From assembly GCF_900155545.1 (NCBI RefSeq), contig NZ_LT732526.1, forward strand, positions 1,898,982 to 1,962,981: DNA of 64,000 nt. Direction: 5' to 3'. The notes beneath the pieces were generated by a model. The model saw only the letters and a list, made by a program, of their open reading frames with translations, had not been told where the DNA came from and made no database searches. Both the position numbers and the translations under genes were made by a program. Below, in pieces: positions 1-64,000 of this stretch. The DNA is from Clostridium sp. Marseille-P2415 (lineage in GTDB: Bacteria; Bacillota; Clostridia; Lachnospirales; Lachnospiraceae). How positions within the stretch are numbered: position 1 is the first letter of the stretch; each line of letters begins with the position of its first letter.

Positions 1-206
1 GGCGGGGGGCGGGGTTTCGGCAGAAGGACTTCTAAGGCCGGAAGGGTGCAAAAAACATGGGACCGGAAAACTCCGCCCGAATTTCTGAAAGAAATTCGCG
101 CTCCGGGTTTCCTTGGAGGCTGGCTCCGAAGCCAGCCTCCACCCATGTTTTTTGCACCCTTCCGGCCTAAGAAGTTCTAATCTGCCTGCAAACCACCCCC
201 CGCCGC
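1..206. repeat. Large imperfect inverted repeat A
   Basis: The left arm (about 1-62) is the reverse complement of the right arm (about 142-206). The innermost ~35 nt of the arms, around positions 28-62 and 142-176, match almost perfectly; the outer G-rich/C-rich ends match with small gaps. The interior holds two further hairpins: a GAATTTC/GAAATTC stem near 78-97 and a GAGGCTGGC/GCCAGCCTC stem near 116-140. The whole would fold into a branched cruciform or RNA. No protein-coding frame is convincing. The left arm starts at the window edge, so the element may be longer. A decayed MITE or a structured RNA are both possible. Confidence 0.8.
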
Positions 207-331
207 TCCCCCTGGTCCTCCTTTCCCGGCTAAGTTTTTGAGAAAGTCCACTGTGTACGGGCTTGTCTGGTAAAAACTCACCTCAGCCAGAGGTGAAAGA
301 TTTTAGTTTGCTGTTTGCCAATACACTTGGC

Positions 332-642
332 GGAAATGGAAAGCTGCCATACATTTCTGGCTGGAAAATGAGGGAAGGCTCCCCGGATACGGCGATTTTT
401 GCAGGACGTCGATAGGCGTTAGGGAGAGGGTGCGGGAACATGAGGGAAAAAAATGGACCTCAAAGTCCATTTTTTAGACACCCTGAATCGAGTTTTCCAT
501 CAGGAAAACTTGATGAATGTGTCGGTGCCCTCATGTTCCTGCGCCCTCTCCCTTACACCTATCCCGTCCGAAACCATGAGCGTATCCGGGGAGCCTTCCC
601 TCATTTTCTTCCAAAATACTGCCGGGGCAGCTTTTCATTTCC
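332..642. repeat. Large imperfect inverted repeat B
   Basis: The outer arms 332-392 and 581-642 are reverse complements with a few mismatches; an inner pair of arms, 412-446 and 528-562, is also complementary. Near the centre are two small perfect hairpins: a TGGAC/GTCCA stem flanked by A and T runs (about 448-475) and a GTTTTCC/GGAAAAC stem (about 491-510). The total is a ~310-bp nested palindrome ending 28 bp beyond the stop codon of the yitT-like gene. It has the same nested architecture as repeat A, 126 bp away, but is not its copy by sequence. The frames open across it are by-products of the palindrome. Confidence 0.8.
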
Positions 643-670
643 TCACAACCTGTTTTTGTCAGCTTCCACC

Positions 671-1549
671 TTAAAGCTGCCCCCCAATTGCTTTAAACCC
701 TTCTCCATACACTTCATTGGAATCCGTGATGATCAAAAATGCATCTTTATCGATTTCGTGGATCGCACGGCGGATCGGAACTACCTGGCTGTTGTTGCAG
801 GCACACATGACGACGTACTTTTCGTCCAGGGAATAAGCGCCCTGTCCCTTGAGGAAGGTACATCCGCGTCCGGTGGCTTCCTCGATCCTCTGGGCTACTT
901 CTGCTTCATGGGAGGTGACTACAAAGACAAGCTTTCCGGCACCCAGGCCATACATGATCTTGTCGATTACCATGGTGGTTACAATGGAAGATAGCATGCC
1001 AAGGATGACTGCATCCAGATTGCGGAACACCAGGCCGCCGGCAATGATCACTATGGCATCTATCACAAGGGATATTTGTCCAATGGTCAAGTGAGGGAAC
1101 AGCTTCCGGATGGCCATGATCAGAAAATCCGTACCTCCGGTGGAACAGTTTCTCAGATAAACGATGGTTAGTCCTAAACCTGAGAAAATTCCGGTACAGG
1201 CGGAAGCATACAGAGGATTCCCCACATAGGTCGGCATCAGAGGGACTATATAGTCCAGGACCAGAGCGAATATCACCATGCTCTTCATGGACCGGAGCAA
1301 AAAACGTCTTCCTAAAAGCTTGTAGCTTACCAGCACGATCGGAATGTTTAAGACAATGCTGGTGATTCCCATGGGAAGACCGAACAGATAACGCAGGATC
1401 AATGCGATACCGGATATTCCCACGGGGGCGAATTCTGCATTTACTGCAAAGTTATAAATACCGGCATTGAATAAAAACGCTCCGGCCAGATCACATACGA
1501 GATCGATTCCAAGCTCCTTTGGCGAGTATTCCTGTTTGATTGCCACCAT
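671..1549 (-). CDS. YitT family membrane protein (DUF161 + DUF2179)
   Basis: A 292-residue membrane protein of the YitT family. The N-terminal ~200 residues contain five or six hydrophobic segments typical of the DUF161/YitT membrane domain, with the conserved region around NCSTGGTDFL near the middle. The last ~80 residues (VTSHEAEVAQRI onward) match the cytosolic DUF2179 domain. The ATG is preceded by GGAGG at about 10 nt. The family's substrate is unknown; small-molecule transport is often assumed but unproven. It lies 18 bp downstream of the small gene at 1568-1837, probably in the same operon, and ends beside inverted repeat B. Confidence 0.9.
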   Translation of the reverse strand: MVAIKQEYSPKELGIDLVCDLAGAFLFNAGIYNFAVNAEFAPVGISGIALILRYLFGLPMGITSIVLNIPIVLVSYKLLGRRFLLRSMKSMVIFALVLDYIVPLMPTYVGNPLYASACTGIFSGLGLTIVYLRNCSTGGTDFLIMAIRKLFPHLTIGQISLVIDAIVIIAGGLVFRNLDAVILGMLSSIVTTMVIDKIMYGLGAGKLVFVVTSHEAEVAQRIEEATGRGCTFLKGQGAYSLDEKYVVMCACNNSQVVPIRRAIHEIDKDAFLIITDSNEVYGEGFKAIGGQL

Positions 1550-1567
1550 GAGTATGCTGCCTCCATT

Positions 1568-1837
1568 TTATAGAAAATAATCCTCGATTTCAAACTCTTT
1601 TTTCCCAATCTGTATCCGTTTAATGAGAACATTCACTTCCCCATCCTCTTCGGAACAGACTCCATACACTTTTACCTGTGTCTTTCCATAGGATTCCGTC
1701 AAATTGATTTCTTTATCCATGATTCCCCGTTCTTCAAGCGCTTCTGCCAGATCCAGAAGAACCTCTTCCACATCTTCCCCGATGTGTTTTCTTTCAAATT
1801 CCATTTCCAAAGCTTCATAAACATCCTGATCAAACAT
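1568..1837 (-). CDS. Small acidic protein of unknown function
   Basis: An 89-residue acidic protein without membrane segments or a signal peptide. I do not recognise the family. Residues 1-40 look helical (repeated EVLLDLAEALEER-type pattern) and the remainder looks like a short beta-sheet segment. A strong ribosome site (GAAAGAGGGGG) precedes the ATG, and a near-consensus sigma-A promoter lies at 1871-1898, so it is clearly expressed as first gene of a unit with yitT. It is divergent from the RluA-like gene. Confidence 0.8.
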   Translation of the reverse strand: MFDQDVYEALEMEFERKHIGEDVEEVLLDLAEALEERGIMDKEINLTESYGKTQVKVYGVCSEEDGEVNVLIKRIQIGKKEFEIEDYFL

Positions 1838-1870
1838 GATAAAACCCCCTCTTTCGTTTTCTACAAGCTA

Positions 1871-1898
1871 ATTATAACCCTTTGAATCTCCTTGTCAA
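1871..1898 (-). promoter_or_regulatory. Sigma-A promoter of the 1837-671 unit
   Basis: On the minus strand TTGACA (1898-1893) and TATAAT (1876-1871) are both perfect consensus hexamers, 16 nt apart. The -35 box overlaps the -35 box of the divergent promoter at 1892-1920. Confidence 0.8.
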
Positions 1899-1920
1899 TC
1901 ACCGCACACCGTGATAGAAT
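1892..1920 (+). promoter_or_regulatory. Sigma-A promoter of the RluA-like gene
   Basis: TTGTCA (1892-1897), a 17-nt spacer and TAGAAT (1915-1920). The predicted transcript start, about 7 nt beyond the -10 box, falls at or next to the ATG at 1927. Confidence 0.65.
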
Positions 1921-1926
1921 CGGTTT

Positions 1927-2850
1927 ATGAAAATGAACATGACTTATACTATAACACATACAAGCAAAGAGCTTTCTGTCAAACAATATCTTCTGGAGCA
2001 GGGATATTCCCAAAGCCTGATCCGGCAGCTACGGTATATGGAAAACGGCATTACCATTAACGGAAAGCAGGTATATACGACTCACCGTTTGAGACCGGGA
2101 GAGGTTCTTTCGGCCTGTATACGGGAGGATAAAGGCTCTGAACACATTGTACCCGTTCCCATGCCTCTTCATATTATATACGAGGACGAACATATTTTGG
2201 TGGTGAATAAAGATGCCGGCGTCCCTATCCACCCATCTCAGGGCAATTTTGAGAATACCCTGGCCAATGGAATCGCATATTATTTTAAAGAAAAGGGAGA
2301 AGTATTCACTTACAGGGCTGTTAACCGTCTGGACCGTGATACGACCGGACTTTTGATTGTGGCTAAAAATCCATTGAGCGCCTGTATTCTTTCGGATATG
2401 GTAAAAAAACACCTGATCCTCCGCCGTTATCTGGCGGTTGCCTGCGGCAAGACACCGTTAAAAGGACTGATCGACGCCCCCATTGCCCGGGTGGATGGCT
2501 CTACCATTGAGCGGTGTGTGGACAAACTCCGGGGAGAGGAGGCCAGGACCCATTACAAACGGCTTTTCTATGATCCGGTAACCGGGCACTCCCTCATAGG
2601 GCTTCGTCTGGAGACCGGCCGCACCCATCAGATCCGGGTCCATTTAAAATCCATTGGACATCCATTGCCCGGGGATTTTCTTTATCATCCGGACTACCGT
2701 TACATTAAGCGGCAGGCGCTGCATTCCTTCCGGCTGGATTTTCTTCATCCGATCAGGAAAGAGCCTCTTTCCTTTGAGGCGCCCCTTCCGGAAGATATGC
2801 AGTTTTTGGGGATTACATCCACCGCAGGCCTTTGGGATAATGATTTTTAA
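1927..2850 (+). CDS. RluA family pseudouridine synthase
   Basis: A 307-residue enzyme converting specific uridines in structured RNA (rRNA or tRNA) to pseudouridine. An S4-like RNA-binding segment covers roughly residues 15-65; the catalytic domain follows, with the RluA signature VNRLDRDTTGLLIVAK, whose Asp in RLDR is the catalytic residue. The later TGRTHQIRVH motif is also typical. Start choice is uncertain: ATG codons lie at 1927, 1933 and 1939, none with a clear ribosome site, and the promoter places the 5' end at about 1927, so the mRNA may be leaderless. The 3' end overlaps the convergent methyltransferase gene by 38 bp. The exact target uridine cannot be told. Confidence 0.93.
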   Translation: MKMNMTYTITHTSKELSVKQYLLEQGYSQSLIRQLRYMENGITINGKQVYTTHRLRPGEVLSACIREDKGSEHIVPVPMPLHIIYEDEHILVVNKDAGVPIHPSQGNFENTLANGIAYYFKEKGEVFTYRAVNRLDRDTTGLLIVAKNPLSACILSDMVKKHLILRRYLAVACGKTPLKGLIDAPIARVDGSTIERCVDKLRGEEARTHYKRLFYDPVTGHSLIGLRLETGRTHQIRVHLKSIGHPLPGDFLYHPDYRYIKRQALHSFRLDFLHPIRKEPLSFEAPLPEDMQFLGITSTAGLWDNDF

Positions 2851-4216
2851 GCATTCCTCCGGCCAGCTTTGCAAAGCCAATGGAAAATCCATCGGTGTTT
2901 ACAAGAACCCAGCCCTTCTTTTTTAAACAGGAATGAGAGGGAGTTTCCTCCGGAATCGTTTCCCCTTTTAAATATTTAACGATCTCTTCTCCATCTGACG
3001 GCAGATCCACCCATTGGCTTACCTCATCCTTCTTAAGGAAAAGGGCAAGGGCGTGGGAAGGTTCAAAACGGTTCTTCTTCACGGTCCCTATGTGAAGGCC
3101 CGGCCGTATGACCTTCATGCCTTTAAAACCGGTCATTTCAGGCGGCATCAGATACAGCTGATCTCCGAAAAGAATATATTCTTTCCGAAGAAGCAGCCGG
3201 TCCGGATTCACCAGCAGGTCTTTTAAAAAAACTTCTAATTCTTTTTGGACGGATCTGTCTTTCATATAATCCGGTGCGGCATACCTTTTTTCTGAAATCC
3301 CATTCCCGCGCTTTTTTAATACCGCAAGATAATGGCCTTCTCCTTCCGTTTGATCGGGCCAGATCCGGAAGGTCTTTTTTAAGTCTGAAAGCCCGGTCTT
3401 GCTCCACTCGGGCCTCCCCGGGTAAAGTCCGGGCCTGTTTCCTGCATCTTCAATGGAAAACTCCGGATGGGAAAGCAGAAATCCTTCTATGACCTGCTCA
3501 TTTTCTTCCGGGGAAAAGGTACAGGTGGAATAAACCATTCTTCCTCCGGGCTTTAGCATGGCGGCAGCATTTTTAAGGATCTCTTCCTGGCGCGCAGCGC
3601 AGGCACTTACATGCTCAAGTGTCCATTCCAGCCTGGCTGCCTCATCCTTGCGGAACATTCCTTCGCCGGAACAGGGCGCATCCACTGCGATCCGGTCAAA
3701 AAATTCCGGGAAACGTAAGGACAGGCTTCCGGAATCTTCGTTGGATACCACTGCATTTCCAATTCCAAGACGCTCTACATTCTGGGAAAGGATCCTGGCT
3801 CTGGCCGGATGGATCTCATTGCTCAAAAGAAAGCCTTTTCCTCCCATGCGGCCTGCGATATGGGTCGTCTTTCCTCCCGGCGCTGCACATAAATCCAGAA
3901 TCTTTTCCCCAGGCTGGGGAGCAAGCAGCTCCACCACCGCCATGGCGCTCGGCTCCTGGATGTAATAAAGCCCTGCCTCATGATAAGGATGCTTTCCCGG
4001 CCTGTCTCCTGCCTGGTAGTAATATCCTTCTAAAGCCCACGGGATTTTCTTTAACTGAAAGGGACAGATTTCAGTAAATTTATCCTGAGAAACCTTTAAA
4101 GGGTTTACCCTGAGTCCCTGAACCCGTTCCTTCTCATAGCTTTCTATAAAAGAATCATATTCTTCTCCTAAAAGCCCCTTCATTTTATCCTTAAATGCAT
4201 CCGGTAATTTTATCAT
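2813..4216 (-). CDS. RsmF/NOP2-type rRNA m5C methyltransferase
   Basis: A 467-residue SAM-dependent RNA cytosine-5 methyltransferase of the RsmB/RsmF/NOP2 family. The SAM-binding motif DLCAAPGGKTTH lies at about 108-119. The two family cysteines are present: motif IV Cys182 in DAPCSGEGMFRK and motif VI Cys232 in STCTF. The C-terminal ~160 residues form an RsmF-like (PUA-like) RNA-binding extension. By family the substrate is 16S rRNA; the exact position cannot be assigned. The start has AGAGGA 6-7 nt upstream. The gene converges on the RluA-like gene with overlapping 3' ends, so the two transcripts are partly antisense. Confidence 0.93.
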   Translation of the reverse strand: MIKLPDAFKDKMKGLLGEEYDSFIESYEKERVQGLRVNPLKVSQDKFTEICPFQLKKIPWALEGYYYQAGDRPGKHPYHEAGLYYIQEPSAMAVVELLAPQPGEKILDLCAAPGGKTTHIAGRMGGKGFLLSNEIHPARARILSQNVERLGIGNAVVSNEDSGSLSLRFPEFFDRIAVDAPCSGEGMFRKDEAARLEWTLEHVSACAARQEEILKNAAAMLKPGGRMVYSTCTFSPEENEQVIEGFLLSHPEFSIEDAGNRPGLYPGRPEWSKTGLSDLKKTFRIWPDQTEGEGHYLAVLKKRGNGISEKRYAAPDYMKDRSVQKELEVFLKDLLVNPDRLLLRKEYILFGDQLYLMPPEMTGFKGMKVIRPGLHIGTVKKNRFEPSHALALFLKKDEVSQWVDLPSDGEEIVKYLKGETIPEETPSHSCLKKKGWVLVNTDGFSIGFAKLAGGMLKNHYPKGLRWM

Positions 4217-4317
4217 TGTTTTTCCTCTGAACTTTTTATTTAAAATAACACACTTTCATTACTATTTTTCGAGATATATGACCAGAATATTAAGAGATAA
4301 ATTCTGCGAGGTGCGAC

Positions 4318-4881
4318 ATGCTCATAATTACCGTTACCGCTTACTTCATTATTCCCATATTAACCGTTCTTTTTGCCTCGGAAACCGACTGGTTTACGTT
4401 GAATTTCTCTGTACTGGGAAGCCTTTCCTCCAGAAAAAACCTGTTTCTCCTATGGGGCATCATCGTAGGAATTTATTTCTATTATGTTTTAAAACGGATC
4501 ATAAAACGTCTTCCCCGGAATAAAAAAGAAAAGGCTATCAGTAAAGCAGCCCTGCTGCTCCTTGCTCTGTCAGTTACCACTCCTTACCTGCCTGACTCTC
4601 AGCCTATTCCTTCTTTTCTCCATGTTATGTTTTCATTCCTGGCATCCATTTTTCTTATCATCTGTCTTTACATGGTGATCTGGAAGCTGTATTGCATGAA
4701 TCAGGCGTTTTACCGTCCCTATCTGCTTTGCTTAAACGTCATAACGGTTCTGTCCGCCCTGCTGTTTTTTCTCGCCGGAATTGTGAGCACTGCCCTGGAG
4801 ATATTTTTCGTACTGTCCAGTACGGTCCTTCTTAAAAAGCTTTACTGCAGAGTCACGGCGCCAAGGATAAAACGGTATTAA
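4318..4881 (+). CDS. Integral membrane protein of unknown function
   Basis: A 187-residue, very hydrophobic protein with five or six predicted membrane spans, at roughly residues 2-20, 41-60, 75-91, 100-122 and 135-172. The basic segment KRIIKRLPRNKKEK between spans two and three suggests a cytoplasmic loop. I do not recognise the family with confidence; a DUF998-like resemblance is only an impression. GAGGTG sits 4 nt before the ATG, which decides the start against an overlapping frame that opens at 4278. It is monocistronic, followed by a bidirectional terminator. Confidence 0.75.
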   Translation: MLIITVTAYFIIPILTVLFASETDWFTLNFSVLGSLSSRKNLFLLWGIIVGIYFYYVLKRIIKRLPRNKKEKAISKAALLLLALSVTTPYLPDSQPIPSFLHVMFSFLASIFLIICLYMVIWKLYCMNQAFYRPYLLCLNVITVLSALLFFLAGIVSTALEIFFVLSSTVLLKKLYCRVTAPRIKRY

Positions 4882-4902
4882 GCATGCCTTACCAGGAAAA
4901 AC

Positions 4903-4950
4903 GGAAGTACCCGAAATAAGAAACATTCTTACGGGTACTTCCACTTTTCT
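4903..4950. terminator. Bidirectional rho-independent terminator
   Basis: An 11-bp perfect stem (GGAAGTACCCG, 4903-4913, with 4932-4942) and an 18-nt loop, with T-rich sequence after it on the plus side. It separates the convergent genes ending at 4881 and 4958. Confidence 0.8.
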
Positions 4951-4957
4951 TCAAACC

Positions 4958-5572
4958 TTAGGGCCTGATAACCGAACGCGCTCCTGCCATTTTTTCTGCG
5001 ATCTCATACATATTGGTAATAGATCCGACTTTAAGCTTGTCAGTTAATTCATAGTAATTTAAGCAGGTTCCGCAGGTCAGAATTTCCACACCCTGAGCTT
5101 CTAAATTCTTTAAATCCTCCAGGGATTGAGAACCCTCTACGGACAGCCTGGCTCCTCCATTGTAGAGCAGTACTGTCTCGGGAAGTTTCTCCAGCTTAGT
5201 CAGTGCATAAACAAATCCCTTCATCAGGATGCGGCCCAGTTCCTCATTTCCGCTTCCCATCTGGTCCGAGGAAAGTACTGCCACAAGCCCTTTCGTTCTG
5301 CCATCCGGAATGCACTCTGCCTGTTCTGGGGTTTCCGCCATTTCCCCGGCATTCCCGTTAACATGGAACAGAACTTCAAATTCCCCATCTGCTTTTTTCT
5401 CTGATGTGGGAGCAAGTCCTGCATAATTCCCCAGCTTCATTACATTCTGTACTGCAATTTCATTGTCCACAAGAACCTTTAATATCCCCTCATTCATTTC
5501 CTTTAATGCTTCTTTGGCCTTCATAACCGGCTGTGGACATGTAAGCCCTCTTGCATCAACAATTTTTTCCAT
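4958..5572 (-). CDS. yedF: YedF-type sulfurtransferase-like protein (selenium-associated family)
   Basis: A 204-residue two-domain protein. Residues 1-75 form a TusA/SirA-like domain with the CPxP motif (GLTCPQP), whose Cys is the sulfur or selenium carrier in relatives. Residues ~95-204 form a DsrE-like domain with a second cysteine pair in TCGTCLNYY. This arrangement is the YedF family, often linked to selenium metabolism. No selD, selA or selB is in the window, so the selenium link rests on family knowledge only. A DUF1292 gene lies upstream, separated by a probable terminator. Confidence 0.9.
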   Translation of the reverse strand: MEKIVDARGLTCPQPVMKAKEALKEMNEGILKVLVDNEIAVQNVMKLGNYAGLAPTSEKKADGEFEVLFHVNGNAGEMAETPEQAECIPDGRTKGLVAVLSSDQMGSGNEELGRILMKGFVYALTKLEKLPETVLLYNGGARLSVEGSQSLEDLKNLEAQGVEILTCGTCLNYYELTDKLKVGSITNMYEIAEKMAGARSVIRP

Positions 5573-5614
5573 TCAACCACTCTCCTTTTCCGTTATAGCT
5601 CGCAGAATCCAAAA

Positions 5615-5649
5615 CCGGGACCTATCCTATTAAAAAGGACCTGCCCCGG
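5615..5649 (-). terminator. Probable rho-independent terminator after the DUF1292 gene
   Basis: An interrupted stem between 5615-5628 and 5636-5649 (CCGGG and TCCT blocks pair around an internal loop), followed by TTTT on the minus strand. Moderately convincing. Confidence 0.5.
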
Positions 5650-5661
5650 CTTTTCCTGTGT

Positions 5662-5994
5662 TTATTCCTCGTCTTCGCCTACCAGCTCATCGTATTCCGC
5701 TTCGTCCAGTAATTCATCAAAGGCATCCGCAACGATCTCATATTCTTCGTCATCTTCGATATTCTCAAGATTCGGTTGTCCGTCCTCCTTCTCAAAATAG
5801 CGATACAGATAAACTTCCCCCTCTTCTGCCTCAGGGCCATCCATAGGAAGCAGTGCGATATAATCCCTTTCGCCTGCCGTGAAAATGGTAAGCACCACGC
5901 ACTCCAGTTCTGATCCGTCATCCAGGGTCAGTGTAACTGTCATCTCCTCCTGTGGTTCCATATCATCGCGCTCTAAATTAGGATCCTGTGCCAT
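5662..5994 (-). CDS. DUF1292 domain protein
   Basis: A 110-residue, strongly acidic protein of the DUF1292 (YrzB-like) family. The beta-rich core VTLTLDDGSELECVVLTIF and the region YIALLP through EVYLYRY match the family; the last ~35 residues are almost all Asp/Glu with hydrophobics. No biochemical role is established. In Firmicutes the family is commonly near alaS, yqgF and fur genes; here it stands alone with its own promoter (6055-6083). The leader contains a GGTGC/GCACC hairpin about 30 nt before the start; an upstream GAGAGG serves as ribosome site. Confidence 0.88.
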   Translation of the reverse strand: MAQDPNLERDDMEPQEEMTVTLTLDDGSELECVVLTIFTAGERDYIALLPMDGPEAEEGEVYLYRYFEKEDGQPNLENIEDDEEYEIVADAFDELLDEAEYDELVGEDEE

Positions 5995-6054
5995 CCTGAT
6001 ACCTCTCTTTTTTCATAATCTTATTGTTACGGTGCTTCTTTTGCACCTGTTTCC

Positions 6055-6083
6055 ACTCTATCAGACAATTCTGCAAAAATCAA
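6055..6083 (-). promoter_or_regulatory. Sigma-A promoter of the DUF1292 gene
   Basis: TTGATT (6083-6078), 17-nt spacer, TAGAGT (6060-6055) on the minus strand, between cobO and the DUF1292 gene. Confidence 0.6.
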
Positions 6084-6095
6084 GGGATTTCGCCC

Positions 6096-6620
6096 TTAAT
6101 ATTCAATTCCCTTTCTTGCACTTATTCCTTTATCGTACGGATGCTTCACCTTTCTGATCTCCGACACATAGTCTGCCATTTCCACAAGCTTCTCCGATGG
6201 ATTTCTTCCTGTCAAAACTACCTCCAGCTTTTCCGGACGCCCGCCTAAGAACTTAAGGACCCTTGTTTCGTCAACAAGACCGTAATGACACACTGCCATG
6301 ATTTCATCTAATATAAGTAAATCAAACTCCTCCTTCTCAGAGCGCTTTAAGGTAGTTTCCAATAACTCCGAGTAATAGATCCCGGCCTCTTTTTTCTGAT
6401 CTTCTGTCATATTAGAGAAAAAGCCAAAATTCCGGTCACAAGGTGTGACAATGACCTCCGGCAGCCCGCTAAGGGCCTGTACTTCACCGGAATGGTCTGT
6501 TTTTAAAAAACGGGTGATCAAAACCCTTTTTCCGCAGCCGGCAGCCCGAACGGCCAGGCCGATGGCAGCGGTGGTCTTTCCCTTTCCATCCCCGCAGTAA
6601 ATGTGTACGCATGCTCTCAT
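6096..6620 (-). CDS. cobO: Cob(I)alamin/cobyrinate adenosyltransferase, CobO family
   Basis: A 174-residue P-loop enzyme that transfers the adenosyl group of ATP to reduced corrinoid, making adenosylcobalamin or a precursor. The Walker A motif GDGKGKTTAAIG is at residues 10-21, and the LLILDEIMAV segment near residue 100 matches the CobA/CobO/BtuR family. AAGGAG stands 8 nt before the ATG. No other corrinoid gene and no cobalamin riboswitch is visible around it, so it probably serves salvage. A copy of the REP-like element (6685-6719) lies between it and the upstream helicase gene and includes the helicase stop codon. Confidence 0.92.
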   Translation of the reverse strand: MRACVHIYCGDGKGKTTAAIGLAVRAAGCGKRVLITRFLKTDHSGEVQALSGLPEVIVTPCDRNFGFFSNMTEDQKKEAGIYYSELLETTLKRSEKEEFDLLILDEIMAVCHYGLVDETRVLKFLGGRPEKLEVVLTGRNPSEKLVEMADYVSEIRKVKHPYDKGISARKGIEY

Positions 6621-6684
6621 ATCCTTTTCTCCTTTCCGCCCATGTTTTCCGGGCAGGGCCCGCCCTGCTTTATCGGGCGTAAAG

Positions 6685-6719
6685 GTATGCCTTTAGGGCG
6701 TCCCTCTTTACTGCCCACG
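6685..6719. repeat. Dispersed copy of the 52-bp REP-like element
   Basis: The order GGTAT, CC, AGGG and CTCTTTACTGCCCACG matches the junction of two units of the tandem repeat at 24047-24254; 17 nt at 6703-6719 are nearly identical to it. The stop codon of the helicase gene lies inside. Confidence 0.55.
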
Positions 6720-8555
6720 TTCCAGGTATTCCCGGACAAAACGTGAAACCTCCTGTTTTTTACCGTATCTTTCCCGGACATAATTAACATGCAGCCGTTC
6801 CTTGGCCCTTGTCATAGCCACATAAAACATACGCCGCTCCTCCTCCATATTTGCAGGAAGCACCGCCTTATGGTGAGGTGTCACCCCTTCATTGGCATCC
6901 AAAATATAAACGATCCGGTATTCCAGCCCTTTGGAGCTGTGCATTGTCATGAGAGCCACGCCTTCCGGGCGGCCTTCCCCGGACTGTGTCTGTGCTTTCA
7001 GCTCCTCCCCATATTCCTTCATATGGCGGAACCATTCATCAAAGGTGGGATAACCGGCTGCACTTTCCTGCAGCTGGTCCAAAATTTCCCAAAGCTCCTC
7101 CGGCTTCATCCTGCGGTACTGGGCATATTCCCGGATATAATCGTCATACCCGACCGCTTTCCTGATATAGTTTACTGCAGCTACGGGTGCCATATTCCTT
7201 ATCATTTTCAAATCATATTCCAGCTGTTCGATCCGTTCCACCATCCAGCCCTTGTCCTGGTAAAAGGATTTGACTGATTCCCAGTTTACCGGATTCCGTT
7301 CCAGGGCATCCCGGCTTATATACCGGTTGGGCCGGTTGATGATCTGGAGTACATTCGCCCTGGACAGCTCGCCGGCTGCCGCATGGATATAGCAGGTGAT
7401 GTTTTTCGCGATCCAATGATCGTACAGATTGGGGACGGAATCTTTCATGCAAAAGGGAATATTGTATTCCATGAACTTCTCAATTAATAGCCTGGGACCT
7501 AAATTGGTCCGGTACAGGACGGCGATCTCCTTCCAGTAAAAACCCGCTCTGGCATAGTTGGTGATCTCGCCGACGATTTCCATTGTTTCTTCCTGCGGAT
7601 CCTGCCACATTCTGGTCACAACCGGCTTCCCCAGGCCCTTTTGGGCGGCAATTTTCTTTGAAAACCGCATTTCATTGTGGACGATCAGCTTTCCGGCAGT
7701 TTCCACGATATCCTTTGTACTCCTGAAATTGATGTTGAGAAGGACTTTTTTTGCTTCGGGATAATCCTTTTCAAAACCCAGCATGATTTCAGGCTTGGCC
7801 CCCCGGAACCGGTAGATTGACTGATCGTCATCCCCAACAATAAAAAGATTATTCTCCGGCGCGGCTAACATCCGGACAATCTCATACTGCACCCGGTTGA
7901 TATCCTGAAACTCATCCACCAGAATATACCGGTACTTTTTCTGCCAGGCTTCCAGAATATCCTTTCTCTGGGTAAACAGCTCATGGCACATCACCAGCAT
8001 GTCATCAAAATCAATCAGATTGGACCTGCGCAGCCGGTCCTCATATCCAAGATAGAGCTGTTTGAAGATTTCCTCGGAGCAGTTCCTGGAATAGTAATGA
8101 TCTAACCCGATCATCTCTCCTTTTACAGAACTGATCTCTGACAGGATGGAAGTAACAAATTCCGCTTCATCCTCCACCTCAACCCGGCATTTATCCATTT
8201 CTTCTTTTATATACTGGATTTTCTGTTCCTCTCTGACTATGCTGCGGGCATCATACCGGTAGGCAAACTTTAAAATGCGGAAAAAGATGGCATGAAAGGT
8301 ACCAAAGCTGACTATAGACGGTCTGCCGTCCATAAGGCCTTCAAAACGCTCTTTCATCTCCCTGGCTGCCGCTTTGGTAAATGTGATGACCAGAATATTC
8401 GACGGATCCACGCCATGCTGTTCGATCAGGCAGCATATCCGGTGAGTTATGGTAAAGGTCTTTCCGGAGCCCGGCCCGGCAAGGACCAGCATGGGCCCCC
8501 TGTTATGGAGGATTGCCTCTTTCTGGGCTCCCTCATATGTAACTTGTTCCTTCAT
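6708..8555 (-). CDS. UvrD/Rep-type superfamily 1A DNA helicase
   Basis: A 615-residue ATP-dependent 3'-5' DNA helicase related to UvrD and PcrA. Seen: Walker A AGPGSGKT (26-33), motif II VDEFQD (~215), the SIYRFRGA motif III region, NFRST, and the C-terminal motifs VALMTMHSSKGLEYR and VAMTRAKERLHV. It is about 100 residues shorter than canonical PcrA (~740), with a compact 2B region and no long C-terminal tail, a form common in clostridia in addition to PcrA. A role in repair or replication-fork clearing is inferred. Start: GGAGG 5 nt before the ATG. Confidence 0.93.
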   Translation of the reverse strand: MKEQVTYEGAQKEAILHNRGPMLVLAGPGSGKTFTITHRICCLIEQHGVDPSNILVITFTKAAAREMKERFEGLMDGRPSIVSFGTFHAIFFRILKFAYRYDARSIVREEQKIQYIKEEMDKCRVEVEDEAEFVTSILSEISSVKGEMIGLDHYYSRNCSEEIFKQLYLGYEDRLRRSNLIDFDDMLVMCHELFTQRKDILEAWQKKYRYILVDEFQDINRVQYEIVRMLAAPENNLFIVGDDDQSIYRFRGAKPEIMLGFEKDYPEAKKVLLNINFRSTKDIVETAGKLIVHNEMRFSKKIAAQKGLGKPVVTRMWQDPQEETMEIVGEITNYARAGFYWKEIAVLYRTNLGPRLLIEKFMEYNIPFCMKDSVPNLYDHWIAKNITCYIHAAAGELSRANVLQIINRPNRYISRDALERNPVNWESVKSFYQDKGWMVERIEQLEYDLKMIRNMAPVAAVNYIRKAVGYDDYIREYAQYRRMKPEELWEILDQLQESAAGYPTFDEWFRHMKEYGEELKAQTQSGEGRPEGVALMTMHSSKGLEYRIVYILDANEGVTPHHKAVLPANMEEERRMFYVAMTRAKERLHVNYVRERYGKKQEVSRFVREYLERGQ

Positions 8556-8653
8556 GAATTCCTCCAGTTTGTATCTGTCTCAGTCAAAGCGGATATTCGC
8601 AATCCGATTCGCTACTTGATAAGGTTAAAGTAAAGCTTCAGAATGAGTCAAGA

Positions 8654-8689
8654 AAAGCAGGGGCCCGGTCACAGCCGGAGCCTCTGCTT
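8654..8689 (-). terminator. Rho-independent terminator of gltX
   Basis: A GC-rich stem (8654-8667 with 8674-8689; AAGCAG-GGC-CCGG pairing) 13 bp after the gltX stop, followed on the minus strand by CTTTTCTT. Confidence 0.75.
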
Positions 8690-8701
8690 CTATATTATAA
8701 C

Positions 8702-10162
8702 TTATTCTGCCCCATTGCTTAAAAGTTCGATTCCCTTTTTGATTCTGAAAAGGGATTCTTCTTTTCCAAGGACCTCCATGATCTCGGTAGCGCCTGCCGG
8801 AGTCATCTGCTTTCCTGATACCGCAGTTCGGATAGGCCACATGACAAAGCCGGTTTTACATTCCTTTTCCGAAACATATTTAGACAGCGTCACATACAGC
8901 GCATCATTGCTGTAATCTTCCTGGGCTTCCAGAATGGGAAGGACATCCTGCAGCAGAGAAAGGGAAGTCTTGCTGTCCGTCTTCATTTTCTTATTAATAT
9001 ACATGGCAGGATCGTACTCCGGCAGGTTCTCAAAGAAATCGATGTGATCTGCGATATCCGGAAAAATCTCGATCCTGGTTTTAACCATGCCGGCGATCTT
9101 CCTTAAGTCCAGATCTTTCTTTATAACAACCTTGAGGTAAGGTTCTGCCATCTCATAGAAACGGTCAAAATCCATGGTTTTCATATATTCGCTGTTCATC
9201 CATTTTAACTTGGTCAGATCGAAAACAGCCGGGGATTTGCTGATATTTCGGTAATCAAATTCCCTGATTAATTCGTCCAGAGAGAAAATCTCCTGATTGT
9301 TAACCGGGGACCAGCCCAAAAGAGCCACGTAATTCACCACAGCCTCGGACAGAAAGCCCTGCTCTATCAAATCTTCATAGGAAGCGTGTCCGCTTCTCTT
9401 GCTCAGTTTCTTATGCTCTTCGTTGGTGATCAGCGGGCAGTGAACGTATACCGGAACCTCCCAGCCAAACGCGTCATATAAGCGGTTATACTTCGGGGAG
9501 GAAGACAGATATTCATTGCCTCTCACCACATGGGTGATTCCCATCAGGTGGTCATCCACCACATTGGCGAAATTATAGGTCGGATATCCATCGGATTTGA
9601 TCAATACCATATCATCCAGCTCTGAGTTGTCCACGGAAATGTCGCCGTAAATCTCATCATGAAAGGTAGTCGTTCCTTCGGTCGGATTGTTCTGACGTAT
9701 GACATAAGGCATTCCCGCTGCCAGATTGGCTTCCACTTCTTCTCTAGAAAGCTGGAGACAATGCTTATCATAAGTCATGATTTCCTGGCCATCCACCATT
9801 TTCTTAAGGGAATCCAGCCTCTCCTGAGTGCAGAAGCAATAATAAGCCTCTCCTTTTTCCACCAGCTTTTTCGCATATTCCAGATAGATGCCGGACGCCT
9901 GACGATCGCTTTGCACGTAAGGGCCTACTCCGCCATCCTTGTCCGGTCCTTCGTCGTGGTTAAGTCCGGTCTCTTCCAGGGTTCTATAAATAATCTCGAC
10001 AGCGCCTTCCACAAAACGTTCCTGATCCGTATCTTCAATGCGGAGAAGGAAATCCCCTCCTTCATGCTTTGCGATCAGGTATGCATATAATGCGGTCCTC
10101 AAGTTTCCTACGTGCATGCGGCCCGTCGGACTCGGCGCGTATCTTGTTCTTATTTTATTCAT
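8702..10162 (-). CDS. gltX: Glutamate--tRNA ligase
   Basis: A 486-residue class I aminoacyl-tRNA synthetase that charges tRNA-Glu. The HIGH-type motif is HVGN at 17-20 (in [13 protein letters not shown]) and the KMSKS-type motif is KLSKR at 252-256. The longest frame starts 23 codons upstream, but the ATG at 10162 is preceded by AGGAG at 10 nt and begins the typical [14 protein letters not shown] sequence, so that start is used. A promoter (10259-10287) gives a leader of ~90 nt; I saw no T-box element in it. Whether it is discriminating or also charges tRNA-Gln cannot be seen here. Confidence 0.96.
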
Positions 10163-10258
10163 CGTTAACACACTCCTATATCTTCTTTCTCGTGTCAGGC
10201 CGAAGGAAGTTCGATTCGCTCTCCGGCTCATCGGACGGCTGCCAAAGCCACGTAGTCC

Positions 10259-10287
10259 ATTATATAACGAACTACCGGAAAAGACAA
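10259..10287 (-). promoter_or_regulatory. Sigma-A promoter of gltX
   Basis: TTGTCT (10287-10282), 17-nt spacer, TATAAT (10264-10259) on the minus strand; start expected near 10252. Confidence 0.75.
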
Positions 10288-10313
10288 TGATTTAGCGGAA
10301 AATTCTCCGGCAT

Positions 10314-11663
10314 CTATAAGCCCAGAAGCTTACAGGCAAGCCGGAAATAAATGATCAGACTGACCGCATCCACAATCGTGGTGATGAGAGGTGCCGCCAT
10401 AATAGCCGGGTCCATGCGGAATACCTTGGCTGCAATGGGAAGAACCGCACCGATCGTCTTTGCCAGTACAACCGTGACCAGAAGGCTTAACATTACCGTC
10501 AGGCAGAGCATCTCCTGTCCCGGGTAGAGGATCATCAGACGAACGTAGTTCACAAGGCCCAGAATCATGCCTACAATGAGCGCTACCTTCAACTCCTTAA
10601 AAATTACACGGAAAATATCTTTCGTACCGATTTCTCCCACCGCCATGCCGCGGATGATCATGGTACTGCTCTGGCTTCCTGCGTTTCCGCCAGTATCCGT
10701 AAGCATGGGGATAAAGGTTACAAGCAGCGGAATTACCGCAAAAGCCGCTTCATATCTGGCCAGGATCCCTCCTGTGATCATGCTGCTGACCATCAGGACA
10801 AGAAGCCAGACGATCCGGTTTTTAGCCAGCTGGAATACGCTGGTCTTTAAATAAGGCTTTTCACTGGGCAGCATGGCCGCCATTTTTTCAAAATCCTCCG
10901 TAGCTTCCTGTTCCATAACATCCACAACGTCATCAACGGTAACGATTCCCACCAGTCGTTCTTCATGATCCACCACCGGAAGGCTCAGTAAATCGTATTT
11001 TTGAAAGCTTTCCGCCACAGCCTCCTGGTCTTCCGTAGTAACCGCCTTTATGACATGAGTATCCATGATATCGCCAATGGTTAATTCGTAGGGATTCATT
11101 AACAGATCCTTGACTGTGACAACGCCTTCCAGCCTTCTCTTCCCATCCATCACATAGCAGGTGTAAATGGTTTCCTTATCCACACCATGCTTTCGGATAT
11201 AGGTAAATGCCTGCTCCACTGTCATGGTTTTCTTAAGTCCCACGTACTCTGCCGTCATGATGCTTCCGGCACTGTTTTCCGGATAGTTTAAAAACTGATT
11301 GATCAGCTTCCTGGTGTCTGCGGCCGCATTTTGAAGAACCCTCTTTACCACACTGGCAGGCAGCTCCTCCAGCATATCCACGGCATCATCCACGAATAAG
11401 TCTTCCACTATGGTTCCCAGCTCATGATCCGTTATGCTGTTAATAATGTGCCTCTGCTTCTCAACTTCCAGACATGCGAATACCTCACTGGCCAGCTCCT
11501 TGGGAAGCATCCGAAATACCACCACCGTTTTCTCGGAGTCCAGTGCTTCAATGAACGTGGCAATATCCATCTCATTGAACTCCGTCATCACTTCCTTTAA
11601 TTTTCGAAACTGACGGCTGTTCACCAGCTCCATCAGTTCATCCATGTTGAACTTCTCCTGCAT
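10314..11663 (-). CDS. mgtE: Magnesium transporter MgtE
   Basis: A 449-residue Mg2+ channel/transporter. Domain order follows the family: MgtE N-domain (~1-130, helical), two CBS domains (~135-250; SIMTAEYVGL and DIMDTHVI mark their starts), a connecting helix and a five-helix membrane domain (~285-449) with the pore signature TDTGGNAGSQSS. The cytosolic domains close the pore when Mg2+ is high in known homologues. Start: GGAGG 9 nt before ATG. The ~290-nt leader holds a terminator and a competing pairing (see separate entry), so expression is probably controlled by RNA structure. Confidence 0.95.
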   Translation of the reverse strand: MQEKFNMDELMELVNSRQFRKLKEVMTEFNEMDIATFIEALDSEKTVVVFRMLPKELASEVFACLEVEKQRHIINSITDHELGTIVEDLFVDDAVDMLEELPASVVKRVLQNAAADTRKLINQFLNYPENSAGSIMTAEYVGLKKTMTVEQAFTYIRKHGVDKETIYTCYVMDGKRRLEGVVTVKDLLMNPYELTIGDIMDTHVIKAVTTEDQEAVAESFQKYDLLSLPVVDHEERLVGIVTVDDVVDVMEQEATEDFEKMAAMLPSEKPYLKTSVFQLAKNRIVWLLVLMVSSMITGGILARYEAAFAVIPLLVTFIPMLTDTGGNAGSQSSTMIIRGMAVGEIGTKDIFRVIFKELKVALIVGMILGLVNYVRLMILYPGQEMLCLTVMLSLLVTVVLAKTIGAVLPIAAKVFRMDPAIMAAPLITTIVDAVSLIIYFRLACKLLGL

Positions 11664-11747
11664 TTGTTACTTCCTCCATATGAACCTGTTTTCTGTCGTG
11701 GTTTTTATGGAAGCAGAACGGGGCTTTGCCATAACTTTTAATTCCTG

Positions 11748-11937
11748 GCAAAACAAAATAGCCATAATTACAGAACTTATCTGTAAAGAATGGCTATCAT
11801 AAACGCAGAGATCTATCCTCTTTTAACGGCAGTGAAGCCGGAGCAGATTCGAAATCCCGGACTCTGCCCCACTACCATACGCTTATGATAATTGTCTGCT
11901 TCCATCTTCTGACTTCGACCTTCCACTCCGGTTCACT
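11748..11937 (-). promoter_or_regulatory. Riboswitch-like leader of mgtE with intrinsic terminator
   Basis: On the minus strand a closing helix pairs 11926-11937 with 11831-11843 (about 12 bp, one bulge) and encloses ~80 nt with internal hairpins. Downstream is a strong terminator: ATAGCCAT/ATGGCTAT (11790-11797 with 11758-11765), an inner ACAG/CTGT stem and TTTTGTTTT. The segment 11880-11890 inside the enclosed domain can instead pair 10 of 11 bases with 11795-11805, which overlaps the terminator stem by 3 nt: an antiterminator layout. M-box core motifs were looked for and not found, so the class is unidentified. Confidence 0.65.
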
Positions 11938-11957
11938 TCCTTTCTTAAATAATTTTC

Positions 11958-11978
11958 TATACCCGAAGGGTATTTCCT
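11958..11978. repeat. Fragment of the REP-like element
   Basis: 21 nt that differ at one base from the TATACCCGAAGGGTGTTTCCT part of the tandem repeat at 24047-24254. It forms a small ACCC/GGGT hairpin upstream of the mgtE leader. Confidence 0.5.
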
Positions 11979-12029
11979 AACTAAGGATAACAGCTGCCGC
12001 CGTAAAAATCAACCCTAAAATCATTTTCT

Positions 12030-14585
12030 TTAATATACCGCACCCGGCCCAACCGATTCTGCGCCGGGATATGAATCACCCGGAGCAAAACCCGGATCGC
12101 CATAATCATCGGAATCCTCATCTCCCGGAAAAACTGCTTCGGTGGTCTCTCTCGGGCCGACGACTCCGGGACCGATCTGCTGGGGTTTTCCCGTGGAATC
12201 CTCCTGTTTCGGCAAAGACATGGCGTGGGTTACTGCCTCATCAAGCTGCTGCTTTAATCCATCATAATATTCCGTACCGCTTAGCTGATCCAAAAGAGTA
12301 CGGGCTGTATTGATCTTCTCATCGGTGGTGCTGTCGCGATATTCCAGGGCATTTAAATCCCCGATCAGAGACTGAAGCTCAGAAACCGCCTGTGCCACCG
12401 CCTGCTGGGATGCCTGCACGGATTCCAGATCGCTTTGAGCCCGGGATTCCGCCTTTTTCCTATCTTCCTCTTCCTTCCACTTATTAACATCAGACTTGGC
12501 TGCAGCCTCTGCAACAGAGGAAAACAAATCCCTGGTCCCTGTCTCACTGTTCGTTTTCTCTCCTCTGGAATCCACATTATAAAGGGAAACCGTTGCAGGC
12601 ATATCCCAGTCCTGCGCAGGCAGACCGCCGTTTATCTCAGCCATGAAATCATGCCAGATCTTTCCGGAATAGGTTTTCCCGTAAACCCCGGGCATGGCCT
12701 TGGGCGTGTCATATCCCACCCAGATAGCGGTGGTGTAATACTTCGTATATCCGCAGAACCAGGTATCCTTATTGCTGTTTGTGGTTCCGGTCTTCCCTGC
12801 AGCCGGAATATCGAGCCCCAGCCCATAGCCTGTGCCGTATGGTTTATCCAGTGTTCCCTTCAGAACATCGGTGATCATATACGCCGTATCTTCCGTGAAT
12901 ATTCTCTCATCTGCCTGGTTTCCATTATACACCTCGCCGTCATACTGGCTCTTTATGCTGGTAATGCAGGTATTATTGCTGTACATCCCATTGTTGGCAA
13001 GAACGGAATACCCTTTGGCCATATCCACGACCCTGGCCCCTTCCGTAAAGCCTCCGATGCTCATGCTGCTGTTTCCGTTATCCAGATAGCTCAATCCCGC
13101 GAAATGCATCTTTCCCAGATACCGGATCCCGGTATCGACGCCGATATCGGCCAGCACCTGCCAGGCCACGGTATTTAAGCTCCGGTTTAATGCCTCCCTG
13201 ACGGAGACATTGCCATAATATTTCCCACCGCTGTTTTTGGGTCCTTTATCAAACAGATGGTCATTCACCAGCCTGGATGGATAATAAAATCCGGTTTCAA
13301 AGGCAGGCGCATAATCAATCAGCGGTTTAATGGTGGAACCTGGCTGGCGCCTGCTTAAAAATCCACGGTTGTATTCATCATCCGTACCGCGGCCGCCCAC
13401 AATGGCTACCACATATCCGGTCCGGTTGTCAATGCACACCGCTGCGCCCTGAAGGGCGAATTTGCCGTTATCCTGCAGGTCCTTAAAACCTGCCAGACGC
13501 TTATCAATGGTATCCTGCAAAGAGGTCTGGACCGCCGTTTCCAGACTGGTATGTATCTCAAACCCACCGTTTCGGATCATATCGCTCTTGGACTGATAGA
13601 GCTCCTGATACTGCTCCTTATAGGAATCGTAAGCCACCTGACTGTTAAACACATACTGAAAAACAAACCCCTCGTTCTTCATCAGCTCCAGAGCCGCACA
13701 GTGGATCGCATAGCTTGTCTGGTAATTTTCTTTTGTTCCGGCCTCATAAACTTTAGCCACAGTGAGAGGCTGGTCTTTTGCGTTTTCCTTTTCTTCCTCC
13801 GAAATGAACTTGCACAGAGCCATATTGTCTATGATCTGGTCTCTCTTTTTCCTGGAGGTCTCCGGATGGGCAACCGGGTCATACTTAGACGGATTATTAC
13901 TGATTCCCGCCAGGGTAGCCGCCTCCCAGACAGTCAGGTCTTTTGCTTCCTTATCAAAATAATAACGACTGGCTTCCGACACTCCGTAACACCGGTTTGC
14001 ATAGAAATTGGTGTTGCAGTAAAATTCCAGGATGTCGGCCTTCGTATACTTCTCCTCAATCCGGGGAGCAGCAAAAAATTCCGTCAGTTTCCTTTGAAAG
14101 GTCCGCTCCTGGGTCAAATAAGTGTTTTTAATGACCTGCTGGGTGATGGTGCTTCCGCCCTGGGTGATTGTCCCCCTGTTTTTCACAAATACCACACCTG
14201 CACGAATCAGGCCGATGTAATCAATGCCATGATGCTTGTAAAACCTCCGGTCCTCCTGAGCGATGTAAGCGTTTTGAAGATTTTTACTGATTCCGGTAAT
14301 CGGAACATATTCATAGTGGCCTGAATTAATGGTCCCGATCAGATTACCCGTGGAATCATAAATTCTTGTATCCGTAGGCTGGGAAAAATCTGTTTTGGCT
14401 GTATTGCTTATAATGGAGTCAGCCTTTTCTTTACAGGCTAAGATTTCATCCTGGTATTTTAAAAATACGGCACCGCCGGCCAGGCATCCTAAAACCATTA
14501 CCACAAGAAATGCAAGAAGAATGACTTTAATAGGCCGGAAAAATATTGACCATGCACTTCTGTGCTTCTTTTTACGTTTCCCCAT
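12030..14585 (-). CDS. Class A penicillin-binding protein (bifunctional, PBP1a type)
   Basis: An 851-residue peptidoglycan synthase with a glycosyltransferase and a transpeptidase domain. After a basic N-tail there is one membrane helix (~20-42). The GT51 domain covers ~75-260 (EDRRFYKHHGID, then GGSTITQQVIKN). The transpeptidase covers ~370-690, with the SxxK serine in PGSTIKP, the SLN box in RSLN and KTG in GKTGTTNSNKD. A low-complexity tail rich in Ala, Asp and Pro follows. Several ATGs lie in line; AGAAGGAGG is 9 nt before the ATG at 14585 and too close to the earlier ones, so MGKRKKKHRS is taken as the start. The 366-nt gap below it holds the mgtE leader. Confidence 0.95.
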   Translation of the reverse strand: MGKRKKKHRSAWSIFFRPIKVILLAFLVVMVLGCLAGGAVFLKYQDEILACKEKADSIISNTAKTDFSQPTDTRIYDSTGNLIGTINSGHYEYVPITGISKNLQNAYIAQEDRRFYKHHGIDYIGLIRAGVVFVKNRGTITQGGSTITQQVIKNTYLTQERTFQRKLTEFFAAPRIEEKYTKADILEFYCNTNFYANRCYGVSEASRYYFDKEAKDLTVWEAATLAGISNNPSKYDPVAHPETSRKKRDQIIDNMALCKFISEEEKENAKDQPLTVAKVYEAGTKENYQTSYAIHCAALELMKNEGFVFQYVFNSQVAYDSYKEQYQELYQSKSDMIRNGGFEIHTSLETAVQTSLQDTIDKRLAGFKDLQDNGKFALQGAAVCIDNRTGYVVAIVGGRGTDDEYNRGFLSRRQPGSTIKPLIDYAPAFETGFYYPSRLVNDHLFDKGPKNSGGKYYGNVSVREALNRSLNTVAWQVLADIGVDTGIRYLGKMHFAGLSYLDNGNSSMSIGGFTEGARVVDMAKGYSVLANNGMYSNNTCITSIKSQYDGEVYNGNQADERIFTEDTAYMITDVLKGTLDKPYGTGYGLGLDIPAAGKTGTTNSNKDTWFCGYTKYYTTAIWVGYDTPKAMPGVYGKTYSGKIWHDFMAEINGGLPAQDWDMPATVSLYNVDSRGEKTNSETGTRDLFSSVAEAAAKSDVNKWKEEEDRKKAESRAQSDLESVQASQQAVAQAVSELQSLIGDLNALEYRDSTTDEKINTARTLLDQLSGTEYYDGLKQQLDEAVTHAMSLPKQEDSTGKPQQIGPGVVGPRETTEAVFPGDEDSDDYGDPGFAPGDSYPGAESVGPGAVY

Positions 14586-14626
14586 ATCCATGTGCCTCCT
14601 TCTCATCATCTTTTTCTATATGACAA

Positions 14627-14661
14627 AAACGGGAAGCCTCTTTATTTAAGACTTCCCGTTT
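14627..14661 (-). terminator. Rho-independent terminator of tRNA-Thr
   Basis: A 10-bp stem AAACGGGAAG (14652-14661 with 14627-14636) just after the tRNA on the minus strand, followed by TTTTTG. It lies directly before the PBP gene's ribosome site. Confidence 0.8.
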
Positions 14662-14669
14662 GTTACCAG

Positions 14670-14742
14670 AGCTGATGACGGGACTCGGACCCGTGACCTC
14701 CTCACTACCAATGAGGTGCGCTACCACCTGTGCCACATCAGC
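14670..14742 (-). tRNA. tRNA-Thr (anticodon GGT)
   Basis: Cloverleaf read on the minus strand: acceptor GCTGATG/CATCAGC, D arm, anticodon stem CCTCA/TGAGG with loop TTGGTAG (anticodon GGT, reads ACC and ACU), and T arm ACGGG/CCCGT. Unpaired position 73 is T. CCA is not encoded. A consensus promoter and a terminator flank it. Confidence 0.95.
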
Positions 14743-14774
14743 ATCTTTTTGCGTTCTCCGCTCGAACCTCGTAT

Positions 14775-14803
14775 ATCATAGCATGGGAATATCTCTTTGT
14801 CAA
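14775..14803 (-). promoter_or_regulatory. Sigma-A promoter of tRNA-Thr
   Basis: TTGACA (14803-14798), 17-nt spacer, TATGAT (14780-14775) on the minus strand, ~33 nt before the tRNA. Confidence 0.85.
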
Positions 14804-14956
14804 CATTTTTTTATTTTTTTACTAAAGTGTAAATAATTGCAAAAATTTCAAATAAATGACTTTTTATAACCTTCCTCATTTTACCATTTAAGCCGCCGGG
14901 AGCAGAACAGGAAACCATGGCATCATTTCCTGCCCTCTCCCTTAGCTGCACGTTTT

Positions 14957-15913
14957 CTATAAAATGCCTTTAAAGCTTTCCCGAAGGGTATCACAGGATT
15001 TGTTAAACTGTCCCATTTCTTCCTCGGTCAAAGACAGGGTCAGAACTCTCTGAATCCCATTTTTATTGATGATGCAGGGGACTCCTGCATATACCTCCGA
15101 CTGCCCGTATTCTCCCCGCAGCATGGCTGATACCGTTAAGACACTGTTTTCATCCCCAAAGATTGCCCTGGTGATTCTGGTAAGAGCCATTCCGATCCCG
15201 TAATAGGTGGCCTGCTTGGCTTCAATAATCCGGTAAGCCGCTCCCCGGACCTCATCCTCGATCCGCTTTAGCTCTTCCCTGCATACCATACCTTCCTCTC
15301 CTCCGCTTCCGCAAAGAGAAAGAATGGGCTTCGTGGCGATCATGGCCTGGCTCCAGGGAACAAACTCGCTGTCCCCGTGCTCTCCCATGACATATGCGTG
15401 GACATTCCTTGGATCAACCCGCAGCGACTCACCCAGCAGATACCGGAGTCTGGCTGTGTCCAGGGCCGTACCGCTTCCCAGCACCCGCCTGGGATTAAAG
15501 CCTGACAGGGCATAGGTAATTCTCGTCATGATGTCCACAGGATTGGTGGCCACCAGAAAAATACCGTTAAAACCTGATTCCGTTACAGGCTGCACAATGG
15601 ACTGAAATACGGATGCATTCCGTTTTAATAAGTCAAGCCTTGTCTCTCCAGGCTTCTGGGCGACTCCGGCACAAATTGCGACAATGTCCGCATCCGAACA
15701 ATCCCGGTATTCGCCGGCATAAATTTCCATATGGGACGTTAAAAAAGCAAGTCCATGGTTTAAATCCATCGCTTCTCCCTCCGCCCTTTTCCGATTAATA
15801 TCAATTAATACCAGTTCATCACAAGCACCCTGATTCAGCATGGAATAGGCATAACTCATCCCCACCATTCCTGTACCGACTAACGCAACTTTTCTTTTTT
15901 CTGTTCTCATCAT
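14957..15913 (-). CDS. ldh: L-lactate dehydrogenase
   Basis: A 318-residue NAD-dependent enzyme that reduces pyruvate to L-lactate to regenerate NAD+ in fermentation. The Rossmann motif VALVGTGMVGMSYA is at the N-terminus, ATNPVDIMT follows, and the catalytic His lies in MGEHGDSEF. The residue after the coenzyme loop (GVAQKPGETR) fits lactate rather than malate dehydrogenase. The ATG pair at 15913 follows GGAGAG at 7 nt. It stands alone between pilT and tRNA-Thr. A stem without a T-run at about 14890-14940 could act as its terminator. Confidence 0.95.
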   Translation of the reverse strand: MMRTEKRKVALVGTGMVGMSYAYSMLNQGACDELVLIDINRKRAEGEAMDLNHGLAFLTSHMEIYAGEYRDCSDADIVAICAGVAQKPGETRLDLLKRNASVFQSIVQPVTESGFNGIFLVATNPVDIMTRITYALSGFNPRRVLGSGTALDTARLRYLLGESLRVDPRNVHAYVMGEHGDSEFVPWSQAMIATKPILSLCGSGGEEGMVCREELKRIEDEVRGAAYRIIEAKQATYYGIGMALTRITRAIFGDENSVLTVSAMLRGEYGQSEVYAGVPCIINKNGIQRVLTLSLTEEEMGQFNKSCDTLRESFKGIL

Positions 15914-15975
15914 TCAACCACTCTCCTTAAGCTATTATAGATAGTGTATCTGCTTGAATTACAAACTATACGCTG

Positions 15976-17043
15976 CTATATGCCGCGGTCAATTTTTTTT
16001 GTCATTAATTCACTGTTGCTGCTGTAAATAACGGCGTTTTCTCTGGTGATCCTCCCTTCTTTATACAGATTTAAAAGACTGGCATCCATGGAAATCATGC
16101 CTTCTGTCTGCCCGGTGGCAATGACCGAATCAATCTGGTGAGTCTTGGATTCCCGGATCATATTCCGGATCGCATTGTTAAAAAACATGATTTCAAAAGC
16201 CGGATAAATGCCGCCATCCACAGTGGGGATCAACTGCTGGGAAACCACTGCCTGAACCACCATGGAAAGCTGCATCCGGATCTGCTGCTGCTGGTTAGGC
16301 GGAAAATTATCAATGATGCGGTCAATGGTATTGGCCGCCCCTACCGTATGAAGGGTGGAAATCACCAGATGACCGGTCTCTGCTGCTGTCATTGCAATCC
16401 GTATGGTCTCATAATCCCTCATCTCTCCCACCAGGATCACATCCGGGGCCTGGCGCAGGGCTGCCCGCAGCCCGGTCACATAGCTGTCTGTGTCCGTTGT
16501 GACTTCCCTCTGGGTTACCACGCTCTGCTTGTGGCGGTGAAGGTATTCCAAAGGGTCCTCTAAAGTGATGACATGGGCGTTTCGCGTATTGTTGATCTTA
16601 TCAATAATACAGGCCAGCGTAGTGGTCTTTCCGCTTCCCGCAGGTCCGGTGACCAGCACAAATCCTTTTGTCATTCTCGCGATATCTATAACGTTCTCCG
16701 GGATATGAAGTGCCTTATGATCCGGCAGTTCAAAGTTAACGACCCGGATCACCGCTGCCAGAGATCCCCGCTGACGGAACACGCTGGACCGGAATCTGGA
16801 AACGCCGGCAAGGGCAAAAGAGAAATCATCATCCCCATGTTCCCGCACTTTTTCCATGCTTCGGTTTCCGGCCAGCTTATAAAGCTCTGCAATCAATTCC
16901 TCCATCTGGGCCGGAAACAGTTTTTCCTCATTCTGGTATACAATCCTGCTCCCGATTTTATACGAAAACGGCATGCCGGGCACCAGAAAAATATCGGATG
17001 CATTCTGTGCCACAGCAGAGCTTAGCAAATCCACTACCTTCAT
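15976..17043 (-). CDS. pilT: Type IV pilus retraction ATPase PilT
   Basis: A 355-residue hexameric motor ATPase that depolymerises type IV pili. Seen: Walker A TGPAGSGKT (132-140), the Asp box HVITLEDPLEY, Walker B-like ILVGEMRD (203-210), the His box STLHT, and AIRNMIRE (291-298), a near match to the AIRNLIRE motif of retraction ATPases. The start was set at 17043 because TAGGAG lies 8 nt upstream; the longer frame adds 13 residues of non-family sequence. It is the last gene of a pilus-like operon. No PilB-type assembly ATPase is in the window. Confidence 0.93.
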   Translation of the reverse strand: MKVVDLLSSAVAQNASDIFLVPGMPFSYKIGSRIVYQNEEKLFPAQMEELIAELYKLAGNRSMEKVREHGDDDFSFALAGVSRFRSSVFRQRGSLAAVIRVVNFELPDHKALHIPENVIDIARMTKGFVLVTGPAGSGKTTTLACIIDKINNTRNAHVITLEDPLEYLHRHKQSVVTQREVTTDTDSYVTGLRAALRQAPDVILVGEMRDYETIRIAMTAAETGHLVISTLHTVGAANTIDRIIDNFPPNQQQQIRMQLSMVVQAVVSQQLIPTVDGGIYPAFEIMFFNNAIRNMIRESKTHQIDSVIATGQTEGMISMDASLLNLYKEGRITRENAVIYSSNSELMTKKIDRGI

Positions 17044-17054
17044 CTTCCAGTCTC

Positions 17055-17534
17055 CTACTCTTTTGTTTCCCCGCCGGTCCACACCGGCATGGAATCATCA
17101 ATTTCAAAATCTTCTGTCTGAACTACCTTCCACTGCGATATGATCATGCTTCCTGTTCCTTCAAACTGGGGGATCAATTCGATAAAAAGTGCCTGGGACC
17201 GCTCCATGGCGATTTCCGTTACCACAGTTCCCTCCCCAAGACGGTAATATCCCCCCAGCTTCCGGCTTAAAAGCTTCCTGCACTCCCCGGGATCCGGGCT
17301 CTGCTCCCGGACTGCATCCACCGTTTCCGAAACCATCCGGTAAAATTTTTCTCCCTCACTGTCCGCCCGGTAATACTCCGTCACTGCCGAAGCATTGCGC
17401 TTCGCTAAATCCCATTCGCTTTTTGCGGTGCTTAAGGAGAGCATCCCAAAGGTCACAAGGCACAGGACAATAAATATTAAAATAAGGGAAGGACTGCCGA
17501 TCGCTGCTCTGTATCCCTTTTCCTGCTTTGCCAT
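17055..17534 (-). CDS. Membrane-anchored protein of the pilus-like operon, unknown
   Basis: A 159-residue protein with one hydrophobic segment at ~14-36 and an otherwise soluble domain rich in Glu. There is no prepilin cleavage motif with Glu at +5. Its place between pilin-like genes and pilT suggests a minor pilin or assembly component. GGAGGT lies 6 nt before the ATG at 17534; the longest frame starts 10 codons earlier and would overlap the neighbouring gene. Family not recognised. Confidence 0.75.
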   Translation of the reverse strand: MAKQEKGYRAAIGSPSLILIFIVLCLVTFGMLSLSTAKSEWDLAKRNASAVTEYYRADSEGEKFYRMVSETVDAVREQSPDPGECRKLLSRKLGGYYRLGEGTVVTEIAMERSQALFIELIPQFEGTGSMIISQWKVVQTEDFEIDDSMPVWTGGETKE

Positions 17535-17547
17535 GCTTCCACCTCCG

Positions 17548-17958
17548 TCAATCTTTCGTTTCATGCCGGTAAACCCTAAGAGTATACACCTCTTCCCCGT
17601 TCCGGCTGACAGCCACTTCCGCCTGCCCCTCTCCGGGAAGCTTTGTCCTCACATGAAAAACAGCATATTGTATTTCACAGGGATCACCGGTTCTGTCAAA
17701 TCCCATTACATACCCTTCGGATGGATCCTCCGGCACTTCCGCCTGGAACTGTTCCTGTAATCCGGCCGCGCCCTTTGCTTTCCAGACCTCTGCCACGCTT
17801 TGGGCAATCAACACACTCTGGTTCAGATCCGATGCCTTCCGGCTTATAGAATCGGCCTTTACAAACGTTTGAAGGCAGACCGCCGCACAAAGAATAAAGA
17901 AAAAAATGACTGCGGTCATCTCCATTAGGAACACGCCTGAATGGTGTTTTCTATTCAT
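17548..17958 (-). CDS. Type IV prepilin-like protein
   Basis: A 136-residue protein with a textbook prepilin N-terminus: a short basic leader MNRKHHSG, cleavage expected after Gly8, then VFLME with Glu at mature position +5, followed by ~18 hydrophobic residues. The remaining ~100 residues are a small soluble domain with one Cys. This would be processed by a prepilin peptidase, which is not encoded in the window. Ribosome site GGAGGT lies before the ATG; the start overlaps the end of the upstream gene by 8 bp, which indicates coupled translation. Confidence 0.8.
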   Translation of the reverse strand: MNRKHHSGVFLMEMTAVIFFFILCAAVCLQTFVKADSISRKASDLNQSVLIAQSVAEVWKAKGAAGLQEQFQAEVPEDPSEGYVMGFDRTGDPCEIQYAVFHVRTKLPGEGQAEVAVSRNGEEVYTLRVYRHETKD

Positions 17959-18442
17959 CTTCCGGACCTCCGCTTCTAAGGGTAAGCCAGAGGCTGCCTC
18001 CGCTCTCCCCTTCCGTTTTTATGTGGAGAAGCCTGCCTGTCATTTCCATGGAAACCGCACTGCATTCCAAAATCTCATTTCCGTCTCCGACTCCCAGGCC
18101 GCTTCCGGCATCTGTAAACAATTCCCATAACCTGCCATCCCGGTAATAGATATCTGTCACATAAACCGAATCCTGTATCTTCTGCTCCAGCTTAAGGACG
18201 GTGATCCCATCCGTTTCCGTGAGAGATACCTTCCCGGCTTCATCTCCCTGTCTCACCTTATTGGCAATATAGCTTAGGGCCACATCCTCCCGGTAGGTAT
18301 TCTCTGTCCTGGCATTGATATTCTCATAGACCCTGCCCCCAATGAGCACGGAGAACAGGGCGCAGAGTACAAATACGAGAAACAGCAGAATGGTAAAAAG
18401 AACACCAGCCATCCGGCCCCTCCGGTTTACTTTTCCGCTCAT
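17951..18442 (-). CDS. Pilus-associated membrane protein (DUF4860-like)
   Basis: A 163-residue protein with a basic N-terminus, one membrane helix (~13-36) and an extracytoplasmic domain. The pattern YENINARTENTYREDVALSYIANKVRQ resembles the DUF4860 family found in clostridial pilus clusters; the assignment is from memory and tentative. GGAGGTGGGCAT precedes the ATG. It overlaps the next gene by 8 bp. Confidence 0.72.
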   Translation of the reverse strand: MSGKVNRRGRMAGVLFTILLFLVFVLCALFSVLIGGRVYENINARTENTYREDVALSYIANKVRQGDEAGKVSLTETDGITVLKLEQKIQDSVYVTDIYYRDGRLWELFTDAGSGLGVGDGNEILECSAVSMEMTGRLLHIKTEGESGGSLWLTLRSGGPEDE

Positions 18443-18457
18443 ATGCCCACCTCCCGG

Positions 18458-18781
18458 TTATTGTTCACGTAAGCTGACCGTAATATCCGGCATGAAGTTG
18501 GAAGCGAAGCCGCTGTAAAATACATCATACCGTTCTCTGTCGATCTGTATTCCATAATTTTCTTCCAGATATTCCACACTGGGCGGATACCTTCCTTCAA
18601 TCGCATAACACTGGACCGACGCCCTGCGTATGGCATCCCGAAGCGTCTGCGCTCCTTTCGTATCCGCTTTTTTCGAAAATATAAGGACTCCGGATACGAA
18701 AAGAACGATTGTGCAGGCAAATGCCGACAGAGAAATCAAATAGCCCCGGATTTCCTTAAGGGACTGCTTCCATCTATTCAT
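18458..18781 (-). CDS. Small pilin-like membrane protein
   Basis: A 107-residue protein with an N-terminal membrane helix (~13-36) and a soluble part containing AIRRASVQCYAIEGRYPPS, a pattern reminiscent of the region after the pilin helix where pseudopilins carry short peptides ending in YP. It lacks a clear Gly-x4-Glu cleavage site, so processing is uncertain. AGGAGG is 8 nt before the ATG. It lies 12 bp downstream of pilC. Confidence 0.72.
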   Translation of the reverse strand: MNRWKQSLKEIRGYLISLSAFACTIVLFVSGVLIFSKKADTKGAQTLRDAIRRASVQCYAIEGRYPPSVEYLEENYGIQIDRERYDVFYSGFASNFMPDITVSLREQ

Positions 18782-18793
18782 TCCAGCTCCCTC

Positions 18794-19846
18794 CTATCCG
18801 ATTGCCGATAAAACACCGGTCAGAGGCAGCATGACAGAAAGGAGGATCAGGCCAACCGCAATAGCCAGTACCGCAACCACGGTGGGTTCAAACCGGGTGA
18901 TCATATGTTCCATGGCCGTATCCGCCTCTTCTTCATAGCTTTTGGAGATTTCCTCCATGACACTGTCCAACCGTCCGCTTCTTGCACCCACCTTTATCAT
19001 CTGCACATAGAACCCTTTAAACAATCCCGTATTCTTCATGGCGGTATAGTAATCCGTACCTGCTTCCAGTTCCTCTGCACAGGCCTTTATTTTTTCTTCC
19101 ACCGTCTGGTTCTCCACAAGCTCTCCGGCCAGTTCCATTCCCTTTAAAAGAGCCAGCCCGCTGTGAAGGGTCAGAGCCAGTACAGAAGTGAAACGGCGGT
19201 TTGCAACCGCAAGTGCTATCCGGCTCCTCTTTTTAATCCAATGCAGCAGACGTTCCACCATAAGGAGCTTTCTCCCCCTTTTTCCAATAAGCCACACAGA
19301 AACTGCCGCCACCGCCAGGAGCATTCCGATTGCCAGAGCTGCTGCGCAGAATGCACCTCCAAGCTTTGTTGCAGCAAGAGAGACCGGCGGCATCTCTGCC
19401 CCCAGCTGTTTATAAACATTTTCAAAAATCGGCATAACCTTTGTAAATAATACAACCAAAACCATCAGAAGCATAAAAATCATGATAACCGGATAGGTGA
19501 CCGCATTTTTTATGTTTTTCATAAGAACATGCTCTTTTTCATAATAACCGGCCAGTGATTCCATGATCTGATCCAGGGTCCCGGTTTCCTCCCCCAGTCT
19601 GGCCATGCGGATCACATAGGGCGGATAAACTCCTGTTTTCTCCAGTACCTTTGAGAAAGGAACGCCAAGCTCTGCCTCCTCAGCCATCTTAAGAAGGATT
19701 TTTTTCTCTTCCTCCCCTGCCGCATCCTCCGCCATAACAGACAATCCCTCGTCAAGAGGGATAGCCGCATGGAGAAGAATCGATATCTGGAGACAGAAAG
19801 CGGAAAGTTCCCGGGCGGAATATCGTTTTTTCGCTTCCTTTGCCAT
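18794..19846 (-). CDS. Type IV pilus / type II secretion platform protein PilC/GspF
   Basis: A 350-residue inner-membrane platform protein for pilus or pseudopilus assembly. It has two related T2SSF domains (~15-135 and ~220-340), each followed by strong hydrophobic segments (ITYPVIMIFMLLMVLVVLF-type near 150, AVLAIAVGLILLSVML at the end). The longest frame adds 50 residues of unlikely sequence; the ATG at 19846 has AGGAGA 8 nt upstream and begins MAKEAKKRYSARELSAF. It leads the pilus-like part of the operon, 31 bp behind the transglutaminase gene. Confidence 0.9.
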   Translation of the reverse strand: MAKEAKKRYSARELSAFCLQISILLHAAIPLDEGLSVMAEDAAGEEEKKILLKMAEEAELGVPFSKVLEKTGVYPPYVIRMARLGEETGTLDQIMESLAGYYEKEHVLMKNIKNAVTYPVIMIFMLLMVLVVLFTKVMPIFENVYKQLGAEMPPVSLAATKLGGAFCAAALAIGMLLAVAAVSVWLIGKRGRKLLMVERLLHWIKKRSRIALAVANRRFTSVLALTLHSGLALLKGMELAGELVENQTVEEKIKACAEELEAGTDYYTAMKNTGLFKGFYVQMIKVGARSGRLDSVMEEISKSYEEEADTAMEHMITRFEPTVVAVLAIAVGLILLSVMLPLTGVLSAIG

Positions 19847-19877
19847 GTTTCGTTTCTCCTTTATCTTATGAAGTTCT

Positions 19878-20861
19878 CTAGTATGTATATTTAGCCTTAT
19901 AATTGGAGCTGTCTTTGATGTACTCCCTGATAGCCGGATCATTTCCTCCCGAAGACGCAAAGGTAGGGTCCATGAGTTTCCAGTTATAGCCGTCAAAATA
20001 AATGATGTTATCCACCCAGCCCTGTCCTTCTATGTATACATTCACCCATGCATGATAAAGGCTTCCCGTATAGCCGACCACAAGCTTTGTGGGAATGTTC
20101 TGGGACCGCAGCATGGCAGTCATGACTGCTGCATAATCAAAGCAGATTCCTTTTTTCCGGGCCAGAACATCGTCGACATCAGGCCGATAGCCGGACTCAA
20201 CCGAATTAGCCAGTGCCGTATCATAGGTGAAATTCTTTATAACAAAATTGTAAACATTGGTCACAACGCCAAGAGCATCTGACGCAGGGGCTGCAAGCTC
20301 CGCTCCTTTTTTAACCACCGCGCTTCCGGCAGAAAAATTCACATACTGGTTCGGATAAAGGAAAGGCTCAAATTCATCCGCAAGGGTCACATGAATATCA
20401 TTGCTGGACTTTACCGCATACTGGGTGCCCTGTACCTGTTCCAAAACCCGGACTGTGTACGTTCCGTTTCCTTCCGTTAAAGGGAATACCTCATAAGCAG
20501 ATCTGGCATTTAAATCATAGGTATACGTTTCTCCTCCGCCTTTTATCACCTGAACCTTGATTTTTGAAGCACTTCCGGTATACCGGACCATCACATAGCC
20601 ATGGCTGGTATTGGAAGCATCCACGGCGGCGGAATTGCTGCCCAAGGTGACAGTACCGGAAGCCTTAGGGGTTTTCACATTGCTCCCTTCAGGCTTTGAA
20701 TACAGAGGTACTGCTTCATCCCCGATGCTTACCACAGTTTTCCACTCAATGCTCTCCTCTGTGCTGTCCGCCGCTGTTATCCGGTCGCCTGATGTACAGC
20801 CGTTTAAAGAGAACAGTATGGCTGCACAAACAGATGCCATAGCTATACCATTCTTTTTCAT
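19878..20861 (-). CDS. Transglutaminase-like lipoprotein
   Basis: A 327-residue exported lipoprotein. The signal peptide ends in the lipobox LNGC (Cys near residue 22). The N-terminal half is a beta-rich region; the C-terminal half is a transglutaminase/protease-like core with the triad visible as Cys in KGICFDYAAV, His in LYHAWVNVY and Asp in LMDPTF. Such domains cross-link, cleave or amidate proteins. Three in-frame ATGs are clustered; GAGGAG gives 9-nt spacing only for the ATG at 20861, so the start is there. It sits between rlmB and pilC, which suggests surface work tied to the pilus-like genes, but this is inference. Confidence 0.88.
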   Translation of the reverse strand: MKKNGIAMASVCAAILFSLNGCTSGDRITAADSTEESIEWKTVVSIGDEAVPLYSKPEGSNVKTPKASGTVTLGSNSAAVDASNTSHGYVMVRYTGSASKIKVQVIKGGGETYTYDLNARSAYEVFPLTEGNGTYTVRVLEQVQGTQYAVKSSNDIHVTLADEFEPFLYPNQYVNFSAGSAVVKKGAELAAPASDALGVVTNVYNFVIKNFTYDTALANSVESGYRPDVDDVLARKKGICFDYAAVMTAMLRSQNIPTKLVVGYTGSLYHAWVNVYIEGQGWVDNIIYFDGYNWKLMDPTFASSGGNDPAIREYIKDSSNYKAKYTY

Positions 20862-20881
20862 AAACATCATCTCCTCGTCTG

Positions 20882-21619
20882 TTATCCCAAACGCTGTCTT
20901 ACGATCTCATAAGCCAGAACACCTGCCGCTACAGAAGCATTGAGGGAATCAATATCACCTTTCATGGGGATGGAAGCCACCATATCGCACTTTTCCCGGA
21001 TAAGCCTTCCCACACCGCTCCCCTCACTGCCGATGACAAGGCCGATGGGCCCCTTTAAATTAAGCCGGTACATCATTTCTCCATCCATATCGGCACAGAC
21101 AAACCACATGCCTTTTGCCTTTAACTCTTCTATTGTGGCAGTCAGATTGGTGACCTTGGCTACCGGCGTATAATTAAGCGCCCCGGCAGAGGTCTTTGCA
21201 ACCGTAGCCGTAAGGCCCACCGCCCGGCGCTTTGGAATGATAACTCCGTGGGCTCCGGCTAAATTAGCGGTACGGATGATGGCTCCCAGATTGTGCGGAT
21301 CTTCAATTCCGTCCAACAGGAAAAGAAACGGCGGTTCTCCCTTTTCCTCTGCCGCCTTTAACATATCCTCCACTTCCGCGTATTCATAGGCAGCAGCATG
21401 TGCGATAACGCCCTGATGATGACCTTCCTCTGACATCTGATCCAGGCGCTCTCTTTCCACGAAGTTAATGATGGTATCCTTCTTTTTTGCTTCCCGGACA
21501 ATGGACTGGATGGGACCATCCTGAACTCCCTTTTGCACGTACAGTTTATCGATCGTCTTTCCGGAACGGAATGCTTCCAACACTGCGTTCCTGCCTTCTA
21601 TCGTAAATTCCTCTATCAT
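20882..21619 (-). CDS. rlmB: 23S rRNA 2'-O-methyltransferase, RlmB/TrmH family
   Basis: A 245-residue SPOUT methyltransferase predicted to methylate the 2'-O of a guanosine in 23S rRNA. An N-terminal substrate-binding domain (~1-75) precedes the knotted SAM domain with LDGIEDPHNLGAIIRTA, then IVIGSEGSGVG-type and SLNASVAAGVLAYE motifs. Its start codon overlaps the mrnC stop (4 bp), as in many Firmicutes where cysS, mrnC and rlmB are consecutive. Confidence 0.94.
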   Translation of the reverse strand: MIEEFTIEGRNAVLEAFRSGKTIDKLYVQKGVQDGPIQSIVREAKKKDTIINFVERERLDQMSEEGHHQGVIAHAAAYEYAEVEDMLKAAEEKGEPPFLFLLDGIEDPHNLGAIIRTANLAGAHGVIIPKRRAVGLTATVAKTSAGALNYTPVAKVTNLTATIEELKAKGMWFVCADMDGEMMYRLNLKGPIGLVIGSEGSGVGRLIREKCDMVASIPMKGDIDSLNASVAAGVLAYEIVRQRLG

Positions 21620-22074
21620 TCCAGTTCTCCTATTCTTTCAAGTCCTCTGCCCACCAAAGCAACCAGACGGTCAAAACTGCCATTTAAATACAGGTAGCCG
21701 CACAGCGCTTCAAATCCGGTAGCGGTTCTGTAATCGGCAACCGTAGCGTGTTTGGCGGTCGTTGCGGATTTGGCGTTACGCCCCCGTTTGTAAACCGCCA
21801 CCTCTTCCGGCGTCAAATTCTCTTCTTCCAGAAGCCTGCGGACCATCTCCGCCTGTGTTCCGGCGTTCACCAGTTTGGCGCTTTTTTTATGCATATTATT
21901 CACCTGGGTGCTTCCATGGTTCATGACCTTGGTCCGGACAATCACTTCATAGACCGCATCTCCAATATAAGCCAGTGCCAGAGGGGAATAGCTTTTTACA
22001 TCCACTTCCTTAAGCTTTAGCGTATCCGCAAAGAATTCGGAAAATGCGGACAGCGACATTACACTCTCTTCCAT
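21616..22074 (-). CDS. mrnC: Mini-ribonuclease III
   Basis: A 152-residue RNase III-like nuclease without the dsRNA-binding domain, which matures 23S rRNA ends in Bacillus. The catalytic region LALAYIGDAVYEVIVR carries the conserved Asp, and the second signature lies in TGFEALCGYLYL. The start at 22074 has AAGGTG at about 5 nt and overlaps cysS by 16 bp; the alternative ATG at 22059 overlaps the cysS stop by 1 nt but has a weaker ribosome site. Confidence 0.93.
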   Translation of the reverse strand: MEESVMSLSAFSEFFADTLKLKEVDVKSYSPLALAYIGDAVYEVIVRTKVMNHGSTQVNNMHKKSAKLVNAGTQAEMVRRLLEEENLTPEEVAVYKRGRNAKSATTAKHATVADYRTATGFEALCGYLYLNGSFDRLVALVGRGLERIGELE

Positions 22075-23462
22075 TTTACACCTTCCCTGGTGTCCTCCAG
22101 AACAATGCCCTTATCCAGAAGCTTCCCGCGGATTTCATCGGCCAAAGCAAAATTTTTGTCCTTTCTGGCCTGCTGCCTGGCTTCGATCATGGCTTCAATT
22201 TCACCATCCAGAATCTCTGCCTTCTTTTCCGTTATGATTCCCAGAACATCGCAGAGCCGTTCAATGGTTCTCTTTAAGCAGGCGACATAATCCCCGGAAC
22301 TTTCTCCGTTTGTTGTAGAATTGCTTAATTTCACCAGTTCAAAAATCGCAGAAATGGCATCTGCCGTGTTAAAATCGTCATCCATGGCAGTCTCAAATTT
22401 AATAACCAGTTCCTCTACAGCCTTCTGGTACTCACCGTCACGGAACCCCTCTGATTTTGCAGAAGCTTCCAGACTCCTTAATTTATCCACTGCAGTTAAA
22501 ATCCGGTCCAGGCCGTTCTTTGATGCTTCCATTAAATCGGCGCTGAAATTAAGCGGGCTTCTGTAATGGGCGCTCAGCATAAAGAAGCGCAGTACCTGAA
22601 GATCATATTTCTCACTGATTTCCCTTACCGTGAAGAAATTCCCCAGGGATTTGGACATCTTCCTATTATCAATATTTAAAAATGCGTTGTGCATCCAGTA
22701 TCTGGCAAATTCTTTTCCGTTGGCAGCCTCGCTCTGGGCGATCTCATTCTCGTGATGAGGGAAAATGAGATCCTCTCCCCCCGCATGGATATCAATCTGG
22801 TCTCCAAGATATTTCTTAGACATGACAGAACACTCGATATGCCAGCCCGGCCGCCCTTCACACCACGGTGATTCCCAGTAAGGTTCCCCTTCTTTTTTTG
22901 GCTTCCAGAGTACGAAATCGGCCGGATCCTCTTTCCCTTCCTCACCGGTCACCTTGATCTCACGGAAACCGGACTGCAGATCCTCCAGATTCTTATGAGA
23001 CAGTTTCCCATATCCATCAAAGGATTTTGTACGGAAATAAACGGTTCCATCCTCTGCCTTATAAGCATGGCCGGCTGCGGTCAGTTCTTCGATCATATCC
23101 AGCATCCCGCAGATTTCCTCGGTAGCCAGCGGAGTCCTGGTAGCCGGCCTGACATTCATTCCTTCCATATCCTTTTTGCACTCCGCAATGTAGCGCTTGG
23201 AAATGGTGTCCGCATCCACGCCCTCTTCTATGGCTTTCTTAATGATCTTATCATCTACATCGGTAAAGTTGGAAACGAAATTCACCTCATAGCCCTTATA
23301 TTCAAAATACCTTCGAACCGTATCAAACACGATCATAGGTCTTGCATTACCGATGTGGATAAAATTATATACGGTCGGACCGCAGACATACATTTTCACC
23401 TTTCCAGGCTCCAACGGCACGAATTCTTCCTTTTGTCTGGATAATGTATTAAAAACTTTCAT
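22059..23462 (-). CDS. cysS: Cysteine--tRNA ligase
   Basis: A 467-residue class I synthetase charging tRNA-Cys. Seen: the zinc Cys in MYVCGPTVYNFIHIGN with the HIGH-type motif, the second zinc-ligand region SVMSKKYLG and HAGGEDLIFPHHENE, and KMSKS in RKMSKSLGNF. The longer frame adds 22 residues; the ATG at 23462 has GGGAGA upstream and the family-typical start MKVFNTLSRQKE. It is 29 bp behind ispF. Confidence 0.96.
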   Translation of the reverse strand: MKVFNTLSRQKEEFVPLEPGKVKMYVCGPTVYNFIHIGNARPMIVFDTVRRYFEYKGYEVNFVSNFTDVDDKIIKKAIEEGVDADTISKRYIAECKKDMEGMNVRPATRTPLATEEICGMLDMIEELTAAGHAYKAEDGTVYFRTKSFDGYGKLSHKNLEDLQSGFREIKVTGEEGKEDPADFVLWKPKKEGEPYWESPWCEGRPGWHIECSVMSKKYLGDQIDIHAGGEDLIFPHHENEIAQSEAANGKEFARYWMHNAFLNIDNRKMSKSLGNFFTVREISEKYDLQVLRFFMLSAHYRSPLNFSADLMEASKNGLDRILTAVDKLRSLEASAKSEGFRDGEYQKAVEELVIKFETAMDDDFNTADAISAIFELVKLSNSTTNGESSGDYVACLKRTIERLCDVLGIITEKKAEILDGEIEAMIEARQQARKDKNFALADEIRGKLLDKGIVLEDTREGVKWKRV

Positions 23463-23491
23463 AATATCTCCCTTCCATCTATCCTGTTTCC

Positions 23492-24037
23492 TTACGCTTT
23501 CCGGCAGCATCCGCCGCAGCCGCTGCAATCCGCCGACATGATCTTATCATCATAGCAGTAGTCCAGGGCAGACGTCAACAGTGTAATTGCCTGAGAAGAA
23601 ATTCCCTCTCCGTTTCCGGTAAAACCAAGCCCTTCTTCTGTTGTAGCCTTTACATTAACCTTATCCACCGTCAAATTTAAAGCATCGGCAATGTTTTCTG
23701 CCATCCTGGGGCGGTAGGGCAAAAGTTTTGGCTTTTGTGCTATGACCGTGGCATCTATGTTCTCGATCACATAACCACGTTCCTCCAAAAGGCGGCCCAC
23801 CTGCTTTAAAAGCTCGATACTGGATATGTCCTTATACTGAGGATCCGTATCCGGAAAATGTTCTCCGATATCCCCCAGCCCCGCTGCACCTAAAAGGGCA
23901 TCCATAACCGCATGGGCCAGTACATCGGCGTCAGAATGGCCCAAAAGCCCCTTCTCATAAGGAATCTTCACCCCTCCCAGGATGAGCTCCCTTCCTTCTG
24001 CTAATTTATGCACATCATATCCCTGTCCGATTCTCAT
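23492..24037 (-). CDS. ispF: 2-C-methyl-D-erythritol 2,4-cyclodiphosphate synthase with Cys-rich tail
   Basis: A 181-residue enzyme of the non-mevalonate isoprenoid pathway. Metal and active-site motifs are present: YDVHKL near the start, [23 protein letters not shown] and the GEHFPDTDP region, with the C-terminal [15 protein letters not shown]. The family usually ends near residue 158. Here ~22 residues follow, ending in [11 protein letters not shown], four cysteines in eight residues. The frame is open and uninterrupted up to the stop, so this is not a frameshift artefact as far as can be seen. The tail may bind metal or redox-couple the enzyme. Confidence 0.94.
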
Positions 24038-24046
24038 AATTCTTCC

Positions 24047-24254
24047 TTTCCTCTTTACTGCCCATGCTTTTTGGGCATAATGGTATATCCGAAGGGTGTT
24101 TCCTCTTTATTGCCCACGCTTTCTGGGCATAATGGTATACCCGAAGGGTGTTTCCTCTTTACTGCCCATGCTTTTTGGGCATAATGGTATACCCGAAGGG
24201 TGTTTCCTCTTTATTGCCCGCGCTTTCTGGGCATAATGGTATACCCGAAGGGTG
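24047..24254. repeat. Four-copy 52-bp tandem repeat (REP-like)
   Basis: Four contiguous 52-bp units at 24047-24098, 24099-24150, 24151-24202 and 24203-24254. Units 1 and 3 share the variant ACTGCCCATGCTTTTT; units 2 and 4 share ATTGCCC-CGCTTTCT, so the array looks like a duplicated 104-bp dimer. Each unit carries two inverted repeats: TGCCCA/TGGGCA and ACCC-GAA-GGGT. The unit length is not a multiple of three. It fills the gap between ispF and the lipid kinase gene. Related single copies lie at 6685-6719 and 11958-11978. Confidence 0.93.
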
Positions 24255-24274
24255 TTTCTTCTATATATACATAT

Positions 24275-25201
24275 CTATACAATCATGCGCAGTTTTTTGC
24301 CGATGCACCGAATCTGCACATCGTTCTGGCAAAAACAGCTTTCTCCGTCTACGTGCACTGCCATTGGGCGGTCCATGTGGATCAAAGCTTCTTCGCATGT
24401 ATAAAATCTGGTTCCCTTATTGAAAGATTTTCTGCCCATGAGGGAATTGAGCAGCACGGGCACCAGCTTCCGTTTCTTCCGGTTATTCATAACACAGATG
24501 GATAACTGCCCGTCTTCAAAGCTTGCATCCGGGGCAAATTTAAAACCGCCGCCCTCGTACGGATGAATATGGGCGGATATGAAATAGGCGTGGTTAAACT
24601 CAACCTTCTGGACACCATTAAGAAGAATATAGCCCTTTGACGGCCTGGCTAAAATCAACTGCTTCACTCCAATGAGGAGATAGATCATCTTCCCAATGTG
24701 AAACTTATTGAGCAGCCCTTTTGATTTGGAATAGAGAATGTTGTGGCAGACAGCCGCATCCATTCCGATTCCTGCACTGACCATAAAGCGTCTGTGGGAA
24801 ATTTCACTTTCCCCATAAGACAGAACTCCGTAATCCATAAGCTTATAGTATTTCGGATGCAGGATCTTTTTCAAACACCTGACCGGACTTTTCGGAAGCT
24901 TTAAGCTTCTGGCCAGATCATTGCCCGATCCGGCCGGAATATACCCTAACGTGACAGAGCCGCAGAAGGAAAGCCCATCCAGGATTTCATTCACAGTTCC
25001 GTCGCCGCCTACTGCAATGATGATGCTTGATTCCCTGCAGCCTTCTGTCAGCTCCCTGGCAAATACCCTTGCATCTCCCGGTTTTTCCGTCAGGAACGCC
25101 TGGTACTCTGCACCGCAGGTCTTAAGTGTTGTCTCCAGTTTTTTCCAAATGTTTCTTCCCCGTCCGCAGCGTGAGTTCGGGTTTACAATAAAATAGTACA
25201 T
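24275..25201 (-). CDS. Diacylglycerol/lipid kinase (YegS/DgkB family)
   Basis: A 308-residue soluble lipid kinase. The N-terminal nucleotide-binding domain has the family signature AVGGDGTVNEILDGL (~residues 62-77) and IPAGSGNDLARSL (~90-102). The C-terminal beta-sandwich domain includes YEGGGFKFAPDASFEDG. Family members phosphorylate diacylglycerol or related lipids in phospholipid recycling; substrate is not certain. GGAGGG lies 5 nt before the ATG. Confidence 0.92.
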   Translation of the reverse strand: MYYFIVNPNSRCGRGRNIWKKLETTLKTCGAEYQAFLTEKPGDARVFARELTEGCRESSIIIAVGGDGTVNEILDGLSFCGSVTLGYIPAGSGNDLARSLKLPKSPVRCLKKILHPKYYKLMDYGVLSYGESEISHRRFMVSAGIGMDAAVCHNILYSKSKGLLNKFHIGKMIYLLIGVKQLILARPSKGYILLNGVQKVEFNHAYFISAHIHPYEGGGFKFAPDASFEDGQLSICVMNNRKKRKLVPVLLNSLMGRKSFNKGTRFYTCEEALIHMDRPMAVHVDGESCFCQNDVQIRCIGKKLRMIV

Positions 25202-25305
25202 GGAATCCCTCCACTTTTTACTATTTGTTAGTATAACATAAAACAGGAGAAATGAATATAAAAAAAATGGAAAAAGACTTCCGGTTCCTGTCGAAGCAGA
25301 AAAAA

Positions 25306-25329
25306 ACCTGTAATCGGCTGATTACAGGT
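25306..25329 (-). terminator. Rho-independent terminator of the tRNA pair
   Basis: A 10-bp perfect stem ACCTGTAATC (25306-25315 with 25320-25329), 4-nt loop, then a run of T on the minus strand, just after tRNA-Met. Confidence 0.9.
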
Positions 25330-25337
25330 CAAAAAAG

Positions 25338-25411
25338 TAGCGGAAGGGAGATTCGAACTCTCGACACCACGGGTATGAACCGTGTGCTCTGGCCAACTGA
25401 GCTATTCCGCC
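25338..25411 (-). tRNA. tRNA-Met (anticodon CAT)
   Basis: Cloverleaf on the minus strand: acceptor GGCGGAA/TTCCGCT with a terminal G-U pair, anticodon stem CACGG/CCGTG with loop TTCATAC, T arm GAGAG...CTCCC region with TTCGAAT. The perfect first acceptor pairing and D arm suggest the elongator form; a tRNA-Ile2 with lysidine cannot be fully excluded by eye. CCA is not encoded. It is co-transcribed with tRNA-Val. Confidence 0.92.
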
Positions 25412-25446
25412 ATATGAAATTAATGGATAAACGTATTGTCTATCAA

Positions 25447-25519
25447 TGGGACCTACAGGGCTCGAACCTGTGACCCTCTGCTTGTAAGGCAGATGCTCTC
25501 CCAGCTGAGCTAAGATCCC
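25447..25519 (-). tRNA. tRNA-Val (anticodon TAC)
   Basis: Cloverleaf on the minus strand: acceptor GGGATCT/AGGTCCC, anticodon stem TCTGC/GCAGA with loop CTTACAA (anticodon TAC), T arm CAGG-TTCGAGC-CCTG. First of two tRNAs under the promoter at 25576-25604. Confidence 0.95.
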
Positions 25520-25575
25520 AGTGCTTGTACGATCGCGTTACCGCTTTTTTGCTCCCCGCTCTCGACTGCTCCATT

Positions 25576-25604
25576 AGTATAATATGAATTGTATTAATTG
25601 TCAA
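25576..25604 (-). promoter_or_regulatory. Sigma-A promoter of the tRNA-Val/tRNA-Met unit
   Basis: TTGACA (25604-25599), 17-nt spacer, TATACT (25581-25576) on the minus strand. Confidence 0.85.
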
Positions 25605-25679
25605 CACTTTTTTGTCAATTTTTTTCATTTCCCCTCATTCCCCTGCCAGCCCTGATTCCTGCGGGGTTTCCGCCATTTT

Positions 25680-26561
25680 TCACTCTCCATGGAGAATGTC
25701 AAACAGCTCTTTATAATACGTTTGATAAATACTCCCCTTCCTCCATATGAACGTAAAATCATGGGTCAGTTGAAAATCTTCCAGTTCAATTTTTTTCAGA
25801 ATACCATTATTTAATTCCTCTTTTACTGCGGCTTCATAAAGGAATGTGATCCCCTTCCCTTTTGCCACCATCTGTTTCATGGCACCGATGTTGCTGATCT
25901 CCATTAAATTCGGAAAATCATGAAGCAATAAATTTTTTCCCTCCAGGTAGCGCTCAAAGACATACCTGGTTCCAGAACCCGGTTCCCGGATAAAAAGCCT
26001 TTCCCAAAGGAGATCCTCCAATCTTCTGATCTCCCGCTGAAACTGATAGTCCGGCGCACAGACTGCAGCAAATGGCTCTGAAGCAAAAACCAGATAATCA
26101 TATTCCTTCTTTTGAAAAAAGCCCTCCACCAGAGCAAATTCAATCTCCCCGTCATTGAGTTTTGCAAGAAGTTCTCTGGTATCCGCTACCACCATCTGAA
26201 CCGCTGCCTTGGGATAAACATGAAGGAACCGCATCAGCGCCTCCGGCATCACGTACTCCCCTATGGTCATGGTGGCGCCAAATACCAGCCGCCTTCCCTT
26301 TCCTGACTGCTGCTCCATTATTTTCTTTAAATGCAGTTCATCATCCTTCATGGTTATGGCAGCGGATAAAAAGACTCTTCCCGCCTCTGTCAGGTTCAGC
26401 TTTTTTCCGCTGTATTCAAACAGCCTGACCCCATAACGGTCCTCTAAGTAACGGATATGATGGGATACTGCAGGCTGGGTGATATGAAGCTCGCTGGCTG
26501 CCTTTGTAAAATTCATATATCTGCATACCGCAAGAAATGTATCAACACGAAAATCCAGCAT
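25680..26561 (-). CDS. LysR family transcriptional regulator
   Basis: A 293-residue LysR-type regulator. The N-terminal winged helix-turn-helix contains MNFTKAASELHITQPAVSHHIRYLE, and the effector-binding domain (~90-293) follows with FREPGSGTR-like sequence (IREPGSGTRYVFE) typical of the CysB/CysL-like group. The longer frame adds 15 residues; AAGGAGA lies 9 nt before the ATG at 26561. Neighbours on both sides are unrelated and have their own signals, so the target genes cannot be inferred. Confidence 0.93.
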   Translation of the reverse strand: MLDFRVDTFLAVCRYMNFTKAASELHITQPAVSHHIRYLEDRYGVRLFEYSGKKLNLTEAGRVFLSAAITMKDDELHLKKIMEQQSGKGRRLVFGATMTIGEYVMPEALMRFLHVYPKAAVQMVVADTRELLAKLNDGEIEFALVEGFFQKKEYDYLVFASEPFAAVCAPDYQFQREIRRLEDLLWERLFIREPGSGTRYVFERYLEGKNLLLHDFPNLMEISNIGAMKQMVAKGKGITFLYEAAVKEELNNGILKKIELEDFQLTHDFTFIWRKGSIYQTYYKELFDILHGE

Positions 26562-26652
26562 GGTTCCTATTCTCCTTTGTAATGATTGACCCACTAATAA
26601 TAACATATTTTTATGATTTAAGAAATATATATCATGGAATCTGTTAAAAAAT

Positions 26653-26694
26653 AAACAGGTCAGGAAACGGGCATTCCCTTTTCCTGACCTGTTT
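26653..26694 (-). terminator. Rho-independent terminator of the NYN-LOTUS gene
   Basis: A 15-bp perfect stem AAACAGGTCAGGAAA (26653-26667 with 26680-26694), starting 1 bp after the stop codon, followed by TTTATTTTTT on the minus strand. Confidence 0.92.
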
Positions 26695-26695
26695 A

Positions 26696-27622
26696 TTATG
26701 ATTCTTCTTTTTTCAGATATACGGTTTTATTATTATTTTTATTCTCCCGAACCTCCAATTGCCCGATGCTGTGGACAAATTTTGAAAAGGTGGAGTATCC
26801 ATAATCCTTTACCTTAAAACTTGTAAATTTCCGGTGCATGCCATTTCCCAATGCAGCCAGCTCCATACCATTCTTTCCGCTGCCCTTTACCAGCTTTACC
26901 GCATAATCATCCAGCTCCTGCTTTCTGGTACGGTTATCCTTCATCCGTACTGTTACCACATTATTGGACTTTTTAAGTTCAAAGCTGTCCATTTCCTCCA
27001 AAAACTTGGACAAAGAGCTGTAACCATAACTTCTCACGTCAAAATCCGAATATTTTTTAACAAGACGGTTTCCGATCTCTCCAAGACCGGTGGCCTTGTT
27101 CTTATCATCATTCTCTAAAATAATAGAAGTGATATCCTGTTCGATCACCTCTCTTCCGATGGCTTCTCCTCCGGCGCCTTCCTCATCCTGGTCAAGGAGA
27201 ATCTCCAGATTTGTGAATACCGTACAGGCGGCACGGAAGGATTTGGGTGTCTTATCCTCCCCCATACCAATGACTTCTTTTCCGGATTCCCGAAGCCTGC
27301 TGGCCAGACGTGTGAAATCGCTGTCGCTGGACACGATGCAGAACCCATCCACATTATCCGTATAGAGTAAGTCCATCGCATCAATAATCAATGCGGAATC
27401 GGTCGCATTCTTTCCTACGGTATTGGAAAACTGCTGAATCGGAGTGATGGAATTTTCTAACAGCTCCATTTTCCATTTTCCCATCTGGGCACTGGTCCAG
27501 TCTCCGTAGATTCTTTTGTAAGTTATGACGCCATAACGGGTCATTTCATCCAGAATACACGTAATGTACTTTGCGGAAATATTATCCGAATCAATCAATA
27601 CTGCAAATTTCTTATCACTCAA
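26696..27622 (-). CDS. NYN-domain RNase-like protein with two OST-HTH/LOTUS domains
   Basis: A 308-residue protein. Residues ~4-150 form a NYN (PIN-like, LabA/DUF88) domain: acidic residues in AVLIDSDNIS, KNATDSALIIDAMDLLYT and FCIVSSDSDFTRLASRLRE match the metal-binding active site, predicting RNase activity. Two OST-HTH/LOTUS-type domains follow (~165-237 and ~243-308), both with a FKVKDYGYSTFSKFV-like signature, suggesting duplicated RNA-binding modules. The same architecture occurs in eukaryotic MARF1-type proteins and some bacteria; the bacterial role is unknown. No neighbour suggests a partner; it is a single-gene unit with a strong terminator. Confidence 0.9.
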   Translation of the reverse strand: MSDKKFAVLIDSDNISAKYITCILDEMTRYGVITYKRIYGDWTSAQMGKWKMELLENSITPIQQFSNTVGKNATDSALIIDAMDLLYTDNVDGFCIVSSDSDFTRLASRLRESGKEVIGMGEDKTPKSFRAACTVFTNLEILLDQDEEGAGGEAIGREVIEQDITSIILENDDKNKATGLGEIGNRLVKKYSDFDVRSYGYSSLSKFLEEMDSFELKKSNNVVTVRMKDNRTRKQELDDYAVKLVKGSGKNGMELAALGNGMHRKFTSFKVKDYGYSTFSKFVHSIGQLEVRENKNNNKTVYLKKEES

Positions 27623-27750
27623 TCCTCTGCTCTCCCGTCTTTTTTGTTTTCAAGTTTCTGTCATTACGATTGCCTGTCCTTCTATTATATTTCATTTTTC
27701 CATTTATTACAATATTATCACTGTGGTTAATCTGGGAGAATTTTAGCAAC

Positions 27751-27778
27751 GTATTTTTATTTTTTTCAACCATACTAA
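27751..27778 (+). promoter_or_regulatory. Possible sigma-E (sporulation) promoter of cotJABC
   Basis: GTATTT (27751-27756), 14-nt spacer and CATACTAA (27771-27778) resemble the sigma-E pattern (ATATT-N14-CATACANT). cotJABC of Bacillus is sigma-E dependent, which supports the reading. Confidence 0.45.
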
Positions 27779-27820
27779 GAAAGAAGGTTCTATCAATCAA
27801 TGATTGAAAGGAGTGTTATT

Positions 27821-27997
27821 ATGAATTCAACATCAAAAGGAAGCAATGCGGCTCCGGCTGAGGCTGCTGCACTTGCCATCGCAACCGTTCCTTTTCAGCC
27901 CTGGGAGCAGCCCTATGACGCGAAAACAGGCTTAAAACACGGAACAATCTTTCCAAGCCTTAATCTCCCTTTCTATGTAACAGGAGGTGAACAGTAA
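27821..27997 (+). CDS. cotJA: Spore coat-associated protein CotJA
   Basis: A 58-codon gene for a small protein of the CotJA family; the Pro-rich segment VPFQPWEQPYDAKTGLKHGTIFPSLNLPF is characteristic (central positions ~22-50). AAAGGAG lies 7 nt before the ATG at 27821, which is preferred to an upstream ATG at 27800. First gene of cotJABC; its stop overlaps the cotJB start by 1 nt (TAATG). Confidence 0.9.
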   Translation: MNSTSKGSNAAPAEAAALAIATVPFQPWEQPYDAKTGLKHGTIFPSLNLPFYVTGGEQ

Positions 27998-28293
27998 TGG
28001 CAGACCGAAAAACTCTTTTAAAGCAAATTACGGAAATCAGCTTTACTGTTAATGATTTAACCTTGTATTTAGACACCCATCCTTTGGATGAAAATGCATT
28101 AACAGCTTTTAAGCAGGCCATGGAACAAAGGAAACAGTTTTTAAAAACCTATGCGGAAAACTTTGAACCTCTTACCATAGACTGTGTCTGCCCTGATACC
28201 AACAACAAAACAGAATTCCAAACAAAATATGCGGGACAGAAACATTTTACATGGTCTGACGGCCCGCTGCCATGGGAAGGAGGTAATTTATAA
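27997..28293 (+). CDS. cotJB: Spore coat protein CotJB
   Basis: A 98-residue helical protein of the CotJB family, with the conserved region LYLDTHPLDENALTAF and a Trp/Pro-rich C-terminus (WSDGPLPWEGG). It is required in Bacillus for incorporating the CotJ proteins in the spore coat. AGGAGGTGA precedes the start, and TAATG overlaps exist on both sides, showing tight translational coupling with cotJA and cotJC. Confidence 0.92.
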   Translation: MADRKTLLKQITEISFTVNDLTLYLDTHPLDENALTAFKQAMEQRKQFLKTYAENFEPLTIDCVCPDTNNKTEFQTKYAGQKHFTWSDGPLPWEGGNL

Positions 28294-28910
28294 TGTGGAC
28301 TTATGAAAAAAGACTGCAGTTTCCTGTTAACATCAAAGAAACCTGTCCAAAAACAGCTTCTTTGATCATCAGCCAGTTCGGCGGACCAGATGGAGAGCTG
28401 GCAGCATCTATGCGGTATCTTTCCCAAAGATATACCATGCCATGCAAGGAAGTCGGAGGACTTTTAACAGATATTGGAACCGAAGAGCTTGGGCATTTGG
28501 AAATCGTTTGTTCCATCATTTACCAGCTTACGAAAAATCTGAGTCCGGAACAGGCCAAAACAGCCGGCTTTGACGCATATTATATTGACCACACCACCGC
28601 ACTTTGGCCTGCTGCCGCAGCCGGTGTTCCGTTTAATGCCTGCGAATTCCAGTCTAAGGGAGATGCCATTACGGACTTGATCGAAGACCTTGCAGCAGAA
28701 CAGAAGGCAAGAACCACCTATGAAAACCTGATCCGCATCATAACAGACCCCGATGTCAAAGAACCATTAAAGTTCCTTCGTGAAAGGGAAGTCGTCCATT
28801 TCCAGCGGTTTGGTGAAGCTCTTGAAAAAATCAAATCCAACTTAGATTCAAAGAACTACTATTATTATAACCCGGAATTTGACAAACAGTTTGTAAAAAA
28901 TCCAATGTAA
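28293..28910 (+). CDS. cotJC: Spore coat manganese catalase CotJC
   Basis: A 205-residue protein of the manganese catalase family. The di-metal helices are recognisable: ELAASMRYLSQRY, LLTDIGTEELGHLEIV with Glu/His ligands, and EDLAAEQKARTTYENLI with REREVVHFQRFGEAL. It probably removes hydrogen peroxide in the developing spore coat. A terminator follows directly. Confidence 0.93.
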   Translation: MWTYEKRLQFPVNIKETCPKTASLIISQFGGPDGELAASMRYLSQRYTMPCKEVGGLLTDIGTEELGHLEIVCSIIYQLTKNLSPEQAKTAGFDAYYIDHTTALWPAAAAGVPFNACEFQSKGDAITDLIEDLAAEQKARTTYENLIRIITDPDVKEPLKFLREREVVHFQRFGEALEKIKSNLDSKNYYYYNPEFDKQFVKNPM

Positions 28911-28914
28911 CAGG

Positions 28915-28956
28915 AAAGGCTGGAACTTAAATATATTTAAAGCTCCAGCCTTTCTT
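28915..28956. terminator. Rho-independent terminator after cotJC
   Basis: AAAGGCTGGA (28915-28924) pairs with 28944-28953, loop AT-rich, followed by TTTCTT. It may also serve the convergent gene ending at 28968. Confidence 0.8.
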
Positions 28957-28967
28957 CCTATATGATT

Positions 28968-29276
28968 CTATTTCTGCTGGTTATAGCTGTAGACCAGCAG
29001 CTCGTAAATCTCATCCGTAACCGGATCGTCTTTGTAATATCCATCGAGAAGAGACATGATCTTTGCGGCAAATTCCGATGGCACCGGCAGAGCTTTCACT
29101 GCAGCGCGCAAATCTTCTTTCATCCCACTTACCATTTCCCTTTTTTGCGGAATCGCAAGACCATAGATCTTACAGAGCATTCCAATCGCGGCACACGCCT
29201 CATTTGGTGAGGTAAGAGGAGCGCTCTCAAATTTCGTTTTTATTTCTACCGCCTGTTTATTAATGTAAAATACCAT
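28968..29276 (-). CDS. Hypothetical protein
   Basis: A 102-residue soluble protein of unrecognised family. It starts with a short beta-like segment (MVFYINKQAVEIKTKFES) and continues as helices; there are two Cys (ACAAIGMLCK region). AAGGGG lies 5 nt before the ATG. It lies downstream of carB with a 69-bp gap on the same strand, ending at the cotJ terminator, so it could be the last gene of the carAB transcript or separate. Confidence 0.72.
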   Translation of the reverse strand: MVFYINKQAVEIKTKFESAPLTSPNEACAAIGMLCKIYGLAIPQKREMVSGMKEDLRAAVKALPVPSEFAAKIMSLLDGYYKDDPVTDEIYELLVYSYNQQK

Positions 29277-29345
29277 AAAAACCCCTTGTTTCCATCATTC
29301 CCTGGCATGATTTCATTCATAAAGGAACGTACGGATCCAACTTCC

Positions 29346-32300
29346 TTATATATTTTTAACCTGTGCAATATCGATCAGAGTCAGCTCTTTTGTCCTGTTT
29401 TCCATGCTGGTTACCAGGGCAGCCGCGGTATCCAATGAGGTCAATACGGTTACGCCGGTCTCAATGGCATTTCTCCGGATCACAAATCCATCCCTGCTTC
29501 TATCCGCTCCCTGGGGCGGTGTATCGATGATCAGATCGATTTCATGGCCGAGGATTAAGTCTAATAAGTTGGGAGACTCCTGCTCCAGCTTGCGCACCTG
29601 GAATGCCTTTATGCCATTTTCGTTTAACACCCTGGCCGTTCCGGAGGTAGAGAATATTTTATATCCCTGAGCTTTAAATCTTCTGGCGATATCAATGATC
29701 TCCTCTTTATCCGAATCCTTCACGGTTATGATCATATTCTTATGCTTTGGCAGCCGGATGCCCGCTCCGGCAAAGGCTTTATAAAGCGCCTCATTGAATG
29801 TCTCTGCAATGCCCAGACACTCCCCGGTGGATTTCATCTCCGGTCCGAGGCTTACGTCGGCGCCGCGGATTTTTTCAAAGGAGAATACAGGCATTTTCAC
29901 AGCAATATAATCTGCTTCCGGCTGCAGTCCCGGCTGAAACCCTAATTCCTTAATGGAATGGCCGCAGATAACCCGGGTTGCCAAAGGCACGATGGGAATT
30001 CCGGTTACCTTGCTGATGTAAGGCACGGTACGGGAGGACCGGGGATTAACCTCAATGACATATACCTCATCGCCGTTTACAATAAACTGAATGTTGATCA
30101 TTCCCTTGACATGAAGGGCCCTGGCCAGCCTTCCGGTATACTCTACCAGAATTTCCTTTATTTTTTCACTTAAGCTCTGGGCCGGATAAACGGAAATGCT
30201 GTCACCGGAGTGGACACCGGCTCTTTCAATATGCTCCATGATACCTGGAATCAGAATGTCTTCGCCGTCACAAACCGCATCGACCTCGATTTCCTTGCCG
30301 ACAATGTATTTATCAACAAGAATCGGATGCTCCTGGGCGATCTGGTTGATGATCCCGATAAACTCATCAATATCCTGGTCGGAAATGGCGATCTGCATGC
30401 CCTGGCCGCCCAGTACGTAGGATGGCCTTACCAAAACCGGATATCCCAGCCGGTTCGCCGCCTCTTTGGCTTCTTCCGCCGTAAATACCGTCTGTCCGGC
30501 AGGTCTTGGGATCCGGCATTCCTCCAATATCTTATCAAACAGCTCCCGGTCCTCCGCTGCATCTACATCCTCAGCAGCCGTGCCCAAAATCGGCACTCCC
30601 ATCTTCATGAGGGCTTCCGTCAGCTTGATGGCTGTCTGGCCGCCGAACTGTACCACCGCTCCATCCGGCTTTTCAATGTCTACAATGCTCTCCACATCCT
30701 CCGGGGTAAGAGGTTCGAAATACAGCTTATCCGCAATATCAAAATCCGTGCTCACCGTCTCCGGATTGTTGTTGACAATGATGGTCTCATAGCCTTCCCT
30801 GCCGAAGCTCCATGTGCTGTGAACCGAGCAGAAGTCAAACTCGATCCCCTGGCCGATGCGGATCGGACCGGAACCAAGAACCAGTACCTTCTTTCTTCCC
30901 GTAGTCTGTTCCGCTTCATTCTCACTTCCAAAGCAGGAGTAATAATAAGGAGTCTCAGCCGCAAACTCGGCAGCGCAGGTATCCACCATCTTAAATGCCG
31001 CCACAATGCCCTTCTCCTTCCTCATCTGACGGATTTCCTCCGTAGAGACCCCGGTCAGTCCGGAAATGACCGTATCAGGGAACTCCAGCCTCTTCGCTTC
31101 CGTTAACAGCTCTGCGGTAAGCGGCCCTTTCTTAAGGGCCTCTTCCATTTCCACAAGAATTGCCAGCTTATCGATAAACCATACATCAATTTTTGTGATA
31201 TCATGAATGGTTTCATAGGAAAAGCCTCTTCTTAAAGCCTCTGCAATGACCCAGATCCTCCTGTCATCCACAAGATGCAGGGTTTCTGTCAGTTCCCCGT
31301 CCGTAAGCTTTGTAAAGTCATAGGACATCAGGCTGTCCACGTGCTGCTCCAGGGAACGGATCGCCTTCATTAGTCCGCCTTCAAAATTGGTGCAGATGCT
31401 CATGACCTCACCGGTGGCTTTCATCTGGGTACCCAGGGTTCTCTTTGCGCTTAAAAATTTATCAAAGGGAAGGCGCGGCATCTTAACCACACAGTAATCC
31501 AGCATGGGTTCAAAGCTGGCATAAGTTTTCTTCGTAACCGCGTTCCTTATTTCGTCCAGCGTGTAGCCCAATGCGATTTTGGCTGCAACCTTGGCGATGG
31601 GATAGCCGGTTGCTTTGGACGCCAGGGCAGAGGAACGGCTGACCCGGGGGTTCACTTCGATAACGCAGTATTCAAAGCTTTCCGGGTGAAGGGCATACTG
31701 TACGTTGCAGCCTCCGGTGATCCCCAGTTCGCTGATGATCTTAAGGGCTGATGTACGAAGCATCTGGTATTCCTTATCCCCTAAAGTCTGGGAAGGGGCC
31801 ACAACGATGCTGTCCCCGGTATGAACGCCGACCGGATCGATGTTTTCCATATTACATACGGTGATGACGTTGCCTGCGCCGTCGCGCATTACCTCGTATT
31901 CGATCTCTTTCCAGCCTGCGATGCAGCGTTCCACCAGAACCTGTCCCACACGGGAGAGGCGAAGTCCATTTTCGAGAATTTCGCGGCACTGGCCTGGATT
32001 CTCAGCAATGCCGCCGCCGGAACCTCCCAGGGTATAGGCTGGACGGAGGACCACCGGATATCCGATTTCCTGAGCGGTTTTAAGACCGTCTTCCACATTT
32101 TCCACGATATCGGAGGGAGCGACCGGTTCGCCGATCTTTTCCATGGTCTCTTTGAACATTTCCCGGTCCTCCGCCTTTTTAATGGTAAGGGCTGTGGTTC
32201 CGATCAACCGTACGTTATATTTTTTTAAGAATCCTGCATCCTCCAGCTCCATTGCGAGATTCAATCCTGCCTGGCCTCCAAGGGTGGGAAGGACGCTGTC

Positions 32301-32549
32301 CGGCCTTTCTTTCAATATGAGCTGCTCCACCACTTCCAAGGTCAGAGGCTCGATGTAGACCTTATCCGCAATGTCTTTATCGGTCATGATGGTTGCCGGG
32401 TTGGAGTTTAAAAGAACGACCTGGATCCCTTCCTCCTTTAAGGAACGGCAGGCCTGTGTCCCGGCATAATCGAATTCTGCTGCCTGGCCTATGATGATCG
32501 GGCCTGAGCCAAGAACGAGCACTTTTTTAATATCATGATTCTTCGGCAT
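29346..32549 (-). CDS. carB: Carbamoyl-phosphate synthase large subunit
   Basis: A 1067-residue synthetase, full family length, which makes carbamoyl phosphate for pyrimidine and arginine synthesis from bicarbonate, ATP and ammonia passed on by CarA. Two homologous ATP-grasp halves are evident: each opens with [13 protein letters not shown](A/G)-EFD (residues ~9 and ~555), carries a YPVLVRP/YPVVLRP-type motif and an EVNPR(V/S)SRSS/T motif. The last ~130 residues are the MGS-like allosteric domain ([17 protein letters not shown] onward). The start overlaps the carA stop. Confidence 0.97.
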
Positions 32550-33628
32550 TATTTTCCTTCCTCCATCATATTTAAAAACCGGTCAAATAAGTAGCTGGAA
32601 TCCTGTGGTCCCGGACAGGCTTCCGGATGGTACTGTACCGTAAAGATATTTTTGTCCGTATATTTAAGCCCCTCATTGGTCCCGTCATTGACATTGATGA
32701 ACGCTGGAACTGCCACAGCCGGGTCAATGGTATCCATGTCAACCACATAACCGTGATTTTGAGAGGATATATACACCCGCCCGGTTTCTAAATCCTTCAC
32801 CGGATGATTGCCGCCCCGGTGCCCGTATTTTAATTTATGGGTATCCGCGCCGGTAGCAAGCGCCATGAGCTGATGTCCCAGACAGATGGCAAAGATCGGG
32901 ACACGGGATTCATACAATTTTCTTACCTCTGCAATGATCCCGGTGCATTCCTTGGGGTCGCCGGGACCGTTGGACAGCATAATGCCATCCGGATCGGATG
33001 CGAGGATCTCTTCTGCTTTTGCGGAAGCCGGATAAACGGTTACCTGGCATCCTCTCTCATTTAAGGAACGTGCAATGTTCTTCTTGGCTCCCAGATCCAG
33101 CAGCGCGACCTTTTTTCCTTCACCTGGAAGGACATATGTTTCCCTGCAGGTCGCTGCGTTCACAACACCGGTCACCGAATATGCTTTCATGCGCGCAATG
33201 GCCTCGTCAGGATCATAACCTTCATTGGTTGTGATCATGCCGTTCATCGTACCTTTTTCTCTTAAGATTTTTGTTAGGGCTCTCGTATCGATACCACTGA
33301 TACCTGGAATGTCGTTTTCCTTTAAGAAATGTTGTATGGTATCCTCGCTTCTAAAGTTGCTGGGGATTCTAGATAATTCTCTGACAATGTAGCCATCCGG
33401 CCATGGTTTTAATGATTCCATATCTTCATGACAAATACCGTAATTACCAATCAGCGGATAAGTCATCACAACCGCTTGTCCCGCGTAGGAGGGGTCGGTA
33501 AGGACTTCTAAATAACCCGTCATGGAAGTATTGAATACAATCTCGCTGATCACTTCCCGTGTTGAACCAATGCTTGTTCCCGTAAACACAGTACCGTCTT
33601 CCAGTATTAAAAAAGCTTTCATACGCAA
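32549..33628 (-). CDS. carA: Carbamoyl-phosphate synthase small subunit (glutamine amidotransferase)
   Basis: A 359-residue subunit that releases ammonia from glutamine for CarB. The N-terminal CPSase domain (~1-170) is followed by a class I amidotransferase domain with the nucleophile Cys in [11 protein letters not shown] and His/Glu in YHPEA near the end. The start is probably TTG at 33628: AAGGA lies 8 nt upstream of it but 14 nt from the next ATG (33622). A consensus promoter (33692-33720) gives a ~55-nt leader; I saw no PyrR-type antiterminator. Confidence 0.95.
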
Positions 33629-33691
33629 AGTCCCAATCCTTTCTTAATGCTATGGTTTTTGAGCTCACTGATATCAGCCCAAATTGAATAG

Positions 33692-33720
33692 ATTATACAT
33701 TATCCTGCGACATTTTTCAA
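33692..33720 (-). promoter_or_regulatory. Sigma-A promoter of carAB
   Basis: TTGAAA (33720-33715), 17-nt spacer, TATAAT (33697-33692) on the minus strand. Confidence 0.8.
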
Positions 33721-33881
33721 CTGTTTTCTACGGATTTATTTGACTATATTTTATGCAGTTTTTTCGCATTTTTAAACATTTTGTACAATAACTATGAATA
33801 ATTATGCAAAATGCACCTGGTATTTTTTTCAGTAGTATACTTTTGAAATGTTCCGAACAAACTATGATTGAGGTGATAAAT

Positions 33882-34079
33882 ATGATTGATAACAGGGAAC
33901 TGCCCATTGGCTTTACCTTTGAGTTAGCGATGCACTCGGACATTTTAAGCCGCTTTGCCGGCCTGCCGGAAGAACAGCGAAATAAAATCGCAGACGGTGC
34001 CAGAAACATTGAAAGCCGGGATGAAATGCGAAACTACGTAGAGTCCATGTTTCAGGAAAACAAAACATCCTTTTATTAA
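33882..34079 (+). CDS. Small protein of unknown function
   Basis: A 65-residue protein, helical and charged, with the motif FAGLPEEQRNKIADGARNIES. I do not recognise it. GAGGTG lies 7 nt before the ATG at 33882; the longer frame starting at 33804 would lack a ribosome site. It is divergent from carA, has its own terminator, and precedes the SleC-like gene, so a sporulation link is possible but unproven. Confidence 0.75.
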   Translation: MIDNRELPIGFTFELAMHSDILSRFAGLPEEQRNKIADGARNIESRDEMRNYVESMFQENKTSFY

Positions 34080-34084
34080 AAAGT

Positions 34085-34125
34085 ACCCTGCAGGCTAAAT
34101 TTTTTATGTCCTGCGGGGGCTTTTG
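34085..34125 (+). terminator. Rho-independent terminator
   Basis: ACCCTGCAGG pairs with CCTGCGGGGG across an AT-rich loop, followed by CTTTTG, directly after the 65-residue gene. Confidence 0.7.
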
Positions 34126-34184
34126 TAATCATTCCCCATCCCCCTTAATATATTATTAGTAATTATTGATATAAGGGGCGTTTT

Positions 34185-35447
34185 ATGAAAAAATACATGT
34201 CTGCCATGCAGGAGACCACTGCTGCCGGCAATCTTCAGGTAAACGTAGTTTCTTTAGAAAACAATTTTCCCATCCGGGATGCTGAAGTTTCCATCTCATA
34301 TACAGGAGATCCCGAAAGCACCATAGAACAGCTTACCACCGACACATCCGGCCAGACAGAAACGGTCAGCTTATCTGCTCCTCCAATCGACTTAAGCTTA
34401 TCACCGGGCCTTATTCAGCCTTACTCGGAATATTCCCTTATGATCCGTGCCCAGGGCTTTGAGCCCGTAGCTGTTTCCGGTACGCAAATCCTCGCTGATA
34501 CTCTTGCCCTCCAGCCCATACGCATGACTCCGGTCAGGGAAGAAGTATCTCCGGAAGTTCCCATTGTTATCCCTGACCATACCCTCTATGGAGAATATCC
34601 CCCCAAAATAGCGGAAGCCGAGATAAAACCCACTGCGGAAACCGGAGAAATCGTTCTAAGCCGTGTGGTCGTTCCGCAAACGGTTGTCGTCCACGACGGG
34701 GTTCCGACCGATCCGACAGCCACTAATTATTACATTCCTTACACCGACTATATTAAAAACGTAGCATCCAGTGAAATTTACGCAACCTGGCCCCGGGAAA
34801 CCATCATTGCCAACGTTTTGGCGATCATGAGCTTTACCCTGAACCGGGTTTATACGGAATGGTACCGAAACCAGGGGTACAACTTTACCATCACCTCTTC
34901 CACGGCATTTGACCATAAATGGGTTTACGGACGGAATATTTATGAAAGTATTTCCCAGGTCGTGGATGAAATCTTTAACAGCTACTTATCACGCCCGGGT
35001 ATCAGGCAGCCCATACTGACACAATATTGTGACGGCAACAGAGTACAGTGCCCGAACTGGATGACACAATGGGGAAGCAACACATTGGGAGAGCAGGGGT
35101 ACTCTGCCATTGAAATACTCCGTCACTTCTATGGGAGCGATATGTATATCAACACCGCCCCGCAGGTCGCCGGCGTTCCCTCTTCCTTCCCCGGCTATAA
35201 CTTAAACATAGGCGCCAGCGGAGAGAAAGTCCAGCAGGTTCAGGACCAGCTTGATACCATTGCCACCGTTTATACGGCCATCCCCCGTATCACCGCCGAC
35301 GGTATCTACGGCCAGGCAACTGCCGATGCAGTCCGGCAGTTTCAGACCATCTTCGGACTTCCGGTGACCGGTATCATCGACTTTGCTACATGGTATAGAA
35401 TATCCCATATTTATGTAGGTATTACCCGGATCGCAGAATATGCTTAA
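34185..35447 (+). CDS. SleC-like spore cortex-lytic protein (SpoIID/LytB-like + peptidoglycan-binding)
   Basis: A 420-residue protein. The N-terminal ~150 residues are beta-rich with a carboxypeptidase-regulatory-like fold (NVVSLENNFPIRDAEVSI). Residues ~185-320 resemble the SpoIID/LytB-like catalytic part of clostridial SleC (IYATWPRETIIANVLAIMS, then YGRNIYESISQVVDEIF). The C-terminus (~335-410) is a PG_binding_1 domain (GASGEKVQQVQDQL, ADGIYGQATADAVRQFQ). SleC degrades spore cortex during germination as a lytic transglycosylase. No signal peptide is visible, as expected for a protein delivered from the mother cell. Start: AGGGG before ATG at 34185. Confidence 0.8.
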   Translation: MKKYMSAMQETTAAGNLQVNVVSLENNFPIRDAEVSISYTGDPESTIEQLTTDTSGQTETVSLSAPPIDLSLSPGLIQPYSEYSLMIRAQGFEPVAVSGTQILADTLALQPIRMTPVREEVSPEVPIVIPDHTLYGEYPPKIAEAEIKPTAETGEIVLSRVVVPQTVVVHDGVPTDPTATNYYIPYTDYIKNVASSEIYATWPRETIIANVLAIMSFTLNRVYTEWYRNQGYNFTITSSTAFDHKWVYGRNIYESISQVVDEIFNSYLSRPGIRQPILTQYCDGNRVQCPNWMTQWGSNTLGEQGYSAIEILRHFYGSDMYINTAPQVAGVPSSFPGYNLNIGASGEKVQQVQDQLDTIATVYTAIPRITADGIYGQATADAVRQFQTIFGLPVTGIIDFATWYRISHIYVGITRIAEYA

Positions 35448-35460
35448 AAATCCGGAAAAA

Positions 35461-35520
35461 CAAGAGACAGAGGGAGAGTTCCGGCCAATGGCTGCCACCC
35501 TCCCTCTGTCTCTTGTTTCC
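35461..35520. terminator. Strong terminator after the SleC-like gene
   Basis: A 16-bp perfect stem CAAGAGACAGAGGGAG (35461-35476 with 35500-35515), flanked by A-run and TTTCC; probably works in both directions between convergent genes. Confidence 0.9.
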
Positions 35521-35566
35521 TGCAAGCCTCTGATTCACTTTACAAAACTGCCGCCTGGTATACCCT

Positions 35567-36469
35567 TCATCCTTCTCCTCCCAGCATATCAGCTAAAACA
35601 TATCCCAGCAATGCCAGGGAAATTGCTCCCAACATCTGGTACAATCTGACACTTTCCCATGAAACATCCCACAATATAACAAAAGGAGAAGAAAATACCA
35701 GACCGATAATAACCCGGTACATCTGGCGTTCATAATGGGTGAGAAGGCGCTCGATTACTTTTGCAAACAGAAATACGCCGGCCAGAAGCCCGGCCAAATA
35801 CGGAACCAGTACCATTCCGTTTATAAAAAGACCCGGAAAGTCAAGAGAAGAAATGGCCCGTATGCAGGCATTGTTTGTTTGCAGGATAGGCTCGTAGTAT
35901 CCGAGCATCATCATGATCATGGACCCGCTGACTCCCGGAACTATCATGGTAGCCGCAGCGATGAGGCCGATCAGGAATAAGACAGGCACCCAGTACTGGC
36001 CGGAAGAAAGGTAGGCAGCGCCGGAAGCCATATTCATGCTTTCCTCATTATGGCCGGAGGCGATCGACATCTCAGCGGCAAAGGTAATTATAATTACGAT
36101 TCCGCAGGTAAGACAGGCTGTCATTATCCCCTTTTTCCAGTCCCCCCTGTCTTTTGAAAATGACTTTTGAAAGAGGGATGGAAGCCCGCCGCCAATTAAC
36201 CCCAGAAATGCCATTCTGGTCTGAAGCGGATATGTATGAAACAGATACTCAAAGGCCAGGGAAAGAAAGATAATGCCTGCTGCAGCTCCGATCCCGTAAG
36301 GAAGAAGAATCCGTATGCTTTTCACCGGTTCCCGAAAAAGCTGCGTTACCGCATGAATGATCTTATCGTATACCCCCATGGTAATAGCCAGCATTCCTCC
36401 GCTGATCCCCGGAAGTATGTTTGCCACGCCAATGATCATGCCTTTTAAAAGCTCCCCGAAATACTCCAA
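35567..36469 (-). CDS. DUF368 membrane protein (PopT-type undecaprenyl-phosphate translocase)
   Basis: A ~300-residue membrane protein with 8-9 predicted spans and two copies of the DUF368 signature, ILPGISGGMLA and IVPGVSGSMIM, arranged as an inverted-repeat-like pair. DUF368 proteins (PopT) have been shown in other bacteria to recycle the undecaprenyl-phosphate carrier across the membrane for wall synthesis. The longest frame begins at a GTG (36499), but AGGAGG lies inside it and points to TTG at 36469 with 6-nt spacing, giving a normal start just before YFGELLKGMIIG. It follows the HAD gene by 33 bp. Confidence 0.88.
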   Translation of the reverse strand: MEYFGELLKGMIIGVANILPGISGGMLAITMGVYDKIIHAVTQLFREPVKSIRILLPYGIGAAAGIIFLSLAFEYLFHTYPLQTRMAFLGLIGGGLPSLFQKSFSKDRGDWKKGIMTACLTCGIVIIITFAAEMSIASGHNEESMNMASGAAYLSSGQYWVPVLFLIGLIAAATMIVPGVSGSMIMMMLGYYEPILQTNNACIRAISSLDFPGLFINGMVLVPYLAGLLAGVFLFAKVIERLLTHYERQMYRVIIGLVFSSPFVILWDVSWESVRLYQMLGAISLALLGYVLADMLGGEG

Positions 36470-36502
36470 GCAATTCCTCCTGAATTCAATGATTACCACA
36501 TC

Positions 36503-37147
36503 CTATGCCTTCTTAACCGCTTCTAATACATCTTTTACCCGCAGAAGCTTATAATCCGCCAGGCTTTGGTCGAACTGGTACCGTTCATCAATAACCGCTG
36601 CGATTTTCATACCTGCCCTGTGGGCTGCCGTGATCCCAACGGTGGAGTCTTCCACTGCCAGGCATTCCTTTGGAGAGAGCTTCAGCTTTTCCGCCGTATA
36701 GAAATAGATTTCCGGGTCCGGCTTGCTTCTCTTAAACTGCTCGCCGCTGACAACTGCTTCAAAATAATGCCTGATTCCATTTTCCTCTAAAACCCGTTCC
36801 ACCAGTTTTAAATGGGTGGAGGAAGCCAGTGCCAGCCGGTATCCGTCCTTCTTTAACTGCTTAAGGGTTTCCGTTACCTCCGGTCGAAAAAGCTTTTGGT
36901 AGTCGATTTCACCGTAAATATCCCTCTGCCGGAACTCTTCCCTCAGTTCTTCCCAGGATTGTCCATTGTTTATCGCCTTTTGCAGCACTTCCCAGCTCTC
37001 TTTTTTTGTCGCTCCGACCATAGGAAACAGCTGTTCTATTTTCACAGCCGGGTTTTTCTTCCTGGCAAATTCCAGTTGGTATTGCAGATAAACACCTTCA
37101 CTGTCAATAATGACTCCATCCATATCAAAAATAACTGCCTTTATCAT
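36503..37147 (-). CDS. HAD family phosphatase/phosphoglucomutase-like hydrolase
   Basis: A 214-residue haloacid dehalogenase superfamily enzyme with a C1-type helical cap. Motif I is FDMDGVIIDSE (nucleophile Asp8), motif II lies in LASSTH, the Lys of motif III in KRSKPDPEIY and motif IV in AVEDSTVGI. The sequence is closest in pattern to beta-phosphoglucomutase-like and sugar-phosphate phosphatases; the substrate cannot be assigned. It is co-oriented with the DUF368 gene. Confidence 0.9.
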   Translation of the reverse strand: MIKAVIFDMDGVIIDSEGVYLQYQLEFARKKNPAVKIEQLFPMVGATKKESWEVLQKAINNGQSWEELREEFRQRDIYGEIDYQKLFRPEVTETLKQLKKDGYRLALASSTHLKLVERVLEENGIRHYFEAVVSGEQFKRSKPDPEIYFYTAEKLKLSPKECLAVEDSTVGITAAHRAGMKIAAVIDERYQFDQSLADYKLLRVKDVLEAVKKA

Positions 37148-37218
37148 CTTTTATCTCCTTTGTTCTTTTCTGATTAAGACATTACGATACGGAAATCCAT
37201 TTTGTCAAGTATGAAATC

Positions 37219-37247
37219 AAGAAAGCCGCAAGGGCGTGGCTTTTCTT
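37219..37247 (-). terminator. Probable terminator of the amidase gene
   Basis: An AAAGCC/GGCTTT stem in 37219-37247, after the amidase stop on the minus strand, followed by a T-rich tract. Confidence 0.6.
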
Positions 37248-37278
37248 TCAAAGCCTGCGTCCCGGCGGCCCAAAAATT

Positions 37279-38061
37279 TCAAAATACAGCCGGCCTTTTT
37301 ACCATAAACGTATTATACCCATACCGTCTGAGAGCCTGCTCCATACTCACCGCACTATCGATATTGCGGAATGCTCCAACCCGAACTTTATATAATCCAT
37401 CTTCAAAAACAACAAATGCCGGGGATCCCTGGGATTTTAAAAGATTGACCTGATCCTCAGCCAGTGCGCGGACCCGGTATGCCCCTGTCTGCAGCTGGTA
37501 ATATTCCGGCCGTGTCTCTTCCTGCTTCAGTAACGTATTTAGAATGCCCTCGGCAACGGCCTGGGCGATAGCCTGAAAATTCTGATCAAACAGGTAATTA
37601 TCCGACTCATTATCAATAAAACCTGCCTCCACCAGAACCGTCGGAATCTTTGTCCGCCTGAGAACCACCAGACCTGGGCGTTCCATTGCGCCTAAATTGG
37701 TAAATCCGACCTTACTTAAACGTTCCCCTATGTTTTTCGCAAGCATTGCCGGATCACCTTTTTCTTCAAATAAAAGGGTTTCTATTCCGGAGCCGGTGCC
37801 AGGAACCGGCATTGCATTGCGGTGTATGGAAACGAGAAAATCTGCTTCCGCATCATTGGCCATCATTGCCTTTTCAAGCGGTGTATTGTACGTATCGTCA
37901 GTTCTGGTATACCTGACATCCACTCCGTTGTCTGCAAGGATTTTCCCTACAGCTAACGTAAGCCTTAAGTTATCATCCTTTTCCTGCCGTCCGTTATAGG
38001 TTGCACCAGGGTCCGTACCGCCGTGGCCGGCATCTATTACTACGATTTTTCTCTCAGCCAA
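37279..38061 (-). CDS. N-acetylmuramoyl-L-alanine amidase with SPOR domain
   Basis: A 260-residue zinc amidase (Amidase_3) that cleaves the bond between muramic acid and stem peptide. Zinc and catalytic residues: His in DAGHGGTDPGA, the Glu in TPLEKAMMAN region, His in VSIHRNA and Glu in VLVEAGFIDN. Residues ~185-255 form a SPOR domain for binding denuded glycan (YYQLQTGAYRVRALAEDQ). The longest frame begins at ATG 38079, but AAAGGAG lies inside it, 8 nt before TTG at 38061, which gives MAERKIVVIDAGHGG. No signal peptide, as in spore-associated CwlD/CwlC-type amidases. Confidence 0.9.
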   Translation of the reverse strand: MAERKIVVIDAGHGGTDPGATYNGRQEKDDNLRLTLAVGKILADNGVDVRYTRTDDTYNTPLEKAMMANDAEADFLVSIHRNAMPVPGTGSGIETLLFEEKGDPAMLAKNIGERLSKVGFTNLGAMERPGLVVLRRTKIPTVLVEAGFIDNESDNYLFDQNFQAIAQAVAEGILNTLLKQEETRPEYYQLQTGAYRVRALAEDQVNLLKSQGSPAFVVFEDGLYKVRVGAFRNIDSAVSMEQALRRYGYNTFMVKRPAVF

Positions 38062-38141
38062 AAGAAAAACTCCTTTCACATGCTTCTATTATATAACGTA
38101 TGTAAAAGCAGCTCTCCCGGTACCACTTTTTCGTACCGGAT

Positions 38142-38597
38142 TTATTCTTTTTCTCCCAATTCCGCCATTACATCCACACCTCTCGGCCCCACCGGGGTAG
38201 AAAATACGATCTGAGTGCTGGTCTTCCCATATTTCTGAAGCTGTCCGATAAAAATGTCCAGCTCCATGGTACTCTGGAAGGCCACTTTGATCAGCATGGA
38301 GTAATCTCCTGTGACACAGTTGCACTCAAGTACGTTGGGGATGGCTTCCATATAGGCATAAAACTGAATTTTGTCCACCGGAGAAACATCCAGATTCACA
38401 AAGGCAATGATGTGGTATCCCAGCTTCATCGGGTCCACAGAGGCATGATATCCGGTGATGATCTTCTCCCGCTCCAGCTTCTCGATCCTGGAGGAAACAG
38501 CAGGCGAAGACAGAAAGGTATTTTCTGCTATGTTCTTTAAGGATGCCCTGGCATTCTTTTGCAGTGTCTGCACTATTTTCTTATCAATATCGTCCAT
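38142..38597 (-). CDS. Lrp/AsnC family transcriptional regulator
   Basis: A 151-residue regulator with an AsnC-type helix-turn-helix (~1-60; DDIDKKIVQTLQKNARASLK, VSSRIEKLEREKII) and a RAM ligand-binding domain (~65-140; VNLDVSPVDKI). Such proteins sense amino acids. It lies downstream of dapL but behind a strong terminator, so it is probably transcribed alone; control of the neighbouring amino-acid genes is possible but not shown. Confidence 0.92.
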   Translation of the reverse strand: MDDIDKKIVQTLQKNARASLKNIAENTFLSSPAVSSRIEKLEREKIITGYHASVDPMKLGYHIIAFVNLDVSPVDKIQFYAYMEAIPNVLECNCVTGDYSMLIKVAFQSTMELDIFIGQLQKYGKTSTQIVFSTPVGPRGVDVMAELGEKE

Positions 38598-38680
38598 ATT
38601 TTCCTCCTTAAACCGGAAGAAACACGCTGGTTTCTCCGGTTATCGCGACAGTGTCCGTTTGGTTCGCTGCCCGCGTAAGT

Positions 38681-38720
38681 AAAAAAAGCGCCAGCACCGC
38701 CAAGGTACTGAACGCTTTTG
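38681..38720 (-). terminator. Rho-independent terminator of the glnA-dapL operon
   Basis: An AAGCG-CAGTACC/GGTGCTG-CGCTT stem with a T-run (TTTTTTT) on the minus strand, ~80 bp after the dapL stop. Confidence 0.85.
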
Positions 38721-38797
38721 TTCTTACAATTTAAGCTGCAATCTTATGATTCTTCCATTAAAATAATCATAACCAATTCTCAAATACTTGTCAACGT

Positions 38798-40027
38798 TTA
38801 TTTTCTTAAGGACGGCATTTTTTTCATCCGTTCTATCGCTTCAACTGTATTTTCATAAGTTCCGAATGCCGTCAAACGGAAGTATCCTTCCCCGCTCGGC
38901 CCAAATCCGCTTCCAGGAGTTCCCACCACACTGGCTTCCTCAAGGAGGCGGTCAAAGAATTCCCAGGAAGTCATTCCTTCCGGAACCTTTAACCAGATAT
39001 ATGGCGCGTTGACACCGCCGTAAACCTGGCAGCCTGCTTCCTTTAATCCGTCGTAGATGACTTTCGCATTTCTCATGTAATAAGCCACCTGTTCCTTTAA
39101 CTGGGACTTTCCCTCCGGAGAATAAACAGCAGTGCCTGCCTTCTGTATAATATAAGGAGCTCCGTTAAATTTCGTTCCATGACGTCTTGCCCACAGGGCA
39201 TGGAGCGCCACGCCGCCCCTTTTAAGGGTCTTAGGAATGACCGTAAAGCCTAAACGCACCCCGGTAAAGCCGGCGTTTTTGGAAAAGGAACGGAATTCGA
39301 TGGCACAGTCTTTTGCTCCTTTGATTTCAAAGATGGAGTGGGGCACGTCATCCTGGGCAATATATGCCTCATAGGCGGCATCGTAAAGGATGACAGCACC
39401 ATTTTCATTGGCATAGTCCACCCACACCTTTAGCTGCTCTCTAGTAAGTGTCGTACCGGTAGGGTTATTGGGAACACATAAATAAATCAGGTCCGGCGTC
39501 TCAGACGGAAGTTCCGGAACAAAATTGTTTAAAGCCGTACAGGGCATGTAAATGACATTGCTCCATTTTCCGGTTTTTTCATCGTATTCCCCTGTTCTTC
39601 CGGCCATAACATTGGAATCCACATAGACCGGATAAACCGGATCACAGACTGCGATCCTGCAATTCTCATCAAAAATCTCCTGAATATTACCGCAATCGCT
39701 CTTTGCCCCGTCAGAAACGAAAATCTCATCTGCAGAGATATCACATCCTCTGGAAATATAATCCTCGTCCGCAATGATCTCCCTTAAAAATCCATAGCCC
39801 AGGTCCGGCGCGTAGCCGTGAAAGGTCTCCGCATGCCCCATCTCATCCACCGCCCCGTGAAGGGCCTCGATGATCGCCGGCGCAATGGGCTGGGTGACAT
39901 CGCCGATTCCGAGCCGGATCACCTTTTTATCGGGATTTGCTTCGATGTAGGCATTCACTTTTTTTGCGATCGTGGAAAAAAGATAGCTTCCCGGAAGCTT
40001 TAAATAATTTTCGTTGATTTTAACCAT
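38798..40027 (-). CDS. dapL: LL-diaminopimelate aminotransferase
   Basis: A 409-residue PLP enzyme converting tetrahydrodipicolinate directly to LL-diaminopimelate for lysine and peptidoglycan. The PLP lysine lies in [29 protein letters not shown] and YDAAYEAYI are also typical. Length and motifs fit DapL of clostridia. It is 12 bp after dapF, which acts on its product, and ends the operon glnA-ANTAR-dapF-dapL. Confidence 0.95.
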
Positions 40028-40039
40028 AGGTTCCTCCTG

Positions 40040-40858
40040 TTATTTTCCAAGATTTTTTATCTCAAATTCTCCCTCAAACACTTCTACTGCCGGTCCGGTC
40101 ATGAACACATGGCCGCTTCCCTCCCGGTCCCAATGTATGACCAGATTGCCTCCCTTTAATTCCACTTCTACTGTATCTAATGTACGGCCGCTTAAGGAAG
40201 AGGCAACCGCGCTGGCAGTGGCTCCGGTCCCGCAGGCCCAGGTTTCTCCGCTGCCTCTCTCCCATACCCTCATGCGGATGTAATTCCGGTTCACCACCTC
40301 AATAAATTCGGAATTCGTCCGCTCCGGAAACCGCTCATGATTTTCAAAAGCAGGTCCCATGGATTCCAGATCCAGGCTGTCAATGTGATCCATATAGTAA
40401 ATGGCATGGGGATTTCCCATGGAAATGCCGATGAATTCATATTCTCTCCCGTCAATGCAGATGGGCTCCGGCACCTGGCTGGTGATCTCCGGCACTCCCA
40501 TGTCAACCGTGATCCGAACTGCCTTTCCATGCTCTTCAGCAACTTTCAGGTGTTTGATCCCGGCCTTTGTCTCAACATCAAACTCTGTTTTCTCCACCAA
40601 ATGACGGTCGTAGACATATTTACCCACACAGCGGATCCCGTTTCCGCACATCTGGCTTTCCGATCCGTCGGCATTGAACATCCGCATGCAACAGTCCGCA
40701 ATTTCGGATGGACAGATGAGGATCAGCCCGTCGGAGCCGATTCCAAAGTGGCGGTCACTGACCTTTTTCGAAAGCTCAGCCGGATCTTCCACGGTTTCTT
40801 CAAAACAATTGATATAGACATAATCATTCCCAATGCCCTGCATCTTTGTAAATTTCAT
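40040..40858 (-). CDS. dapF: Diaminopimelate epimerase
   Basis: A 272-residue cofactor-free epimerase converting LL- to meso-diaminopimelate. The two catalytic cysteines are in SQMCGNGIRC and ETWACGTGATA. The N-terminus MKFTKMQGIGNDYVYI is standard. It is followed by dapL at 12 bp, giving both last steps of the aminotransferase route in order, and preceded by the ANTAR regulator at 15 bp. Confidence 0.96.
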   Translation of the reverse strand: MKFTKMQGIGNDYVYINCFEETVEDPAELSKKVSDRHFGIGSDGLILICPSEIADCCMRMFNADGSESQMCGNGIRCVGKYVYDRHLVEKTEFDVETKAGIKHLKVAEEHGKAVRITVDMGVPEITSQVPEPICIDGREYEFIGISMGNPHAIYYMDHIDSLDLESMGPAFENHERFPERTNSEFIEVVNRNYIRMRVWERGSGETWACGTGATASAVASSLSGRTLDTVEVELKGGNLVIHWDREGSGHVFMTGPAVEVFEGEFEIKNLGK

Positions 40859-40873
40859 AATTCTCCCCCATAT

Positions 40874-41422
40874 CTATATATTGATCAGACTCATGATCAT
40901 CTGGGCAGTTTCTACCATATTTGTCCCGCTGTCCATGCTGCATTTCTGGATATACCGGTGCGCTTCCGCCTCGGACATATGGTTTCTTTCCATTAAAAGC
41001 TCTTTTGCCTGTTTGATCAAATCCTGTTCTTCCCTGCTCCGTTCTTTTGGCTGGCTTTTTAATTTCTTCCGCCTTCGGGCCAGGGACTCCGTCATCATTT
41101 CCAGGGTGCTTACAAGATCCTGGACTTTTAAAGGAAGACCCAGGCATACCACATCCTCGGGTGCCCTGCCGCTCCACTGGCTTGGGGAAGCCACAAGGAG
41201 CATTTTCATTCCGCCCGGAAGGCATTCATAAATTTCCTGATACACCATATCCGCAAACCTGCATCCGCAGACCACGATTCCGCTGCCCAGTTCATCTGCG
41301 CTGTTGACCGCCTGGGCGCCGGAGGTGCAGACCGCTGCCACCGTAAAGCCATTTTTCATAAGAATATTTTTAATATTTTTCGCATCCTCCGCCTTGGAAA
41401 ATGCCACTATCACATTGGTCAA
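40874..41422 (-). CDS. ANTAR domain response regulator (NitR-like, with glnA)
   Basis: A 182-residue protein with a receiver-like domain (~1-118) and a C-terminal ANTAR RNA-binding domain (~120-178; RSREEQDLIKQAKELLMERN, MSEAEAHRYIQKCSMD). The receiver looks degenerate: the usual DD pair and phospho-Asp are not obvious (FSKAEDAKN, IVVCGCRFAD). ANTAR proteins prevent transcription termination by binding paired hairpins in leader RNA, and a member next to glnA has been described in clostridia. The glnA leader here has a terminator-like hairpin, a likely target. Confidence 0.88.
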   Translation of the reverse strand: MTNVIVAFSKAEDAKNIKNILMKNGFTVAAVCTSGAQAVNSADELGSGIVVCGCRFADMVYQEIYECLPGGMKMLLVASPSQWSGRAPEDVVCLGLPLKVQDLVSTLEMMTESLARRRKKLKSQPKERSREEQDLIKQAKELLMERNHMSEAEAHRYIQKCSMDSGTNMVETAQMIMSLINI

Positions 41423-41464
41423 ACACTCTCACCTCCAGATAACCGTATCAGGGAACAGTAATTA

Positions 41465-42802
41465 TCAATACTTATTTAAGTATTCTTCTACTTCCCAATC
41501 CGTCACCTGCGCCCGGAACATACGCCATTCGGCTTCTTTGGCTTCCAGGTATTTGGTGTAGATATGCCCGCCCAGTACTTCTTTCATAAATTCGTCTTTC
41601 CGGAAGGCCTCGATCGCCTCGCCCAGTGTCTCCGGCAGCTGCTCGATGCCCTTTTCCTGGATCACTTCCGGCGGCATGGCAAAAATGTTGCTGTCAACGC
41701 TTTCCGGATGGACCATTTCCTTTTCGATCCCGTCAAGCCCGGCTGCCAGACAGGCCGCCAGAGCCAGATACGGGTTAACGGCAGAGTCCGGGCAGCGAAG
41801 CTCGATCCGTGTACTTGACCCTCTGGAGGATGGGATCCGGATCAGGGGGCTTCTGTTGGCCTTGGCAGACCATGCAATGTAGACCGGAGCATCATATCCC
41901 GGCACCAGGCGCTTGTAGGAATTGACCAGGGGATTGGTGAGTATGGTCATCCCTTTCATATGATGAAGGATCCCAGCCATGAACTGGTAAGCGGCCTTGC
42001 TTAAGCCCAGCTCATCTGCCGTGTCCTCAAACATGTTTTTGCCGTTTTGATCCGACAGAGACATATTAATGTGCATTCCGGAACCGTTTACCCCTGCCTT
42101 TGGCTTCGGCATAAAGGTGGCGTGAAGGCCGTGCCGCTTGGCAATGGCTTTTACCGCCATTTTAAAGGTCATGATGTTATCCGCGGTCACCATGCCTTCT
42201 GCATATTGGAAATCGATCTCATGCTGTCCCGGTGACAGCTCATGATGGGAAGCTTCGATCATGAATCCCATTTCCTCTAAAGTCAGAACCATATCGCGGC
42301 GTACATTCTCTGCCTGGTCAATGGGAGCCACATCAAAATAGCTTGCCATCTCATGGGTATCCGTAGTGGGACGCCCCTCCTCATCCGTATGGAAAAGGAA
42401 AAATTCACATTCCGGGCCGGCATGAAACACGAATCCCATATCCCGGGCCTTCTTTAGTACTTTTTTTAACACGAATCTGGGGTCGCCCTCAAAAGGCGTC
42501 TTATCCGGACAGTATACATCGCACATCAGCCGGGCGACCTTTCCCTGCTGGGGACGCCATGGGAAAATCTCAAAGGTATCAAGATCCGGATAGAGATACA
42601 TATCGGACTCTTCGATTCTTACAAAGCCTTCAATGGCAGAGCCGTCAAACATGCAGCGGTTCTCAAGCGCCTTGCCAAGCATGTTTTTTGTAATGGCAAC
42701 ATTTTTCAGCATACCGAAAATATCAGTAAACTGAAGCCGGATGAATTCCACATCCTCTTCCTCTACAATACGGAATATGTCTTCTTTGCTAAACTTGCTC
42801 AT
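41465..42802 (-). CDS. glnA: Glutamine synthetase, type I
   Basis: A 445-residue glutamine synthetase (GSI-alpha length), which makes glutamine from glutamate, ammonia and ATP. Seen: beta-grasp domain (~15-100), then [13 protein letters not shown], the [17 protein letters not shown] loop and the [12 protein letters not shown] region; the active-site Glu flap NPYLALA segment follows. The adenylylation-type Tyr motif of GSI-beta was not seen. The longest frame starts 46 codons upstream; the ATG at 42802 has AAGGA at 10 nt and the normal start [12 protein letters not shown]. First gene of the operon; see the leader entry. Confidence 0.95.
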
Positions 42803-42843
42803 AATCCTGTCTTCCTTTCTCATTCCTATCGAAAGCAATTTCA

Positions 42844-42898
42844 AAAAAGGGGTATGCAAACACAGTCTCACAACAATGGACCATCTTCGCACCACCCC
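42844..42898 (-). promoter_or_regulatory. Terminator-like hairpin in the glnA leader
   Basis: On the minus strand GGGGTGGTGC (from 42898) pairs with GCATACCCC (to 42849), followed at once by TTTTT. It lies between the glnA promoter and start codon, about 40 nt before the ribosome site. It has the layout of an attenuator, probably relieved by the ANTAR protein encoded two genes on. Exact ANTAR double-hairpin motifs could not be proven by eye. Confidence 0.65.
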
Positions 42899-42911
42899 GT
42901 CATATGTGTAA

Positions 42912-42940
42912 AATATAACAGCTTGGAAAAAATTTGTCAA
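42912..42940 (-). promoter_or_regulatory. Sigma-A promoter of glnA
   Basis: TTGACA (42940-42935), 17-nt spacer, TATATT (42917-42912) on the minus strand; start expected near 42905, ~100 nt before glnA. Confidence 0.8.
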
Positions 42941-42946
42941 TGTGTT

Positions 42947-44815
42947 TTATTTGCAGCTCTGATACTTTAAAGCCCGGATCGCATTGAGAATGGCAAGCAC
43001 CGATACCCCTACATCACCAAATACGGCTGCCCACATGGTTGCCAATCCAACCGCTGATAAAAAAAGCACCAGGACTTTTACGCCTATGGCGAAAATGATG
43101 TTCTGCTTCACGATGCCAATGGTTTTTCTGGCTATTACAATGGCATCTACCAGCTTTGACGGTTCGTCTGTCATGATGACCACATCGGCTGCTTCCACCG
43201 CTGCGTCAGAACCAATTCCTCCCATGGCAATGCCCACATCGGCACGGGCAAGGACCGGAGCATCGTTAATACCGTCACCGACAAAAGCAAGCGTTGATCC
43301 TTCCTGCTTCCCTGCCAGCAGTTCTTCTACCTTTCCCACTTTATCGCCGGGCAGCAGCCCGCCGTGGACTTCATCAAGCCCCAGCTTTTGGCCGACTGCC
43401 CGGCCAACTTCCGGCTTATCGCCGGTCAGCATCACCAGCTTTTTAATCCCAGCCGCTTTTAATCCCTTTAATGCTGCCGGAACATCTTCCCGAACGGTAT
43501 CAGAAATGGTAATGGAGCCCAGATAATCTGTCCCATCCGCCACATAAAGCGTTGTTCCGGCTGCAGGACCCTTTCCGGAAACCGCAATCCCCTGCTGTTC
43601 CATGAGTCTTGCATTGCCGATGAACAGCTCACGTTTTTTCTCATCCGCTTCCACCCAGGCCCGGATGCCGTATCCTGCGATTTCTTCCACCTGGCCAATG
43701 AGAGCCTCATTCACGGGTTTTCCGAAAGCTTCCTTTACGGACAAAGCAATGGGATGGTTAGAATGGAATTCTCCGTATGCCGCCAGCTTTAAAAGCTCCT
43801 CTTTCGTTCCTTTTAAAGGTTCCACGCCTGTGACCTTGAACTTGCCGGTGGTCAGGGTGCCGGTTTTATCAAAAACAACCGTTTCCAGAGAAGATACTGC
43901 TTCCAGATAATTGCTTCCCTTCATGAGGATCCCCTGCCTGGAAGCCGCCCCAAGCCCTCCAAAGAAGCTTAGCGGCACGGAAATCACCAATGCACAGGGG
44001 CAGGAAACGACCAGAAAACTGCAGGCACGGTAAATCCATATCCCCCATCCGCCCCCGGATAAAAGGGGCGGAATCACTGCCAGAAACACCGCCAGGATTA
44101 CAACGACCGGCGTGTAAACTCTTGCGAATCTGGTAATGAAATTCTCTGCCTTTGCCTTTCTTGAACTTGCGTTTTCCACAAGCTCCAGAATCTTCGCCAC
44201 AGTGGAATCATCAAACAGCTTTGTTACTTTAACCTCCAGGACGCCGTTTAAGTTGATGGAACCACTGATAACAGCATCGTTCTCCTTAACCTCCACCGGC
44301 ATGGATTCTCCGGTCAGGGCTTTGGCATCAAGGCTTCCGGCCCCCTTTAGGACCACGCCGTCAAGCGGTACCTTTTCTCCCGGTTTGATTACGATCGTAT
44401 CTCCTACTTTAACTTCATAAGGGTCTACTCTCTCTTCTTTCCCTTCCTGCAGTAAATTGGCATATTCCGGATTGATATCCATAAGATCCGTAATGGATTT
44501 TCTTGATTTGTTTACGGCATAATCGTTAAAGAGTTCACCGATCTGATAAAACAGCATAACCCCGACTGCCTCTTCCAAAGCTCCGCAGCCGATTGCGCCG
44601 AATGTTGCCAGCGACATCAGAAAATTCTCATCAAATAACTGTCCGTAGCGGATGTTCCGAACTGCTCTTATGGGGATATCATACCCTGCTGCCAGATAGG
44701 AAACCGCAAAGGGGATCCAGTACCAGGAGACCCTTCCTTCCACGAGCATTCCTGCTATAAAAAATACGGCGCTTGCCACAAGCCTGAATACCATCTTTTT
44801 CTGTTTCTTCGTCAT
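42947..44815 (-). CDS. Heavy-metal P1B-type ATPase (Zn/Cd/Pb exporter type)
   Basis: A 622-residue membrane pump expected to export Zn2+, Cd2+ or Pb2+. Seen: CPC transport motif SCPCAL (272-274), phosphorylation site DKTGT (316-320), HP-locus HSNHP (~351-355), TGES in the actuator domain, and GDGINDAPVLA. The CPC motif fits the P1B-1/P1B-2 classes; pairing with a CadC-like repressor favours Zn/Cd/Pb over Cu. No N-terminal HMA domain is present; it is encoded separately by the next gene upstream (44832-45056), 16 bp away. Confidence 0.93.
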   Translation of the reverse strand: MTKKQKKMVFRLVASAVFFIAGMLVEGRVSWYWIPFAVSYLAAGYDIPIRAVRNIRYGQLFDENFLMSLATFGAIGCGALEEAVGVMLFYQIGELFNDYAVNKSRKSITDLMDINPEYANLLQEGKEERVDPYEVKVGDTIVIKPGEKVPLDGVVLKGAGSLDAKALTGESMPVEVKENDAVISGSINLNGVLEVKVTKLFDDSTVAKILELVENASSRKAKAENFITRFARVYTPVVVILAVFLAVIPPLLSGGGWGIWIYRACSFLVVSCPCALVISVPLSFFGGLGAASRQGILMKGSNYLEAVSSLETVVFDKTGTLTTGKFKVTGVEPLKGTKEELLKLAAYGEFHSNHPIALSVKEAFGKPVNEALIGQVEEIAGYGIRAWVEADEKKRELFIGNARLMEQQGIAVSGKGPAAGTTLYVADGTDYLGSITISDTVREDVPAALKGLKAAGIKKLVMLTGDKPEVGRAVGQKLGLDEVHGGLLPGDKVGKVEELLAGKQEGSTLAFVGDGINDAPVLARADVGIAMGGIGSDAAVEAADVVIMTDEPSKLVDAIVIARKTIGIVKQNIIFAIGVKVLVLFLSAVGLATMWAAVFGDVGVSVLAILNAIRALKYQSCK

Positions 44816-44831
44816 AGCGGCTCCCCTGACC

Positions 44832-45056
44832 TTACCGAAGCACCTTGAATTCTGCTTCCGGCTCGATCTTGTATGCCACTTTCCGGGCAGCTTCTACGAT
44901 TTCATCCATCTTGTTTTCCTGTATTTCCATGGTCAGCCTCTGGGTCATGAAGCTTAAGGATGCACTTCCTACGCCATCCAGTTTCTTTACCTCTTCTTCA
45001 ATTTTGGCCGCACAGTTGGCACAGCATAAGCCTTCTAACTTGATAATCTTTTTCAT
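44832..45056 (-). CDS. Free-standing HMA metal-binding domain protein
   Basis: A 74-residue ferredoxin-like heavy-metal-associated domain with the metal site CCANC (Cys-x-x-Cys in GLCCANCAAKI) and typical beta-alpha-beta order. It corresponds to the N-terminal HMA domain missing from the adjacent ATPase and may deliver metal to it as a chaperone. AAGGAG precedes the start. Order in the operon: repressor, HMA protein, ATPase. Confidence 0.92.
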   Translation of the reverse strand: MKKIIKLEGLCCANCAAKIEEEVKKLDGVGSASLSFMTQRLTMEIQENKMDEIVEAARKVAYKIEPEAEFKVLR

Positions 45057-45098
45057 CTTCTATTCTCTCCTTTTTTATTCGATTTATTACCGTTTCAA

Positions 45099-45482
45099 TC
45101 ACTCGTTGATATGCTCCATTCCCTGAGCCAGAATGGTCTCGATGTGGCCGTCCGCCAGTGAATAGAATACGGTTTTTCCCTCCCTGCGGAACTTCACCAG
45201 ACGCATCTGCTTCAACACCCGAAGCTGATGGGAAATGGCTGACTGCCCCATCTGAAGCAGACTTGCGATATCACACACACACATCTCCGACTGGCTGAGC
45301 ACATAAAGGATTTTTACTCTGGTAGCATCACCAAACACTTTGAAAAAATCCGCCAGGTCGAAAAGCTCCTGCTCCCGGGGCATGGCCTTCAGCACCTGAT
45401 TCACAATGCTTTCATGGACACAGATAAAATCACATTGGTCGAATTCACAGTCCGGTATATTTTTTTTGCTGCCTGGATCCAT
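45099..45482 (-). CDS. ArsR/SmtB family metal-sensing repressor (CadC-like)
   Basis: A 127-residue winged-helix repressor. Helix alpha3 carries SEMCVCDIASLLQ, the ELCVCD-type metal site of CadC, and the N-terminal arm has further Cys in PDCEFDQCDFICVHE, as in Cd/Pb/Zn sensors. The recognition helix is MGQSAISHQLRVLK. The longer frame adds 15 residues; AAGGAGGT stands 5-6 nt before the ATG at 45482. A canonical palindromic operator lies at 45510-45529 over the expected transcription start, so the protein represses its own operon until metal binds. Confidence 0.94.
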   Translation of the reverse strand: MDPGSKKNIPDCEFDQCDFICVHESIVNQVLKAMPREQELFDLADFFKVFGDATRVKILYVLSQSEMCVCDIASLLQMGQSAISHQLRVLKQMRLVKFRREGKTVFYSLADGHIETILAQGMEHINE

Positions 45483-45509
45483 TGTGCACCTCCTTAGTCT
45501 AATATTATT

Positions 45510-45529
45510 ATATGAATATCTGTTCATAT
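45510..45529. promoter_or_regulatory. ArsR/SmtB-type operator of the metal efflux operon
   Basis: Near-perfect palindrome ATATGAACA-GA-TATTCATAT on the minus strand, the 12-2-12-type site of CadC/SmtB/CzrA regulators. It lies just downstream of the -10 box at about +1. Confidence 0.88.
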
Positions 45530-45533
45530 GTTT

Positions 45534-45561
45534 ATATTATCACTTATGCAAAAATTGTCAA
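45534..45561 (-). promoter_or_regulatory. Promoter of the metal efflux operon
   Basis: TTGACA (45561-45556), 16-nt spacer, TAATAT (45539-45534) on the minus strand, immediately upstream of the operator. Confidence 0.65.
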
Positions 45562-45603
45562 GAGCATTTTTAATATCTAATGGCCGCCGGAGGTGAGGAC
45601 AGA

Positions 45604-45629
45604 AAAAAACCACCAACCGGTGGTTTTTT
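45604..45629. terminator. Terminator of the glycosidase operon
   Basis: An 11-bp perfect stem (AAAAAACCACC, 45604-45614, with 45619-45629) ending in T6 on both strands; about 45 bp after the alpha-galactosidase stop. Confidence 0.85.
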
Positions 45630-45673
45630 CCTGATCCTCTTCTTTTCTTAATTCTCTTTTTTACCAATGGATT

Positions 45674-47890
45674 TTAAATTGCCGTCAGCAAAAATAAGCG
45701 CGATTGATAATCACCCTGATCAATATCCGGTGTGTAGATCCCAGTCGGAGTATCTGAAATCGTTAAACCGGTTTGCATCAGTTCATCACCATAATGGGTG
45801 GTACTCCGGTCAGAAATCCGATACTCAATATTTTCCCCAAGTCCGGATAATTTCAAGCGGCGGTATCCAATATTAACAGGCTGTTTTTCCCGGTAATAGC
45901 CGACCAAAGCTTTTTTCTGATCGGGGGAAACGGCCATCCATGATGTTTCCGTTCCTTCAAACGGGCTTAACAGGCGGTAAAAGTCACCTTCATGGATCAA
46001 GGAACGGAAACGTTTCATAAATACAATCTGTGTCTTAATTTCTTCCTGTTCTTCTGCAGTCAGCTTATTTAAGTCAAGCTCATAGCCAAAGGTTCCAAAA
46101 TAAGCAACATCTGCGCGGGTCTTGAGCGAAATATTTCTCATTGTCTGGTGGTTCGGCACTGCGGACACATGACTTCCCATGCAGTCCAGCGGATAAACCA
46201 TGGAGGTACCGTACTGTATCTTTAACCGTTCGACCGCATCCGTATCGTCTGAGGTCCAGCACTGCGGTGCGTAATAGAGCATCCCCGGATCGAACCGGGC
46301 TCCCCCGCTTGCACAGGATTCAAACAGAACGTGGGGAAAACGGGTGGTCAGGCGTTCATACAGCTGATAAACTCCAAGTATATAACGGTGCTGTATTTCG
46401 CTCTGATATCCTGCATCGTTTCCGGCAGAATAAACGTCGGACAGTCCGCGGTTCATATCCCACTTCACATAAGAAACCGGTGCTTTATCCAAAATATCTT
46501 CCATGACATCACCGATGTACTTTATTACTTCCTGTCTGGTAAAGTCCAATACATATTGATTGCGGCTGTGGCAGATCCTGCGGTTTGGCGTTCCCAGCAT
46601 CCAGTCCGGATGGACCCGGTATAAGCAGCTGTCTTTGCTGATCATCTCGGGCTCAAACCACAAACCGAATTTTAATCCTAAGTCCGTTATCTTTTTCGCA
46701 AGACCGGTGATCCCATTCGGAAGTTTTTCCAGATTGGGATACCAATCTCCAAGGGAAGTTGTATCATCATTGCGTTTGCCAAACCACCCATCATCCAGTA
46801 CAAACAGCTCAATACCGAGTTTTTTCGCTGTTCCGGCAATTGAAAGGATCTTTTCTTCATTAAACTTCATATAGGTGGCTTCCCAATTATTTACGAGAAT
46901 CGGCCGTTCCTTATCGCGCCATTCGCCCCTTGCCAGGCGTGTGCGGTATAGCCTGTGAAAAGTCTGGCTCATATAGTTTAAGCCGCGGTCTGAATATACC
47001 AATACAGCTTCCGGCGACTGGAAGGATTCCCCTTTTTTCAGCCTCCATGCAAAACCATTCGGATGAATTCCCAGCAGAATACGGGCTGTGTCATAAGGAT
47101 CCACTTCAATCTGTGCCTGAAAATTACCGCTATATACAAAACTGGCACCTATAACTTCTCCGCTTTGTTCATCCGCATTCCTTCGTTTTAAAACCAAAAA
47201 CGGATTGTACTGATGACTGCTGTGGCCGCGCATGCTGTATACTCCCTGAATTCCCTGATGCAGAGGATGGATTTTCACATTCCGTTCCCTGCCCCACGCG
47301 CCGGTAAGGTCAAGCATATCATAATCACTGTCCGGAAGATCCAGACATAAGCTCTGGGCATTTGTCAGAATAATGCCCTCTTCCAGATCACATTCAAAAC
47401 GGGCATTTCTTGTGATCACCGGCCAATCCTCATAAATTGTGTAGTTTAAAATCAATTTCGTTTGAATCAGCCTGTCTTCCAGCGTTATTTCCAATGTAGC
47501 TGCTTCCCGGTCATCTTCCACATAAGTTGCCGGAAGCCCCTTCAACTTCGGCTTTCCCGGATAGATCCTGTGACCAGTATACTGAAACATTGTTACACGG
47601 CTGCCGTTCTTTTGTAGAATTTCGTATGCAGGGTAACGCACATCGCCGGAGCCGTAAGACGGATATTCCTGCTTGATGTGCTCCAATGAGAAAGCAGAAT
47701 CTCCTTCAAAGCTGCAGTTTGCCATATCCCGCCTGCCAAGCTCCAATAAATGTGCATAGCTGCGGTTATGCAGGTGTTTCCCATAATAAAGCTGGCCAAG
47801 CTGGCCATTCTTCAGAATTTGAAAAATATAGCTGATTTCCTTATTGTAAAGGCAAAATTCTCTTGACTCCTCCAGAAACAGAATTCCCAT
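45674..47890 (-). CDS. GH36 alpha-galactosidase
   Basis: A 738-residue glycoside hydrolase removing terminal alpha-D-galactose. The GH36 layout is visible: N-terminal beta-supersandwich (~1-315), TIM barrel with DDGWFG, WFEPEM and the nucleophile Asp478 in YVKWDMNR, the acid/base Asp548 in SDDTDA, CASGGARFD between them, and a C-terminal beta domain. No signal peptide, so it acts in the cytoplasm. It starts 2 bp after the GH127 stop and is the last gene of the transporter-GH127-GH36 operon. Confidence 0.95.
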   Translation of the reverse strand: MGILFLEESREFCLYNKEISYIFQILKNGQLGQLYYGKHLHNRSYAHLLELGRRDMANCSFEGDSAFSLEHIKQEYPSYGSGDVRYPAYEILQKNGSRVTMFQYTGHRIYPGKPKLKGLPATYVEDDREAATLEITLEDRLIQTKLILNYTIYEDWPVITRNARFECDLEEGIILTNAQSLCLDLPDSDYDMLDLTGAWGRERNVKIHPLHQGIQGVYSMRGHSSHQYNPFLVLKRRNADEQSGEVIGASFVYSGNFQAQIEVDPYDTARILLGIHPNGFAWRLKKGESFQSPEAVLVYSDRGLNYMSQTFHRLYRTRLARGEWRDKERPILVNNWEATYMKFNEEKILSIAGTAKKLGIELFVLDDGWFGKRNDDTTSLGDWYPNLEKLPNGITGLAKKITDLGLKFGLWFEPEMISKDSCLYRVHPDWMLGTPNRRICHSRNQYVLDFTRQEVIKYIGDVMEDILDKAPVSYVKWDMNRGLSDVYSAGNDAGYQSEIQHRYILGVYQLYERLTTRFPHVLFESCASGGARFDPGMLYYAPQCWTSDDTDAVERLKIQYGTSMVYPLDCMGSHVSAVPNHQTMRNISLKTRADVAYFGTFGYELDLNKLTAEEQEEIKTQIVFMKRFRSLIHEGDFYRLLSPFEGTETSWMAVSPDQKKALVGYYREKQPVNIGYRRLKLSGLGENIEYRISDRSTTHYGDELMQTGLTISDTPTGIYTPDIDQGDYQSRLFLLTAI

Positions 47891-47892
47891 AG

Positions 47893-50163
47893 TTAACCTT
47901 TCTTTATATATACCTGATAAGGCTCATAATGAATCTGATACAGGGGTTTGAAGGAAATATCCTGCCCTTTTACGCGAAACTCAAGCGTTCCCGGCTTTTG
48001 TACCAAAAGCTCCTGAACCGGTGTATCCTTGAAAGGCATGGACAGAAATTCCTTGCTTTCCGTCAGCGCGGCAAGCACATAGGGACCATAAGCAAGTGAG
48101 ACGATGCGATCATCATCCGGGGCCGGTTCTACGCGCAGCGTACTGGAAAATACAACCTGCACGCTGTCCTGATTGCACCAATTCCGCTGCAGAACCAGAT
48201 ATCCGTCCTCAACCCTGAATTTTTCTTCGTTTTCATTTACCAGAAGCGAATAACAGTTCCGGCTCCAGTAAGGAATTCTGATTTTTAACGTAAAATCAGC
48301 GTTGCCCTTTATTCGGAGAGTCAGATCACCCGGACAATTTTTCGAAACGCTTTGGACCAGCTTCACATGCTTTTCATTCCAGTCTGCGGCGGAAGGAACA
48401 AAGAGATTAACATACAAAGTATCTTCGTCATGATAATAAATGCTCTCTACATAGCGGAAATGATTCTCCAAACCGGTTCCATGGCAGCAGGAATTCGCTT
48501 CATCAAACTCCTTGGAAAAGCCGGGAGCCAAAGGCATGAAGTAGGTAGATGCGCCGTTTGGTTTACTGTCCCCGGAGGAAAGAATATGATTCATCATGGT
48601 TCTTTCATAGTAATCCATATAAACTGCCGCAGGCCGGTAGCAGTACAATTCCCGGGTTAATTTAAGCATGTTATAAGATGCGCAGGTTTCGGCGGTATTT
48701 TTACTTAACTGCCCGGCAATGCGGTTCGGTTCATGGAACATTTCCCCCTCTCCGGTTCCGCCGATCGCATAACAATGGGACTTTCTGACACTATCCCAAA
48801 AGAAAGAAGCAATGTCATAATAGCGTTTTTCTCCGGAAGCTTCAAAAATCCTCATTGCTCCCATGGCCTGCGGAATATGCTGGTTCGCATGCATTTCATC
48901 CAATGCGTCAATTTCATCTTCCATCGGATAAAATAATTTATCATTATCAAACAGCTTCGCCGCAGCAAGGTGACTTGGCTTTCCGGTCAGTATATAGAGC
49001 TGAGACAGCACATCATTCATTCCTCCGAATTCTCCGGCAATGTACATGCCCCACATTTTAGCGCGCTGCCCGTGGGGCAGTACAGACAGGCGGTTGTAAA
49101 CCCAGTCGCCCATTTTATCCGCAATCTCCAGTGCATTCTTCACTCCGGCGAATTGGCTGCAATCCAGTAAACCTGCCAGAATTTTATGCAGCGTGTAATA
49201 AGGCGCCCATATCTGGGGATATGGAGTATATACCTCCAATAAATCAAACTGTTCCTCGGAATAAGCGCTTAAAAATCCAGGATGATAACCCGGCTGGGAT
49301 TCAAAAGCCTTCTGGCATTCTTCCAGCGCGTTTACCATGTACTCCGCTTTTTTACGGATTTTTTTATCCCGGGTTGCCCGATAGCATAAAGCAAGGGCAG
49401 ACAGGTAATGGCCTGTCGTATGGCCCCGCAGAAGACCGTCGGGAGCATCCCAGCCGATCATTTCCGGTGCGCCTAGTGTATCAAGCCCCGCTGCCCGCCG
49501 GAAATTAACCAGCATCTGATCGTCGTTAACTTTCAAAAGAAAGGACTTAACACGTTTCTGCGCCTCCAGAAACGGGCTTGCACCTTTCAGAATAACCTCT
49601 CCCTGTTGGAATGCCCGTACAGATGGAACCGTGGATATAATTTCATGATCCAGCTTCTCCACAATATGAAGCGTAACCGGTACCGGAATCTTCGTCCCTT
49701 TTAAGAAACCCTCAACATACAAATCACCGGTACACTCCGGCAGAACGCTGTCGGATCCGTTCCAATCCACCGAATGGGCAACGGTCTTTCCATTTTCTGT
49801 TTCAATCACTGCGAATCCCGGCAGATAGAAGGTTTTTCCAAGCTCAGCATAACGTTCAACCGGGTAAACCTTTTTTACCTTTATATTGTTTTCCTCCTCC
49901 AGCACATGAACCAGATATGTTTTTTGCTCTACCGCTTCCCCGTAATGAAAAGTCGCAGTAAGCTGCACATCCCTGGAACCTTTTCCAAAAGCCGGCCGGA
50001 AAACCTTTCCTTCCGGTGTGACAATGCTGTCGTTTCCGCTTTCCCATATTATGGTCGAACCATTGGTTCCCTTTGCTGGCAGGTTCAAGTCAAACTCCAC
50101 GGTATTTAAGTTTCCTAAATAAACGCCTTCCATATCCTTCGCAACAATTTCCTGATCCGTCAT
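47893..50163 (-). CDS. GH127 beta-L-arabinofuranosidase with N-terminal Ig-like region
   Basis: A 756-residue protein. Residues ~1-165 form two beta-rich modules resembling atrophied bacterial Ig-like domains; the GH127 (DUF1680) (alpha/alpha)6 barrel follows from ~190. The Cys3-Glu zinc site of characterised family members is intact: Glu492 and Cys494 in AETCASYNML, and the pair Cys559-Cys560 in NSCCHGTG, one being the expected nucleophile; Glu472/474 in TGEGEMF is the likely acid/base. Characterised GH127 enzymes split beta-L-arabinofuranosides, such as those on hydroxyproline of plant extensins. No signal peptide. Its ATG overlaps the stop of a 39-codon ORF. Confidence 0.9.
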   Translation of the reverse strand: MTDQEIVAKDMEGVYLGNLNTVEFDLNLPAKGTNGSTIIWESGNDSIVTPEGKVFRPAFGKGSRDVQLTATFHYGEAVEQKTYLVHVLEEENNIKVKKVYPVERYAELGKTFYLPGFAVIETENGKTVAHSVDWNGSDSVLPECTGDLYVEGFLKGTKIPVPVTLHIVEKLDHEIISTVPSVRAFQQGEVILKGASPFLEAQKRVKSFLLKVNDDQMLVNFRRAAGLDTLGAPEMIGWDAPDGLLRGHTTGHYLSALALCYRATRDKKIRKKAEYMVNALEECQKAFESQPGYHPGFLSAYSEEQFDLLEVYTPYPQIWAPYYTLHKILAGLLDCSQFAGVKNALEIADKMGDWVYNRLSVLPHGQRAKMWGMYIAGEFGGMNDVLSQLYILTGKPSHLAAAKLFDNDKLFYPMEDEIDALDEMHANQHIPQAMGAMRIFEASGEKRYYDIASFFWDSVRKSHCYAIGGTGEGEMFHEPNRIAGQLSKNTAETCASYNMLKLTRELYCYRPAAVYMDYYERTMMNHILSSGDSKPNGASTYFMPLAPGFSKEFDEANSCCHGTGLENHFRYVESIYYHDEDTLYVNLFVPSAADWNEKHVKLVQSVSKNCPGDLTLRIKGNADFTLKIRIPYWSRNCYSLLVNENEEKFRVEDGYLVLQRNWCNQDSVQVVFSSTLRVEPAPDDDRIVSLAYGPYVLAALTESKEFLSMPFKDTPVQELLVQKPGTLEFRVKGQDISFKPLYQIHYEPYQVYIKKG

Positions 50164-50279
50164 CCCTGCATCACTCCTTTACTTGCTTTTCCATTGATAT
50201 CAAAACGGTTCTCATTCGTATCCCAGATTTCTATGCAGAGCTCATCGGTCATCTGTATGTAAAGCGGTATTGGCTCCAT
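50160..50279 (-). CDS. Possible 39-residue protein coupled to GH127
   Basis: A short frame beginning MEPIPLYIQMTDELCIEIWD and ending KGVMQG. Its TGA overlaps the GH127 start as ATGA, the usual sign of translational coupling. AGGAGG lies 12 nt before this ATG; a second ATG lies 4 nt after the AGGAGG but opens only 12 codons in another frame. The peptide is acidic with one Cys, no membrane segment, and is not recognised. It could be a real small protein, a coupling leader, or the remnant of a larger gene. Confidence 0.45.
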   Translation of the reverse strand: MEPIPLYIQMTDELCIEIWDTNENRFDINGKASKGVMQG

Positions 50280-50329
50280 AATTGCATTTTTCCTCCTACC
50301 TCATAGCGCTCCACTGCATTTCTTATGTT

Positions 50330-51844
50330 TTATATATCTCGTTCCACTCTTTTAGAGAGGAAAAATACCAAAAAACCGGTTACAAATAGAACTGCAGACA
50401 TAATTGGGAACAGCTGCAATTGGGAATCGGCTGTGGTAAATATCTTAAACAGGATGATACTGATTCCGTTTGCAATGGTACCCGCCTGGCTCCAGGCAGT
50501 CTGCATTTGTGTTTCATAATTTGGGGGTGACAGCCTTGCCGTTAAGGAGTTGCCGATCGGATAAGTCAAATTATCTCCAATTCCAAAAATGAAATAATAC
50601 CCCAGCAGCCACATCGGGCTGAATTTGTCATATGTTCCGATAAGTACAGGAATTGCCAGTACAATATACGAGAAAGCGTAGAGGAATATTCCCGTGCCAA
50701 ATTTATACGTTGTCTTTACCCGCGACGCCTTTGTATTCGTCCAGAGCCAGACAAAAACAGGACTTAAAATCAGGCCATATGCCTGTGATACAGAAGTAAA
50801 CGTAGCAGGGGCAAATGTAATGTTGAACAGCACCCGGTTTACCTTTGCCTCGGTGAACACGGCAATAGCCGTACTTGTCATTGTACCGGTCAAAGCAATG
50901 ACGATCTGGATCAAAAACAACTTAAGAAACGGATTCAGTCTATTCCTGTCTGCCTGGGAAATATCCTTTTTCCTTACTAAATTCGTCAGAAATATAATAG
51001 GGATAATAAAAGTAAACGTAACGACAATATTCATGATGCCGTCAAAGGAAATGACTTTTTTAAGGACAAGCCCTGTAATCAGGAGGACAGCAGTAACTAA
51101 TATTGATATTGCAATGACAGATATTTTTTTTAAATCTTTTACTGAAACAGGATTCACAGGCTTATCACCGATGGTCCCGAAAAATTTATGCTGTGTGAGA
51201 AGGATCGTAAGACCATACATAAGAGCTGCAGCAGAACTGATCAAAAAGCCGATGTGGTAGTTGTGCTGCCCGATAAAGCCAATTACCACAGGCGTCACAA
51301 GCCCTGCAATATTGTTTGCAACGGTATGGATCGTGAACGCAGCATCTCTGCGGCCGGAGTCGCCATTCCTATATAACTGGCCGGTTAAGGATGAATTGCT
51401 CGCGCCCATAATCGGTAAGGACATCAGGATAAGGGAAATAAAGGCAAATATTCTGCCCTGCGTCATGGAAAATGCCGGAATTGCCAATATGCCAAAAGCC
51501 GCAGCCTTTACGATATTTCCCGCAATTATAGCTTTCCGCATCCCAAGGAGGCGGTCCGCAAGCCAACTGCCTAAAATGACAAACATGCTGTTACATGCCC
51601 CCATGGCGGCAATCATGGATGCAGCCTGGCCCTGGGAGAAACCAAGGCCTTTCGTATATGGCGAATAAAGATAATAAATCAGAATCGCATAGACTCCGCT
51701 CCATGCAATGGAATTAAATAAATTACCGGCAGCAAGTGCACCCAGGCCCCTTGGATGACCAAAGAACCTTCTGTCGTTTAATATGGCTTCGTTTTCCGGC
51801 CTTTCAATTGCCGGCAAATTTCCTGCTGTGCTGGAATTGTTCAT
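50330..51844 (-). CDS. POT/PTR-like major facilitator transporter
   Basis: A 504-residue transporter with about 12-14 membrane spans. The N-terminus (FFGHPRGLGAL...YAILIYYLY, then GFSQGQAASMIAAMGACNSMFVILGSWLADRLLG) follows the proton-dependent oligopeptide transporter family, but the family's ExxERFxYY motif is replaced by NLFNSIAWSG (both Glu and the Arg lost), so coupling or substrate must differ. It is the first gene of the operon with GH127 and GH36 enzymes. Substrate is inferred as a glycopeptide or glycoside. A general MFS sugar carrier is the alternative. Confidence 0.8.
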   Translation of the reverse strand: MNNSSTAGNLPAIERPENEAILNDRRFFGHPRGLGALAAGNLFNSIAWSGVYAILIYYLYSPYTKGLGFSQGQAASMIAAMGACNSMFVILGSWLADRLLGMRKAIIAGNIVKAAAFGILAIPAFSMTQGRIFAFISLILMSLPIMGASNSSLTGQLYRNGDSGRRDAAFTIHTVANNIAGLVTPVVIGFIGQHNYHIGFLISSAAALMYGLTILLTQHKFFGTIGDKPVNPVSVKDLKKISVIAISILVTAVLLITGLVLKKVISFDGIMNIVVTFTFIIPIIFLTNLVRKKDISQADRNRLNPFLKLFLIQIVIALTGTMTSTAIAVFTEAKVNRVLFNITFAPATFTSVSQAYGLILSPVFVWLWTNTKASRVKTTYKFGTGIFLYAFSYIVLAIPVLIGTYDKFSPMWLLGYYFIFGIGDNLTYPIGNSLTARLSPPNYETQMQTAWSQAGTIANGISIILFKIFTTADSQLQLFPIMSAVLFVTGFLVFFLSKRVERDI

Positions 51845-51933
51845 TTACTGTTTCCTCCTGGCTATCACCTTTCATTTATATCAATATATTTTCATTATTA
51901 TGAACTTCCGATATGATATTAGTACATAAGCTT

Positions 51934-51993
51934 TATTATATTTTGGCTGAGCCGCTATGGCGGTACGCATCAGCCTTATTCCAAAATATAATA
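51934..51993. other. Long palindrome in the divergent POT/ABC intergenic region
   Basis: ATTATATTTTGG (about 51935-51946) pairs perfectly with CCAAAATATAAT (about 51981-51992); inside lie GGCTGA/TCAGCC and CCGC/GCGG stems. It stands between divergent genes, so it is not a terminator of either, and ends 4-5 bp before the ABC promoter -35 box. Possible operator or RNA hairpin. The rest of 51845-51934 shows only AT-rich sequence and the transporter's AGGAGG. Confidence 0.65.
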
Positions 51994-51996
51994 TAC

Positions 51997-52025
51997 TTGA
52001 CAGCCCGTACCTTTGGTGATAGACT
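51997..52025 (+). promoter_or_regulatory. Sigma-A promoter of the ABC-2 operon
   Basis: TTGACA (51997-52002), 17-nt spacer, TAGACT (52020-52025). It predicts a start near 52032 and a 5' leader of ~250 nt. Confidence 0.75.
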
Positions 52026-52031
52026 AAAATT

Positions 52032-52285
52032 CCTTTTCCAATCTCATTTCACATCTTACGCTCAGGAAAAGAGAATATTGATACCACGGTAGAGTCCCCG
52101 GAAAGCAGAAGTTGCGCACCTCCGGAGAGCAGCGTTTCCATTGGAACTTCCAATTGCGCTCACCGCTTGGCAAGATATTAGGACGCTCTGACCAGTTACG
52201 ACAGATTTCTTAAAGCATATACGAAAAGAACTGTCCGCTGCCGGAAAGACCACGTTCACAAATATTACTACCAGGAGGAATATTT
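52032..52285 (+). promoter_or_regulatory. Long structured leader of the ABC-2 operon, class unknown
   Basis: About 250 nt of untranslated leader. Stems seen: ATTGG/CCAAT with loop AACTT near 52139-52153, closed by AGCG/CGCT; GACAG..TTCT/AGAA-CTGTC (about 52199-52235); GC-rich CCGGA/TCCGG pairing near 52098-52126. No coding frame with a ribosome site fits. I found no T-box (TGGNACC), SAM, lysine, cobalamin, guanidine or M-box core motif. No clear terminator is inside. AGGAGG precedes the ABC ATP-binding gene at 7 nt. Confidence 0.5.
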
Positions 52286-53086
52286 ATGATTCAAGTGGAA
52301 CACATGAACAAGACTTTCAAAGTCGCAAGAAGAAGCGCCGGCTTTTCAGAAGCAGTCAAGGCACTTTTTCACAGAGAAGTGGAAATAATCCACGCTCTTT
52401 ATGACATCTCCTTTACCATAGGAGACGGAGAAATGGTGGGTTATATCGGCCCCAACGGCGCAGGTAAAAGCTCGACCATTAAAATTCTAAGCGGAATCCT
52501 CACACCGGATAACGGTACCTGTTTCATCAATGGCCGCATCCCATGGAAGGAACGCAAAGGACATGTGAAAGACATAGGCGTTGTATTCGGCCAGCGCAGC
52601 CAGCTCTGGTGGGATGTCCCTATCATTGATTCCTTTGAACTGCTCCGCGACATCTACGAAATCCCCCCACACCAATACAAGGAAACCCTGGACGAACTGA
52701 CCGGGCTTTTATCCTTAGGCGAACTTTTGCGGACTCCGGCCAGACAACTGTCCTTAGGCCAGCGGATGCGATGTGAAATAGCTGCTTCTCTTCTGCACAA
52801 TCCCAAAATCCTGTTTCTTGATGAACCGACCATTGGTCTGGATGCAGTCTCCAAGCTCGCAGTCAGGGACTTCATCCGAAAGCAGAACCAAAAGCACAAA
52901 ACTACAGTTCTTATTACGACCCATGACATGCAGGACATCGATGCTTTGGCAGACCGGGTCCTCCTGATCGGCAAAGGACGGCTGCTTCTTGACGGCACTC
53001 TTTCTGATTTAAAATCCCACCGTCCCAAAGAAGACGCCACGCTGGATGAGATCATTGCTGCCCTTTACCGGGATTACCGGATATAG
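52286..53086 (+). CDS. ABC-2 exporter ATP-binding protein
   Basis: A 266-residue ATPase with Walker A GPNGAGKSST, Q-loop VFGQRSQLWWD, signature LSLGQRMRCEI, Walker B ILFLDEPTIGLD and H-loop TTHD. The segment QRSQLWWDVP is typical of the COG4586 group that pairs with two DUF990-type permeases; in cyanobacteria a related three-gene system exports viologens. Substrate here is unknown. First gene of a three-gene operon. Confidence 0.93.
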   Translation: MIQVEHMNKTFKVARRSAGFSEAVKALFHREVEIIHALYDISFTIGDGEMVGYIGPNGAGKSSTIKILSGILTPDNGTCFINGRIPWKERKGHVKDIGVVFGQRSQLWWDVPIIDSFELLRDIYEIPPHQYKETLDELTGLLSLGELLRTPARQLSLGQRMRCEIAASLLHNPKILFLDEPTIGLDAVSKLAVRDFIRKQNQKHKTTVLITTHDMQDIDALADRVLLIGKGRLLLDGTLSDLKSHRPKEDATLDEIIAALYRDYRI

Positions 53087-53097
53087 GAGGTGGAACC

Positions 53098-53901
53098 ATG
53101 AAAAAATACTGGTCTTTTTTCCGCATCCGTTTTATCCACGGACTTCAGTACCGGGCCGCCGCCCTCTCCGGCATGGTTACCCAGTTCGTATGGGGAACCA
53201 TGGAGATCCTCTTATTCCGTGCCTTTTATGAGGCTTCTCCGGAAAGCTTCCCTATGGAATTCCCGGCCCTTTCCACTTATGTATGGCTGCAGCAGGCATT
53301 TCTCGCCCTTTATATGACCTGGTTCTGGGAAGCTGAGCTGTTCGAATCCATTACCACAGGCAATGTGGCCTACGAGCTGTGCCGTCCTGTCCGCCTTTAC
53401 AATATGTGGTTCACCCGAGGTCTGGCTGTCCGCCTTTCAAAAGCAGTTCTGCGGTGCATGCCCATTCTGCTGTTTGCATGGCTGCTGCCCTCCCCATATG
53501 GCATTGCATTGCCCGGAGATTTAACAACGTGGTTTTTCACCCTTGTTTCCATGGTGCTTGGATTGTTTTTTGTTGTGGCTTTTGGCATGATCGTCTACAT
53601 GTCTGTTTTTTACACCATTTCATCCCAGGGGATCAAACTGATCGTTACATCTCTTTCCGAATTTTTAAGCGGTGCGGTAATCCCCATTCCCTTCCTGCCG
53701 GACGAAATCCGCAGGCTTGTAAGCATCCTGCCCTTTGCTTCAGCCCAGAACGTCCCTTTTCGGATTTTCGGAGGCGGTTTAACAGGCCATGACATGTACA
53801 TAAGCCTTATGGGCCAGGCATTCTGGCTGATCGTGTTTCTCATCATCGGACGCGCTATGGAACGAAATGCTTTAAAACGCGTTGTGATCCAGGGCGGTTG
53901 A
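53098..53901 (+). CDS. ABC-2 exporter permease (DUF990-type), first
   Basis: A 267-residue membrane protein with six predicted spans (from ~20, 60, 115, 145, 180 and 235). The region YVWLQQAFLALYMTWFWE followed by ITTGNVAYELCRPV matches the COG4587-type permeases of this exporter group. It forms a heteromeric channel with the next gene product. AGGAGG stands 7 nt before the ATG; 11-bp gap from the ATPase gene. Confidence 0.9.
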   Translation: MKKYWSFFRIRFIHGLQYRAAALSGMVTQFVWGTMEILLFRAFYEASPESFPMEFPALSTYVWLQQAFLALYMTWFWEAELFESITTGNVAYELCRPVRLYNMWFTRGLAVRLSKAVLRCMPILLFAWLLPSPYGIALPGDLTTWFFTLVSMVLGLFFVVAFGMIVYMSVFYTISSQGIKLIVTSLSEFLSGAVIPIPFLPDEIRRLVSILPFASAQNVPFRIFGGGLTGHDMYISLMGQAFWLIVFLIIGRAMERNALKRVVIQGG

Positions 53902-53914
53902 AAGGAGGCATACC

Positions 53915-54700
53915 ATGAATTTAATCAGGTTATACGAAAAATATCTGCTGATCCATTTAAAGAGCATGATGCAGCATAAAATGTCATTCTTCTTTACTAC
54001 GGCCGGGCAGTTTCTGATATCCTTTAACATATTCCTCGGAGTATACTTTATGATGGACCGTTTCCATGAGGTTAAGGGCTTTACTTACGCAGAGATTCTG
54101 CTTTGCTTCTCCATTACGCTTATGGCCTTTACCATAGCGGAAACCATCTTCCGCAGCCTGGACACCTTTGAGACCATCATCGGGAACGGAGAATTTGACC
54201 GCATCCTTCTTCGTCCGAGGGACAGCTTATTTCTGGTCTTATGCAGCAAAATAGATTTAACCAGGATCGGCCGGCTTTTGCAGGCTGTCATCATGTTTGC
54301 CTATGGCCTGTATTCCGGTTCCATCAGCTGGAATTTTGCCCGTGCTGCCACAGTGGTTTTCATGATCCTTGGCGGAGTCGCAGTGTTCGCAGCTATATAT
54401 CTGATATTTGCCTCTATGTGCTTTTTTACCCTGGAAGGCCTGGAATTCATGAATGTATTCACTGACGGGGCCCGGGAGTACGGAAAATATCCCATCGGCA
54501 TTTATGGAAAAACACTTTTAACTATTTGTACCTACCTGGTCCCTTTTGCCCTGTTCCAGTACTATCCGTTTTTATATCTTACGGGCAAGACCCCGAATGT
54601 ATGGTACGGCCTTCTCCCTCTGGCCGCCTGTCTCTTTCTGATTCCGGCTGTCTTTTTCTGGAATTTCGGCCTGGCCCGCTATCAGTCTACCGGTTCCTGA
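53915..54700 (+). CDS. ABC-2 exporter permease (DUF990-type), second
   Basis: A 261-residue membrane protein with six predicted spans; FDRILLRPRDSLFLVL and TFETIIGNGEFDRIL match the COG3694-type partner permease. AAAGGAGG precedes the ATG; 13-bp gap from the first permease. A strong bidirectional terminator follows. Confidence 0.9.
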   Translation: MNLIRLYEKYLLIHLKSMMQHKMSFFFTTAGQFLISFNIFLGVYFMMDRFHEVKGFTYAEILLCFSITLMAFTIAETIFRSLDTFETIIGNGEFDRILLRPRDSLFLVLCSKIDLTRIGRLLQAVIMFAYGLYSGSISWNFARAATVVFMILGGVAVFAAIYLIFASMCFFTLEGLEFMNVFTDGAREYGKYPIGIYGKTLLTICTYLVPFALFQYYPFLYLTGKTPNVWYGLLPLAACLFLIPAVFFWNFGLARYQSTGS

Positions 54701-54714
54701 TCCCAGGCCGCAAA

Positions 54715-54764
54715 AAACCGCGGAGTGCAGCCGGAATCCCTGGATTCCGTGTACTCCGCGGTTT
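54715..54764. terminator. Strong bidirectional terminator
   Basis: AAACCGCGGAGT (54715-54726) pairs with 54753-54764, extended by a GGAAT/ATTCC inner stem; between the convergent ABC and MATE genes. Confidence 0.9.
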
Positions 54765-54767
54765 GGT

Positions 54768-56156
54768 TTAAACTCTGCGCGTGCAGCGTATTTTAACTGT
54801 CAACTTTTCTTTTCCTCCGATTAATTTATCGATCACCAGAAAATACACGGCTACTGACACAATGGCACTGATGAAATCCGAAACAGGCTCCGTGTAAAAA
54901 ATATTTCTGATTCCAAACCAGGCTGGAATGAGCGCCGCTCCGCCTAAAAAAATCACCTTTCGGAACATGGAGAGGGAAATTGCGGCCTTCGCAATCCCCA
55001 TGCCGGTAAATCCGTCTACAACCACATACTGCAGTGCCAGAGGTACGATGCTCATGGTGTAGATTTTAATGGCCCACACCGTCAAATCCACATAGGCCTC
55101 ATTCCGGGTAAAGATGCGGACAAAGTACTGGGGTACCGTATGAGCCAGGATAAACATGACCGTGGTAAAGGCAAGTCCCAGGATTACGATATGGAATTCT
55201 GCCTTCTTAATCCGGTCCGGCCTTCCCGCCCCGAAATTATAACCGAGTATGGTCTGGGTGCCGTTTGTGATCCCGCCAAGAGGCATGGTAACCATCAGCA
55301 TGAAACTCTGTACAATGGTCATACAGGTAAGAAGCATATCCCCCTGGCTCTCCCCTCCGTAATGCTGGATCAGCGCATTTAAGGACAGGATCAGGATATT
55401 ATCAAAGGCAATGATGAGAAAGGGGCTCAACCCCAGGACCATGACCCGCTTCATGACCTGCCAGTCATAATGGCCAAAGGTGATCCGAATCGGCGGTTTA
55501 TCCCCAAACAGGAATTTAAGCACATAAACGCAGGAAGCCATCTGTGATAAAACCGTAGCAATTGCAGCTCCCTGTACACCCATGCCGAACAGAAACATAA
55601 ACACCGGATCCAGCACGATATTGCATACAGCCCCCAGAAGGACCGATTTCATGCCGGCCTTTGCAAAGCCCTGGCAGATGATGAACTGGTTCATCCCCGT
55701 AGCCAGAAGAGCAAACACGGTCCCGGAAAGATATATGGTAATATAAGCATTTGCGTAAGGAAATGTAGCTTCACTGGCCCCAAACCACATCAGAAGCTTT
55801 TCTTTTACCAAAAGAGAGAGAATGGTAATCATAACCGAAAGAACGGTCAGAAGCAAAAAACAGTTCCCTAAAATCTGCCTGGCGGCCCGTTCATTTTTCT
55901 CGCCCAGCCGGATGCTCATTAAGGGGGAGCCCCCTACGCCCACTAAAAAAGCAACAGAAGAAATCAGGGTCACAATGGGACCGCAAATTCCTACTCCTGC
56001 CAGTGCAATCTCGCCGGTTCCGGGAATATTCCCTATGTACATTCGATCTACAATGCTGTAAAAAACACTAACAAACTGGGCCAGCATGGAGGGAACCGCC
56101 AGCCTCCACACCAGTCCTCTTATTTGATCCGTATCCAAATCATTCTCTGTCTTCAC
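54768..56156 (-). CDS. MATE family efflux transporter
   Basis: A 462-residue multidrug and toxin extrusion protein with 12 predicted membrane spans in two related halves (LAVPSMLAQFVSVFYSIVDRMYIG opens the first; a similar segment GLSPFLIIAFDNILILSLN opens the second). It exports cationic compounds using a Na+ or H+ gradient; the clostridial MepA-like branch is the closest impression. The start is a GTG at 56156 with only a weak G-rich ribosome site; it begins 21 bp after the lysozyme gene, perhaps coupled to it. Confidence 0.92.
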   Translation of the reverse strand: MKTENDLDTDQIRGLVWRLAVPSMLAQFVSVFYSIVDRMYIGNIPGTGEIALAGVGICGPIVTLISSVAFLVGVGGSPLMSIRLGEKNERAARQILGNCFLLLTVLSVMITILSLLVKEKLLMWFGASEATFPYANAYITIYLSGTVFALLATGMNQFIICQGFAKAGMKSVLLGAVCNIVLDPVFMFLFGMGVQGAAIATVLSQMASCVYVLKFLFGDKPPIRITFGHYDWQVMKRVMVLGLSPFLIIAFDNILILSLNALIQHYGGESQGDMLLTCMTIVQSFMLMVTMPLGGITNGTQTILGYNFGAGRPDRIKKAEFHIVILGLAFTTVMFILAHTVPQYFVRIFTRNEAYVDLTVWAIKIYTMSIVPLALQYVVVDGFTGMGIAKAAISLSMFRKVIFLGGAALIPAWFGIRNIFYTEPVSDFISAIVSVAVYFLVIDKLIGGKEKLTVKIRCTRRV

Positions 56157-56177
56157 TTTAAAACCCCGTTAATCCGA

Positions 56178-57128
56178 TTACCGGACCACAGCCCCATCAG
56201 GGCCGAAGGTATAGGAAACACCGTCGATCACCATGGCCGTATCATGAATCATGATGCCACTTAAATCCAGGTAATACCAGATGCCTTCCACTTGGATCCA
56301 GCCTGTCTGTTTTACATAATTCTTCGTATAATACCAGTTCCCATCAATGATCTTCCAGCCTTCCGGGGGAATCATGGAGCTGTAATCCACAAAGGAAAAT
56401 TCTATGGTCACATCTCCGTCAATCCCGTCTACTCTTCCCTGGTCCGTACATTGCCACATGGTACGGTTCCGGCAGTTGTTGACGGTTCCATATCTGGCAT
56501 ACCAGACATCATATGGGATCTGGCTCATATCAATGTAATTGGTCAGCCATTTGTTATTCGCATAGACGATCGGCCGATATCCTGCATCCGCAACGGTTTT
56601 GCAGAATGCGTTGATATTATCCGTAATCTGCTGCTTTGACAGATTGTTATCAAGAAGGTATTTGGATTCCACATCATATGCAATGGGATAAGAAATCGAA
56701 TAATCCTTTACCATCCGAAGCACATATCTGGCCTCTTCCACCGCGGTCTGGGTATCAAGAGCCTGGGTATAAAAAAATACGCCTGTCTTGATTCCGCTCG
56801 CTGCCGCGTTGGTCATATTTATGGAATAATAAGGATCCCTGTCATTGAAGTAACCGATGCGGACCATAGCGAAAGAAACACCGTCAAGAGCCACCTTGTT
56901 CCAGTCGATGCCGCCGCTTTCCGCATTCTGACGGTTCTGGTATTTTGACACCGTGATCCCCTTCTCCAATGCACCGGCAATGGGATTTCCGGATGCATCC
57001 ACATATTGTCCGTTTTCCAGATTCCATGCTTCTGCAGAAAATCCATTCATGGGCTCAGCCATTGCTGCCGAGGCCATAAGTCCTGCAGCCAGGCATGCGC
57101 CGATTCTCAATCTTATGTTCTTCTTCAT
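56178..57128 (-). CDS. Secreted GH25 muramidase with C-terminal wall-binding repeats
   Basis: A 316-residue lysozyme. A signal peptide covers ~1-25 (basic start MKKNIRLR, cleavage likely after AMA). The GH25 domain spans ~60-240: GITVSKYQNRQNAESGGIDW, then YDVESK with the catalytic Asp-x-Glu. The C-terminus has two choline-binding-like repeats (GWKIIDGNWYYTKNYVKQ, GWIQVEGIWYYLDLSG). It cleaves the glycan backbone outside the cell. The longer frame adds 22 residues; GGAGG stands 5 nt before the ATG at 57128. It lies 31 bp after the YtvI-like gene. Confidence 0.94.
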   Translation of the reverse strand: MKKNIRLRIGACLAAGLMASAAMAEPMNGFSAEAWNLENGQYVDASGNPIAGALEKGITVSKYQNRQNAESGGIDWNKVALDGVSFAMVRIGYFNDRDPYYSINMTNAAASGIKTGVFFYTQALDTQTAVEEARYVLRMVKDYSISYPIAYDVESKYLLDNNLSKQQITDNINAFCKTVADAGYRPIVYANNKWLTNYIDMSQIPYDVWYARYGTVNNCRNRTMWQCTDQGRVDGIDGDVTIEFSFVDYSSMIPPEGWKIIDGNWYYTKNYVKQTGWIQVEGIWYYLDLSGIMIHDTAMVIDGVSYTFGPDGAVVR

Positions 57129-57159
57129 CGTTTCCTCCATCCGTGGCTTAAGCCTGTAT

Positions 57160-58287
57160 TTAATCCGGTTCCTTGCGGAACACATTGATGTCATGAATCA
57201 GGGTTTTCACACTGTCAATAAATAAATCAAAAGCGCCGAATTCATACAAACTGATAAACAGCATGCCAATGGGCACGGCCAAAATCATCCCGGCAATTCC
57301 GCTCACCTTAAATCCCAGATACAAAAAGAGCAGGGTCATAAGAGGGTCCAGTCCCATGGTATCCCCTACAATCTTTGGCTGGATAACCTGTCTTAACACC
57401 AAAGTGAGGACATAAATAACGATCAGGCCGAAACCAAAGGCATACTGACCTGAGACAAGGCGGATGACAGCCCATGGGATCAGGATCGTACCGGTTCCCA
57501 GAATCGGCAAAAAATCGAGTATGGCTATGATGACTGCCAAAAGCAGCGCATAATCCACTCCCAGTACCAGAAATCCTGCAGCCAAAACCGCGGCTATGAT
57601 AAACATGATCTTAAACTGGGCCAGAAAATATCCGCCCACCAGATGCTTTACATCCTTTCTTAAATACCGGTAATACTTTGTTCCGCCATCCGGCATATAC
57701 CGGTGAAACACTCCCATGATTTTATCCCTGTCTACAATGAATAAATAGGAGGAAAAAATCGTCACAATGGTATAGACCAGTGCCGCCGGAATACTTTTTA
57801 CCACATTGCCCGCAGCAATAACCGTAGGAGAAGCGATCTTCTGCACCATTACATTTAAATACTCACCCATGTGGGTAAAGAACTGGTTCACAGAATCCTG
57901 AACTCCCTGGGGCAGAAACTGCAAAAGCCCCTCCAGCTTAAGAAGCATCTTCTGCACTTCAACCCAGGCGGACTCGTAATACATGGGCAGATCTCCGATA
58001 AGCCCGGACGCCTCTGCAATCAGCTTGGCGAACAGAAAATAGAATGCAGCGATAATAAGTGCAAGCACCGCTATGACGATCAGCATGGAGCTGTGCTTCC
58101 GCACTATTTTCACGCGCTTTTCCAGAAACCGCACAAGAGGATTTGCAATGACTGAAATGACCCAGCCGATGACAAAGGGCAGGAAGAATTTTAAAAGCCT
58201 CGGCCCCCATACACAGACTAAGTACAAAAACAGAATCGGAATGACTATATTGAGTAATATTTTAAAATACTTCCTAATTTGTTCCAT
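57160..58287 (-). CDS. ytvI: YtvI-like AI-2E family membrane protein
   Basis: A 375-residue membrane protein of the AI-2E/PerM family with 7-8 spans; length and the C-terminal pattern VLRQVIQPKIVGDTMGLDPL and DFLPILGTGTILIPWA fit the sporulation protein YtvI. The role of YtvI in sporulation is not defined in detail. The longest frame starts at a GTG (58296); AGGTG lies 6 nt before the ATG at 58287, which is preferred. Confidence 0.88.
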   Translation of the reverse strand: MEQIRKYFKILLNIVIPILFLYLVCVWGPRLLKFFLPFVIGWVISVIANPLVRFLEKRVKIVRKHSSMLIVIAVLALIIAAFYFLFAKLIAEASGLIGDLPMYYESAWVEVQKMLLKLEGLLQFLPQGVQDSVNQFFTHMGEYLNVMVQKIASPTVIAAGNVVKSIPAALVYTIVTIFSSYLFIVDRDKIMGVFHRYMPDGGTKYYRYLRKDVKHLVGGYFLAQFKIMFIIAAVLAAGFLVLGVDYALLLAVIIAILDFLPILGTGTILIPWAVIRLVSGQYAFGFGLIVIYVLTLVLRQVIQPKIVGDTMGLDPLMTLLFLYLGFKVSGIAGMILAVPIGMLFISLYEFGAFDLFIDSVKTLIHDINVFRKEPD

Positions 58288-58344
58288 TTTCATCACCTGC
58301 CTTCATTATACTCCCCAAAAGCCTTTGTGACAAATGAATAATAT

Positions 58345-59397
58345 CTAAAGATATTCTTTTAAAAAGCGGTACAGCTTCTCCATCTCTTCATCCGTGCCGA
58401 TGGTAATGCGCAGATGATTATCGAGCCTTGGCTGCTTAAAGTACCGGACATAAATATTTTTCTCCCGGAGGGCATTATATAGTTCCTCTGCTCTGTGGTC
58501 TTTGTGGGAAGCAAAGATGAAGTTTGCCATGGAATCCGGAAAAGAAAATCCCAGTTCCCGAAGCTGTTCCTTGGCCGCTTCCCTTGTGTGGATGATTTTT
58601 CTCAGCGTTTCCTTAAAATATTGGTCATCCTTAACCGCTTCCACACCCAGAAGCAGGGAAGGAATATTCATGGTATAAGAATTGCAGGAATATTTTACAT
58701 CATTTAATGCCCGGATCAAATCCGGATGGCCATAGGCACAGCCGATTCTCATTCCGGCCATGGAACGTGATTTACTGAAGGTCTGAACCACCAGAAGATT
58801 TTCATACTTCCCGATCAGCTTCATGGCACTTTCTCCGCCAAAGTCAATATACGCTTCATCCACAATTACGACTGATTTCTGGTTATGGGCTATGATATCC
58901 TCTACATCTTTAAGAGACATCAAAAGACCCGTAGGCGCATTGGGGTTTGGAAATATGATTCCCCCATTTTCCCTGTAATAATCTTCCTTTCGGATGCAAA
59001 ATGCCTCATCAAGAGCAGGTTTTTCGTAAGGAATACGGAATAATTCCGCCCATACCCTGTAAAAGGAATAGCTCACATCAGGAAACAGCACCGGCGTATC
59101 GGAATGAAAAAAGGTCAGAAAAGCCATAGCTATCACATCATCAGAACCCACACCCACGAATATCTGGTCCTCTCCCACCCGGTAATATTCCGAAAGGGCC
59201 CGGATAAGAACTGAAGAGGCAGGATCCGGATATTTGCGGAACTGGCTATAATCCATCCTTTCCAGGGCACACCTTACGCCTGGAGCCGGCGGATACGGAT
59301 TTTCATTGGTATTTAATTTAATTAAATTCTCACCCTTTGGCTGCTCTCCCGGTACATAGGGAGCCACCCTGCGGATATTTGCTTCCCACGGTTTCAT
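58345..59397 (-). CDS. hisC: Histidinol-phosphate aminotransferase
   Basis: A 350-residue PLP enzyme of class I/II, exchanging the amino group between glutamate and imidazole-acetol phosphate in histidine synthesis. LNTNENPYPP near the start, FPNPNAPTG, VDEAYIDFG and the PLP lysine in FSKSRSMAGMRIG are the HisC signature. No other his gene is nearby, so it may also act on aromatic or other amino acids. GGAGG stands before the ATG; it follows the second aminotransferase gene by 18 bp. Confidence 0.93.
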   Translation of the reverse strand: MKPWEANIRRVAPYVPGEQPKGENLIKLNTNENPYPPAPGVRCALERMDYSQFRKYPDPASSVLIRALSEYYRVGEDQIFVGVGSDDVIAMAFLTFFHSDTPVLFPDVSYSFYRVWAELFRIPYEKPALDEAFCIRKEDYYRENGGIIFPNPNAPTGLLMSLKDVEDIIAHNQKSVVIVDEAYIDFGGESAMKLIGKYENLLVVQTFSKSRSMAGMRIGCAYGHPDLIRALNDVKYSCNSYTMNIPSLLLGVEAVKDDQYFKETLRKIIHTREAAKEQLRELGFSFPDSMANFIFASHKDHRAEELYNALREKNIYVRYFKQPRLDNHLRITIGTDEEMEKLYRFLKEYL

Positions 59398-59415
59398 CTC
59401 ATTTCCTCCTCTTTC

Positions 59416-60600
59416 CTATAACCCGAACTCTTCTGCTATTTTCCGGAATGCGGGCAGGGACCGTTCAATCTGTTCATAGGATACGCAATAGGCGATCCGG
59501 ACATAGCCAGGACATGCAAAGGAGCTTCCCGGTACTAAAAGAACCCGGTGTTCCTTACAGGCCTGACAGAACGCTTTATCATCCACCGGGGCTTTTACAA
59601 ATAAATAAAAGGCTCCTTCCGGTTTGATGCATTCAAAACCATATTCCTTTAATTGGTTGTAAAGAAGCTCCCGGTTCCTGTTATACGCTTCCAGATCCAC
59701 CTGTTCATCCACACAGCGCATGACCACCCGCTGCATCAGGGACGGTGCATTGACACACCCAAGCACACGGTTGGCAATTGCTGCAGCAGCTATGACCTTT
59801 TCGGAATCCTGGAGTTCATCGGGAATTACCAGATATCCGATCCGCTCTCCGGGGAGGGACAAGGATTTGCTGTAGGAATAACATACCACGGTATTATGGT
59901 AAAATGGCGTCACATAAGGAACTTCCACGCCATCATAAGCCAGTTCCCGGTAAGGTTCGTCCGAAATCAGCACAATGGCAGTTCCGAATTCTTTTTCTTT
60001 TTTCTCCATGATTTCTGCAATTTTACGAAGGGTCTCTGCGGAATAGACAACGCCGGTAGGGTTATTGGGCGTATTGATGATCACTGCCTTTGTTTTTTCG
60101 GTAATCCGGCTCTCAAACTCAGATAAATCAGGACGAAAGCTGTCCGTATCCGGAGGTACCACCACAAGTACGCCATCATAATTCCTGATATAGGAAGCGT
60201 ATTCCATGAAATAAGGTGCAAACACCACAACCTCATCGCCAGGGTCCAGTATGGTTTTCAAGATCACGTTCATGCCGCTGGCTGCCCCAACGGTCATAAG
60301 AATATTTTCCAGATGAAAATGAGTCCCGAACCGCCGGTTTAGGGAACGGGCGATCGTCTCCCTTACATCCGTAAATCCTGCATTGCTCATATAACCATGG
60401 ATCAAAGTAGAGTCCTCTTCCTTCACAATGTCAAGAATGGCCTGATTTACTGCCTGCGGAGCCGGAACATTGGGATTTCCCAGACTAAAGTCATAGACAT
60501 TCTCTGATCCGTATTCGGCAGCCATCTTCTTTCCTTCCTCAAACATGGCACGGATGGCGGAATTGTTTTCTACAAGGGGTCTCATCTTGTCTGCTATCAT
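59416..60600 (-). CDS. Class I/II PLP aminotransferase (aspartate aminotransferase-like)
   Basis: A 394-residue PLP aminotransferase. Seen: SLGNPNVPAPQAV, INTPNNPTGVVY, SDEPYRELAYD and the PLP Lys in SYSKSLSLPGERIGY, with a substrate-carboxylate Arg near the end (VRIAYCVS). The pattern is that of aspartate/aromatic aminotransferases common in clostridia; exact substrate unknown. AAGGAAGG lies 9 nt before the ATG. It forms a two-gene unit with hisC. Confidence 0.92.
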   Translation of the reverse strand: MIADKMRPLVENNSAIRAMFEEGKKMAAEYGSENVYDFSLGNPNVPAPQAVNQAILDIVKEEDSTLIHGYMSNAGFTDVRETIARSLNRRFGTHFHLENILMTVGAASGMNVILKTILDPGDEVVVFAPYFMEYASYIRNYDGVLVVVPPDTDSFRPDLSEFESRITEKTKAVIINTPNNPTGVVYSAETLRKIAEIMEKKEKEFGTAIVLISDEPYRELAYDGVEVPYVTPFYHNTVVCYSYSKSLSLPGERIGYLVIPDELQDSEKVIAAAAIANRVLGCVNAPSLMQRVVMRCVDEQVDLEAYNRNRELLYNQLKEYGFECIKPEGAFYLFVKAPVDDKAFCQACKEHRVLLVPGSSFACPGYVRIAYCVSYEQIERSLPAFRKIAEEFGL

Positions 60601-60666
60601 AATCTTATTCCTTCCTTTATCCTGAAATGATTTTATGGGAATTATATCACAAGTGCAGGAATAGGT

Positions 60667-63600
60667 CTATTCCTGTTTCACACATCCTCCGCCTGTCATC
60701 TGCCTGGCCCGGTCCAGAGCTGATCTGGCTTTGTCATAGCAGCTTTCAAAATCCCTGTTCTGTATCTCTATCATAACATAGCCTGCGTTAACCGGATGCA
60801 GGGTCTTTCCTCCCTCTCCCCTGATTTCCTGCTTTAAGTCCCCTACGATCCGCTTCAGCTTATTTTCCATATCATTATCCCGAATATTTTTGCAAAGCAC
60901 CATAGCCTCGTATTCGCCGTTCAGACAAAAAATGTCATCTTCCCTGAACAGACATTTCAAACGTTCCAGGTATTTTGCAAACATCTTTTTTCCTGTCTTC
61001 CGGCTTTTTTCACTTTCATCAACCGGCCTGCAAAATTCAAACAGGACCAGGGCTGAGGGCAAAAACCTCCGGCGTGACAGATAATCCCCCATTACGATAA
61101 CGGCTGCCTGGCGGTTCGGTATCCCGGCCGGCAGATCCGGATCTTCACAGGTTAAATGATCGATCTGATCCATCATTTTTCTGCTGTCTTCCACTTGTCT
61201 GCGTAAATCCACGATCTCGTCTATGTTTAACATCACACCATAAAGAAAACTTCCTTCATCCTTAACCGTCAGCTTGGAATGGCATAAAATCCATATATAT
61301 CCGTGCTTTGAAAGAACCCGGTACTCCACTCCCCTTAAATTTTCCTCAGGCTCCAGAGCCTCCACCAGCTTCCGGACCCGTTCACGGTCAGCCGGATGGA
61401 TCATATCCATAAAATGTCCATGAAACCGTTCTTCCAGTTCATCTTTTGTATAATCCAATATTTCCATGAAACGGAGACTGATATACAGAAGCTCCATCTT
61501 CTCCGATTTCCGGCACCTGAAATATCCACCCGGCATTCCGGAGCTTAAAAACTCCAGTTCATCATTTTTAAACCGAAGGACCTCATTGGTATCCTGAAGC
61601 TTTTTCTGGGCCAGAACAGTATCGGTAATATCCATGCATGCGCTTACAATGGCCATGCGCCCGTCCTCAGCCTGGACCACGCGTCCCTTGGTCACCAGCC
61701 ACAGCCAGCTTCCATCCCGTTTTCTCATGCGGTGCCGGAAGGTATACTCCATGCCGGGAGATATGTAGCGGAGGATATTTTCCTGTATCATTTTTAAATC
61801 TTCCGGGTGAATGAGGTCTGCAATCTTTCCCCCGATGTCCTTTGCAAATACCTCATAGGAATCATATTCCAGAAGGCGGAGCATCTCGTTGTTGGCAAAA
61901 TACAGAGGGAATCCCTTTTCACAGTATATGCCAAGAAGTCCGCCGGGAGCTACCTGTGCAAATATGGCGCTGGCCGCCCACTGATTCTCCTGGGCAATAT
62001 TTTCAAATGAGATATTCCTTCCTGCCAGCTTTAATACATCTCCCAGTATTTTCTGGGAATCCTCCAGCTTCTGACGCTGCTCCATCTGCTCCGTGGCATC
62101 CCGGACCGAGCCATAATACAGGCGGCGCTCATCCTGCTCTCTTAAAAAGAATGCGCGCAAGTGCACCCACATGAGTTCCCCGCTTGAACGGTAGCGCCGG
62201 AATATGCCTTCGGCTCCGTGGATCGGATTGCTGTATGCATTTTCAAAAATGTTTAACACCCAGTCTGTATCGTCTTTATAGACCTTATTTAACATATACC
62301 GCCTGCGCTCCTCCATATCCACGGGATTATCTCCGGTGACGCGGTAATATTCCTCGTTTACCCGCAGGACTTCGCAATGGTCCTCATATACCTCATAAAG
62401 AGCGATCGCTCCAAGCATATTGTTTAACATAGCCTCGCTGGTAATATTCTCATTAAATAAATCTTCCAGTTTCAGCTGCCTCATCTGCCTGGCCTGGATT
62501 CCCCTGTAATCCACATTATCCTCTTCCGCCAGAAGCAAATCAACCTCTTCAATCGTCAGCGGCTTATAATAATAATACCCCTGTCCATAAATACAGCCGA
62601 TATTGATCAAAAAGTCTACCTGTTCCTTTTCTTCCACCCCTTCGGCAATGACCCTCAGCTGCATCACCCTTGCCATCCTTACAATGGTCTCCAGGATCCC
62701 CATCCCCCGGCTCCGGCTGTTCTCATTCATGTCCAGGAACTTGGTGTCGATCTTTATGACATCCACATTGACATCCTTTAACATATTTAGAGAAGAATAA
62801 CCGCTTCCGAAGTCATCCATAAACACAGGAAAACCTGCCTTTCGCAGGTCCTCCACCACCTTTCGGATCAAATCATAATCTTCCGCATAAGCGCTTTCCG
62901 TAATCTCGATTTCCAGGTATTTGGGATCGATCTCATACCGGTCCACCAGCTCCTTGAATTTGGCTACAACATCAATGGCGTAGATATCCATACGGGACAT
63001 GTTAACGGAAATCGGCACCAGGCGCCTGCCATTTTTCGTCCAGATGCTTAGCTGCCGGCATACCATCTCCCAGATATAAAGATCCAGGTAAGTAATAAAG
63101 CCATTCTTCTCCAGAAGAGGGATAAAATCCCCGGGTGAAACCATGCCGCGGACCGGATGCCGCCATCTGACTAAGGATTCCAGGCCGATGATCTTACCGG
63201 TCAGCATATTGCACTGGGGCTGGGCATAGAAAATAAATTCCCGCTTTTCCAGAGCCCTCTGAATTTCCGACAGCAGGACCTGGTCGTTTTCCATCTTCTG
63301 CTTCATGCCTGGATCATACCAGCCAATGCGTTTGGTATAATTGCCCTTGACGGAGTTTAACGCAATGGCTGCTCTGTCATAAACCATGCTGACCGGAAGG
63401 CTTAAGTCTTCGATCCGGCAGATGCCGAAAGCAGGCAGAAATCCCGCATTTCCTTTATACTGCCTGGCATAATCACTGATCTCGTCTTCCAGGCCCTTTA
63501 ATATGGAAAGGTCGGCAGGCAGAATGATGACAAAATCATCTCCGCCCATGTATCCGGCAACGGTATCATAGGACTTCTCCGCCGCCTTCAAATGATTTCC

Positions 63601-64000
63601 AATCTTAATCAGGAAGCGGTCCCCTTCTTCTTCCCCGTACCATTCATTGAAAAGCTTAAAATGTTCAATATCAATGGCCACCATAAAATGCTTGGTATCG
63701 GTCTGCTTTTTTAACAGCTGTTCTGCCCTTTCAAAAAAAGGCCCGTAGCGGAAAAGTCCTGTCATGGAATCTGTTTCTTCAAGATTCTTATTCTTTTCAC
63801 TCACAGGCCGAAACATAATAAGCCTGCAGCCCTCAGAACCGGGCCAGTCAATTTCACCGGAAGACACATCCATCCACAGTTTGGAGGCAGTATTGTAAAA
63901 TATCACATGCCCGGAATTCCGGCCTGTGCCCGGACAGTCCGTACAGGGGCATGATTCCTTCCCCATTCCCTGATAACAGTACATTCCTACTTCTAAATTT
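60667..64000 (-). CDS. GGDEF-EAL-PAS multidomain signalling protein (5' end beyond the window)
   Basis: At least 1105 residues; the frame stays open to the window edge, and the first visible residues include the paired-Cys motif CPCTDCP usually found inside such proteins, so the N-terminus is missing. Order: Cys-motif segment (~1-65 from the ATG at 63984), GGDEF domain (~70-235) with GGDDF, EAL domain (~240-490) with LESLVRW in place of EAL, DDFGSGYSS and AEGVEE, three PAS/PAC-like sensor regions (~530-930), and a C-terminal degenerate GGDEF-like domain with LNGEYEA at the motif position. It probably makes or degrades cyclic di-GMP in response to signals; which activity prevails cannot be told. 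Confidence 0.92.
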   Translation of the reverse strand, partial: NLEVGMYCYQGMGKESCPCTDCPGTGRNSGHVIFYNTASKLWMDVSSGEIDWPGSEGCRLIMFRPVSEKNKNLEETDSMTGLFRYGPFFERAEQLLKKQTDTKHFMVAIDIEHFKLFNEWYGEEEGDRFLIKIGNHLKAAEKSYDTVAGYMGGDDFVIILPADLSILKGLEDEISDYARQYKGNAGFLPAFGICRIEDLSLPVSMVYDRAAIALNSVKGNYTKRIGWYDPGMKQKMENDQVLLSEIQRALEKREFIFYAQPQCNMLTGKIIGLESLVRWRHPVRGMVSPGDFIPLLEKNGFITYLDLYIWEMVCRQLSIWTKNGRRLVPISVNMSRMDIYAIDVVAKFKELVDRYEIDPKYLEIEITESAYAEDYDLIRKVVEDLRKAGFPVFMDDFGSGYSSLNMLKDVNVDVIKIDTKFLDMNENSRSRGMGILETIVRMARVMQLRVIAEGVEEKEQVDFLINIGCIYGQGYYYYKPLTIEEVDLLLAEEDNVDYRGIQARQMRQLKLEDLFNENITSEAMLNNMLGAIALYEVYEDHCEVLRVNEEYYRVTGDNPVDMEERRRYMLNKVYKDDTDWVLNIFENAYSNPIHGAEGIFRRYRSSGELMWVHLRAFFLREQDERRLYYGSVRDATEQMEQRQKLEDSQKILGDVLKLAGRNISFENIAQENQWAASAIFAQVAPGGLLGIYCEKGFPLYFANNEMLRLLEYDSYEVFAKDIGGKIADLIHPEDLKMIQENILRYISPGMEYTFRHRMRKRDGSWLWLVTKGRVVQAEDGRMAIVSACMDITDTVLAQKKLQDTNEVLRFKNDELEFLSSGMPGGYFRCRKSEKMELLYISLRFMEILDYTKDELEERFHGHFMDMIHPADRERVRKLVEALEPEENLRGVEYRVLSKHGYIWILCHSKLTVKDEGSFLYGVMLNIDEIVDLRRQVEDSRKMMDQIDHLTCEDPDLPAGIPNRQAAVIVMGDYLSRRRFLPSALVLFEFCRPVDESEKSRKTGKKMFAKYLERLKCLFREDDIFCLNGEYEAMVLCKNIRDNDMENKLKRIVGDLKQEIRGEGGKTLHPVNAGYVMIEIQNRDFESCYDKARSALDRARQMTGGGCVKQE

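Follow-up and report, generated by a model that had tools for sequence, protein, structure and literature searches.

A POT-derived carrier and two predicted cytosolic glycosidases in a gut bacterium: a candidate half of a pathway for the use of hydroxyproline-rich plant glycoproteins

What might a gut bacterium do with an operon that joins a carrier of the POT family to two glycosidases? Such an operon occupies positions 45674 to 51844, on the minus strand, of the 64,000-nucleotide stretch of Clostridium sp. Marseille-P2415 DNA analysed here (the window). The initial annotation read it as a system for importing and stripping glycopeptides of extensins, which like other hydroxyproline (Hyp)-rich glycoproteins form a component of plant cell walls that resists proteases. 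The ORF listing of the window agrees with that annotation on the layout. The carrier gene (50330..51844; 504 amino acids) is followed by the genes for a predicted GH146-type β-L-arabinofuranosidase (47893..50163; 756 amino acids) and a predicted GH36 α-galactosidase (45674..47890; 738 amino acids), all on the minus strand, with 166 bp between the first two and 2 bp between the glycosidases. Downstream of the GH36 gene lies a strong intrinsic terminator (45595..45639, minus strand), whose inner stem runs unbroken for 15 bp, plus 5 bp, before a U tract (−32.7 kcal/mol, z −4.16), and which is absent from the list of a simple consensus terminator scan. A 39-codon ORF (50160..50279, minus strand) that overlaps the arabinofuranosidase gene by 4 bp had been counted as part of the operon. 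We do not accept it as a gene: it has no match in Pfam or NCBIfam, and the good Shine-Dalgarno sequence serves an ATG just upstream, in a frame that stops after 12 codons.

The first of the two glycosidases had been assigned to GH127. Its Pfam matches are GH127_cat (8.9e-92), an N-terminal Ig-like aBig_2 domain (3.4e-19) and GH127M (1.7e-15). When a profile of its family was compared with the PDB, the matches to 5opj (1.1e-113) and 8k7y (3.3e-80) were far stronger than that to the GH127 structure 3wkw (5.5e-13), with 4qjy at 1.3e-24, and the single sequence gave the matches in the same order. We take 5opj to be BT0349 and 8k7y to be Bll3HypBA1, both of GH146, and by these profiles the enzyme is GH146-like, not GH127. 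The Cys3-Glu site noted earlier is intact: E474, E492, C494, C559 and C560 do not vary in any of the 91 sequences aligned (the window's included, and five records in twice), and we presume that E492, C494, C559 and C560 form the zinc site, with a Cys nucleophile and E474 as acid/base. According to passages of PMC10850190, structures of both BT0349 and Bll3HypBA1 have been solved, the former acts on arabinan fragments and the latter on AGP/arabinan, and two further GH146 enzymes, Bll4HypBA1 and XeHypBA1, hydrolyse Araf-β1-Hyp. With these last two the window protein shares a CAZy family by profile; it differs in its N-terminal aBig_2 domain, its cytosolic appearance and the company of a POT carrier and a GH36. 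In a GH146 tree it groups with the GH146 of Hungatella effluvii (SH-aLRT 98), which is encoded between a zinc peptidase and a POT. In that tree each locus bears a single label, with priority running POT, HypD, racemase, symporter, M24, and every copy is counted where a locus has more than one GH146.

The product of the last gene matched the Pfam Melibiase domain at 9.6e-162, with the GH36 N and C domains also present, and its best PDB match was 8k1a (2.7e-275), with AgaA/AgaB next. Aligned with 8k1a and AgaA, it contains both KWDMNR and SDDTD, which we take to be the GH36 catalytic Asp motifs, and so both catalytic aspartates are kept, as the initial annotation had said. It was also right that neither glycosidase has an evident signal peptide; judged by eye, their N-termini look cytosolic.

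The carrier belongs to the POT family by several measures. It matched Pfam PTR2 at 3.9e-18 (65.9 bits, cut-off 27) and NCBIfam TIGR00924 at 201.3 bits (cut-off 130.2), and beyond the POT families its sole match in these two collections was the general MFS_1 (49.6 bits). Foldseek, given the predicted structure, returned GkPOT (4ikv) and others at the top, and the 50 matches listed were all POT/SLC15. By profile and fold it thus appears to stand outside the disaccharide symporter family, a placement in which would, by the terms set beforehand, have spoken against the glycopeptide reading.

The carrier thus resembles GkPOT and PepTSt in family and predicted fold, but it departs from them at the residues for peptide and proton. 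Its N41, N44, S45, S49, Y52, G147, A317, T321, S353 and D424 align with GkPOT E32, E35, R36, Y40, R43, K136, W306, E310, N342 and E413, W306 being included on our assumption that it has a role in the POT site. Across 11 carriers that stand in gene groups of this kind (hereafter cassettes), E32 is replaced by N or T, E35 by N, R36 by S, Y40 by G, S or A, R43 by Y or N, K136 by G, W306 by A, M or G, E310 by T, V or Q, and N342 by Y, S or V, while the E413 position holds D in 10 and G in one. The 11 canonical POTs compared with them, from 32 control POTs, keep all ten positions save for one R43K. Roles for the ExxERFxYY motif of TM1, the Lys of TM4, the Glu of TM7, the Asn of TM8 and the Glu of TM10 are given in part of PMC4331665. 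These features of a canonical H+-coupled di/tripeptide symporter are gone from the carrier. With the POT fold kept but its peptide-end and proton-coupling residues gone, it is therefore not a di/tripeptide transporter of the ordinary sort. It follows that the earlier argument, that POT carriers move short peptides, is not directly applicable to this clade. Peptide recognition by the carrier is likewise weakened as a claim, the residues for the carboxyl and amino ends of a peptide being lost apart from the Asp at the E413 position.

How widely do these genes keep company? Used alone as a query in genome_contigs and viral_contigs, the carrier found nothing, and among 25 genomes of the genus it was present in the window's own only. 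A search of 344 Paenibacillaceae genomes gave eight orthologues of 56–75% identity (the 75% comes from an interrupted gene and was measured across 195 residues), all other matches at E ≤ 1e-50 reaching at most 31%. GH146 lies near all eight, M24 near seven (one partial), GH36 near six (one broken; absent from two) and the zinc peptidase near five, whereas each is near 0 of 32 canonical POT loci. An AraC regulator is also near all eight, but it has matches in 15 of 52 control loci and is not a specific neighbour. The controls comprise those 32 POT loci (27 of 68 non-orthologous places and five from another search) and 20 GH36 loci picked by hand across identities, not at random; M24, HypD, racemase, zinc peptidase and GH146 were all at zero in the 52. 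Carrier, GH36 and GH146 recur in Paenibacillus and Bifidobacterium: Bifidobacterium myosotis has all three, with neither peptidase within the stretch visible, and an Olsenella locus (L060) has POT, GH146, zinc peptidase and M24. In a GH36 tree, the window's enzyme and those of the Paenibacillaceae and Bifidobacterium cassettes form one group (support 99/99) apart from 20 other GH36s, one of which is the second copy of the window genome. That tree counts as a cassette one locus (L071) that begins at a contig end, where the carrier could not be seen, and omits L162, which shares its genome with L059, the broken copy of P. oralis and the neighbouring GH36 of the Olsenella locus, 31% identical to that of the window.

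The zinc-peptidase family occurred in five of 344 genomes drawn likewise, all among the eight POT genomes and less than 10 kb from the POT (p = 1.4e-9; this and the P values below overstate independence, many of the compared loci being closely related); the genome searches for carrier and zinc peptidase score few candidates per genome, and absence in them is not proof. HExxH and EEYF are invariant in the five aligned members. The protein may be a Pro-Pro endopeptidase (PPEP, ATLF-type). Pfam ATLF matched one member at 9.8e-6 (25.8 bits, cut-off 27.4) and four others more weakly, and the profile had no meaningful match in the PDB. The structural model is poor (pLDDT 69) and gave scattered Foldseek matches, including an S-layer protein, leukotriene A4 hydrolase and antibodies, on which we build nothing; among the 50 matches listed for this low-confidence model there was no Pro-Pro endopeptidase. 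No paper on cytosolic PPEP homologues was found, judged by title and the start of the abstract.

Neighbourhoods of GH146 relatives gave a second view. From a GH146-anchored scan of genome_contigs we took the best 80 of 115 confirmed loci, many cut by contig ends; this sample overlaps the POT-anchored one by two genomes (L054 = G1288, L059 = G1278). L059, from Paenibacillus sp. HW567, has a complete cassette. Among these best 80 of 115, an M24 Xaa-Pro-type peptidase was present in 24 loci versus 0 of 52 controls (Fisher 1.3e-6), and a candidate for Hyp catabolism in 17 versus 0 of 52 (Fisher 1.1e-4), namely HypD in seven (one partial) or a proline-racemase-family gene in 10. An OppA-type binding protein was found in 14 of the 80 (1 of 52 controls), a POT in six (five with at least 35% identity) and the zinc peptidase in five. 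None of the six scored peptide/Hyp markers was present in 42 of the same 80; of these, 10 have a dicarboxylate/amino-acid-type symporter, and at others there are sugar ABC transporters, LacI or GH31. The two HypD members tested pass the curated cut-off of 1100 bits (1523 and 1370), as do the two activase members that of 425 (452 and 459). HypD, activase and ProC, as in the reduction of trans-4-hydroxy-L-proline by gut Clostridia, lie near close GH146 relatives at L056–L058 and L065 (L029 being the same record as L058), and in all two different Hyp-degradation gene sets, HypD/ProC and an epimerase-KGSADH type, adjoin GH146 relatives. The main text of PMC9044972 treats free Hyp and does not contain the words "plant" or "extensin"; we found no paper joining HypD with extensin, and none joining Hyp, arabinofuranosidase, gene cluster, peptidase and Paenibacillus.

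Gene neighbourhoods thus give independent support to Hyp-arabinosides or extensin-type glycopeptides as the substrate class. This part of the initial reading stands, on the neighbouring peptidases, the zinc peptidase, the Hyp genes and the recurring trio, while the GH127 assignment, the direct POT analogy and the 39-codon ORF fall away. To speak of a carrier with exactly two enzyme activities was too narrow, peptidases being present in most such cassettes and, in the window genome, at another locus. Neither peptidase is inside the window; at a second POT locus (C9, about 3,483,000–3,487,000) an M24 peptidase and a zinc peptidase lie beside another atypical POT. This M24–zinc peptidase–POT run is like that of Hungatella effluvii (46, 45 and 57% identical) but lacks GH146. 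The second GH146 copy of the genome adjoins a dicarboxylate/amino-acid-type symporter. Unlike the gut Clostridia mentioned above, the window genome has no HypD above the cut-off, and of the proline-racemase family it has a fragment only, and use of Hyp by this organism through either enzyme is not supported.

The nearest parallel is the HypAA/HypBA2/HypBA1 system of Bifidobacterium longum, which likewise targets Hyp-linked β-L-arabinofuranose of extensin-type glycoproteins and has a cytosolic cysteine β-L-arabinofuranosidase. There, extracellular GH121 frees β-Ara2 and the disaccharide is likely imported by an ABC transporter (as described in part of PMC7263609), whereas the window operon has neither a GH121 nor a β-Ara2 ABC importer and has a POT-derived carrier with a GH146-like enzyme. 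Peptidases and Hyp catabolism accompany the GH146 relatives, which suggests that a peptide part enters the cell. We consider it probable that the operon supplies the carrier and the deglycosylation, one half of a utilisation system for Hyp-rich glycoproteins of the extensin type. Putative extracellular proteases would free short Ser-Hyp-rich fragments, and the POT-derived carrier would import small glycopeptides or Hyp-glycosides, most likely Hyp-arabinosylated glycopeptides or close derivatives. In the cytosol GH146 would strip β-L-arabinofuranose off Hyp and GH36 α-galactose off Ser. If the two loci act jointly, the naked Hyp/Pro-rich peptide would then be cleaved by the zinc peptidase and by the M24 peptidase of the second locus, for which we infer Xaa-Pro/Hyp-type specificity. 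As for the Hyp, since no HypD above the cut-off was found, the organism may export it or use it in some other way.

Other readings of the locus deserve weighing. The carrier might take small amino-acid glycosides (Hyp-Ara1-3 and similar) and not peptides, the peptidases serving a parallel supply of peptides. A non-peptide ligand would fit the loss of the peptide-terminus residues; Araf-Hyp is a substrate of characterised GH146s (in the passages of PMC10850190); and dicarboxylate/amino-acid-type symporters adjoin other GH146 relatives at 10 of the best 80 of 115 loci and at the window genome's second copy. Yet the zinc peptidase (5 of 8) and M24 (7 of 8) of the POT cassettes would be superfluous for free Hyp-glycosides, and the presence of a GH36 suggests that galactosylated Ser, or some other galactoside, comes in along with them; we regard this reading as unlikely. 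Somewhat more improbable is ordinary use of plant oligosaccharides, with the carrier a sugar symporter for fragments of arabinan, RG-I or AGP or for raffinose-type galactosides, and the glycosidases acting on free oligosaccharides. Left unexplained would be the Xaa-Pro-type peptidases, the cassette-specific zinc peptidase, the Hyp-catabolic genes near GH146 relatives and the carrier's origin in a peptide-transporter family, even though arabinan fragments are a substrate of BT0349 and AGP/arabinan of Bll3HypBA1 (same passages of PMC10850190), the GH36 is similar to ordinary α-galactosidases, and sugar ABC transporters, LacI and GH31 lie beside some GH146 relatives.

A third possibility is that the three genes are co-transcribed yet do not form one pathway, the conservation of the cassette being hitch-hiking of mobile metabolic genes. 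The variable gene order, the two of eight cassettes that lack GH36 and the restriction of the carrier to one of the 25 genomes of the genus could be so explained. This would hardly fit the retention of GH146 near all eight POT orthologues, the clustering of cassette GH36s across Bacillota and Actinomycetota, or the lack of the partners at 52 control loci, and we hold it to be very improbable.

Finally, returning to the use of Hyp-rich glycoproteins, we raise a broader proposal more tentatively, at somewhat less than even confidence. A POT clade may have abandoned the di/tripeptide site and turned into a dedicated importer of Hyp-arabinosylated glycopeptides. Its cassette, in which the carrier and GH146 are joined by an AraC regulator, the zinc peptidase, M24 and often GH36, would travel among Bacillota and Actinomycetota. 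Taken with those GH146 loci that are linked to HypD/ProC or to the set of epimerase-KGSADH type, it would make up a route by which bacteria consume plant cell-wall glycopeptides whole, both the sugars and the hydroxyproline. If true, glycopeptide import would account for the carbon and nitrogen that bacteria of gut and soil draw from Hyp-rich proteins and would tie plant glycoproteins to hydroxyproline metabolism in the gut. The POT family would also include a clade for a new class of substrate, with an altered site open to direct testing.

The initial annotation described an operon of four frames on the minus strand, all of which we recovered at the same positions. In operon order its genes encode a POT-family carrier (50330-51844), a glycosidase that matches the GH127 family of Pfam but is GH146-like (47893-50163) and a GH36 enzyme (45674-47890), after which the operon ends at a strong intrinsic terminator on the same strand (45595-45639; z -4.16). 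The fourth frame, a 39-codon ORF, is not counted here as a gene, because it has no match in Pfam or NCBIfam and because the good Shine-Dalgarno ATG just upstream of it serves a separate 12-codon frame. At 0.42-0.49 per kb, the operon resembles the flanking DNA (0.43-0.52) in G+C content. The genome belongs to the Lachnospiraceae, and a search of 24 further genomes of its genus did not find the carrier. Downstream on the same strand (42947-45527) lie what appear to be genes for a metal P-type ATPase, a small HMA-type protein and an ArsR/CadC-like regulator.

The earlier identification of the first glycosidase as a GH127 enzyme was rejected. A profile of eight relatives matched the PDB structures 5opj/6yqh (1.1e-113) and 8k7y (3.3e-80), whereas GH127 structures scored only 1.3e-24 (4qjy) and 5.5e-13 (3wkw); 5opj and 8k7y we take to be the GH146 enzymes BT0349 and Bll3HypBA1, respectively. 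The Cys3-Glu site is present as annotated and, with the acid/base Glu, is unvaried in 91 of 91 aligned sequences; the protein also has an Ig-like aBig_2 domain at its N-terminus. Judging from its sequence, the GH36 protein is a standard alpha-galactosidase. The serines of extensins bear single alpha-galactose residues. As reported in PMC10850190, the GH146 enzymes Bll4HypBA1 and XeHypBA1 free arabinose linked to hydroxyproline (Hyp), arabinan fragments are the substrate of BT0349, and beta-1,3 linkages are the target of Bll3HypBA1. The family thus covers the proposed activity on Hyp-arabinose without proving it.

The carrier and its partners recur as a cassette. A search of 344 Paenibacillus-family genomes (E <= 1e-50) yielded carrier orthologs in eight, at 56-75% identity, separated by a clean gap from all other matches (<=31%). 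Near these eight were found GH146 (8/8, the eighth once the stretch was lengthened), an AraC regulator (8/8), an M24 peptidase (7/8, one match partial), GH36 (6/8, one broken) and a zinc peptidase (5/8). None of 32 canonical POT loci had GH146, GH36, M24 or the zinc peptidase, and none of 20 ordinary GH36 loci had POT, GH146, M24 or the zinc peptidase. In 344 genomes drawn likewise the zinc peptidase was present in five, all among the eight carrier genomes (hypergeometric 1.4e-9). In Enterococcus phoeniculicola, Olsenella and Bifidobacterium myosotis, more distant carriers (52%, 48% and 39% identical, respectively) adjoin GH146; the first two cassettes also have the zinc peptidase and M24, neither of which lies within the stretch seen in B. 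myosotis. A 99/99 branch separates the cassette GH36 proteins (eight rows, from the window, Paenibacillaceae and Bifidobacterium) from 20 others that include the window genome's second GH36 copy. Some cassettes are decaying: GH36 of P. oralis is in pieces (L160:10424-11597), and the carrier of another Paenibacillaceae genome is interrupted (L165:8870-9952).

Pfam, NCBIfam and the predicted fold (pLDDT 79; best structural matches GkPOT 4ikv and others) all uphold the placement of the carrier in the POT family. According to PMC4331665, Tyr40, Arg43, Arg36 (by its PepTSo2 equivalent) and Glu310 contact the carboxyl end of the peptide and couple protons, Asn342 and Glu413 bind its amino end, and Lys136-Glu413 forms a salt bridge of the gate. 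By GkPOT numbering, all 11 cassette carriers are altered at E32, E35, R36, Y40, R43, K136, W306, E310 and N342, and the E413 position holds Asp in ten and Gly in one, whereas 11 control POTs keep all ten positions, one R43K excepted. Two intermediate carriers, from the window genome and Hungatella effluvii (loci L033 and L055), keep only Tyr40 and Glu413. Among plant NPF relatives without chargeable ExxER residues, some are passive and some still proton-driven, and NPF substrates include glucosinolates and hormones, as stated in PMC6288477. The chemistry of the window carrier has thus changed, and it is unlikely to transport ordinary di- or tripeptides. Import of bulkier glycosylated ligands is our best guess rather than a finding.

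What adjoins GH146 elsewhere was read at 80 loci of named genomes, the best of 115 confirmed, and at seven relatives from other genomes, one being the second copy in the window genome. In Paenibacillus (seven loci: L045-L050, L077) and Neobacillus niacini (L053), proline-racemase-family genes occur in pairs, together with a DHDPS-family protein and with an aldehyde dehydrogenase most similar to KGSADH; where the locus reaches that far, FAD oxidoreductases are also present, as is an M24 Xaa-Pro-type peptidase. This set matches the known aerobic route from Hyp to ketoglutarate, although the one member of each type tested scored under NCBIfam equivalog cut-offs. HypD and its activase stand beside GH146 in L056-L058, L065, L095 and L105, and partly in L082; ProC accompanies them in four of the HypD-bearing loci, and five have peptide ABC transporters of the Opp type. 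Other neighbors are dicarboxylate/amino-acid-type symporters, sugar ABC transporters accompanied by LacI or GH31, and POT carriers, beside most of which M24 and zinc peptidases also lie; some relatives stand alone. By tblastn (E <= 1e-10), these best 80 of 115 loci had M24 in 24, OppA in 14, the symporter in 10, HypD in 7, the racemase family in 10 (either of the last two in 17), POT in 6 (5 at >=35% identity), the zinc peptidase in 5 and GH36 in 5 (one broken). Of the six markers M24, zinc peptidase, POT (>=35%), OppA, HypD and racemase, 38 loci had one or more. The 52 control loci, made up of the 32 canonical POT and 20 ordinary GH36 loci above, had no M24, HypD, racemase, zinc peptidase or GH146, and had OppA once, DHDPS once and AraC 15 times; Fisher values (M24, 1.3e-6; Hyp genes, 1.1e-4) are optimistic because the loci are related. 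On a GH146 tree of 92 rows, which was built by a quick method and has long branches, the HypD and racemase labels, assigned per locus, each require at least four changes. Near GH146 in six loci of one cluster (L071:5135-8608, L076:8254-11805, L075:16530-20003, L079, L082 and L087) is a large protein, of about 1160-1180 residues in the three read and matching DUF5695 in the one tested; it directly follows GH146 in two Bifidobacterium species and is possibly an unrecognized glycan-active enzyme.

The window genome divides its glycosidases and peptidases among separate loci. At L033 (contig C9, about 3,483,000-3,487,000) an M24 peptidase, the zinc peptidase and another atypical POT, the second of this genome, form a run that no GH146 or GH36 adjoins. 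The same run in H. effluvii also includes GH146, which separates the zinc peptidase from the POT (identities: M24, 46%; zinc peptidase, 45%; POT, 57%); in the tree the nearest relative of this GH146 is the window's (support 98). Another POT-M24 pair without a glycosidase, with a more distant POT directly followed by the peptidase gene, occurs in genome G304 (L035:7620-10170). At a third locus of the window genome (G000 C9:248121-250373; L031:8122-10380) a second, cytosolic GH146, 45% identical to the window's, adjoins a sodium:dicarboxylate/amino-acid-type symporter, the type counted above, and an AraC regulator. The genome's sole PF05544 match (C9:196470-196658, L226) is short and contains an in-frame stop; this fragment of a proline-racemase-family gene may be a remnant of an earlier hydroxyproline pathway.

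Several observations count against a role in the use of Hyp-glycopeptides: 42 of the best 80 of 115 GH146 loci have none of the six markers, some having sugar transporters instead; the window genome has no HypD above cut-off and no intact racemase-family gene; and the identity of the zinc peptidase is uncertain. In the open-access literature, as covered by titles and the starts of abstracts, with subscription papers largely outside, we found no paper on such a cassette or POT clade. Nevertheless, because peptidases and Hyp genes adjoin GH146 relatives and the combination of carrier, GH146 and GH36 recurs, we lean toward the view that the operon serves to import Hyp-arabinosylated glycopeptides, or compounds closely derived from them, and to deglycosylate them in the cytosol, and we infer that it acts together with the separate peptidase locus.
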